This document shows positions 1 to 31,804 of a stretch of DNA of 31,804 nucleotides, one piece after another. The stretch's first letter is position 1; each line of letters starts with the position of its first letter. The translations under genes were made by a program, and so were the position numbers. The stretch is taken from IMG/VR virus record IMGVR_UViG_3300046002_004916, positions 1 to 31,804 of that record. One strand, 5' to 3'. The notes under the pieces are model-generated. The model had not been told where the DNA came from, searched no databases, and was given only the letters and a program-made list of their open reading frames with translations. Source of the DNA: a virus.

Positions 1-255
1 AGCATCACGAAATTCCGCGTTGCACACGGCGCGACGATCTGGACGACGCTTCCCGATGCCCGCGCACGATCAGCAGCAATGCACGAGCGGCGGAAGATCA
101 GCGATGCGGCTAGGCGTGCGAAGGCGCGTGCCGAAGCAGAGCCGGAAGACGCGCCAGATTGGGGCATCACGCAGTCAATCATCCCCGCAGTGTGCGCAAA
201 GCCGCTTGCAACGCGGGCCGTGCGATGGGTGTTTGACCTTGGGAGGGCGGCATGA
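1..255 (+). CDS. Hypothetical phage protein, 3' part only
   Basis: An open frame enters from the left edge and runs 84 codons to TGA at 253-255; the start lies outside the window. The visible part has a basic, Ala/Arg-rich helical middle and ends in a short hydrophobic and aromatic segment (VRWVFDLGRAA). No family is recognised. The stop overlaps the ATG of the next gene (ATGA at 252-255), so the two are probably translationally coupled. It is chosen over the other open frame here because it joins the coupled chain leading to the RusA gene. Confidence 0.55.
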   Translation, partial: SITKFRVAHGATIWTTLPDARARSAAMHERRKISDAARRAKARAEAEPEDAPDWGITQSIIPAVCAKPLATRAVRWVFDLGRAA

Positions 256-326
256 CGCGCTACGTGTGTGTTCTGTGCGGCAGAGAGGGCCACCGCTCAA
301 ACAAGTGTCCGCAGGGGGCGAAATGA
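252..326 (+). CDS. 24-residue CCHC zinc-knuckle protein
   Basis: The ATG at 252 overlaps the previous stop and the TGA at 324-326 overlaps the ATG of rusA at 323, so this tiny frame is coupled on both sides. The product holds one C-x2-C-x4-H-x4-C motif (CVLCGREGHRSNKC), the spacing of a retroviral-type zinc knuckle that binds single-stranded nucleic acid. Almost the whole protein is the knuckle. Its place before a Holliday-junction resolvase suggests a nucleic-acid accessory role, which is inference. Chance occurrence of four metal ligands with exact spacing in a doubly overlapping frame is unlikely. Confidence 0.65.
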   Translation: MTRYVCVLCGREGHRSNKCPQGAK

Positions 327-667
327 TCGTCATGCCCTGGCCCCCAACGGTCAACACCTACTGGCGCATGGTCGGCGGTCGCATGCTCATCAGCAAAGGC
401 GGGCGCGAGTACCGGCAAGCCGTGGCAGAGCTTGCGGCGCTGCACAAGTGGCCGAAGTTCGGAAGCGCCCGCGTGTCGGTGCAGATCGAGGCATGGATGC
501 CCGACAAGCGCCGCCGCGATCTGGACAACCTACTCAAAAGCATGCTCGACAGCCTGACGCATGCCGGGGTGTGGGATGACGACAGCCAGATAGACGGGCT
601 CGCAATCTGGCGCGCTCCGATGGTGGGTGGCATGTGCAAAGTGGAAATTGCAGAGGTGTCGAAATGA
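323..667 (+). CDS. rusA: RusA-family Holliday junction resolvase
   Basis: This 114-residue protein matches the RusA endodeoxyribonuclease family in length and motifs. It begins with the PWPPTVNTYWR segment typical of the family. The acidic site RRRDLDNLLK (residues 63-72, with Asp66, Asp68 and Lys72) and the later GVWDDDSQID segment (Asp85-Asp87) correspond to the metal-binding aspartates and catalytic lysine of RusA. The family cuts four-way DNA junctions as a dimer; in phages this resolves recombination intermediates and branched DNA before packaging. The ATG at 323 is preferred over an upstream in-frame start at 20 because homology begins here and because it overlaps the zinc-knuckle stop. 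Its stop overlaps the next ATG at 664. Confidence 0.92.
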   Translation: MIVMPWPPTVNTYWRMVGGRMLISKGGREYRQAVAELAALHKWPKFGSARVSVQIEAWMPDKRRRDLDNLLKSMLDSLTHAGVWDDDSQIDGLAIWRAPMVGGMCKVEIAEVSK

Positions 668-1014
668 GCGCATGGCGAATCATCACAAAAGCACTCTACG
701 CAGCAGGCGGCGGGCCTGTTCACACCAGCGCATTCGACAACGCGGAACTGAGCTATGACGGGTTTTGGCACGGCATAGAGCGTGCCGGCAATCTCGGAAT
801 GATCGTCAACACCGTGTCAGGCTGGGGCGTTGCTGAACGTGGCCGGTGGGCGCTGACGGACATGGGCCGCGACTGGTGCGAAGGGCGCATTGCGGTTTGC
901 TGCCCGTTGTGGGATCGCGGACGAACCAAGGCGCAGAGGCCGGTGGCTACGTGGCTCAAGGCGCTGCCGAGAGCGGGCGAGATTCAACTAGGGAACCAAT
1001 GCACACAGCCGTAG
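664..1014 (+). CDS. Hypothetical phage protein, winged-helix-like
   Basis: A 116-residue protein whose ATG overlaps the rusA stop (ATGA at 664-667). The middle has the look of a winged helix: a helical stretch around FWHGIERAGNLGMIV followed by GRWALTDMGRDWCEGR, a pattern common in small phage DNA-binding proteins. The C-terminal half contains two cysteines close together (AVCCPLW) and a basic linker. No named family is recognised. It lies between rusA and a Q-like regulator in a fully coupled set, so a regulatory or DNA-metabolism role is likely but unproven. The last 16 bases overlap the start of the following gene. Confidence 0.7.
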   Translation: MSAWRIITKALYAAGGGPVHTSAFDNAELSYDGFWHGIERAGNLGMIVNTVSGWGVAERGRWALTDMGRDWCEGRIAVCCPLWDRGRTKAQRPVATWLKALPRAGEIQLGNQCTQP

Positions 1015-1364
1015 ATTTCGCGCATGTCGCAGACCGCCACCAGGCCATTGACGCGCGCCTAGCCAATTGGGCGCGGTGGAGTAGCAACCGAAGCGGCAGC
1101 AAGGCTAGCCCGATGTTCGCCATGTACCGATCTACGGAGCAATGGGGCAATGAGTCCGCATCGGCTCCGGTTGATGGACTCGACGCGCAGCGAATCCAGA
1201 AAGCCGTTGGGCATTTGCCGACACCGCACAGGCTGGCGCTGTCGTGGTGTTACATCAAGCGCAACAACCCCCGCAAGGCAGCAACGAGCCTGGGCGAGAC
1301 GATGGAAGGGCTGGCGCGGCTGATTGAGGATGCGCGGCAAATGTTGATTAACCGAAAGGCATGA
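999..1364 (+). CDS. Putative Q-like late antiterminator
   Basis: A 121-residue protein. The first half carries a tryptophan-containing helix (LANWARWSSNRSG) and SPMFAMYRS; the second half (about residues 60-120) looks like a sigma-region-4-type helix-turn-helix, with LALSWCYIKRNNPRKAATSLG followed closely by a recognition-like helix ending in DARQMLINR. This arrangement, and the position directly before the terminase, resembles the small Q-type antitermination regulators of beta- and gamma-proteobacterial phages. A short ORF, a promoter-like sequence, a large palindrome and a strong terminator follow before terS, as expected for a Q-controlled late switch. The family call rests on pattern and context, not on an alignment. 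Overlaps the preceding gene by 16 bases. Confidence 0.6.
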   Translation: MHTAVDFAHVADRHQAIDARLANWARWSSNRSGSKASPMFAMYRSTEQWGNESASAPVDGLDAQRIQKAVGHLPTPHRLALSWCYIKRNNPRKAATSLGETMEGLARLIEDARQMLINRKA

Positions 1365-1365
1365 A

Positions 1366-1584
1366 ATGAAGATTGAAACTTTGGTTCAGATGAAGCCGAC
1401 TGATGTTGCGGTGCTTCACTTTGAGGCAATCGAGTTGATCGCGCTGATGTGGGCGGTTGAGTTTGCGGTTGGAGTGGTGCCCTCTGATGACATCACAGAG
1501 CAAGCGTGGGCAGCGCATAGCCGGCTGCAGGAGGCATTCAAGGCGCTAAACGATCAAATTAGCAGGCGCGCACAAAACGACTAG
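1366..1584 (+). CDS. Small hypothetical phage protein
   Basis: A 72-residue, mostly helical and acidic protein with a hydrophobic stretch (IELIALMWAVEFAVGVV, about residues 22-38) that is amphipathic rather than clearly membrane-spanning. It starts one base after the stop of the Q-like gene, with a purine-rich sequence upstream, so it is part of the same operon. The stop codon (1582-1584) lies inside the left arm of the large palindrome described at 1581-1618. No family is recognised. Confidence 0.65.
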   Translation: MKIETLVQMKPTDVAVLHFEAIELIALMWAVEFAVGVVPSDDITEQAWAAHSRLQEAFKALNDQISRRAQND

Positions 1585-1618
1585 CTCACCACTTGCGCTA
1601 GCGCAGAAAATGAGCTAG
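1581..1618. promoter_or_regulatory. Two-layer perfect palindrome, candidate operator or packaging site
   Basis: The outer arms CTAGCTCA (1581-1588) and TGAGCTAG (1611-1618) are exact reverse complements. The inner TGCGCTAGCGCA (1594-1605) is a perfect 12-base palindrome. Both layers share exactly the same centre (1599.5), with 5 unpaired bases between layers on each side. Such concentric symmetry fits binding of a dimer or tetramer. It overlaps a promoter-like sequence and sits 113 bases upstream of terS, so candidate roles are a late operator, a Q or TerS recognition site, or part of a pac/cos region. Confidence 0.6.
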
Positions 1619-1621
1619 AGT
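1593..1621 (+). promoter_or_regulatory. Possible late promoter
   Basis: TTGCGC (1593-1598) and TAGAGT (1616-1621) are separated by exactly 17 bases and match the sigma-70 hexamers at 3/6 and 4/6 positions. The elements lie within the palindrome, so a bound protein would block or control them. Transcription would begin near 1628 and meet the terminator at 1677, giving a short leader RNA like that made from the lambda late promoter. The match is weak; the arrangement is the main support. Confidence 0.4.
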
Positions 1622-1676
1622 CTTGCAACGACTATCGGGTCGCCCATCCATTTCGGAGGCGCCCGTGTCTGTAAGA

Positions 1677-1707
1677 GCCCGCGTCTTCCGAGACGGCGGG
1701 CTTTTTT
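1677..1707 (+). terminator. Rho-independent terminator before terS
   Basis: GCCCGC plus GTCT pair with AGAC and GCGGGC around a TCCG loop, with one bulged G, followed by six T. It is a strong intrinsic terminator placed between the Q-like gene and the packaging operon. Late transcription would have to read through it, which agrees with a Q-type antiterminator encoded just upstream. Confidence 0.85.
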
Positions 1708-1730
1708 GTTTCCACTTGGCGGGCAGCGCC

Positions 1731-2135
1731 ATGATTGCCGAAAGGCGCCAACGCATGTATCCGCCAGAAGTAAGGCAAGCGGTCCTAGACCGAATCGCAG
1801 ACGGCGAAAGCCTCCGCAGCGTGTGCAGCCGAGACGGCATGCCGGGAAAACGGACAGTTCTGGATTGGTGCGATGCCGATGAGGAATTCCGCACCAAGTA
1901 CGCCCGCGCACGAGAAGCCCAGGCCGATGTGCTGTTCGAGGGCATGGCCGACATTGAGGCGAACGTCCTGACCGGCGATCTGAAGCCAGATGCTGCGCGG
2001 GTTGTGCTGGACTCGCAGCGCTGGCGGGCTGAGAAGCTGAAGCCGAAAGCGTATGGCACCAAGGTTGACTTGAACCATACCGGCGTTGTGAAGTTCGAGC
2101 GGATTGAATGCGTTGTCGTCGATCCTTCGCGTTGA
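1731..2135 (+). CDS. terS: Terminase small subunit (Sf6-type)
   Basis: A 134-residue protein with the layout of Sf6-like small terminases. An N-terminal helix-turn-helix (about residues 12-45: YPPEVRQAVLDRIADGESLR, then RTVLDWCDADEEF) is followed by the YARAREAQAD helix and an oligomerisation region. TerS oligomers bind the packaging site on concatemeric DNA and recruit the large subunit. The frame stays open upstream to 1623, but that part crosses the terminator, so the ATG at 1731 is chosen; an ATG at 1755 is also possible. The 3' end overlaps the large-subunit gene by about 32 bases in another frame, suggesting coupled translation. Confidence 0.85.
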   Translation: MIAERRQRMYPPEVRQAVLDRIADGESLRSVCSRDGMPGKRTVLDWCDADEEFRTKYARAREAQADVLFEGMADIEANVLTGDLKPDAARVVLDSQRWRAEKLKPKAYGTKVDLNHTGVVKFERIECVVVDPSR

Positions 2136-3348
2136 GATTGCTCGGGCGTTCCTTCCGCTTGAGAAGCCAGCGCGGTATCTAGGGGCTCATGGCGGGCGCG
2201 GGTCGTCAAAGTCGCATTACTTCGCTGGTAAGTGGCTAAGACGCAGCATCGCCGAGAAGTTCGATTGCGTGTGCTTGCGCGAGGTGCAGCGCTCGCTAGA
2301 GTTCTCGGTGAAGAAACTGCTAGAGCAGAAGATAGAGACGCACAACGCGGGCGCCTACTTCGATGTTCAAGACCGCCGAATCATTGCGTCGAACGGTGGC
2401 GTAACGATCTTTGAGGGCTTGCAGAATCACACAGCGGATTCGATCAAGTCGCTAGAGGGGTTCGACGCAGCATGGACCGAAGAGGCTCACGGACTGAGCC
2501 AGCGAAGCCTAGACATCCTGCGGCCAACGATCCGCAAGCCCGGTTCTCAGCTTTGGTTTAGCTGGAATCCTGACCTAGACACTGATCCGATTGATGCGCT
2601 GTTGCGGTGTGAGAACCCGCCGCCCGATGCCATCGTTGTCCAGGCGAACTATCTCGATAACCCGTGGCTTCCGCAGGTTCTGCGCGAAGAGATGGAGTAC
2701 GACAAGCGGCGCGACCCTGACAAGTACGCGCATGTGTGGCTTGGTGAGTACCGCAGGAACAGCGAAGCGCGGGTCTTCAAGAACTGGCGCATCGAAGAGT
2801 TTGAGATTCAGCCCGAGTGGATTCTGAGGCAGGGCGCCGATTGGGGCTTCAGCGTAGACCCTTCTGTCTTGGTGCAATGCGCAATCGTTGGGCGCACGCT
2901 GTACGTTCCGCATGAGGCGTACCGGGTCGGCTGCGAAATCGACTTCATGCCTGACCTGTTCCGCACTGTTCCAGACGCTGAGCGCTGGGCCACGGTGGCG
3001 GATTCAGCCAGGCCGGAGACGATCAGCTACATGGTGCGGCACGGCTTCCCGAAGATGCTCGCAGCCATCAAGGGTGCGAAGTCGCTAGAAGAGGGCGTCG
3101 AGTTCCTGAAGTCTTTCGACATCGTGGTGCATCCGCGTTGCGCCCATTTGATTGATGAGCTGACGCTCTACAGCTACGAGGTTGACAAGCTGACCAACCA
3201 AGTCTTGCCGAAGCTGGCAGACAAAGACAACCACGTCATCGACTCGTTGCGCTATGCCTGCGAAGGTGCGCGACGGGCTCAGAAGCGGCCACGTCCTGAA
3301 TTCAAGCAACAGCAGCACCACGGAACCGACGGATTCTTAGGTCTATGA
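2104..3348 (+). CDS. terL: Terminase large subunit (packaging ATPase and nuclease)
   Basis: A 414-residue terminase of the PBSX/Sf6-like group. The Walker A motif GGRGSSKS spans residues 30-37, and the Walker B region with the catalytic acid is at 121-127 (DAAWTEE). The C-terminal RNase H-like nuclease has the expected acidic residues at Asp246 (ADWGF), Asp300 and Asp380 (HVIDSLRYA). The enzyme drives DNA into the procapsid through the portal and cuts the concatemer. No ATG is available near the true N-terminus; the TTG at 2104 has a purine-rich GAGCGGA just upstream, and a TTG at 2113 is the alternative. The stop overlaps the portal start (ATGA at 3345-3348). Confidence 0.93.
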   Translation: MNALSSILRVEIARAFLPLEKPARYLGAHGGRGSSKSHYFAGKWLRRSIAEKFDCVCLREVQRSLEFSVKKLLEQKIETHNAGAYFDVQDRRIIASNGGVTIFEGLQNHTADSIKSLEGFDAAWTEEAHGLSQRSLDILRPTIRKPGSQLWFSWNPDLDTDPIDALLRCENPPPDAIVVQANYLDNPWLPQVLREEMEYDKRRDPDKYAHVWLGEYRRNSEARVFKNWRIEEFEIQPEWILRQGADWGFSVDPSVLVQCAIVGRTLYVPHEAYRVGCEIDFMPDLFRTVPDAERWATVADSARPETISYMVRHGFPKMLAAIKGAKSLEEGVEFLKSFDIVVHPRCAHLIDELTLYSYEVDKLTNQVLPKLADKDNHVIDSLRYACEGARRAQKRPRPEFKQQQHHGTDGFLGL

Positions 3349-5393
3349 CAACCAAACGCGACAAGATCATCGAAGAGGCACGCACGCGGTACGAATACGC
3401 GAGCGAAGCCTGGGCGCCGATCTATGCGCTGATGTCCGACGACCTGGCTTTCAGTGATCCGACATGCCTGAAGCAGTGGCCCGACAAGGTGAAGCGCGAG
3501 CGTGAGATGGACGGGCGCCCATGCCTGACGTTCGATCAGATCGGCCAGTACGTGCGGCAGATCATCAACCAGGCGCGGCGCAACAAGCCCGCGCTCAAGT
3601 TCCTGCCTGTTGACGACAACAGCGATGTGGAGCTGTGCGAGGTGTTGCAGGGCTTGGCGCGGCAGACTGAGTACGAGAGCAAGGCGGAGGTGGCTTACAT
3701 CACTTCGCTCGATCATGCGGTGCGCGGTGGGCTCGGTTTCTTCCGTCTCATCACTGAAGAGATGCAGGGCAGCGAAGTCGTCGGCCAGCAGTGCGCGAAG
3801 ATCATGCGCGTTGTTGATGTGAAGTCGATCAAGCTGGACCCTGATTTCACCGAGATGGACGGCAGCGACTCGGGTTGGGGCTTTGCGGAAGAAACCTACA
3901 CCCGCGAGGCGTTCAAGAAGGCATGGCCGAAGGCTGCGCTTGTCGATTGGGACTCGCAAGGCTGGTTTGGCAAGGATCACATTCGCGTCTGCGAGTACTT
4001 CCGCGTTGTCGAGACGACCACCAACAAGATCAGCGTTGGCGGCAAGAGCTACAGCGAAGAGGAATACTGGCAGGCTGCTGCTGCCGATCCGACGATGGGC
4101 GAGCCTGTGCCCCATGCTGCGAAGTCGCGCAAGGTTGAATGGTTCAAGCTGTCGGGCGAGGAAGTGCTAGAGCAGTCGGAGTTCCCGGCCGAGTTCGTGC
4201 CCATCTTCCCGGTCATCGGCAATGAGTCGTGGGAAGAGGGCAAGCGGCGTTTGGGCGGCATCGTGCGGCCAGTGCGTGACGGCCAGGTGGCGTACAACTT
4301 TGAGCGCAATGGCGAGATTGAAGCGGTCGCCATCGGGCCTAAAGCCCCGTGGGTTGCGCCGGCTGAAGCCATCGAAGGCTACGAAGCTGAGTGGAAGAAC
4401 GCGAACCGGGGCAACATCTCGGTACTGCACTACAACAGCATCGACGAGCAAGGCAACCCGATCAACGCACCGACGCGGATCAATCCCGCTGGTGTTGCTG
4501 CGGGTTGGGTGACGCTGGCGGAGCGCTCCAAGGCAGACATTCAGAGCGGCATGGGCATGTTCTCGGCTTCGGTCGGCAACAACCCCAACAACCAAAGCGG
4601 GCGGGCTGTTCTTGCGTTGCAGGACAAGGCAGAGATTGGCTCGTTCCACTACATCGACAATTTGGCGCTGAGCATTTCGCACATGGGCCGGGTGTTGACG
4701 CAAGTGTGGCCGCGCATCTATGACCAGGCGCAGATTGTTCGCATCCTTGGCGAAGACGACGAATCGACATTCGTGCAGGTTGACCCGCAGCAGCAGCGCG
4801 GCTATCAGAAGCAGCAGGGGCAGGACGGGCGCGAGGTGGTGACGATCAACCCCGGAGCCGGCCGATACGATGCCCGCGCAGTGGTTGGCCCGGCCTACTC
4901 GACGCGGCAGACTGAAGCCGCAGCCGAGATAAGCGAACTGGTGAACGGCAACCCGCAGATGCTGTCGCTCATCGGTGACGTTTGGGTCAAGATGCGCAAC
5001 TTCCCCGAAGCGGAGAAGCTGGCAAAGCGCTTTAAGGCGATGCTGCCGCCGCAGGTTGCAGCGCTTGAGAAGGAAGACGAAGGCCAGGCCGAAATCCCGC
5101 CTGAAGTCGAGCAGGCCATGCAACAGGCCGGGCAGGAAATCCAAGCGCTGCGAGAGCAGAACCAGCAGTTGATGCAGGAAGTGCAAAGCAAGGCCCAGGC
5201 AGACGCGGCAAAGTACGAATCCGCTCAGACGCTGGAAATGATCCGCTCGCAGACTCAATTGCAGCTTGCCGAGATGAACAACGACGCCAAACAGGACGTT
5301 GAAGAACTCAAGGGAATGATTGCGATGCTGATCCAGCAGATGCAACCACCCCCGCAACTCGCAGCCGCTGTGTCTGAGGACATGGCCGAATAG
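3345..5393 (+). CDS. Portal protein (P22-like)
   Basis: A 682-residue protein close in length to the P22 portal (725). The N-terminal segment FDQIGQYVRQIINQARRNKPALKFLP followed by a conserved region (VRGGLGFFRL, about residues 123-135) is typical of P22-type portals. The centre holds the crown/stem-like GMGMFSASVGNNPNNQSGRAV segment. The last 110 residues are a Gln-rich coiled coil, comparable to the P22 portal barrel. Twelve copies form the vertex through which DNA enters and leaves. It is preceded by terL with a 4-base overlap and followed by a terminator and the scaffold gene, the usual P22/Sf6 order. Confidence 0.9.
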   Translation: MTTKRDKIIEEARTRYEYASEAWAPIYALMSDDLAFSDPTCLKQWPDKVKREREMDGRPCLTFDQIGQYVRQIINQARRNKPALKFLPVDDNSDVELCEVLQGLARQTEYESKAEVAYITSLDHAVRGGLGFFRLITEEMQGSEVVGQQCAKIMRVVDVKSIKLDPDFTEMDGSDSGWGFAEETYTREAFKKAWPKAALVDWDSQGWFGKDHIRVCEYFRVVETTTNKISVGGKSYSEEEYWQAAAADPTMGEPVPHAAKSRKVEWFKLSGEEVLEQSEFPAEFVPIFPVIGNESWEEGKRRLGGIVRPVRDGQVAYNFERNGEIEAVAIGPKAPWVAPAEAIEGYEAEWKNANRGNISVLHYNSIDEQGNPINAPTRINPAGVAAGWVTLAERSKADIQSGMGMFSASVGNNPNNQSGRAVLALQDKAEIGSFHYIDNLALSISHMGRVLTQVWPRIYDQAQIVRILGEDDESTFVQVDPQQQRGYQKQQGQDGREVVTINPGAGRYDARAVVGPAYSTRQTEAAAEISELVNGNPQMLSLIGDVWVKMRNFPEAEKLAKRFKAMLPPQVAALEKEDEGQAEIPPEVEQAMQQAGQEIQALREQNQQLMQEVQSKAQADAAKYESAQTLEMIRSQTQLQLAEMNNDAKQDVEELKGMIAMLIQQMQPPPQLAAAVSEDMAE

Positions 5394-5410
5394 ACCGCTT
5401 CACCCCAACA

Positions 5411-5441
5411 GCCCGCCCAGGTAACCCGGCGGGCTTTTTTT
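5411..5441 (+). terminator. Rho-independent terminator after portal
   Basis: GCCCGCC (5411-5417) pairs with GGCGGGC (5428-5434) around a 10-base loop and is followed by seven T. It lies in the short gap between portal and scaffold, so it may lower or modulate the ratio of portal to scaffold/coat transcripts unless transcription is antiterminated. Confidence 0.85.
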
Positions 5442-5480
5442 CGTCTTGGGCCGATTCGCCCATGTCTCATTGAAACGTCA

Positions 5481-6212
5481 ATGACCGAAGAAAACAACGG
5501 CTCACCTGTCGCAGAGCCGGAAATCCCAGCGACTGAAGCAACCGCGCAAGAGAACCCGGAAGTCGCGGCACCGGAAAACGATGAGGCAGCAGAGCGCGAC
5601 GACCCGAACCGGGTAGTCAAGCGCATGGAGCGCCGCATTGATCGACTCACAGCAGCACGCTACCAAGCCGAAGCCCGCGCAGAGCAGGTTGCAGCGCAGT
5701 ACGAGCAGCTACGAGCGCAGTTGTCCCAAGAAGCGCCGCAGCAAGGCGGACAGCAAGACCCGGTCGCGTTGGCCCGCGAGATGTCTCAAGTCGAGCGCAT
5801 CACTGAGAAGGCCAACGGTATTGCGGCAGATGGCAACAAGCGGTTTGAAGGCTTCGGTAAAGCCGTGCAAACCGTATCGGCAGAGGTTGGCTCGCTGTTC
5901 GACAAGCGAGGCAAAGCAACCCCAATCGGTGAAGCCATCTTGGCAGCAGATGACCCGGCTGCGCTGATTCACCACATCGGGAGCAATCCCGACCTTGCGG
6001 CTGATCTGGCGGACATGACCCCCATTCAGCAAGCCCGAAAGCTGGCCCGCATCGAAATCGAAATGGGCAAGCCGAAGGAAACCAAGCAATCAATGGCCCC
6101 GAAGCCAATCAGCCCTGCCCGCGCAATAGCGCGAGACACCGGGGCGCTGTCGAACGACTTGCCAATGGACGAATGGGCAAGGCGTTTTCTTCAGCAGCGG
6201 GCCAAGCGTTAA
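5481..6212 (+). CDS. Capsid scaffolding protein
   Basis: A 243-residue, highly charged protein lacking cysteine and tryptophan in its N-terminal half. Residues 1-40 are acidic and disordered (many Glu, Ala and Pro). Residues about 43-90 form a coiled coil (VVKRMERRIDRLTAARYQAE and onward). The C-terminus is short and basic (WARRFLQQRAKR), like the coat-binding helix of P22-type scaffolds. Scaffolds direct coat assembly into the procapsid and then leave. The assignment rests on this composition and the position between portal and coat. It ends 20 bases before the coat gene. Confidence 0.85.
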   Translation: MTEENNGSPVAEPEIPATEATAQENPEVAAPENDEAAERDDPNRVVKRMERRIDRLTAARYQAEARAEQVAAQYEQLRAQLSQEAPQQGGQQDPVALAREMSQVERITEKANGIAADGNKRFEGFGKAVQTVSAEVGSLFDKRGKATPIGEAILAADDPAALIHHIGSNPDLAADLADMTPIQQARKLARIEIEMGKPKETKQSMAPKPISPARAIARDTGALSNDLPMDEWARRFLQQRAKR

Positions 6213-6232
6213 CCAATCACTGAAAGCGAATC

Positions 6233-7423
6233 ATGGCAAACACCATCCTGACCCCCACCGAGGTGACCCGCGCGGCTCTCGCCATCCTTCACCAGAAGCT
6301 GAACTTCATCGGCAACGTGTATCGCGGGTATGACGACCGCTTTGCACGCGACGGCGCGAAGATCGGCGACACGCTGACCATCCGCCTGCCGAACGAGTAC
6401 ACCGTTCGCTCTGGCGCGACCCTGTCAGCGCAGGAAACCACCGAAACCAGCACCACCCTCTCGGTTAACAACCAGAAGGGCGTTGACCTGAATTTCACTT
6501 CGGCCGAACGGACGATGAGCATTCAGGACTTCAGCACGCGCATTCTTGAGCCGGCGATGTCGGTTCTGGCGTCGAACTTGGAAGCAGACGCATTGAGCAT
6601 GTACAAAGACGTTTACAACTTGGTCGATGGTGACGCGGCTGCGTTCACCTTCGGCTCGGTGGTTGACGCCAAGACCATGCTTACGAACATGCTCGTCCCG
6701 AACGGCGAGCGTTCGATGGTGATGAACACCGCGCACGCCAACAAGCTGATCCGAGACCGCAAGGATGCATTCAACCCCGGATCGGACGTTACCAAGATGT
6801 TCCGCGAAGGCATCGTTGACCGCTCGGCCGGCTTCGACCTGTACGAAAACACGCTGGTCCTGCCGCACACCACGGGCACCGCCGCCAAGGTCACCACATA
6901 CCTTGTCAACGGCGCCACGCAGACCGGCGCTGCTCTGACGGTTGACACCGGAACCACGACGTTCTTGGCGGGCGATGTCATCACCCTCGCCAACGTGTTC
7001 CGAGTCCACCCGGAGACGAAGGCGAACGCTGGCGTCTTGCACCAGTTTGTGGTTACAGCGAACAGCGGCGGCAGCGCGACCAGCTTGGCGATCAGCCCGG
7101 CTATCGTGACCAGCGGCGCGCGTCAGAACGTCAGCGGCTCGCCTGCTGACAACGCAGCGATTACCAAGGTCGGCGCGGGCGCGTCGGAAACCCTGACGCA
7201 ATCGCTGGCGTTCCACCGGAACGCTTTCACGTTCGCCACTGCCGATCTGGTGATGCCCGAGGGCGTGGACTTCGCAGCCCGCGAAGTGATGGACGGCATC
7301 AGCATGCGGATCGTGCGCCAGTACGACATCGTGAACGACAAGTTCCCGTGTCGCATCGACGTGCTGTATGGCTACAAGACTCTGCGCGCCCAACTGGCGA
7401 CCCGCGTTCACAACGACGGTTAA
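6233..7423 (+). CDS. Major capsid (coat) protein, P22 gp5-like
   Basis: A 396-residue coat protein of the P22 gene-5 family (P22 coat has 430). It opens with MANTILTPTEVTRAALAILHQ, then the FIGNVYRGYDDRF and TIRLPNEYTVRSGA segments of the HK97 fold N-arm and E-loop. Residues about 220-310 contain a Thr/Gly-rich insertion (AATQ, TTTFLAGDVITLANVFRV) that would correspond to the inserted I-domain. A capsid shell is built from several hundred copies. The gene is followed directly by a strong terminator, consistent with a highly expressed transcript ending here. Confidence 0.93.
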   Translation: MANTILTPTEVTRAALAILHQKLNFIGNVYRGYDDRFARDGAKIGDTLTIRLPNEYTVRSGATLSAQETTETSTTLSVNNQKGVDLNFTSAERTMSIQDFSTRILEPAMSVLASNLEADALSMYKDVYNLVDGDAAAFTFGSVVDAKTMLTNMLVPNGERSMVMNTAHANKLIRDRKDAFNPGSDVTKMFREGIVDRSAGFDLYENTLVLPHTTGTAAKVTTYLVNGATQTGAALTVDTGTTTFLAGDVITLANVFRVHPETKANAGVLHQFVVTANSGGSATSLAISPAIVTSGARQNVSGSPADNAAITKVGAGASETLTQSLAFHRNAFTFATADLVMPEGVDFAAREVMDGISMRIVRQYDIVNDKFPCRIDVLYGYKTLRAQLATRVHNDG

Positions 7424-7428
7424 GTCTG

Positions 7429-7449
7429 AGCCCCTTCGGGGGCTTTTTT
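7429..7449 (+). terminator. Rho-independent terminator after coat gene
   Basis: AGCCCC (7429-7434), TTCG loop (7435-7438), GGGGCT (7439-7444), then a T run. It is a compact stem with a stable UUCG loop six bases after the coat stop codon. Confidence 0.9.
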
Positions 7450-7480
7450 GTGCGCCATTGACTGACGCAAAAGAAAGCCT

Positions 7481-8164
7481 ATGACCACAGCACTGCAACT
7501 GATCGAAGACGCATTCGCGCAGGCGAACCTAGCCGAGACCGGCCAGGACTTGAGCGCAGAGGATGCCGCTTTGGGCCTTCGCACGCTCAACCGCTTGATG
7601 GGCAAATGGTCGAATCTGCGCCTGTTCTTCCCGGTGCTTGCGGAGTACAGCGTGCCACTGACGGGCGCAGCTTCGTACACCATCGGCCCGACTGGCGGCG
7701 TTGTTGGGCTGCGGCCTCTCAAGGTCAATTCAGCTACTGCGACGGATGCGGGCGGCATGGAGTACCCGGTGAAGATTCTCACGCGGGAACAGTGGGACGC
7801 TATCTCCGTCAAGAGCGTGACGGGTGGCCCGCCGTCTTGCATTTGGTACAGCGCAGACACGACGAACGGGCGCGTCTATGCCTACCCGATCAGCACCGGC
7901 TACACGCTGAAAATCGACTGCCAGGCGCTGCTGACTAGCTTTGAGCTGGCAACTGATGTGACGCTGCCGGATGGCTATGAGGCGGCAATCGTTCCAACGC
8001 TCGCTGACGAGCTTTGCAGCAGCTTCGGTATCAACACTCCAGGCGATGTGCTGCGGCGCGCTGCTGGCGCTGTAAGGGCCATCAAGCGCACGAACACTGA
8101 GCCGCTTCAATCGACGCACGACCTGGCAACGGGCTCGACGTTCATCATCGAAAGGGGCTATTGA
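7481..8164 (+). CDS. Head-closure/tail accessory protein, P22 gp4-like
   Basis: A 227-residue protein. The N-terminal helices (LQLIEDAFAQANLAETGQDL, then ALGLRTLNRLMGKWSN) are the hallmark of P22 gp4-type adaptor proteins, which bind the portal after packaging and keep DNA inside. A central beta region (YTIGPTGG, PVKILTREQWDAI, GRVYAYPI) and a C-terminal helical part (YEAAIVPTLADELCSSFGI) complete the family pattern. P22 gp4 also has muramidase activity in its longer form; no lytic motif is evident here. Position after coat and before the gp10-like hub fits. The stop (8162-8164) shares one base with the next ATG. Confidence 0.82.
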   Translation: MTTALQLIEDAFAQANLAETGQDLSAEDAALGLRTLNRLMGKWSNLRLFFPVLAEYSVPLTGAASYTIGPTGGVVGLRPLKVNSATATDAGGMEYPVKILTREQWDAISVKSVTGGPPSCIWYSADTTNGRVYAYPISTGYTLKIDCQALLTSFELATDVTLPDGYEAAIVPTLADELCSSFGINTPGDVLRRAAGAVRAIKRTNTEPLQSTHDLATGSTFIIERGY

Positions 8165-9270
8165 TGCCTACCGTTTCCGCTGGCTCTTCGGTCACTGTCT
8201 ATTGCCCGCTTGCAAGTGACATCACCGTCACACCGGGCACCTCTGGCCGCGTGTCGATTCAGGCGCGCTCGCAGAACGGCGGGCAGTCGTTCGCGCCGCG
8301 TGAGATGTACACCTCCGGCACGATCAGTGTTCAAGCCGGCGATACGCTGTCGATTGAGGCCATCAACGTCGATGCCACCTACACCGCGCCCGCTGGCGTG
8401 GACACGGCATTGCAAGCCCTGGTGTTAGGGGCTGGCATTTCCGCCCCATCTGCGTTGTTCGCCAACCTGCCGGCAGCGGTGGACAACACCGGCAACGTGA
8501 TCCGCGTGACCGACATTGGCAAGGGCGGCACGCTGTGGCAAAGCGACGGCGCACGCTGGGCGCCTGTCAATGGCCGCGCGCAACTTTTGCACACTTCCAT
8601 CCCGTTTATTTTGTCGGCAAGCGGCAGCATGGGCAACAACGGCGCGGTAACGCTGGGGGTGGCGCTGGATCGCGTTTATCCACGCTGCTACATGTACTTC
8701 CTGGCAAATGCAATCTTTGCCGGCAGTTTGGCTGGCTGGTTCTGGACGGTGATGAGCAGCACCACGGTCGGTGTCGTCTACAACAACACTCACACCAGCG
8801 GCTACCCGACCATTCCAACGGTGGCGGGGTTCACGACCACCGGGCCTGGGGCATACACACAAACGGCAGGCGTTGACTTGGCAGCGCTGGCGGTGACTTT
8901 GCCTGGCAATTCTCTTGACCGCTGGGGCGGACTGCAGACGCGACTTTGCATGACCTCGGGCGGCGCTGGTGGCGTCAAGACCGGGAAAGTTTTCGCCGGG
9001 GTTAGCCAGTTTCATGTGACCACGATTGCGGCGGCGAACAACTTCGCCAACGCGCTTGGCGGTTTCAACATGGACGGGAACACCAACACGTTGAAGGTGA
9101 CGCACCCGGAGCAGACGTCAGGCGTTGCCAATGGCGTGACCTACGCACAGATCATCTTCACCAACGACATGACGGTAGACAAGTCCGTCACGGTGACGAT
9201 GAAGACCGCTGCCGCCGCGACAGATTGGGTTGTGCTGCAGGAAGCCGAACTGGTAGTGATCGGGGGCTGA
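8164..9270 (+). CDS. Putative virion structural protein, beta-rich
   Basis: A 368-residue protein rich in Thr, Ser, Gly and Ala with a strongly beta-type pattern and no transmembrane helix. Residues about 1-75 form one small beta domain (TVSAGSSVTVYCPLASDIT and onward). The segment IRVTDIGKGGTLWQSDGARW (about 112-132) is a motif seen in many phage tail-fibre and decoration proteins. The remainder looks like a jelly-roll or lectin-like domain. It sits between head-closure and tailspike genes, so it is probably a tail or decoration component, but no specific family can be named. Confidence 0.65.
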   Translation: MPTVSAGSSVTVYCPLASDITVTPGTSGRVSIQARSQNGGQSFAPREMYTSGTISVQAGDTLSIEAINVDATYTAPAGVDTALQALVLGAGISAPSALFANLPAAVDNTGNVIRVTDIGKGGTLWQSDGARWAPVNGRAQLLHTSIPFILSASGSMGNNGAVTLGVALDRVYPRCYMYFLANAIFAGSLAGWFWTVMSSTTVGVVYNNTHTSGYPTIPTVAGFTTTGPGAYTQTAGVDLAALAVTLPGNSLDRWGGLQTRLCMTSGGAGGVKTGKVFAGVSQFHVTTIAAANNFANALGGFNMDGNTNTLKVTHPEQTSGVANGVTYAQIIFTNDMTVDKSVTVTMKTAAAATDWVVLQEAELVVIGG

Positions 9271-9273
9271 CCT

Positions 9274-11106
9274 GTGGCGGACCTGTACGTGGACGCGAAC
9301 CGAGGCAGTGATGCATGGCCGGGCACCCTTGCCCAGCCAAAGCAGAACCTGTCCGCGATCAGCGCTGGCTTCAATCCCGGCGCAGGCGGCGGCCTCTATC
9401 TCGCTTCTGACTCGGTATTCGATCTGGCAATCAGCCGCGCCACGAATCCGCGTTTTCTGGCGACGGCGTTCAACGGCACGCAAGCCAGCCCGGCCCGCAT
9501 CACCGGCTATGTGCCGTCCGGGGCGCTGGGCACGACCAAGCCAACGATCCGCATGCGCATGCTGCCGGTCGCTGGGGATTGGACGTGGGATGCGGCCCTG
9601 AATTTTGGCGTTCCGAAGGGCTGGTACATCCAATTCGCTTGGACCACCGATTATTGGGATGTGTGGATCAAGTGCGGCGGACAGTACGCCATCGGCACGA
9701 ACCAATCCACGACCAACAACAACGGCGGCGGCTACATCAACGGCGAGCAAGTGGCTAGCGCCACTGCCGGGGTTGGCGATTTTGTCAACGGCATGGGCTA
9801 CAACACCCTGCGCTGGAATCTCGACTACAGCGGGGTTTCAAGCGCAAATGCCCGCCTGTACCTGGCTGGCGCCGGCCTGAATTCGTCGCTGGTGGACCCC
9901 TCGACTTACTACGGGCCGGGCGGTATCGTCCTTGGACTGGGTGCGTGCTTCAGCTTCTACGGCTGCGGCAACTGGACGACGATCAGCGGCATCCGCGCTG
10001 AGTACGGCGCCGGTCTGCTGCTGTTTCAGGGGGGCACGGACAGCATCATCAGCGGTTTCGAGTTGACTGACTGCGAGACATACGAGACAACGACCGCGAT
10101 GCGGGTCAACTGCGGCAACAACACCACGGCTGCGCGCTGGGAAATCGACGTTCACCACAACGACTTTCAACGCTTGAGCGGCCCGGCGTTCAAGGGATTC
10201 GGCAAAGGCTTGGTTGGCCGTGTCCGCGACAACCTGATGTTGGACGGCAATCTCACACTGTCCATTGCCGGTGCCGTCTACACCCAGTTGACGCCATCGC
10301 AAGCATTGGGCTACGAAGAGGCATTCAAGGTGCAGCGCAACGACGTCGGCCGGTGGCTCAACGGGGTGGGGAACTGCACATTCGATGGCGGCTGCTATTA
10401 CGCTGACTATCAAGACGACGGCACCGTGTGGGAGGGCAATATCGCCCGCGATTCGTACATGGCCTACCAAGTCGGCTCCGGTGGCCGCTCGCTCTGGCAT
10501 GCCAATGTCTCGCTGAACTGCGAGTACATGGCGAACTGGAACAACGCGGCTGGCATCGCAGGCAACGACTACACCATGACCAACGGCCTGCACGTCGCAG
10601 CAAAACGCGGGACGTTCCCGCACGGGCAGGGCGTGGGCGTGCATCTGGCCGCCAATGTGATGTACCAAGTGGGCACCAAGGCCAGTCTGGTCGGCATGCG
10701 CATGACCAACTGCATCATCATCAACGCGCCAGGCGGCAATCCCAATGAAATCGGTACCTGGCTGGGTGATGAAACGGATTGGGTGGCCGGCAAGATCGTG
10801 GCGGCTCGCAGCCTTTTTATCGGCTACAGCCCAACCCAGCAAGTGATGAGCGCGCTCAACACGCCGACGAACCGCACCAGTTCGGCAGACTGCATTGCAC
10901 CGGGGACCGATCCTGGCTTCTTTCACGCGGCATCCGGCGATTACCGCATCGCCAGCACCAGCGCACTGATCGGCGCCGGCTCCAGTGCTGTGACCCTGCA
11001 CAAGGGCGCGGCCACATTCGACGGCCGGGCCATGCAGTCGGCGCCCGCAGTCGGCCCCTACGAAGCCCCGACATGGCCGAGCTACTTTGCTCTGCTGGCG
11101 GCCTGA
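9274..11106 (+). CDS. Tailspike candidate with right-handed beta-helix
   Basis: A 610-residue protein starting at GTG 9274, three bases after the previous stop. It begins LYVDANRGSDAWPGTLAQP, the entry motif of extracellular pectate-lyase-like parallel beta-helix proteins. Repeated short strands rich in Asn and Gly follow (NNTTAARWEIDVHHNDFQRL, GNCTFDGGCYY). It ends with DYRIASTSALIGAGSSA, the typical capping coil of such helices. In phages these proteins are receptor-binding depolymerases that cut capsular or O-antigen polysaccharide. No N-terminal tail-binding domain is obvious, so attachment may use the neighbouring structural protein. A non-enzymatic structural role is possible. Confidence 0.7.
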   Translation: MADLYVDANRGSDAWPGTLAQPKQNLSAISAGFNPGAGGGLYLASDSVFDLAISRATNPRFLATAFNGTQASPARITGYVPSGALGTTKPTIRMRMLPVAGDWTWDAALNFGVPKGWYIQFAWTTDYWDVWIKCGGQYAIGTNQSTTNNNGGGYINGEQVASATAGVGDFVNGMGYNTLRWNLDYSGVSSANARLYLAGAGLNSSLVDPSTYYGPGGIVLGLGACFSFYGCGNWTTISGIRAEYGAGLLLFQGGTDSIISGFELTDCETYETTTAMRVNCGNNTTAARWEIDVHHNDFQRLSGPAFKGFGKGLVGRVRDNLMLDGNLTLSIAGAVYTQLTPSQALGYEEAFKVQRNDVGRWLNGVGNCTFDGGCYYADYQDDGTVWEGNIARDSYMAYQVGSGGRSLWHANVSLNCEYMANWNNAAGIAGNDYTMTNGLHVAAKRGTFPHGQGVGVHLAANVMYQVGTKASLVGMRMTNCIIINAPGGNPNEIGTWLGDETDWVAGKIVAARSLFIGYSPTQQVMSALNTPTNRTSSADCIAPGTDPGFFHAASGDYRIASTSALIGAGSSAVTLHKGAATFDGRAMQSAPAVGPYEAPTWPSYFALLAA

Positions 11107-11133
11107 TCCCATCCCCTGCCGGTACACATCGCA

Positions 11134-12519
11134 ATGAGCCTGCCTTTCGTCGGCGTCAGCTACAGCCTAGCCAGTCGCCAGGCTTCGGCGTGTCGCGCTG
11201 TCAATCTCCGCCTTCAGCGCATGGAAACGCCAAGCAAGTCGCAATTCATCATGCCCGCATGGCCCGGCCTGGTGCTGTTCTCCGCGCTGGGCGGCGAGAT
11301 TCGCGGCTGCATCGAAGTCGGCTCGCGCTGCCTCTTTGTTGCCGGTAGCTCACTCTATGAGCTATCGAGTGCGGGCGTTGCGACCAGCCGGGGCACGCTG
11401 TCCACCTCTACCGGCTCTGTCGGAATGGCATGGGGCACGACGCAGCTTGTCATCGTTGACGGAGCGAACGGGTACGTGCTGACGCTCGCAAGCAATGCCT
11501 TCGCGGCGATCACTGACCCGGATTTCCCAGGCTCTGATCGGGTGGCGTTCATGGATGGCTACTTCCACTTCGTAGAGCCTGGAACGCAGATCATTACGTC
11601 TAGTTTGCTTGAGGATGCCAGCAGCATTGACGCTCTCGACACGGTGGCGGCTGAGTCGTCGCCCGATGAAATCGTGGCGCACATCGTCACCAATCAGCGG
11701 CTGTTTGTGCTGGGTTCGAGGGTTTCTGAAATCTTCTTCACCGTGCAGAGCGTTGATTCTCCGCTTGCCCGATCAACTGGAGAGACTATCGACGTTGGCT
11801 GTATCGCTACGTGGTCGCTAGTCAAAGCCGATGCCGGCATGCTGTGGATCGGGCGCGACGGCAATGGCTCGGGCATGGTGTACCACTCCGCTGGCAGTCC
11901 ACCGCAGCGGGTGAGCAATACCGCAGTCGAGCAGCTATTGCAGGGCTCAACGGACCTCTCAGCGGCTGTTGCGTATGTCTTGCAGTGGGACGGTGAGACC
12001 TTCTACGTCATCAACGCGCCCGGTTTGTCGCGGTCTCTGGCCTACCAACTCAGCACGAACTCATGGTTCGATCTTTGCGACCTAGACGGCAACGGCCAGT
12101 TTGTGCCCTTGCGCGTGACGCACCACGTTTTCGCGCATGGGCTGCACCTTGTCGGTGACGCTGATGGCAACGTTTACCGCATGGATGCCGACACGCACAC
12201 ATTCGCGGGAGATCCGCTGGTGTGTGAGCGAACCAGCCCCAACGACGCGATGCCGCTGCGAGAGTTAAAAACGCACAACATGTTTGTGCTGGACTGCACA
12301 ACGGGCGAAGCTGCGACGGGTGAGCCGATGGCGGAGCTTTCGTGGAGCAACGACGGCGGGGCTACGTTCGGCAATCCCGTGATGCGCTCTGCCGGATCGC
12401 TGGGCAATCGCTACCAGCGGCTTGTGTGGCGCAGGCTGGGCCGGGCTCGGGATCGCGTTTGGCGCATCCGTTTCTCGGCTGATTCCCCGTTCGCCATCGT
12501 GAGCGGGGCAGCTACGTGA
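11134..12519 (+). CDS. Packaged-DNA stabilisation/tail hub protein, P22 gp10-like
   Basis: A 461-residue protein close in length to P22 gp10 (472). It opens with SLPFVGVSYSLASRQASACR and continues with repeated beta blades (GCIEVGSRCLFVAGSSLYEL, then LVIVDGANGYVLT) as expected of a beta-propeller. The conserved SDRVAFMDGYFHFVEPGTQ segment and the C-terminal RLVWRRLGRARDRVWRIRFS are typical of the phage stabilisation protein family. These hubs close the portal channel beneath gp4 and carry the tail needle and spikes. The stop overlaps the next start (GTGA at 12516). Confidence 0.85.
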   Translation: MSLPFVGVSYSLASRQASACRAVNLRLQRMETPSKSQFIMPAWPGLVLFSALGGEIRGCIEVGSRCLFVAGSSLYELSSAGVATSRGTLSTSTGSVGMAWGTTQLVIVDGANGYVLTLASNAFAAITDPDFPGSDRVAFMDGYFHFVEPGTQIITSSLLEDASSIDALDTVAAESSPDEIVAHIVTNQRLFVLGSRVSEIFFTVQSVDSPLARSTGETIDVGCIATWSLVKADAGMLWIGRDGNGSGMVYHSAGSPPQRVSNTAVEQLLQGSTDLSAAVAYVLQWDGETFYVINAPGLSRSLAYQLSTNSWFDLCDLDGNGQFVPLRVTHHVFAHGLHLVGDADGNVYRMDADTHTFAGDPLVCERTSPNDAMPLRELKTHNMFVLDCTTGEAATGEPMAELSWSNDGGATFGNPVMRSAGSLGNRYQRLVWRRLGRARDRVWRIRFSADSPFAIVSGAAT

Positions 12520-13097
12520 GCGCGCTTTCGCCGCCCCCGCAAACGCGCACCATCGGCACGGCGCTAGTCGCCGGCAAGCCTGTCGCGGTGCAGGCTGATA
12601 TTGCGTGGTTCCGTTTCTGGGCGCAAGGTCTGTACGACCGCGCTGGCGGTGCAATTGCGCTGACCAATACAGAGCTTGCAGCGCTCATCGCGGCGCTTAC
12701 CGAAGGCCACGCAATCGAGGATGAGGGCATCGCCCTCACTCAACGCGCAGTGCTGAACTTCACCGGGGCCGGCGTCACTCTCTCAGACGCTGGCGGCAAA
12801 ACGGTTGTGTCTGTCGCAGGCGGTGGCGGCACGTGGACCGAAGTAGAAGTTGACTTCGGCTCGGCTCCTGTCTACGGCGCCGAATTCACGATCACCGATG
12901 CGGCGATCACTGCGGCATCCAAGATGCAAGTGCTGCCATGCGGCAAGGCTGCTACGGGCCGCACTGCTGATGACTGGGCATGGGACGGCGCGGCATTCGC
13001 TGCGAACCCTGGCGTCGGCTCGGCCATCTGTTACGCGCAATTCCTGCCTGGGCCAGTCGTCGGACTGCGCAAGGTTCAATACTCTGTGGGGGCCTAA
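12516..13097 (+). CDS. Putative virion structural protein
   Basis: A 193-residue protein beginning at GTG 12516, overlapping the hub-gene stop. Residues about 1-70 are helical (IAWFRFWAQGLYDRAGG). A short glycine linker (VSVAGGGG) leads to a C-terminal beta domain (residues 105-193, WTEVEVDFGSAPVYGAEFTI and onward) that resembles the small beta-sandwich at the end of many phage tail or decoration proteins. No family is recognised. The gene is immediately followed by another structural gene with no gap. Confidence 0.6.
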   Translation: MSALSPPPQTRTIGTALVAGKPVAVQADIAWFRFWAQGLYDRAGGAIALTNTELAALIAALTEGHAIEDEGIALTQRAVLNFTGAGVTLSDAGGKTVVSVAGGGGTWTEVEVDFGSAPVYGAEFTITDAAITAASKMQVLPCGKAATGRTADDWAWDGAAFAANPGVGSAICYAQFLPGPVVGLRKVQYSVGA

Positions 13098-14576
13098 ATG
13101 GCAGTGATTGATAGCGGCTCAAGCACGGCGGGCAAGGCAAACGTCGATGCGGGGTACAACCTCAAGACGGCGCTGCCCGACATCACGACGCCAGAGTACG
13201 TTGGCGCGGTGCGTGTTTACCAAGTTGACGATCCTGGCGACCGCACCGGAACTCCGCACCTGTCGTCGTTTGAGGTGGATGAGGACTCGCGCGCCCGCGT
13301 CGGTCAAGACTCGCTGGTTGACGAAGAGTGGTTCAACTACACCGCTCAGAACACCGGCAAGGCTGCGTATCGCAACACCACGGCCACTATCACATGGTCC
13401 GCTGCCGGCATGCTGCTCAATGCAACCGGCATCACCACCACGACAACCGGCGTGACGTTCCAGTCCTACGCAGAAACGCCGCTTGTCACTGCAACTACGA
13501 TCTTTGGCGAGTGCGGCCTGACGTTCCCGGCGGTCACTTGCCCGGCCAACGTGATTGTTGACTTTGGCAACGTGCGCTTTGCGACAGCCAACCCCTACGC
13601 GCCGGCCGATGGTGCTTTCTGGCGCATGAAGTCTGCGGGCCTGGTCGGCGTCATGAACGTGGCCGGCGTTGAAACAGAGGTTCCCCTGACCGACGCTAGC
13701 AACGCTGGCGCAATCTGGGCGCCGGTTGTCAACCAAGTAAACCGCTTCATCATTGCGGCCGGTAAGCGCGAGGTCGAGTTCTGGATTAACGGCGAACTGT
13801 GGGGCGTGGGCGAGACACCAGCGGCTAATCCGGCGCCGTTCGCTGGCATGTCCATCCCAGCATTCGGGTGCCGGTTCGTCATCACTGGCGGCGCTGCGGG
13901 CGCTGTCTATCAGCCGGTCGTCAAATACTACGGCACCAGCATTGGTGGCGTGCAAACCGGCGACCGCATGTCCGTGATTGGACTGCGGACGATGGGCAGC
14001 TATCAAGGTCTGAGCGGCGGCACGATGGGATCGCTGGCGACGTACCCCAACAGCACGAACCCGACAGCGGCGGCGCCCTCCAATACCGCACTGACCGCCA
14101 ACCTTCCGGCTGGTCTAGGTGGACAGGGCGCAGTCACTGCAGCGGTAGCGGCGGCAACAGACGGCATCTGGGGCAGCTACCAAGTGCCAGCCGGCACGAT
14201 TGCAGTGCCAGGCAGGCGGCTGGTGTTGCGTGGCGTGCTTCTTGATCTGGTGAACGTCGGCGCTGCCGTCGCAACCAGTGCAACCACCATTCAGTTTTCG
14301 CTTGCTTTCGGTCACACCGCTGTGTCATTGGCAACGGCGGAGGGAGCGGCAGCAAAGGCGCCGCGCCGTATTCCTTTGGGGTTTGCGACATGGGCTATCG
14401 GCGCTGCCATCGGGGCGCAACCGCAAGGCGGGCGGATTTTCGTAGACCTGGGTGACGCGGCGGTGTTTGTTAATCCTGGCGAATTCTTGGCGCTGGCGGG
14501 CAAGTTCCTTGTGGGCACTGCCACCCCATCGCAAGTCATTAACTTTGTGTGGCTGCCGGTCTTCGGCTGGGAGTGA
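13098..14576 (+). CDS. Putative virion structural protein, lectin-like
   Basis: A 492-residue protein starting at the base after the previous stop. After an N-terminal extended part (residues 1-100) it has a long beta-rich region with Thr runs (NATGITTTTTGVTF) and a segment ending KREVEFWINGELWGVGET (about 220-240) that looks like the surface strand of a concanavalin/laminin-G-type sandwich. The C-terminal 130 residues form a second beta domain. Probably a tail or capsid-surface protein that may bind carbohydrate; this is inference from composition and place. Confidence 0.6.
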   Translation: MAVIDSGSSTAGKANVDAGYNLKTALPDITTPEYVGAVRVYQVDDPGDRTGTPHLSSFEVDEDSRARVGQDSLVDEEWFNYTAQNTGKAAYRNTTATITWSAAGMLLNATGITTTTTGVTFQSYAETPLVTATTIFGECGLTFPAVTCPANVIVDFGNVRFATANPYAPADGAFWRMKSAGLVGVMNVAGVETEVPLTDASNAGAIWAPVVNQVNRFIIAAGKREVEFWINGELWGVGETPAANPAPFAGMSIPAFGCRFVITGGAAGAVYQPVVKYYGTSIGGVQTGDRMSVIGLRTMGSYQGLSGGTMGSLATYPNSTNPTAAAPSNTALTANLPAGLGGQGAVTAAVAAATDGIWGSYQVPAGTIAVPGRRLVLRGVLLDLVNVGAAVATSATTIQFSLAFGHTAVSLATAEGAAAKAPRRIPLGFATWAIGAAIGAQPQGGRIFVDLGDAAVFVNPGEFLALAGKFLVGTATPSQVINFVWLPVFGWE

Positions 14577-14578
14577 GC

Positions 14579-15877
14579 ATGAACTTTGACGATTACCTGA
14601 AGTACGCGGCGCAGGACCGGGGCTCAAACCCGTTCATGTACCGGCCCGACCAGATGGCGCAAGTGCTGGGCTATCAAGGCCAGGCGCAGCAGTATCTAGG
14701 GCAGGGCGGCTCGCCGTCTGAGTCAACCGGGCAGGGCACTGAGGCGATGTATGGCCTGTCGCCTGAGTTTGAGACGTTCCTGCGCCAGTACGACTACACG
14801 CCGGGCATGCAGGGCAAGAACGCCGATGTGGACATTCGGGACGCTGCCGGGAACCTGAAGTCGGAGAACTTCCGCACGGGCGACCACACCGGCACGGCCA
14901 TGAAAATAGCGGGCAAGGTGATCCCCTCGCTTGCGATGGCCGGCTTCGGTGCTGGCGCGCTGGGGGCTATGGGCTACGGGCCGATGGCTGGCGCTAACGC
15001 TGCTGGCTCTGGTGGCGGCATCGGCGCAATCACTGGCGTCGAGGCATTGCCGGCGCTGACGCAAGCATCGGTGAACTCTGCGGCCCTTGGCGCCAGCGGG
15101 AACCTTCTCGGCAGCTACGGCGCGGGGCTTGCGGGTGGCGCTGGTGCGCTGGGCCTTGAGGGTGCGACCTACGCTCTGCCGGGCGCTGAAGGCGGGTTCG
15201 GTGTAGCCAACACGGGCGCTGCGGGCGGGTATGGCGGCATCGGGCCGGCTACGGGTGTCGATTCACTGTCGGCGCTCACTCAAGGCGGTGTGAACTCTGC
15301 GGCGCTTGGGCCGTCCGGCTCGCTGCCTGGGCTGTCGGGCGGCGGCATCCCTTGGGGCCAGCTTGCGAAGACCGCAGGCGGGCAACTGCTGAGCGCGGGC
15401 ACACAGATGTACGGCGCCAATCAGGCAGCAGGCGCACAGCGTGACGCCACCAACGCAGCCAATGCGCTGAACGCGCCCGCAGTCGCTGCGCGCAACTCGG
15501 CGCTGGCTCAGATGCAGGCGCTGCTGAAAGACCCGTCAACGCTCACAAGCCAGCCGGGTTATCAGTTCGGGCTGAACGAGGGCACCAAAGCCCTGAACAG
15601 CGGCGCAGCGGCTCGCGGCATGACGTACTCGGGCGGGCAGGGCAAGGCGTTGACGCGCTACGGCCAGGACTACGCAGGCACGAAGCTAGACCAGTCGTTC
15701 AACCGGCTGTCAGTGCTTGCACAAGGCGGCCAGCCTGGCGCAACGCAAACCAACGACAACATCACCAATCAGGGCAACGCAAACGCGATGCCGTGGATCG
15801 TCGGGGCCAATGCTGTTGCCGATGGGATCAATGGCTTAACGGCCTACGGTGCGCGGAAAAACTGGTGGGGGGGCTGA
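14579..15877 (+). CDS. Probable DNA ejection/internal virion protein
   Basis: A 432-residue, Gly/Ala-rich protein. Residues about 1-90 are Gln-rich and polar. The middle (100-280) is a low-complexity glycine-rich region containing a near-repeat: GITGVEALPALTQ-type sequence at nucleotides 15010-15105 and a second copy at 15230-15320. The C-terminal third (AGAQRDATNAANALNAPAVA, then LKDPSTLTSQPGYQFGLNEG and LNSGAAARG) is a conserved phage module often annotated as DNA transfer protein. It is first of three consecutive large genes in the position of P22 genes 7, 20 and 16, whose products are carried in the head and injected with DNA. Start chosen at ATG 14579. Confidence 0.65.
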   Translation: MNFDDYLKYAAQDRGSNPFMYRPDQMAQVLGYQGQAQQYLGQGGSPSESTGQGTEAMYGLSPEFETFLRQYDYTPGMQGKNADVDIRDAAGNLKSENFRTGDHTGTAMKIAGKVIPSLAMAGFGAGALGAMGYGPMAGANAAGSGGGIGAITGVEALPALTQASVNSAALGASGNLLGSYGAGLAGGAGALGLEGATYALPGAEGGFGVANTGAAGGYGGIGPATGVDSLSALTQGGVNSAALGPSGSLPGLSGGGIPWGQLAKTAGGQLLSAGTQMYGANQAAGAQRDATNAANALNAPAVAARNSALAQMQALLKDPSTLTSQPGYQFGLNEGTKALNSGAAARGMTYSGGQGKALTRYGQDYAGTKLDQSFNRLSVLAQGGQPGATQTNDNITNQGNANAMPWIVGANAVADGINGLTAYGARKNWWGG

Positions 15878-15878
15878 C

Positions 15879-17162
15879 ATGCCGATCAATGCAAACATCA
15901 TGAACGCGCTTGTGCGGCCGGTGCGCTCGGTGCAGGACTACCAAGACGACTACGATCGCCAGGACATCCGCGCGCAGGGCATGCAGCGAAACGCCTTGAT
16001 GATGCAAGAAGCGCAAGCAATGCAGCAGGACCGCGAGCGCACGCGCATGGACGGCGACACGCTGCGCAATGCCCTGTCGATGCTGCCGCCTGGTGCGACG
16101 TATGAGCAGCGAATCAGCGCGATGGAAGGCACCAACCTGCCGGCCGGCTACACACAAGCCGATGCGCTGCGCCAGGCTCTCATGAGGCAGCGGCAGGGTG
16201 CGGCAACGGCGGGCAAGGACGAAGCGGCTACGGCAACCTCTGAGCAGAACCGCAAGATCGAAGCCGACAAGCAAGTGCGCGCAAGGCTGCAAGGTGCGCA
16301 AAACCCCAAAGAGGCCGCCGACATTGCGCGGGCTGCTGTGGCTGGCGGGTATTGGGACCAATCGCAGGCAATGGCAGCGCTCGACGGGATGCCGATAGAC
16401 CTGCGGCAGTTTGACGGCTGGCGGCAGCGGCAGTTGGCTGGCGCGATGGCTCCGAAGGATCTGCTGCCGACGCTGGGCAGCACGAACCTTGGCGGCGCTG
16501 AGCAGTACACCGCACGCAATCCGCTTACCGGCGCTGTCAGCGTGAGCGGCACGGCAAAGCGCAGTATGACGCCCGGCGAGGTGTCGCGGCTGGGTGAGGA
16601 TCAGCGTCAATTCGGCGTTACCAGCGGGCTTGCGGCTGACAAGTTCAAGTATGAGAAAGAGAATGACGTGGCAGAACGCGCAGGCGGCGGAAAGGCGACA
16701 GAAGGCGAGCGCAACGCAGCAGGCTATGCGTCGCGCATGGTTGAGGCTACAAAGCTGCTAGATCAGTTTGAGAAAACAGGCCGGTCAACCTACGGTACCG
16801 ACATTGCCGGAGGTCTGCCGCTGGTTGGAAATTCAGCCCGCACTGCGGTGATGAACTCGGACCAACAGCAGTACCGGCAAGCCCAAGAAGATTGGGTGAG
16901 GGCAAAGTTGCGCAAGGAATCGGGCGCGGCTATTGCAACCGATGAGATGGACCGCGAGATTGCTTCTTACTTCCCGCAGCCAGGGGAAATGAAGCCCGTC
17001 ATTGACCAGAAGCGCAGGGCGCGGGCTGTCGCGGTCGAGGCGATGAGCAAGGCGTCAGGCCGGGCTGGCTACGAATCGACGGTTCCGCCAACGGCAGAGC
17101 CACTATCGGCAGCCGAGCAAGCGGAGCTTGAGCAATTGCGGGCGAAGCTGGGGCGCAAGTAA
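15879..17162 (+). CDS. Probable DNA ejection/internal virion protein
   Basis: A 427-residue protein with a Gln/Met-rich coiled N-terminus (residues 12-60: VQDYQDDYDRQDIRAQGMQR, then MMQEAQAMQQDRERTR). A long helical middle is rich in Ala, Gln and Arg, and the C-terminal segment EEIASYFPQPGE-like (DREIASYFPQPGEMKPVIDQ) occurs in ejection-type proteins of several podoviruses. The last residues are charged helix (AEQAELEQLRAKLGRK). It starts 2 bases after the previous stop, and its own stop shares a base with the next ATG, so the three large genes are coupled. Assigned by composition and synteny with the P22 ejection genes. Confidence 0.62.
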   Translation: MPINANIMNALVRPVRSVQDYQDDYDRQDIRAQGMQRNALMMQEAQAMQQDRERTRMDGDTLRNALSMLPPGATYEQRISAMEGTNLPAGYTQADALRQALMRQRQGAATAGKDEAATATSEQNRKIEADKQVRARLQGAQNPKEAADIARAAVAGGYWDQSQAMAALDGMPIDLRQFDGWRQRQLAGAMAPKDLLPTLGSTNLGGAEQYTARNPLTGAVSVSGTAKRSMTPGEVSRLGEDQRQFGVTSGLAADKFKYEKENDVAERAGGGKATEGERNAAGYASRMVEATKLLDQFEKTGRSTYGTDIAGGLPLVGNSARTAVMNSDQQQYRQAQEDWVRAKLRKESGAAIATDEMDREIASYFPQPGEMKPVIDQKRRARAVAVEAMSKASGRAGYESTVPPTAEPLSAAEQAELEQLRAKLGRK

Positions 17163-19306
17163 TGGACGAACACGAAGAACTGATTGCACTGCGCCGGCTT
17201 GCGGAGCTTGAGGCCCGCGCATCCGGTAGCCAGCCAGCGCCGCAGGCATCGCAACAGGTCGGCTCTGCGCTGCGCGACATACCGCGCCAAGTCGGGTTGT
17301 TTGCCCGTTACGGCGCGGAAGGTGTTGGTCAAATGCTGGACATCGGGGCCGAGCCAATCCGGGCGCTGCTGAATGCTGGCGCAAGGGCTGTGCAGCCGTC
17401 GCTTTCTCTCAGCGATTTGGTGACTGGTCAGAAGCCATACCAGTTTGAAAGCTCGGTGGGGCAGCTTGCTTCAAAAGCAGCCGATGCGATTGGCCTGCCT
17501 TCTCCGCGTGACGCTAACGAGAGGGTGATCGGTGACGCCACCCGCATGGTGGCCGGCGCTGGTGGCCTTGCTGGCGGCATGGGTCGGCTTGCCGCTGGCA
17601 CTGCGCCTGGGCTGGCTCAGACGACGCTGAACGCGCTAGCGGCCAATCCTGGCGCTCAGTTGTCAGGCGCTGCCGGTGCTGGCCTTGCTGGCGGCTCGGT
17701 TCGTGAGGCTGGCGGCGGACCTGTTGAGCAGTTCGCTGCGTCGATGGTCGGCGGCGTGGCTGGCGGCATGCTGCCAAGTGCTGCCGGCGCTGCAGCAAAT
17801 AAGGCGCGCGCCGCGCTGACGCCGAAGACGGTAGAACTCACCCGCGCGGATCAGCAAATCTCGCTGGTGCTTGAGCGTTCCGGCATCGACTGGACGCAGG
17901 TTCCCGAACGCATCAAGCAGGGCATGCGGCAGGAAGTCTCGCAAGCACTCAACACCGGCCAGCCGTTGAATCCTGACGCGGTGCGCCGCCTGCTGGTGTT
18001 CCGACGCGCCGACGTGACCCCGACTGTCGGGCAGTTGACGCAAGACCCCGGCATGATTACGCGGGAGAAGAACCTAGCCAAGACCGGCGCCAACAGCACC
18101 AGCCCAAGCCTTCAAACGCTGCCAGGGCTTGAGAACCGCAACGTGTCGTCACTGCTGCGCCAGTTGGATGATGCGGGCGCTGCGGGCGCTCCTAGTGCGT
18201 CCGGTGCTGGTCAGGCCGGCATTGACAGCTTGCAAGGTCTGGTGTCGCGCAGTCAGGCGAACATCAGCGCGCTTTACGCACGCGCACGCGACACACAGGG
18301 CCGCAGTCTGCCGCTTGAGGGCGGCACCTTCTCGCGCAGGGCGAATGAACTTCTAGATCAGGCGAACGTGGGTAGCTTCCTGCCGCCCGATCTGGTTAAG
18401 AAGATGAACGCCATCGCTCAAGGCGAGTACCCGCTGACGGTTGACGTAGCCGAGCAACTGAAGACCAGCGCGGGCAATATTCAGCGCAACTCTGCTGACG
18501 GCAACGTCAGGACGGCGGTTCGGCTGTTCCGCCAGGCGCTTGATGAAGCGCCATTGCAGGGTCAAGGCCGGGTGAACCCTGGCGGCTTGCCTGCGGTGAA
18601 CGGGACGGTTCCGACATCAGTAGCGGCCGGCGAAGAAAGCGTTGCAGCCTTCAACGCGGCGCGCAGGGCTAACCGCGAATGGATGGCCCGCGTCGAAAGC
18701 AACCCGGCACTTTCGGCGGTGGTCGATGGCGTCGAGCCGGATCAGTTCGTGCAACGCTACGTCATCGGCAACGGCGCGACGGCTGCTGACGTTCGGGCGC
18801 TGCGCGACGAACTGGACCCGCAAGCGCTGGCGCAGATGCGGCGTTACCTTGTGCGCCACCTGAAGGACAAAGCCACAGGCGGCGATGAGGACATCGTGAA
18901 GTTTGGCGGCAAGACCTACCGCGATGCGCTGCGGGCGCTTGAGAACAAGCTTCCAGTGTTCTTCAACCGCGAAGAAATCCAGCACATGCGCGACATTGGT
19001 GACGCTGCAAAGTACATGCAGGCGCAGCCGGCCGGGTCGGCGGTGAACAACAGCAACAGCGGGGCGCTAGTGCTTGGGCGCGGGCTTGACATGCTTGAGG
19101 CAGGCGCGCAGAAATTGCCGGTAGTCGGCAGCACCATCACGGGCGTCATTCAAGGCATGCAGCAGCGGCAAGTGATGGCGCCGGCAAATGCTCTGAGCCT
19201 TCAAGCAGCGCCGAAAGCTGGCGCGCGGGTCAATGCGCTACTTCCCGCTGCCGCCCTTGCCGCCACCCCGTCCGTTTATGGCCGCGAGGATAAGCGCCGC
19301 AACTAG
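17162..19306 (+). CDS. Large ejection/internal virion protein
   Basis: A 714-residue protein beginning with the charged helix LIALRRLAELEARASGS. Residues about 120-225 are glycine/alanine-rich and weakly hydrophobic (MVAGAGGLAGGMGRLAAG, then GAAGAGLAGGSVREAGGGP), a pattern fitting an amphipathic membrane-interacting segment. The rest is helical with Arg/Gln-rich stretches. Length, low-complexity region and position match P22 gp16/gp20-type proteins that leave the head with the DNA and help it across the cell envelope. No transglycosylase motif is visible. The gene closes the virion operon and is followed by two terminators. Confidence 0.62.
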   Translation: MDEHEELIALRRLAELEARASGSQPAPQASQQVGSALRDIPRQVGLFARYGAEGVGQMLDIGAEPIRALLNAGARAVQPSLSLSDLVTGQKPYQFESSVGQLASKAADAIGLPSPRDANERVIGDATRMVAGAGGLAGGMGRLAAGTAPGLAQTTLNALAANPGAQLSGAAGAGLAGGSVREAGGGPVEQFAASMVGGVAGGMLPSAAGAAANKARAALTPKTVELTRADQQISLVLERSGIDWTQVPERIKQGMRQEVSQALNTGQPLNPDAVRRLLVFRRADVTPTVGQLTQDPGMITREKNLAKTGANSTSPSLQTLPGLENRNVSSLLRQLDDAGAAGAPSASGAGQAGIDSLQGLVSRSQANISALYARARDTQGRSLPLEGGTFSRRANELLDQANVGSFLPPDLVKKMNAIAQGEYPLTVDVAEQLKTSAGNIQRNSADGNVRTAVRLFRQALDEAPLQGQGRVNPGGLPAVNGTVPTSVAAGEESVAAFNAARRANREWMARVESNPALSAVVDGVEPDQFVQRYVIGNGATAADVRALRDELDPQALAQMRRYLVRHLKDKATGGDEDIVKFGGKTYRDALRALENKLPVFFNREEIQHMRDIGDAAKYMQAQPAGSAVNNSNSGALVLGRGLDMLEAGAQKLPVVGSTITGVIQGMQQRQVMAPANALSLQAAPKAGARVNALLPAAALAATPSVYGREDKRRN

Positions 19307-19362
19307 CCAGCCGAGAAAGATCGGATCGAACCCGAACAGGGTTTCATTCATCGCCGAACTAT

Positions 19363-19386
19363 AGCCCGCCCAGCGCGGGCTTTTTT
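19363..19386 (+). terminator. Rho-independent terminator 1 after virion operon
   Basis: AGCCCGC (19363-19369) pairs with GCGGGCT (19375-19381) around a 5-base loop, followed by a run of T. It separates the virion operon from the tailspike/lysis unit. Confidence 0.9.
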
Positions 19387-19400
19387 ACGTCCACCAGATG

Positions 19401-19422
19401 AAGCCGCCCTGTGCGGCTTTTT
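19401..19422 (+). terminator. Rho-independent terminator 2, tandem
   Basis: AAGCCGC (19401-19407) pairs with GCGGCTT (19413-19419) around CCTGT, then three further T. It lies only 20 bases after terminator 1 and 17 bases before the next ATG, so the two act as a tandem stop. Its stem also lies in the leader of the tailspike gene. Confidence 0.75.
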
Positions 19423-19438
19423 GCATTCAGGAGCCGAT

Positions 19439-21319
19439 ATGGCGTCGTTGTTCAGTGATGGCAAGTTCCAAGGCTTCGATTCGTCGGGCAATCCTCTGTC
19501 TGCCGGCAAGCTGTGCAGCTACGCAGCCGGCACGCTGACCCCGCTGGCGACCTACACCACGCAAGCCGGCGACGTTGCCAACGCGGTCGAGGTGACGCTA
19601 GACAGCGCTGGCCGGGCGTCCGTGTGGCTGGGCGCGGTGTCCTACCGGATGATCCTGAAGAACTCAGCCGGCACGACGATTTGGGACGTTGACAACATCA
19701 GCCCCGCCGAGTCGGACTCGACCATCTTCCTTGCTTCCGGCTCTGGCGCGGTTGCCCGCACGACTCAGGCCAAGCTGCGGGAGACCGTCAGCGCAGAGGA
19801 TTTCGCAGGCGTTGACCCCACTGGCGCCGCCGACAGCACGACCGGAATCGTTGCCGCAATCGCTGCGTTACGGCTCTACAGCGCAAGCCGACTAGACACC
19901 ATCGGCGGCAACACGATCACGATGTACCGCAGCGGAACGCTAAACTTTGGCCCCGGCGTCTTCAAGATCACGGCCAACACGCTGCAGATCGTTGCAGACA
20001 TGGGGCTGACCTTCAAAGGCGCAGGCTCGCGCAGGTTCACCAATGCCATCTATGGGCGCACCACGCTGCTGATTACCGGCACGTCGAGCGGGTACGGCAT
20101 CAGCCTGTATCGCAACGGCGCTCGGTCTGTCCATTTTGAAGACTTGGACATTTGCTACGAAACCTCCGGGTTCACCGGGCACCTTGTCGATGCGATTGAC
20201 GCTCCCGCAACGAAGTTCAAGAACTGCTATCTCGGGACTTACGGGATCACTGGCGGCACCAGGCTGCAGACGGCGGCATCACTGCTTCGGATAACGTATG
20301 ACGAGGATGTCACCCTAGAGGACTGCACGCTAGATGGTGCGGTGCTTGGGGTCTACAGCGATGACACGCGCACCGAGCTGGCGAACACATTCGGCGGCTG
20401 GGGCCTGGTGCTAAACCGCTGCACGTTCTACGACTTCACCGGGACGATGGTTAGCCACGGCGGGACTCGCACGCGAACCACGGTATCCCTGATCGACTGC
20501 CATTTCAACCCGATCAACGTGGATTGCGTGCGGGCTGTTGACTTGAACAATGTTGATGGGTTGGTGATGCAGGGCTGCATCCTTACCCCCAGCACCACGG
20601 CAAAAGCCAGCACGGAATGGATGCGGCTGGTCAACGTCACCGGGCAGATTTCCGGGAACAGTTTTAACGACTTAAGCAAGGCCGGCACGCTGAACGGGTT
20701 CCTGGACCTCACGGGGAACATCTGCGCCGGAACGGATGGGTTTACGCTGACGGGCGGGACGGTGCGCGCTGTAGCAAACGAGTTCAGCACCGGCACGCGG
20801 GGCTGGGACATTGCGCCGACTGAGGCGCTTTGCTTGGTACTCGGCCCCGACAAATTCAAGTCGCCAGTCACGAACAGCTATCGCATCGCGGCAGATTCGG
20901 CGTTCTTGAGCGGGGCCATTCAGTACGACAGCGCGCTAGATGGGAGTTCTGGCGGGTTCTCAAACGCTTCTGGCCGCGTCAAGATTTCGGCGGTTGACGA
21001 GAAGATGTATTCGATCAGCGCGCTGACGTACACGCTTCTGAAGGCCGACACGGGGCGCACTGCCAGGGCTACAGGCGCGGCGGGTCAAGTTTTCACACTG
21101 CCGGCCCCGACGCACGGCACGCGGCATCGCGTGTTCAAGGCCAGCGCCCAGACGCTGCAAATTACGTGCGGGTCTGCAATTCTTTACGCGGGCGTGGGCG
21201 CAATCAAGACTAGCGCCAGCGCGGCAGCCCCGGACGTTGGCGGGTGGATTGAGTTTCAGGCTTACGACTCGTCGGGCTGGATCATCACCGCCATTTCTGG
21301 CACATGGACGATTGCATGA
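19439..21319 (+). CDS. Tailspike/tail fibre with beta-helix
   Basis: A 626-residue protein; the AGGAG at 19429-19433 supports the ATG at 19439. Residues 1-110 are a known phage fibre head domain, recognisable from NPLSAGKLCSYAAGTLTPLA, then LDSAGRASVWLGAVSYRMIL and TTIWDVDNI, which anchors fibres to the virion. A linker (KLRETVSAEDFAGVDPTGAA, about 120-140) is the standard entry into pectate-lyase-type beta-helices, and residues 150-480 show strand-turn repeats (FEDLDICYET, FKNCYLGTYG, LEDCTLDGAV). The C-terminal 90 residues form a separate beta domain. It is probably the main receptor-binding depolymerase. The stop overlaps the next ATG. Confidence 0.85.
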   Translation: MASLFSDGKFQGFDSSGNPLSAGKLCSYAAGTLTPLATYTTQAGDVANAVEVTLDSAGRASVWLGAVSYRMILKNSAGTTIWDVDNISPAESDSTIFLASGSGAVARTTQAKLRETVSAEDFAGVDPTGAADSTTGIVAAIAALRLYSASRLDTIGGNTITMYRSGTLNFGPGVFKITANTLQIVADMGLTFKGAGSRRFTNAIYGRTTLLITGTSSGYGISLYRNGARSVHFEDLDICYETSGFTGHLVDAIDAPATKFKNCYLGTYGITGGTRLQTAASLLRITYDEDVTLEDCTLDGAVLGVYSDDTRTELANTFGGWGLVLNRCTFYDFTGTMVSHGGTRTRTTVSLIDCHFNPINVDCVRAVDLNNVDGLVMQGCILTPSTTAKASTEWMRLVNVTGQISGNSFNDLSKAGTLNGFLDLTGNICAGTDGFTLTGGTVRAVANEFSTGTRGWDIAPTEALCLVLGPDKFKSPVTNSYRIAADSAFLSGAIQYDSALDGSSGGFSNASGRVKISAVDEKMYSISALTYTLLKADTGRTARATGAAGQVFTLPAPTHGTRHRVFKASAQTLQITCGSAILYAGVGAIKTSASAAAPDVGGWIEFQAYDSSGWIITAISGTWTIA

Positions 21320-21411
21320 ACAAGATCAGATCAGCCCTTGCGGCATTCCTTGAGCGCATCGCGTCACTACTTCGCAGCGGTGGCGGCGGTGGCCCGAAGG
21401 AACCGCCATGA
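21316..21411 (+). CDS. 31-residue amphipathic small protein
   Basis: The ATG at 21316 overlaps the tailspike stop (ATGA) and the TGA at 21409-21411 overlaps the next ATG at 21408, so it is coupled on both sides. The product has a single amphipathic helix (KIRSALAAFLERIASLLRS, residues 3-21) with basic and hydrophobic faces, a five-glycine hinge and a charged tail (PKEPP). It is not long enough for a folded domain. Position at the head of a group of small membrane proteins suggests a membrane-active or lysis-regulating peptide, which is inference. Confidence 0.55.
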   Translation: MNKIRSALAAFLERIASLLRSGGGGGPKEPP

Positions 21412-21782
21412 ATCCGGCTGCTGGCCTGCTGCTGGTCGGGGCTTGCCGGCACTACCTATGGCAGCACTTCCCCGATGAATTGCAGGGCATGGCGTCTAAG
21501 GGCCTGGGCGCGGCTGCTGTGCTGTGCTTGCTTGCTGTTGTATGGCGCATGGCCCCATCTAAGCCGCTTGGCCTGGTGCTGATGTGGTGGGCGTGGGAGG
21601 AATGCCAGGTGCTGCTTTGCTCAATCGCCTACATGGTCGAGCCGTGGCATGTGGAGGTGGGCGAGGGCATCTGCTCGGCGCGCATCGGGTTCGACATCGG
21701 CGCGGCGGGCATTCTCTTTGTGGCGTATCTCGCGCATCGCGTCAACCTGTCAGACCTAACAGGTTCCAAGAGCGGAAAATAG
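21408..21782 (+). CDS. Small membrane protein, holin-region
   Basis: A 124-residue protein with three predicted transmembrane stretches at about residues 32-48 (LGAAAVLCLLAVVWRM), 53-76 (WWAWEECQVLLCSIAYMV within it) and 93-111 (FDIGAAGILFVAYLAHRV), plus a polar C-terminus. A conserved-looking HYLWQHFPDELQG segment lies near the N-terminus. Together with the two following small membrane proteins it forms a probable lysis group. A holin-type role is suggested by topology and location only; no endolysin gene is visible beside it. Confidence 0.6.
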   Translation: MNPAAGLLLVGACRHYLWQHFPDELQGMASKGLGAAAVLCLLAVVWRMAPSKPLGLVLMWWAWEECQVLLCSIAYMVEPWHVEVGEGICSARIGFDIGAAGILFVAYLAHRVNLSDLTGSKSGK

Positions 21783-21790
21783 CAGGCAAC

Positions 21791-22123
21791 ATGAGCGAAC
21801 ACGACCAACGACCAGCCGACTCCATAGCCGTTCTAGACCTGCACCTCGATTACCTCCGCAAGGACATGGCGAAGGTGTTGCTAGCGGTTGCCAACATGGC
21901 GACGAAAGACGACCTTAGAGCGCTTGAACAGCGGATGCAGTCCTACGCGACAAAGGACGATCTGCGTGCGCTCGAAATCAAGGTGCAGCTTGGCGCGGTC
22001 GGCACTACGCTGGATCGGTGGCTGACCAGTGCTACGCGGTGGCTAGCGTTCCTGGCGATGATTGGCGCTGTAAGCGGGGTCATCTACGCGGCGGTTCACT
22101 TCATCGACCGGGTGCCGAAGTGA
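21791..22123 (+). CDS. Coiled-coil single-TM protein, XhlA/holin-like
   Basis: A 110-residue protein. The N-terminal two thirds form an amphipathic coiled coil containing a 10-residue repeat, ATKDDLRALE, at residues 37-46 and 53-62. One transmembrane helix follows at about 83-104 (WLAFLAMIGAVSGVIYAAVH) with a short basic end. This layout resembles the haemolysin XhlA-type and related phage lysis accessory proteins. It starts 8 bases after the previous stop and its stop overlaps the next GTG (GTGA at 22120-22123). Function unproven. Confidence 0.6.
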   Translation: MSEHDQRPADSIAVLDLHLDYLRKDMAKVLLAVANMATKDDLRALEQRMQSYATKDDLRALEIKVQLGAVGTTLDRWLTSATRWLAFLAMIGAVSGVIYAAVHFIDRVPK

Positions 22124-22308
22124 ACTTCGACAGCATCGGCGGCCGGCGCTACGTCCTAGCGCAACAGGTGTTCATTGCATCGTGCCTGCTGCTGGCGTTC
22201 GGCAAGCTGAGCGGCGGCGAGTGGGTCACGGTAACGCTGGGCATTGCTGGCGTGTACGTGGCGGGCAACGTGTCGCAGCGGCGGATAGAGGCGAAGACCA
22301 ATGGCTGA
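22120..22308 (+). CDS. Two-TM small membrane protein, possible holin
   Basis: A 62-residue protein starting at GTG 22120 inside the previous stop. Two hydrophobic helices lie at about residues 12-29 (VLAQQVFIASCLLLAFG) and 34-51 (WVTVTLGIAGVYVAGNV), joined by a short turn (KLSGGE). A positively charged C-terminus (QRRIEAKTNG) follows. Size and topology fit a class II holin; phage proteins of this shape near tail/lysis genes are commonly holins or holin regulators. The next small frame begins 8 bases before its stop. Confidence 0.6.
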   Translation: MNFDSIGGRRYVLAQQVFIASCLLLAFGKLSGGEWVTVTLGIAGVYVAGNVSQRRIEAKTNG

Positions 22309-22423
22309 CAACGCACTGAAGCGGCGCAATGCGCTGATGGACGCATCGCAAGGCGCGTCCCGTGGCTTTTGGGCCGATGGCATCGAACTAGGCCGCACGC
22401 ATCGCGGGAACTTCGTTCTCTGA
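22301..22423 (+). CDS. 40-residue small protein at end of lysis group
   Basis: ATG at 22301 overlaps the end of the holin-like gene by 8 bases; TGA at 22421-22423. The product is basic and helical (ADNALKRRNALMDASQGA, then FWADGIELGRTHRGNF) with no membrane segment. Its 3' end overlaps the 3' end of the leftward gene at 22388. It may be a genuine short last gene or the surviving 5' part of a longer gene cut when the leftward gene and RNA region were acquired. I cannot decide between these from the sequence. Confidence 0.4.
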   Translation: MADNALKRRNALMDASQGASRGFWADGIELGRTHRGNFVL

Positions 22424-23224
22424 GATTGAAACCGATAAGCCCTCCACGGTGAAATTGCATGCGCCTCGCGTGTGCTTTGATACGTTGGTATCGCCGCCGT
22501 TTGGTTTGCGCCTAACATGGGACGACACCCAATGAAGAAGCGCCTTCCGCCTTCCAGATGCCGCCAATGGGCCATCACGCAGAGCAAACGCCTCCAGATG
22601 CTCGCCTGCCTTGATTGGGAAGATGATGGCGGACTCCGAAGCTATGCGCGCTGTGAACGCATCTATTCGGTGAGCATCCTCAACCACTGAAGCGCACATG
22701 ATGGCAACGATGGAATCCTGCAGTGGGTTGCCGGTCTTGTAGCCCTCAATCGCGGCAGCGGCAGGCCTACCGGCTCGGTCAAGCGCCGCGACACCGCACC
22801 CGTAAGTTGAATGTCCGGTTGCCGAAATCTTCCGGTGATGTACCTCGTACAGATCGCAGCCTAGTCGTTCAACCCACACGCCACGCGGGCGCTTTTGAAG
22901 CTTTCGAAAGCCGAACCAGTTAACAGCTTGCCCATCAGGGGAAAACATAGCTAACTCGCACTCTTTGCCAATCGTCTCTTGAGGCTTCCTTAAGAGGTAG
23001 TCGGGCGTAATGGCAAAGTCCCGCGAAGCCGTTTGGTCAACGGTGAATGTTTGGCGCGGCCTCATTTGTCGAAAACCTAGTTTCTTCCCGGCGTCGTGCA
23101 ACGTCAGTTCAACGGCTCGCCCATTGAACCCGGTAGAGACGGAAAAGTCGTCGTTGTCGGCGCAAAGCAGGTAGGTTAGAAGCGACTCTGACAGATCAAC
23201 AACGGCTTCAGGTTTAGCGGTCAT
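22388..23224 (-). CDS. Accessory (moron-type) protein of unknown function
   Basis: A 278-residue leftward gene between the rightward lysis group and the structured intergenic region. Its start has an AGGA about 9 bases upstream. No signal peptide or membrane segment is seen. The C-terminal part (FPIKAGEHLEAFALRDGP, then ALLHWVSSHVRRK and HTRGACNFTVEGLSVSI) matches a recurring module I know from phage hypothetical proteins. The N-terminal part is mixed alpha/beta. It uses more A and T than its neighbours and stands alone on its strand, both signs of a later addition. Expression probably starts in the 23225-23300 region or by read-through from 23728 leftward. Function unknown. Confidence 0.72.
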   Translation of the reverse strand: MTAKPEAVVDLSESLLTYLLCADNDDFSVSTGFNGRAVELTLHDAGKKLGFRQMRPRQTFTVDQTASRDFAITPDYLLRKPQETIGKECELAMFSPDGQAVNWFGFRKLQKRPRGVWVERLGCDLYEVHHRKISATGHSTYGCGVAALDRAGRPAAAAIEGYKTGNPLQDSIVAIMCASVVEDAHRIDAFTARIASESAIIFPIKAGEHLEAFALRDGPLAASGRRKALLHWVSSHVRRKPNGGDTNVSKHTRGACNFTVEGLSVSISENEVPAMRAA

Positions 23225-23270
23225 GTTTGGTGTTCCTGTATTTCATTGTGCGCGCGGATAACACAAAAAC

Positions 23271-23290
23271 CACTGTACGCGCATCCAGTG
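23271..23290. promoter_or_regulatory. 20-base palindromic operator-like site
   Basis: CACTG (23271-23275) and CAGTG (23286-23290) are inverted arms exactly 10 bases apart, with a GCGC core at the centre. Written as CTGT-N8-CCAG it is one base from the LexA consensus CTGT-N8-ACAG. It lies just upstream of the TAAAAT element at 23297-23302 and also in front of the leftward gene at 23224, so it could control either direction. LexA identity is a hypothesis. Confidence 0.45.
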
Positions 23291-23296
23291 TTGCGA

Positions 23297-23302
23297 TAAA
23301 AT
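23297..23302 (+). promoter_or_regulatory. Possible -10 element for rightward RNA
   Basis: TAAAAT inside TGCGATAAAAT matches the sigma-70 -10 box at 5/6 positions; no good -35 box is seen, and the palindrome occupies that place. A start near 23308-23310 would put the 5' end just before the long helix at 23315. Reading rightward, this transcript would run against the leftward genes beyond 23728. Confidence 0.35.
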
Positions 23303-23711
23303 AGTCCCTGCCAATGATGGGGATCAGAGGCAAAATTTACCTCGAAGGCCAGCAGGCTTTCGGTTCGTCCGGGCCTTGTGCCAATCTGATCCCCATCACG
23401 GACGGGCTGAAGCTGCTGGCTTTCACCTTTCTGTGCCTCCGGTCGGGTAGTGGCGACGAGCTACGCCCATGAATCGGGGCACCGGAAAGCAGACCGGCCG
23501 CCGTTACCTCCGGTGCGTTGCCGTGGAGCCTGTCAGCTAGGGACTCCAGATGTTGCGGCGAACACAGGGTGATACAAGCGCCGCAGCGGATTGAATAGCT
23601 GCCTCCACGGTACGCTGGGCCTGGACTAGATCCGAAGGCTGGGCGAAGGCGATAGCTCCTGTGCTTTCACCTCTTGGGGAACCTATGCCCTGAGACTGCT
23701 GCTTTAGCGGC
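23303..23711 (+). ncRNA. Candidate large structured RNA (strand uncertain)
   Basis: The 503 bases between 23225 and 23727 have no convincing gene but contain many long exact inverted repeats. A 13-bp helix joins 23315-23327 and 23386-23398. Hairpins occur at 23445-23468, 23479-23516 (7 bp) and 23619-23639. Three nested perfect helices join 23521-23528/23603-23610 (8 bp), 23534-23539/23596-23601 (6 bp) and 23554-23560/23579-23585 (7 bp). The 18-base end loop contains CACAGG, exactly complementary to CCTGTG at 23658-23663, giving a possible pseudoknot. A last hairpin lies at 23698-23711. It does not look like tmRNA, RNase P RNA, 6S or a group I/II intron. Plus strand is favoured by the TAAAAT box; a leftward leader of the 23224 gene is the alternative. 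Confidence 0.6.
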
Positions 23712-23727
23712 TGGCGGGTAAAAGTTG

Positions 23728-24009
23728 CTAATTGCGGATTGCTGCGGCGCGGGCTTGCACCTTCTCGCAGGATTCAGCGATGCAATCCAGCAGCCGCCCG
23801 GCTCCGCACCGGCACGGCGCATCCATCAAGGCGGCATGGTCAGCTTGCGTAATGGCGGCGGTCGGATCGCACACCTTGGCGCACCGCTCCCGTTCATCAG
23901 CGCGGATCAGGTCGGCAAAGCGAGCAAGGTCCATGTTGCGGTAGTAGCGCCCGCCGCTATCCCAGTCTTCGGCGATGCACTCGCGGGCCATGCGCTCTAG
24001 GTCGATCAT
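23728..24009 (-). CDS. Small hypothetical phage protein, Cys-rich end
   Basis: A 93-residue leftward protein. The segment FADLIRADERERCAKVCD (about residues 31-48) recurs in many unrelated-looking small phage proteins. The C-terminal part carries DAPCRCGAGRLLDC and ESC, giving seven cysteines in total and suggesting metal binding or disulphides. The start at 24009 overlaps the stop of the upstream gene (24006-24008), so the three genes from 24544 leftward are one coupled set. Function unknown. Confidence 0.7.
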   Translation of the reverse strand: MIDLERMARECIAEDWDSGGRYYRNMDLARFADLIRADERERCAKVCDPTAAITQADHAALMDAPCRCGAGRLLDCIAESCEKVQARAAAIRN

Positions 24010-24299
24010 GCTGCATCCCCAATGCCGTGCGCGGCTTCGATGGCTCGTGCAATTTCAATCCGCATCTCGGGCCACAGTCCGACGAACGGCGCCCAAACGG
24101 GCAACGCGGCTATCTGCGCATCGGCCAGCGGCTGGCGATCCACAACGGCGCTTGTGGTGCAGGCGTGATCCGCAACGGGAGCCGCCGCAACCGGCTCAAA
24201 CCGGCGCCCGCAGTCTGTGCAAGACCACAGGCCGGCGAGTTCGGCGGAGTCCTCGAATCGCCAGGTCTGGATGCGCTGGTGCTTGCAGTCGGCGTTCAT
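24006..24299 (-). CDS. Small hypothetical phage protein with zinc-ribbon-like motif
   Basis: A 97-residue protein starting at ATG 24299. The N-terminal part has a Cys/His set (CKH at residues 4-6) followed by WSCTDCGRRFEP, consistent with one zinc ribbon. The C-terminal part, FVGLWPEMRIEIARAIEAAH, is a helix found at the end of numerous small phage proteins. It overlaps both neighbours by 4 bases. An upstream in-frame start at 24398 is rejected because it would bury the gene in its neighbour. Possibly a nucleic-acid-binding early protein. Confidence 0.65.
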   Translation of the reverse strand: MNADCKHQRIQTWRFEDSAELAGLWSCTDCGRRFEPVAAAPVADHACTTSAVVDRQPLADAQIAALPVWAPFVGLWPEMRIEIARAIEAAHGIGDAA

Positions 24300-24544
24300 G
24301 GCTGTTCCTTCAGTGCTGCGTAGAGTGGGCGCCATGCGCCACGCTCTGCGGTGCGCGGCAGGTTCACGCGGAATGTGCCCGACTTCAGCCACTGCCACGC
24401 TACAGGCGCGTTGTCGGGCTCATGAGGCAGGGCCTGCACAGCAATCGCGGCAAGCATCTCAGCGTGCAACTGCTCCAGCTTCGTGCGGTATTCGGCGCGG
24501 GGCAGGCATGCGGTGGCTATGGCGCAGCGGTCGGTGAAGTTCAT
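24296..24544 (-). CDS. Small hypothetical phage protein
   Basis: An 82-residue protein. The N-terminal half is helical (CAIATACLPRAEYRTKLEQL). The C-terminal half contains PVAWQWLKSGTF and ends WRPLYAALKEQP, the WxPLY ending of a small domain frequent in phage early proteins. The start at 24544 lies at the edge of the attP-like region, and the stop overlaps the downstream gene start. Function unknown. Confidence 0.6.
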   Translation of the reverse strand: MNFTDRCAIATACLPRAEYRTKLEQLHAEMLAAIAVQALPHEPDNAPVAWQWLKSGTFRVNLPRTAERGAWRPLYAALKEQP

Positions 24545-24546
24545 CA

Positions 24547-24776
24547 GTTCCCCATTTTTTCCCCATTCGGGGCGATCTTCATAGGGAGGCTTGGTGCCTC
24601 CGACAGGAATCTACGCCGGTTCGTGCTTTGGCGTTCGATTCCGTTTGTAGCACCCAAAACAGCTAGGCGCAATCGGGTTCGTGGGGATTTTTCTTCCCCG
24701 CTTCGGGCATAGGATCGCGGCCATTCCGTTGATCGCGTGGCGTGGGATTCCCCACGATTCCCCGCCAGTTCCCCAC
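24547..24776. other. Putative phage attachment site (attP) with arm repeats
   Basis: This gene-free 230-base stretch precedes the integrase. It contains TTCCCCA/TTCCCCG repeats at 24548 and 24559 on the left and at 24694, 24748, 24758 and 24769 on the right, with spacings of 10-11 bases (one helical turn) inside groups, plus an inverted copy at 24681. Such phased repeats on both sides of a core are typical integrase arm sites. Between them, TTCGATTCC at 24634-24642 reads like a tRNA T-loop, and 12 bases after the TTCGATT loop (as in a tRNA) comes a C and CCA, so the core may match a tRNA 3' end. A perfect hairpin GGAGGC/GCCTCC is at 24585-24601. The tRNA cannot be identified. Confidence 0.5.
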
Positions 24777-25739
24777 ATGGCCCACTTTCACAAGACCGCG
24801 AGAGGCTGGCGCGTGCAAGTCGCACGGCTCGGCGTTCGCCAGTCTCAGACATTCGCCACCAAAGCAGCCGGCGAAGCCTGGGCGCGGCAGGTCGAGTCCG
24901 ATCTACTGGCGCGCAAGCGCGGCACGCTGCCGAAGTACACGGTAGCGCAGGCGCTGGAGAAGTACGCGGCAGAGGTCAGCCCGAAGAAAAAAGGCGGCGC
25001 GTGGGAGGTCAAGCGGCTAGGCGCGTTCGGGCGTGAGCCGTGGGCCGGGAAGCTGCTGCAAGACCTCACAGCCACGGACCTAGCCAGATGGCGCGATCTA
25101 CGCTTGCGGGGCGTTACAGCGGGCTCTGTGCGGCGTGATTTCACGGTGCTGCGCTCAGTGTTCAAGATCGCGGTCAAGGAGTGGAAGTGGATCGACGCTA
25201 GCCCGCTCGATGGTGTCGCCATCCCCGAAGAAAACAAGCCACGTACCCGGCGCATCAGGTGGCAAGAGGTGCGCGGTGTAGTTCGTGCGCTGGGCTACGA
25301 GACTGGCAAGGTGCAGACCAAGCAACAAGAGGTTGCCCTTGCATTTCTCATAGGCTTGAGAACTGCCATGCGTGCGGGCGAGATTCTCAGCCTGAGCCAT
25401 CAAAGCATCGACTTCGGCGGGCGGGTTGCTCATCTGCTGGACACCAAGAATGGGGATGATCGGGACGTTCCGCTATCGCGTGCTGCGGTGCGTCTGTTCA
25501 AGTCGTGGCGCGGCTGGACGGTGGACAGCGCAAGCCTTGATGCGCTGTTCCGCAAAGCTCGGGTACGCGCCGGCCTGGCGGGCTTCACGTTCCACGACTC
25601 AAGAGCCGAAGCCCTGACGCGGATGTCATCCAAGCTAGACCCGTTTGAACTGGCGCGGGTCAGCGGGCACAAAGACATGGGCATTCTTCTCAGCCGCTAC
25701 TACCGGAAGACCGCTAGCGAGATTGCGCGGAAGCTCTGA
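24777..25739 (+). CDS. int: Tyrosine-recombinase phage integrase
   Basis: A 320-residue tyrosine recombinase. The N-terminal arm-binding domain starts AHFHKTARGWRVQVARLGV and has the usual TFATKAAGEAWARQVE helix; a core-binding domain spans about residues 55-150. Catalytic residues are in place: Arg199 (AMRAGE), Lys224 (DTKNG), His273 and Arg276 (HDSR), His298 (GHKD) and the nucleophile Tyr308 or Tyr309 (SRYYRK). It lacks the extra segment of integron integrases and is an ordinary phage enzyme that joins attP and attB. The ATG at 24777 directly follows the last arm repeat and has no clear ribosome site; GTG starts upstream are possible. It converges with the excisionase-like gene by 26 bases. 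Confidence 0.92.
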   Translation: MAHFHKTARGWRVQVARLGVRQSQTFATKAAGEAWARQVESDLLARKRGTLPKYTVAQALEKYAAEVSPKKKGGAWEVKRLGAFGREPWAGKLLQDLTATDLARWRDLRLRGVTAGSVRRDFTVLRSVFKIAVKEWKWIDASPLDGVAIPEENKPRTRRIRWQEVRGVVRALGYETGKVQTKQQEVALAFLIGLRTAMRAGEILSLSHQSIDFGGRVAHLLDTKNGDDRDVPLSRAAVRLFKSWRGWTVDSASLDALFRKARVRAGLAGFTFHDSRAEALTRMSSKLDPFELARVSGHKDMGILLSRYYRKTASEIARKL

Positions 25740-25911
25740 GGTAGTGGTTCGCCTTCCACGCCTCGTAAGCCTCGCGGGACCATTTGACGGTTTTGCGCGA
25801 CAGCACCAGCAGCGGGAAAGGGAAGTCGGGGCGCTTGACCACTTTGCGGGTCACATAGTCACGCTCTAGGCCAAGGTCGGCGGCGATGTCGCCAGTGTCG
25901 ATCAGATCCAT
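25714..25911 (-). CDS. Excisionase/AlpA-like DNA-binding protein
   Basis: A 65-residue protein with one winged helix-turn-helix: LIDTGDIAADLGLERDYVTR (residues 3-22), then PDFPFPLLVLSRKTVKWSRE and a closing helix. This pattern is typical of small phage excisionases and AlpA-type regulators, which bend att DNA and set the direction of integrase action. GAGG lies 6 bases before the ATG at 25911; a TTG 12 bases further upstream is less likely. Its 3' end overlaps the convergent integrase gene, so transcription of one may interfere with the other. It is the last gene of the leftward early operon. Confidence 0.75.
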   Translation of the reverse strand: MDLIDTGDIAADLGLERDYVTRKVVKRPDFPFPLLVLSRKTVKWSREAYEAWKANHYLRASAQSR

Positions 25912-25919
25912 TCGCGTCC

Positions 25920-26207
25920 TCAAAAGTTACGCGCAGCCAGCATGCGCGGTAGGTCGTCGGCAATTTGGTGCAGCAGCTCTTTCAGCGCGGCGCAGTACAG
26001 AACCTCGCCGCTCGCAGCATCAACAGCCCGCCAGGCCACGTAGCCTAGTCGCGGCTCTATCCGCAGATTGCGCCCGCCAGCGCGCAGCAAGTCCAGATCG
26101 AACGGCTGGCGGTTGTCGCTGGATTCGCGGTCAGGAATGCCGGCCTCGCGCTCTGCGTTTGCGCTCCTGATCCGGCTGGCATGGCTTGGTGGCTTGCGAA
26201 ATTGCAT
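25920..26207 (-). CDS. Small hypothetical phage protein
   Basis: A 95-residue protein with a basic, disordered N-terminus (residues 1-35) followed by an alpha/beta part (LRIEPRLGYVAWRAVDAASG, then ALKELLHQIADDLPRMLA). It lies 8 bases upstream of the excisionase-like gene in the same operon. Upstream, the native neighbour was probably the gene now at 27918-28337; the cassette array lies between them today. Function unknown. Confidence 0.7.
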   Translation of the reverse strand: MQFRKPPSHASRIRSANAEREAGIPDRESSDNRQPFDLDLLRAGGRNLRIEPRLGYVAWRAVDAASGEVLYCAALKELLHQIADDLPRMLAARNF

Positions 26208-26230
26208 GGCGGAAAGTCTGGTGAAGTTGT

Positions 26231-26246
26231 CTAAATCACGTTAGGC
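26231..26246 (+). other. Array boundary: attI-like simple core site
   Basis: CTAAATCACGTTAGGC contains an integron core GTTAGGC (26240-26246) preceded by CTAA as an imperfect inverted half-site, but no attC stem to its left. CTAA-N6-TTAG resembles the class 1 attI arrangement (CTAA-N7-TTAG). It marks where the first cassette was inserted after G26240; sequence to the left is original phage DNA. Confidence 0.65.
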
Positions 26247-26644
26247 GCGGGCAATACCGGCTGCTCAACCTCTGTGGCGTCTTCAAACATCGCAGGCTGT
26301 GCGGCCAGCGTCTTGCGCAGAGCCTTGATCGCGGCGCGCACATACTGCGGCACACTGCTGGCCTGGGCGTGCGACTCAACCAGCCGCGCCTTGCCTTCTT
26401 CGCTCACATCGCCCAGGCGCTCGCAGATCGCGCGCACCATGTCCACCATCGCATCGGGTTCCTGCCCTACATCGCAATCCACCCAGACCACAAGGCGTCG
26501 AAGGTGGTTCACCTCTGCGGCGGTCAGGGTGCAGACTGGGTGCTCTCGCATGGGTCGGCCCGCGCCTAACCCCTCGCTCAACCGGAGAGCCAACGGCTCG
26601 GCGGCGGGCATAGGGTCGTGGGTGTCGGTGTCTTGGTCGGTCAT
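26231..26644 (-). CDS. Cassette 1 protein, unknown function
   Basis: A 137-residue frame whose ATG (26644) lies in the loop of attC site A, with GGGAGA 7 bases upstream. The first 32 residues are translated attC sequence (PLALRLSEGLGAGRPM at its end). Met32 (REHPVCTLTAAEVNHLRRL) begins the cassette body and is an alternative start but has no ribosome site. The body is acidic and helical (MVDMVRAICERLGD, VRAAIKALRKTL), like small phage early proteins. The frame leaves the cassette and uses TAG at 26231-26233 in the flanking phage DNA. Function unknown. Confidence 0.65.
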   Translation of the reverse strand: MTDQDTDTHDPMPAAEPLALRLSEGLGAGRPMREHPVCTLTAAEVNHLRRLVVWVDCDVGQEPDAMVDMVRAICERLGDVSEEGKARLVESHAQASSVPQYVRAAIKALRKTLAAQPAMFEDATEVEQPVLPAPNVI

Positions 26645-26677
26645 CGCGTTGTCTCCCGGTTAGCTCGAACGTTAGGC
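26564..26677 (+). repeat. attC-like site A
   Basis: R'' GCCTAAC (26564-26570), spacer CCCTCG, L'' CTCAACCGGAG, L' CTCCCGGTTAG (26653-26663), R' GTTAGGC (26671-26677). L'' pairs with L' leaving one unpaired C, as in the classical aadA attC, which sets the orientation rightward. GAG-c-CAACG (26587-26595) pairs with CGTTG-t-CTC (26647-26655) to extend the stem. Length 114 bases. Confidence 0.88.
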
Positions 26678-26989
26678 CCCAAGCACCCGCACCAGTTCGG
26701 CCAGGGCATCGCGGCTTTTGTCGGTGTCCTTCAGCCACCCGCGCACGGGCTGCCGGCCATCCATGTGCGCTATCACTTGTTGGGCGGCGTGGCGCAGTTC
26801 GGCGCGCTCAATCGCCAGCATGGCCGTTGCCCGCTCCAGCGCCAGGTAGTCGCCAATGGCTACAAACCCGCCAGCGTCGGCCGCGTGAATGTTTGCGCCT
26901 GTCCAGCGTTGGGGCCTAACCATTCGCTCAGCCGGACCCCCAACAGCGGGCCGGTGGTCGGGGTCGTGCGGTGCTTCTATGTGTGTCAT
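26672..26989 (-). CDS. Cassette 2 protein, unknown function
   Basis: A 105-residue protein. Its ATG (26989) is in the loop of attC site B with GAGGAA 4 bases before it, and its TAA (26672-26674) is formed by the core GTTAGGC of site A, so the gene fills the cassette completely. Residues 1-25 are encoded by the attC. The body has two helices (YLALERATAMLAIERAELRH, then a segment ending DALAELVRVLGA) of a type common in phage early proteins. Met23 is a possible internal start. No family is recognised. Confidence 0.68.
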   Translation of the reverse strand: MTHIEAPHDPDHRPAVGGPAERMVRPQRWTGANIHAADAGGFVAIGDYLALERATAMLAIERAELRHAAQQVIAHMDGRQPVRGWLKDTDKSRDALAELVRVLGA

Positions 26990-27034
26990 GTGGTTCCTCG
27001 CGCTGTTGGTGGCCGGTTAGCTTCTACGTTCGGC
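26914..27034 (+). repeat. attC-like site B
   Basis: R'' GCCTAAC (26914-26920), CATTCG, L'' CTCAGCCGG, L' CCGGTTAG (27013-27020), R' GTTCGGC (27028-27034). R'' and R' mismatch at the central base, as expected at the joint of two cassettes. CCAACAGCG (26940-26948) and CGCTGTTGG (27001-27009) form a perfect 9-bp stem below a 52-base loop that holds the start of the cassette 2 gene. Length 121 bases. Confidence 0.88.
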
Positions 27035-27035
27035 G

Positions 27036-27392
27036 TCAGGCGGTGACCGTTGCAGTTGAAGCCCGCGCCTTGTCGGTCTTGTCGCGGTGTACGGCTACCA
27101 CCAGCATCACGAATCCCCAAGCTAGCGCGCTGGCAATGTGTCCAAACCACAACAGCAGGCCGAGCGTTGCCCACGCCTGGAATAAGTTCAGCGCACCACG
27201 AACGGGCCGGGCTGGCTTCTTTGCGGCATCGGCGGTGGCCTTGTCTGCCAGCAAGAACAGAGACAGCGGCAGCAGCACCCATACCCAAAATTTCAGCACG
27301 TACATCGCGCCATCGACATCCGCTGCAAATGCACCGTACAGCACGGCCCAATGCAGAGAGTGCCCCACCAACCACTGAAAATAGTTCTTCAT
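27036..27392 (-). CDS. Cassette 3 membrane protein
   Basis: A 118-residue protein; GGAGA lies 7 bases before the ATG at 27392, well inside the cassette, so this gene does not use the attC loop for its start. It has three likely transmembrane segments: about residues 10-24, 30-49 (LKFWVWVLLPLSLFLLA within it) and 77-102 (ATLGLLLWFGHIASALAWGF within it). A basic linker (KKPARPVRG) and a basic C-terminus suggest cytoplasmic ends. The stop is 8 bases inside the cassette border. Many integron cassettes encode small membrane proteins of unknown role. A second, overlapping frame from GTG 27450 is considered spurious. Confidence 0.68.
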   Translation of the reverse strand: MKNYFQWLVGHSLHWAVLYGAFAADVDGAMYVLKFWVWVLLPLSLFLLADKATADAAKKPARPVRGALNLFQAWATLGLLLWFGHIASALAWGFVMLVVAVHRDKTDKARASTATVTA

Positions 27393-27419
27393 CAAAAATC
27401 TCCTTTTGCTTCGGCAGCA

Positions 27420-27507
27420 GCCGAACTGTGTGCTCAACCGGACCCGTCACGGCAGCGGTTCGCCCCGTTGGGGCCGGCGCGCGGGTCCGGTTAGCACGGC
27501 GTTGGGC
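27420..27507 (+). repeat. attC-like site C
   Basis: R'' GCCGAAC (27420-27426) and R' GTTGGGC (27501-27507) mismatch at the centre. L'' and L' are the best of the array: GTGCT-C-AACCGGACCC (27429-27444) pairs over 15 bases with GGGTCCGGTTAGCAC (27483-27497), leaving a single unpaired C. At 88 bases it is the shortest site. The cassette 4 gene ends inside it. Confidence 0.9.
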
Positions 27508-27785
27508 GGCGCCAATACATCGCGGGCCGTGCTCAGTGCTTCTGTCCGCTCTGTTTCGCAGCCATCGCAGCAGGGCGGCGCCTTCGGCCCCATAACCCGC
27601 ACCACATGCTCAAGCGCCTCGCGGTAGGCGTTGGCCTTGGCGCCGTTCTCCATCGCCTGCGCAAAGTGCTGGTCCTTAGCTGCGGCCAAGTGCTCTATCT
27701 CGTCGGCTGCTTCTGCTGCCGGCCGGTAGATGCCGCTGCTGTTGGCGCGCAGCCAGGCGCACAGTTCGCTTCTTCCCATCATCAT
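27447..27785 (-). CDS. Cassette 4 protein, unknown function
   Basis: AGGAG lies 4 bases before the first of three consecutive ATG codons (27785, 27782, 27779), giving about 112 residues. A longer form from ATG 27878, in the loop of attC site D with AAGGA upstream, adds 31 residues of translated attC (LGLGLSEGLGGARP). The body is helical (CAWLRANSSGIYRPAAEAAD, then YREALEHVVRVMG) with a Cys cluster (PPCCDGC) and resembles small phage early proteins. The frame runs past the core into attC site C, so the last residues are attC-encoded. Its stop overlaps a GTG. Function unknown. Confidence 0.65.
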   Translation of the reverse strand: MMMGRSELCAWLRANSSGIYRPAAEAADEIEHLAAAKDQHFAQAMENGAKANAYREALEHVVRVMGPKAPPCCDGCETERTEALSTARDVLAPPNAVLTGPARRPQRGEPLP

Positions 27786-27818
27786 CTTTCTCCTGTTATT
27801 CAGCATGGGCCGGGCGCC

Positions 27819-27923
27819 GCCCAACCCCTCGCTCAAGCCGAGCCCCAACGGCCGGTCACTTTCTGTGGTCATGTTCATCCTTTCGCGCCGGCCGTCGTGG
27901 CCGGCTTAGCTCGAACGTTACGC
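27819..27923 (+). repeat. attC-like site D, right end of array
   Basis: R'' GCCCAAC (27819-27825), CCCTCG, L'' CTCAAGCCG, L' CGGCTTAG (27902-27909), final core GTTACGC (27917-27923). ACGGCCGG (27848-27855) and CCGGCCGT (27888-27895) form a perfect 8-bp stem. The last core departs from GTTRRRY in one position, and its TTACGC belongs to the original phage gene that ends here. Length 105 bases. Confidence 0.85.
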
Positions 27924-28337
27924 AGCCTCAAACGGACGCCGAATCAGCGCATGAAACCGCTTTGCCGCAGCCTCGTCGCTGTCCAGTTCCGCCCGCGACT
28001 CAATACCGCACACCGCGCGAACAACGCTAGCAGCCCATGCTGTCGGCGTGTCGCCTGGCGCATCGCCCCACTCGCGCGTGAAATGCTCCTGCGCCCAGCG
28101 GTGAAACGCGGGGTTGGCGCACATCATCGCTACGTCGCGTGCCAGCTTGCCGCCTTTCGGCTTCTCTGCTGGCTCTGCCGTCGCGCACTTGATCGCGGCC
28201 AATGCCATCGGCGTGCCTGGCGCACCGAACAATGCAAACGCGGCTTGTGAGTGGCGCGGCTCGATGTCCACGGTCAGGCGCAGAGTTCCATCGGCCATAG
28301 TGCGTGCGCTGCTACTGCTGGATTCGATGATGGTCAC
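27918..28337 (-). CDS. Conserved phage hypothetical protein
   Basis: A 139-residue protein starting at GTG 28337, overlapping the upstream stop (GTGA). The first part is a beta-type segment (GTLRLTVDIEPRHSQAAFAL). The second part, MMCANPAFHRWAQEH followed by ASVVRAVCGIESRAELDSDE and FHALIRRPF, is a module I recognise from many beta-proteobacterial phages without known function. Its TAA stop (27918-27920) coincides with the core base triplet where the cassette array begins, so array insertion left this gene intact. It probably was followed directly by the gene at 26207 before insertion. Confidence 0.8.
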   Translation of the reverse strand: MTIIESSSSSARTMADGTLRLTVDIEPRHSQAAFALFGAPGTPMALAAIKCATAEPAEKPKGGKLARDVAMMCANPAFHRWAQEHFTREWGDAPGDTPTAWAASVVRAVCGIESRAELDSDEAAAKRFHALIRRPFEAA

Positions 28338-28597
28338 GAATCCTGCCCGCTTCCGTTACCAATCAGCCGCTGACCCATGCCGACAACACGCCCGAAGTTG
28401 TTGGCCTTGTCCTCGGTCTGGATCGCCAGCTTGGCCGCGTTGATTTCCACTTGCACGTTGTCGGTGAGCGACTTCATCAGGGCCGCAATCGTCATGCCCT
28501 GCGATGTCCCCATGTCCCCATTGCGCACCTTGATAACGGTGTCGATGATGATGCGGCGAACGTCACCGAATGTCATGATTTGCTGATCGATTTGCAC
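28334..28597 (-). CDS. Conserved small phage protein
   Basis: An 87-residue protein; GTG 28597 has AAAGGA upstream, and ATG 28576 is an alternative. It is a single helical domain: FGDVRRIIIDTVIKVRNGDM, then MTIAALMKSLTDNVQVEINA and a segment ending NNFGRVVGMGQRLIG. This resembles a short family seen in phage early regions close to annealing proteins. It overlaps the upstream gene by 35 bases and the downstream one by 4. Function unknown. Confidence 0.7.
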   Translation of the reverse strand: MQIDQQIMTFGDVRRIIIDTVIKVRNGDMGTSQGMTIAALMKSLTDNVQVEINAAKLAIQTEDKANNFGRVVGMGQRLIGNGSGQDS

Positions 28598-29258
28598 GTT
28601 TAGTTTCCTTTGCCACTAAGGCTAGATAGTTGATTGCTCTGTGCGTGTCCCATGCTTCGCGCGGTGACGCCTTGCGCTGTGCCGGTGTTAGGTCAATCCC
28701 GCCACGGCTTTGCGGTATGTCTTGCAGGTAGTCAATGCGCCTGCACACTGCGGAGTTGCATCTAACGGTGCCATTCCACTTGATCCACTTGTCTTTGTAG
28801 AAAACGGGCCTGTCGCACCATCTGCAAGGCTTCTTCTTGGCAAGTGCAATCGGGATGGTCTTTGTGTGGAACGTGTCCCATGGCTTGCTGCCTGTTTCAT
28901 AGATTCGCTGCTGATCGTCTCCATTGTTTGCAAAGCAGCCGCTCTTTGTGTAGTGATCGTTTCGCCGGATGAACAGAGAAAGCTGAGAACTTGAGTCGTA
29001 AACGGACTCGGCAACGCGCTCAAGAGCAGCGCCGTATGCCGTGTTGCGCACCGGGCCACGGTTCTTGAAGATTCGCTGCGCTACTTCTTCGATGGCTCGT
29101 GACCCGCTCGGGGGAGGGTAGTAATACAGCGGCCAAACCTCCCCGCGTCTGTTTTCTATGATCCATTCAAGAGACAGAATCCCGCTGTGCTTTAGCTCTG
29201 GCGGAACGCTCGGGTGTTCTTTCGCGGCCCTGATGAAGACAAAGAGCGGGCGCCTCAC
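28563..29258 (-). CDS. Zinc-finger protein of unknown function
   Basis: A 231-residue protein starting at GTG 29258 inside the upstream stop. Residues about 30-60 contain WIIENRRGEVWPLYYYPPP. A four-cysteine unit lies near residues 145-175 (PCRWCDRPVFYKDKW, then TVRCNSAVCRR), with C-x2-C and C-x4-C pairs as in treble-clef or HNH-like fingers; the C-terminus is basic. It has more A/T and more aromatic residues than its neighbours and may be a later arrival. An endonuclease or DNA-binding role is possible but no catalytic motif is certain. Confidence 0.68.
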   Translation of the reverse strand: MRRPLFVFIRAAKEHPSVPPELKHSGILSLEWIIENRRGEVWPLYYYPPPSGSRAIEEVAQRIFKNRGPVRNTAYGAALERVAESVYDSSSQLSLFIRRNDHYTKSGCFANNGDDQQRIYETGSKPWDTFHTKTIPIALAKKKPCRWCDRPVFYKDKWIKWNGTVRCNSAVCRRIDYLQDIPQSRGGIDLTPAQRKASPREAWDTHRAINYLALVAKETKRANRSANHDIR

Positions 29259-29269
29259 GCCGCCACCTT
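29254..29269 (-). repeat. Repeated gene-junction element, copy 3 (diverged)
   Basis: Matches the other two copies at 15 of 16 bases and again forms the KVAA ending, stop and GTG start, here between the Ref-like gene and the zinc-finger gene. Confidence 0.6.
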
Positions 29270-29575
29270 AAATTCGCGCCGGCCAGCGTCAACCGCTGCG
29301 GCTTGCGTTTGTTGCACATACCGCGCCTCAAGCTCGCGGCGGTCCTCTTTGGTCATCTGAAACGTGTTGTCAATCTGCCAGTGACAGCCCGGCATGCCCC
29401 AATGCGGGCCGCAGGCTGGGAACGTCAGCAGGTCACACACTTTCATAGACATGCCCTTGCCAAAATTCTGATGCGCTACCTGCGTGTGCCCTTCAACCTG
29501 GCACATGGCGCACGGCAGCGTGGCAACCCATCTGCGGTAGGACTCTGAGCGCACGCGGGTTGCCTTGGGAAACAT
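29255..29575 (-). CDS. HNH/Ref-like zinc protein
   Basis: A 106-residue protein with the layout of the small Ref/HNH-type phage family: LPCAMCQVEGHTQVAHQN (residues about 21-38), GKGMSMKVCDLLTFPAC, then HWGMPGCHWQID. The CxxC pair, the AHQN segment and the later Cys/His residues fit a zinc-stabilised beta-beta-alpha nuclease fold; relatives (Ref of phage P1) cut DNA with RecA. The active site here is not complete enough to be sure of activity. ATG 29575 shares a base with the upstream stop; GTG 29578 is an alternative. It ends with FKVAA and a GTGA overlap. Confidence 0.72.
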   Translation of the reverse strand: MFPKATRVRSESYRRWVATLPCAMCQVEGHTQVAHQNFGKGMSMKVCDLLTFPACGPHWGMPGCHWQIDNTFQMTKEDRRELEARYVQQTQAAAVDAGRREFKVAA

Positions 29576-30063
29576 CACTTCACCGCAAGCCGGTAACCCT
29601 GCTGCAACGTCACGCCGTCGATGATCGTGCCGCCTTCGATGGCCTTCTTCAGCGCCACCTTGTCAGGCGCTACCGTGATGGTCTCGCGCATGTACGGCAG
29701 CGGCACATCGGCATTCGGCGCAATCACCACGCTGGCCGGCTTCTTCGCCACCTTTGCGCTGAACTCGTCGTTGCTGACATCACCGATGCCAGTTGCCTGC
29801 ATGCTGGTCAGCGCATAGGCCCGCAGCCACTCGACGCGGTTGCCCAGGCTCTTGGCGCGTTCTTGCATGCGCTTTGCTGCATCCGATGCACCAGCGGCCA
29901 GGATGTCGAGCTCAAGGCTGTAGGCGATGACCGCTTCCAGCTTGTCGCGGATCTCGCCTTGCATGCCTTCCAGCGTGTCGGCTGCGGTCTGCGGGTCAAT
30001 GTCCAAATCGGCAAGCACTGCCAGGTCGGCGCGGTACTGTGCGGTGATTGAAAAGAGGTTCAC
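29575..30063 (-). CDS. Gp157-family phage protein
   Basis: A 162-residue protein with AGGAG 5 bases before GTG 30063. It is a long coiled coil (TLEGMQGEIRDKLEAVIAYS, then MQERAKSLGNRVEWLRAYAL) followed by a beta-rich end with ASVVIAPNADVPLPYMRE and ITVAPDKVALKKAIEGG. This is the pattern of the siphovirus Gp157 family, found in phage recombination/early regions and linked in streptococci to phage-resistance phenotypes. Located between a ribbon-helix-helix-type gene and the Ref-like gene; probably a partner of the annealing system, which is inference. Confidence 0.85.
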   Translation of the reverse strand: MNLFSITAQYRADLAVLADLDIDPQTAADTLEGMQGEIRDKLEAVIAYSLELDILAAGASDAAKRMQERAKSLGNRVEWLRAYALTSMQATGIGDVSNDEFSAKVAKKPASVVIAPNADVPLPYMRETITVAPDKVALKKAIEGGTIIDGVTLQQGYRLAVK

Positions 30064-30071
30064 GCTTGCTC

Positions 30072-30257
30072 CTACTTGATGCCGTGACGAAGCATCTCGT
30101 CCAGCTTGGTCTTGGCGAATTTCTCCACCAGTTCACCGATGGTCGTGCCGGCCATCACAGCGGCCATCTTCAGCTTCAGGTGAAGCTCTGCGCTGATGTT
30201 GATGGTCAGCCGCTTGTCGCCTTCCGGCGGGTAGTTGCTGCGGGCTGCTTTGCTCAC
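30072..30257 (-). CDS. Ribbon-helix-helix-type regulator
   Basis: A 61-residue protein beginning at GTG 30257, which overlaps the stop of the annealing-protein gene (GTGA). After a basic arm it has RLTINISAELHLKLKMAAVM (one strand then helix) and GTTIGELVEKFAKTKLDEML (second helix), the layout of ParG/Arc-type ribbon-helix-helix proteins that bind operator DNA as dimers. The longer frame up to 30302 is not used because it would enter the upstream gene. Likely a regulator of this operon or of partition-like functions. Confidence 0.7.
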   Translation of the reverse strand: MSKAARSNYPPEGDKRLTINISAELHLKLKMAAVMAGTTIGELVEKFAKTKLDEMLRHGIK

Positions 30258-30268
30258 GCTGCCACCTT
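30249..30268 (-). repeat. Repeated gene-junction element, copy 1
   Basis: A 20-base sequence identical to 31552-31571. Read leftward it contains AAGGTGGCAGCGTGAGC, which at once encodes the KVAA ending of one gene, a ribosome site (AAGGTGG), the stop TGA and the overlapping GTG start of the next gene. Confidence 0.7.
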
Positions 30269-30826
30269 CGGTTTTGCCTGGGCGCGCTTTTCTTCGGCCC
30301 ATGCGTTGAGTTGATCCACCGCAGCGCTGTCGTCCTGCTGCATCGCAACGTCGATGGCATCGCCCAGCAGCATCCGCAGGGCTCCGGTGCTGCTGGCTTC
30401 CATGATCGCGGCGCGCTGCTTCTCAAGCCGTTCGGCACGCTCATCGCCTTGCGCCTTATCGGCGTGCAAGTCGCCCTTGTGCCAGAGGTCGAGCGCGGCG
30501 CCGAATCGCATCGCGGCATTGCGCAGGGCATCACCAATGCGCTCCTTCATGGCATCGCCGCCTTTCTTCTGGCCGGCATCGCCATAGCCCAAGCGGGTGA
30601 CGCCGCAGACAGTCAAGCGAATCCACAGCCCGCCCGACTCATCAAGCGCTGGCAGGCCATTGGAGCCGAGTGCCAGCGGTTCCCACGTCCAAGCCTGGTC
30701 AACGTCCAACAGGCGATCCGTCAGCGCAGCGTGGCCAACATAGGCCAGCTTCACGCCACCCTTCGGCAAGTAGCTGATCTGGTTTTGCGCGAACGGGACG
30801 CGCAGTTGTTTGAGTGCTTCGCTCAT
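30254..30826 (-). CDS. Rad52-like single-strand annealing protein
   Basis: A 190-residue protein. Residues 13-50 (FAQNQISYLPKGGVKLAYV, then TDRLLDVDQAWTWEP) and 66-83 (GLWIRLTVCGVTRLGYGD), followed by AMKERIGDALRNAAMRFGAA (92-111) and LDLWHKGDLH, are the signature of the phage Rad52/22-like annealing family. Such proteins form rings that anneal complementary single strands during phage recombination and replication. The C-terminal 60 residues are a charged helix. Its stop overlaps the next gene. Upstream, a 29-residue gene ends one base before its ATG, suggesting coupled translation. Confidence 0.85.
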   Translation of the reverse strand: MSEALKQLRVPFAQNQISYLPKGGVKLAYVGHAALTDRLLDVDQAWTWEPLALGSNGLPALDESGGLWIRLTVCGVTRLGYGDAGQKKGGDAMKERIGDALRNAAMRFGAALDLWHKGDLHADKAQGDERAERLEKQRAAIMEASSTGALRMLLGDAIDVAMQQDDSAAVDQLNAWAEEKRAQAKPKVAA

Positions 30827-30827
30827 G

Positions 30828-30917
30828 TCAGAACCCCAGCGGCGGAAACTTGCCGAACTTGCGTTGATGGCGCCACATGGCGTAGTGATAGCGGATGTAC
30901 CGCAGAATCGTTTTCAT
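30828..30917 (-). CDS. 29-residue basic peptide gene
   Basis: ATG at 30917 with GGAGA 7 bases upstream, TGA at 30828-30830, one base before the annealing-protein start. The product is strongly basic and aromatic (KTILRYIRYHYAMWRHQRK, then FGKFPPLGF), with four Arg, four Lys and several Tyr/Trp/Phe, as expected of a nucleic-acid- or membrane-binding peptide. The good ribosome site and tight spacing argue for a real gene. It may be a leader that couples translation into the annealing gene. Confidence 0.55.
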   Translation of the reverse strand: MKTILRYIRYHYAMWRHQRKFGKFPPLGF

Positions 30918-30934
30918 GGTGTTCTCTCCGTGTG

Positions 30935-31027
30935 TTAGGTGGGGGCTACCGGAAGCAATCCGGCTATTGGCGATCCTTGGCGGACACCGCACCTGTCGAA
31001 AAAGGTATCCATCGCCTCAGCCCGCAT
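30935..31027 (-). CDS. Possible 30-residue small protein
   Basis: A short frame from ATG 31027 to TAA at 30935-30937 (RAEAMDTFFDRCGVRQ, then GSPIAGLLPVAPT), filling the gap between the Cys-rich membrane gene and the 29-residue gene. The ribosome site is weak. It may instead be untranslated spacer; a longer version from 31138 overlaps the neighbour and is not favoured. Confidence 0.35.
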   Translation of the reverse strand: MRAEAMDTFFDRCGVRQGSPIAGLLPVAPT

Positions 31028-31043
31028 GGGCTCGCCCCGTTGA

Positions 31044-31229
31044 CTAGACCAGCGACGCGACTGCCGCAACGATTGCGACGAGTGCGAGGCTGAGATACAG
31101 GGTCCAGAATCGCGCCGCTGCCGTGAAGTCGGGTTCATCGCAGCCGAGTTCGGTGCAGGCTTCGGCGGGCGTGTTGGCGGGGCACTGGCGGCCCTGGTTG
31201 CAGTTGCCTGAGCATGGATTGCAGTTCAC
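31044..31229 (-). CDS. Cys-rich single-TM small protein
   Basis: A 61-residue protein starting at GTG 31229, which overlaps the previous stop, with GGGAG 6 bases upstream. The N-terminal 30 residues hold six cysteines (NCNPCSGNCNQGRQC, then ACTELGC). The GNCNQGR motif is one I know from many small beta-proteobacterial phage proteins. One transmembrane helix spans about residues 42-60 (WTLYLSLALVAIVAAVASLV). The Cys-rich domain probably binds metal or forms disulphides at the membrane. Function unknown. Confidence 0.65.
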   Translation of the reverse strand: MNCNPCSGNCNQGRQCPANTPAEACTELGCDEPDFTAAARFWTLYLSLALVAIVAAVASLV

Positions 31230-31321
31230 AGCGGGCTCCCGAGTAGTGCGCCGACGATGATGAAGACGGCGAAGATGACGCAGAGTTTCAAAGCCTCAGA
31301 CAAGACGCGGAGCGCTTTCAC
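31226..31321 (-). CDS. 31-residue single-TM small protein
   Basis: GTG 31321 overlaps the stop of the upstream gene (GTGA), and the TGA at 31226-31228 overlaps the GTG of the next gene, so it is coupled on both sides. The product has a basic N-terminus (KALRVLSEALK) and one hydrophobic helix (LCVIFAVFIIVGALLG). It forms a pair with the following Cys-rich membrane protein. Such tiny membrane proteins may act in superinfection control or lysis timing; the role is unknown. Confidence 0.6.
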   Translation of the reverse strand: MKALRVLSEALKLCVIFAVFIIVGALLGSPL

Positions 31322-31560
31322 AGCGCCCTCGCTTTCATCATGGCGTCAGCAAACTCGTAAGAGAGTTCAGCGCCAGTGCTTTGAATCAGTGCCATGTCAA
31401 AGCCTTGCGTGCCTTGAGAATTGAGGATCAAGCCTTGCAGTGCCTTTGCCGCGAAGTAGTCGCGCAGGGTCATTCCGTACTCTTGGTGCGCAATGTTTCC
31501 ATGCGCGTCTGACCATTCAGGCGAAGGAAACGCAGGCCCGCCGCTGTCGGTTTTGCTCAC
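31318..31560 (-). CDS. Small conserved phage protein
   Basis: An 80-residue protein starting at GTG 31560 in the repeated KVAA/GTGA junction. It opens SKTDSGGPAFPSPEWSDAHG, continues with YGMTLRDYFAAKALQGLI and ends SYEFADAMMKARAL. The GGPAFP...GMTLRDYFAAKA pattern is a widespread small phage and prophage family of unknown function. The longer frame to 31602 would overlap the upstream gene and lacks a better ribosome site. Its stop overlaps the next small gene. Confidence 0.78.
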   Translation of the reverse strand: MSKTDSGGPAFPSPEWSDAHGNIAHQEYGMTLRDYFAAKALQGLILNSQGTQGFDMALIQSTGAELSYEFADAMMKARAL

Positions 31561-31571
31561 GCTGCCACCTT
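31552..31571 (-). repeat. Repeated gene-junction element, copy 2
   Basis: Identical over 20 bases to 30249-30268 and used in the same way at the border of the genes at 31557 and 31560. The neighbouring genes are otherwise unrelated. Confidence 0.7.
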
Positions 31572-31763
31572 GAACCATTCCGGCATCGCATCGCGGAACC
31601 ATTCAAACGCGGCTTGCTCGGGCATTTCGCCGATCAGGTCCAGCACAGCGGCGCGAACCTGCGCGTCCGTCATGCTGAGTTCAACGGCGATTGCGCGGGT
31701 GCCGACTGAGCCTTGCGGCTGCATGGATTCGACCGACTGGCATTCGATGTAGACGTTTTTCAT
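31557..31763 (-). CDS. Small hypothetical phage protein
   Basis: A 68-residue protein. GAGGA lies 6 bases before the ATG at 31763, so this start is preferred over the ATG at 31769, which would have no spacing. The body is helical (MTDAQVRAAVLDLIGEMP, then FEWFRDAMPEWFKVAA). It ends in KVAA with a GTGA overlap, like two other genes of this operon. Function unknown. Confidence 0.65.
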   Translation of the reverse strand: MKNVYIECQSVESMQPQGSVGTRAIAVELSMTDAQVRAAVLDLIGEMPEQAAFEWFRDAMPEWFKVAA

Positions 31764-31765
31764 GT

Positions 31766-31804
31766 TCATTCCTCAGCGAGAAAGCCGGCCGCGTGCGTCA
31801 TCAG
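31766..31804 (-). CDS. C-terminal end of a further leftward gene
   Basis: An open frame enters from the right edge and ends at TGA (31766-31768) after 12 codons (MTHAAGFLAEE at the end). Its GAGGA serves as ribosome site for the next gene. Too short to name; it shows that the leftward operon continues outside the window. Confidence 0.35.
   Translation of the reverse strand: MMTHAAGFLAEE

Follow-up and report, generated by a model that had tools for sequence, protein, structure and literature searches.

An array of attC cassettes without an integron integrase in a phage early operon, probably of an inverted-polarity integron kind specific to phages

Integrons are usually viewed as bacterial platforms that are occasionally picked up by phages. 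Phage integrons and CALINs, mostly without an intI gene, have already been described, and some of the phage cassettes encode DNA methyltransferases (Qi et al. 2023, PMC9892861). In the same study IntI1 was active on five of the six phage attC sites assayed, and two attC sites of phage TJE1 recombine with IntI1 (PMC9892861). The kind of array described here resembles these systems in that attC cassettes are carried by phages, mostly without intI and in some cases with methyltransferase genes. The systems of Qi et al. have bacterial polarity where this could be compared (sense in TJE1) or are captured bacterial integrons, whereas the cassettes of the present kind are antisense, its relatives possess a phage IntI clade with an attI, and start signals lie in attC loops. 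Class 1 integrons (IntI1) share with our array the attC architecture with a bulged C in L'', and a covariance model trained in part on class 1 sites matches it, but class 1 cassettes are sense and come with a Pc promoter and resistance genes, and our array has no intI. The chromosomal integrons of Burkholderiales have the same attC family, G/TT cores (the slash marks the crossover) and extended pairing of cassette ends; they differ in that their cassettes are mostly sense (173 sense to 25 antisense among the matches listed), their IntIs fall outside the phage clade, and they have hardly any cassette proteins in common with the phages. The "reverse integron" of Treponema denticola likewise has intI and cassette genes with a common reading direction (PMC7691350). 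In that element it is the integrase gene that is turned, with the cassettes downstream of intI, whereas in the phage integrons the intI/attC arrangement is canonical, the cassette genes are turned and the cassettes lie upstream of intI. In the open literature, preprints and closed journals aside, we found no report of inverted cassette polarity or of a phage IntI lineage.

The window, by which we mean the whole stretch of DNA analysed, is the entire IMG/VR virus record IMGVR_UViG_3300046002_004916 of 31,804 bp, which may itself be incomplete. It encodes a terminase, a portal protein, a major head protein, a phage integrase and a single-strand annealing protein (phrog_3290), and a BLASTN search of the window against annotated phages gave no match. 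Four attC-like sites lie in it, flanked by an excisionase-like gene and by early genes. The order cassettes, xis, int is the same in a relative whose integrase is 84% identical to that of the window (L069) and in a prophage (L396). The sites and their surroundings are as follows.

24681–25739, plus strand: phage integrase (tyrosine recombinase), not IntI; phrog_1 and Pfam Phage_integrase, TIGR02249 unmatched in the record
25714–25923, minus strand: excisionase-like gene, phrog_66
25920–26207, minus strand: gene with no assigned function, which by position only occupies the place of intI in IntI-bearing relatives
26240–26246, plus strand: left boundary core GTTAGGC, with no recognisable attI to its left
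26564–26677, plus strand: attC A, R'' GCCTAAC and R' GTTAGGC; covariance model 47.8 bits, E = 2e-10
26914–27034, plus strand: attC B, GCCTAAC and GTTCGGC; covariance model 35.7 bits, E = 2.8e-7
27420–27507, plus strand: attC C, with a short loop, GCCGAAC and GTTGGGC; covariance model 23.4 bits, E = 4e-4
27819–27923, plus strand: attC D, GCCCAAC and GTTACGC; arms and bulged C by rule, no match to the model
27918–28337, minus strand: flanking phage gene, its stop codon directly adjacent to the right crossover; phrog_10379 and others

The training set of the covariance model consisted of 19 known attC sites, taken from class 1 integrons on plasmids and from chromosomal integrons beside intI; over the 31.8 kb of the window the model found nothing beyond A, B and C on the plus strand. 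A preliminary description of this DNA, made from the sequence alone, had reported four sites in the order R''/L''/L'/R' with one extra C in L''; the order, the coordinates and the extra C (each L'' has one C more than L', like annotated class 1 attC sites) were reproduced as given. The check with an attC model that it proposed came out positive for A, B and C and negative for D, a miss explained by the R' of D (GTTACGC), which belongs to the neighbouring sequence; in the excised circle this R' would read GTTGGGC, the complement of the site's GCCCAAC. The three model matches fall within 950 bp and a fourth site is recognised by rule, which is the clustering of attC sites that characterizes a CALIN. 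The same model assigns 23.0 and 21.2 bits to two sites of TJE1. With its filters switched off, cmsearch missed long-loop sites that the default mode recovered, probably because the length of such sites exceeds the scan range of the 48-position model in that mode. In DNA folding, the second kind of check proposed, the whole-site energies of A and B are no better than those of shuffled sequences.

Division of the array at the G/TT crossovers yields four cassettes, each with one attC site at its end and one gene on the opposite strand.

26241–26671, plus strand: cassette 1, a 431-bp circle with attC A at its end; 13-base end complementarity
26231–26644, minus strand: gene c1, 137 aa, antisense to attC; phrog_28192, E = 5e-22 from residue 39
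26672–27028, plus strand: cassette 2, 357 bp, attC B at its end; 12-base end complementarity
26672–26989, minus strand: gene c2, 105 aa, antisense; codon plus Shine-Dalgarno score 20.5 versus -2.6 for sense
27029–27501, plus strand: cassette 3, 473 bp, attC C at its end; 7-base complementarity, variant core GTTCGGC/GCCGAAC
27036–27392, minus strand: gene c3, 118 aa, antisense; score 24.1 versus -0.7 for sense
27502–27917, plus strand: cassette 4, 416 bp, attC D at its end; 13-base complementarity, variant core GTTGGGC/GCCCAAC
27447–27872, minus strand: gene c4, antisense; score 18.2 versus -2.8 for sense

The two ends of each cassette are complementary over 13, 12, 7 and 13 contiguous bases in cassettes 1 to 4, and recomputation returned values identical to those first described. 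The contiguous complementarity between the two cores of one site is 7 bases in A and 3 bases each in B, C and D, in agreement with the earlier observation that the facing halves of the last three sites mismatch while variant cores pair within their cassette. Among random GTT/AAC-anchored pairs in the window the probability of at least 7 complementary bases is 0.007, and 12 or more occurred in 0 of about 20,000 draws. Pairing of the ends within a cassette and not within a site is what insertion of circles at G/TT predicts, and the cores of the array covary within the circle as they do in a CALIN. Pairing of cassette ends often extends 3–6 bases past the 7-base core, host integrons included (means 3.96 and 2.82 bases), and this pairing beyond the core lengthens the outer attC stem in the circle. 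At the left boundary (26229–26246) the sequence GTCTAAATCACGTTAGGC is a small palindrome whose halves both resemble a core; it may be an attC that has collapsed, or a secondary site that arose by chance.

The plus strand is the top strand of the attC sites, and all four genes lie on the minus strand, an orientation opposite to that of canonical sense cassettes and one on which the preliminary description was silent. The stop codon of c2 falls inside the core, that of c1 9 bp past the crossover, that of c4 inside attC C and that of c3 short of the cassette end. On the minus strand, the loop of attC A holds the start signal of c1, the loop of B holds GAGGAA and the ATG of c2, and the loop of D holds AAAGGA and the ATG of c4; with Shine-Dalgarno sequence and ATG inside these loops, the first residues of c1, c2 and c4 are therefore attC-encoded. 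The start of c3 falls outside attC C. Among viral cassette genes, 100 of 260 start inside an attC, including 90 of 142 where the attC measures 96–130 nt and 3 of 87 where it measures 80 nt or less. Unrelated cassette proteins, in the window (26564–27923) and at many other loci, have short attC-encoded N-termini in common, such as ...LSEGLG... and ...VERGVR..., which are two reading frames of one hairpin arm. The c3 protein shares 67% identity with a protein from a cassette of an IntI-bearing phage (L338); for c4 the identity is 78% across 65 aa, to a protein from a cassette in L128.

The inverted orientation is not confined to the window. An 18-base motif (GCCTAACGTTYGAGCTAA) occurs in at least 116 viral contig stretches and in at least 120 stretches of bacterial genome contigs, the latter mostly from Rubrivivax and other Burkholderiales among the matches listed. 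Cassette orientation was scored from codon use and Shine-Dalgarno signals, with training on long viral ORFs and the same score for both sets. Among the matches listed, the viral cassettes from IMG/VR were antisense in 178 cases, sense in 3 and unclear in 4, compared to 25 antisense, 173 sense and 47 unclear in bacterial chromosomal integrons; the difference is highly significant (p = 1.8e-75, Fisher), and some of the viral contigs counted may be fragments. Host arrays are still labelled sense by this score, and the sense convention was confirmed in annotated class 1 integrons. An earlier codon-ratio classifier was dropped: it labelled viral cassettes inconsistently, took no account of start signals and disagreed with unambiguous cases such as the genes of L005. 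Two arrays reached through relatives of the annealing protein, with no use of the motif (L020 and L021), are antisense too. A phrog_2 terminase is encoded in 22 of the 49 array-bearing viral records. L005 has 14 covariance-model matches in its first 5.2 kb and a C5 methyltransferase gene beside the array, and the contig looks circular, since part of one methyltransferase gene is present at both ends. Products of cassettes and array-adjacent genes include C5 and N6/N4 DNA methyltransferases, Mom, Lar, NinX, MT-A70 and HNH proteins, and most cassette products have no recognisable function.

Comparisons among relatives locate the exchange of cassettes at the crossover. Of the 169 viral cassettes in the matches listed, 139 have cores that pair inside the cassette, compared to 94 for pairing inside one site; counted over variant cores alone, the fractions are 36/53 and 11/53. 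When blocks of homology (at least 90% identity) are delimited, 50 of their 171 internal ends lie within 15 bp of a G/TT, compared to a mean of 7.7 and a maximum of 19 in 1000 trials with random placement. Two different phages, L095 and L141, share a 428-bp cassette at 100% identity, with both ends at G/TT; it has no attC on its left in L095 and lies inside an array in L141. One 381-bp cassette is present in only one of L131 and L173, although annealing between the 60-bp attC sites on either side of it is another possible origin of this difference. Other cassettes lie between the attC sites of L005 and L069; L069 has two such sites and, next to its excisionase gene, a cassette unlike those of the window. 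The presence or absence of cassettes among relatives, proposed as a check in the preliminary description, was thus found in other array-bearing phages and not at the window's own locus, for which the neighbouring gene and the integrase, used as queries, recovered one close relative or none and consequently no empty site. Its main claim of a cassette array in a phage early operon is upheld by the attC model, the core covariation, the cassettes of L069 and L005, the L095/L141 identity and the present/absent pair. Neither of the findings it had named as contrary, a lack of attC-model matches on the sites and a fixed gene order in relatives, was made.

No integron integrase is encoded in the window, as first noted: the TIGR02249 (IntI) profile has no match anywhere in the record. 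Above the cut-off it matches 2 of the 49 viral records with arrays, full-length and including the IntI-specific region (425–428 bits, cut-off 265), and a phage IntI profile built from those two recovered 27 viral contigs. One phage IntI aligns continuously over its full length to the IntI4 structure 2a3v (E = 1.6e-73), and the identity between phage IntI and IntI1 is about 57%. In the IntI-bearing viral contigs all 44 attC matches lie opposite to intI and the genes run in its direction in 65 of 66 cases, which means that the platform polarity is canonical, yet the cassette genes are turned. Seventeen phage IntIs, one Burkholderiales prophage copy included, form a single clade (99/92) apart from 38 Burkholderiales chromosomal IntIs, the bacterial IntIs of the tree having been picked by score from one order only; three more distant viral IntIs group with IntI4 and two other chromosomal IntIs, and one viral IntI remained unplaced. 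IntI is encoded in 113 of 300 Burkholderiales genomes.

Just 5' of the phage intI lies a conserved attI, most commonly of the form GCGGTCGAATTNANG/TT. Three contigs (L331, L333 and L335) are identical over 100 bp up to the G of attI and 26–32% alike beyond it, and L324 and L325 show the same divergence at the G/TT of attI. Relatives possess intI and attI beside the array, the combination that makes a complete integron, and the window possesses neither. The record of the IntI-bearing contig L317 includes a complete siphophage head module. A prophage end in a Burkholderiales genome (L396, G174:C13, positions 488–6219) carries antisense cassettes with its own intI, xis and int. The order there is cassettes, intI, xis, the phage int facing them and then chromosomal-looking genes, and the window has this order minus intI; in L312 intI stands between the cassettes and int.

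We consider it highly probable that the segment 26241–27917 is a CALIN in a phage early operon and represents a phage-specific kind of integron with inverted polarity. Antisense early-operon cassettes and the order cassettes, (intI), xis, int mark this kind and are both found in the window, which, being without intI and a recognisable attI, is classed as an IntI-less array (CALIN) of it. Each cassette would be a circle with one attC, and IntI would fold the bottom strand of attC and insert the circle at the G/TT of an attC, an attI or a secondary site. The gene is carried on the attC bottom strand with the attC 5' of it, unlike in bacterial cassettes, and the loop of a long attC (A, B and D) supplies the Shine-Dalgarno sequence and start codon and encodes the beginning of the protein. 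Transcription of the cassettes would probably proceed from the phage early operon and not from an integron Pc promoter. The intI of relatives occupies the downstream end of the same operon, next to the conserved attI. As the window has no intI, its sites, if active, would depend on IntI supplied in trans by the host or a co-resident phage, or else the array is a remnant. The preliminary description favoured a host integrase; given that related phage integrons encode their own IntI, a phage, either ancestral or co-resident, is also a possible source of the enzyme. Against our interpretation stand the absence of intI and attI, the lack of an empty site at the window's own locus, the non-consensus R' of D and the plain folding of A and B.

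Some of these points would fit a dead remnant, in which an ancestral intI and attI were lost and the four cassettes persist as fixed genes. The place of intI, between the cassettes and xis (L396) or int (L312), is taken by another gene in the window, no attI is recognisable, and the R' of attC D has left the consensus. We nevertheless regard this scenario as unlikely, because A, B and C score at or above the sites of TJE1, a phage with IntI1-active attC, and because most array-bearing viral records are without intI, yet recently moved cassettes are common to them.

It is quite improbable that the hairpins are conserved 5' leaders or linkers, shuffled without IntI through homologous recombination by the phage annealing protein. 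Under such a scenario exchange could end anywhere in the hairpin, and it ends at G/TT; the moved cassette in L095 has no attC on its left, and divergence begins from G/TT even at attI, where something other than an attC is the left partner. Cores that covary within cassettes, and an IntI clade that accompanies many arrays, are likewise at odds with it, even though the window encodes an annealing protein and no intI, start signals are often inside the hairpin, and the cassette that distinguishes L131 from L173 sits between two similar 60-bp attC sites. Least credible is a single capture by a phage of a bacterial integron segment with cassettes from a host array (compare the Vibrio and P1 cases of Qi et al. 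2023): the attC family is indeed common to the chromosomal integrons of Rubrivivax and other Burkholderiales, but bacterial cassettes of this family are sense, cassettes 3 and 4 match phage cassettes, and only 5 of 301 phage cassette proteins match host loci among those listed, all five in one phage-like contig. That small contig (L262, Aquincola MAG contig JALHQP010000167.1) has antisense cassettes and proteins also encoded in phage cassettes, and its presence in a bacterial genome may be a binning artefact of phage DNA.

Beyond the inverted-polarity CALIN of the window, we are inclined, with some reservation, to the broader proposal that phages keep an integron system of their own, with an IntI lineage and attI at the early operon's end, inverted cassettes in which attC serves as a 5' leader that holds the start codon and encodes the N-terminus, and an anti-restriction pool circulating between phages, and with polarity separating the phage pool from the bacterial one. 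The attC site fixes the direction in which a cassette is inserted, so that a bacterial sense cassette in a phage array would face against the operon; polarity may in this way keep the phage and bacterial pools apart. The circulating genes would presumably serve the phages against host restriction. If it is confirmed that phages have an IntI lineage whose polarity, attI and pool of cassettes are its own, integrons would be an adaptation system of viruses too, and phage integrons would help to explain the reshuffling of small early genes, including those for methyltransferases, Mom and Lar. The orientation of the gene against attC could then serve to separate phage from bacterial cassettes in metagenomes, and hundreds of small phage genes without a known role would be offered for counter-defence screening.

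Another type of phage integron is possibly represented by Virus Rctr41k (KX853513; L402, positions 4680–8049), a phage in GenBank that came from a DAMO enrichment and whose integrase, annotated as xerD, is IntI-like. A rule-based finder located two long candidate attC hairpins in it, sense with respect to the genes, for which the covariance model gave no confirmation. The antisense arrays, for their part, can be extensive: a 35.9-kb circular-looking phage (L314/L315, IMGVR_UViG_3300017747_002940) carries at least 15 antisense attC cassettes, about one fifth of its genome, together with two methyltransferase genes.
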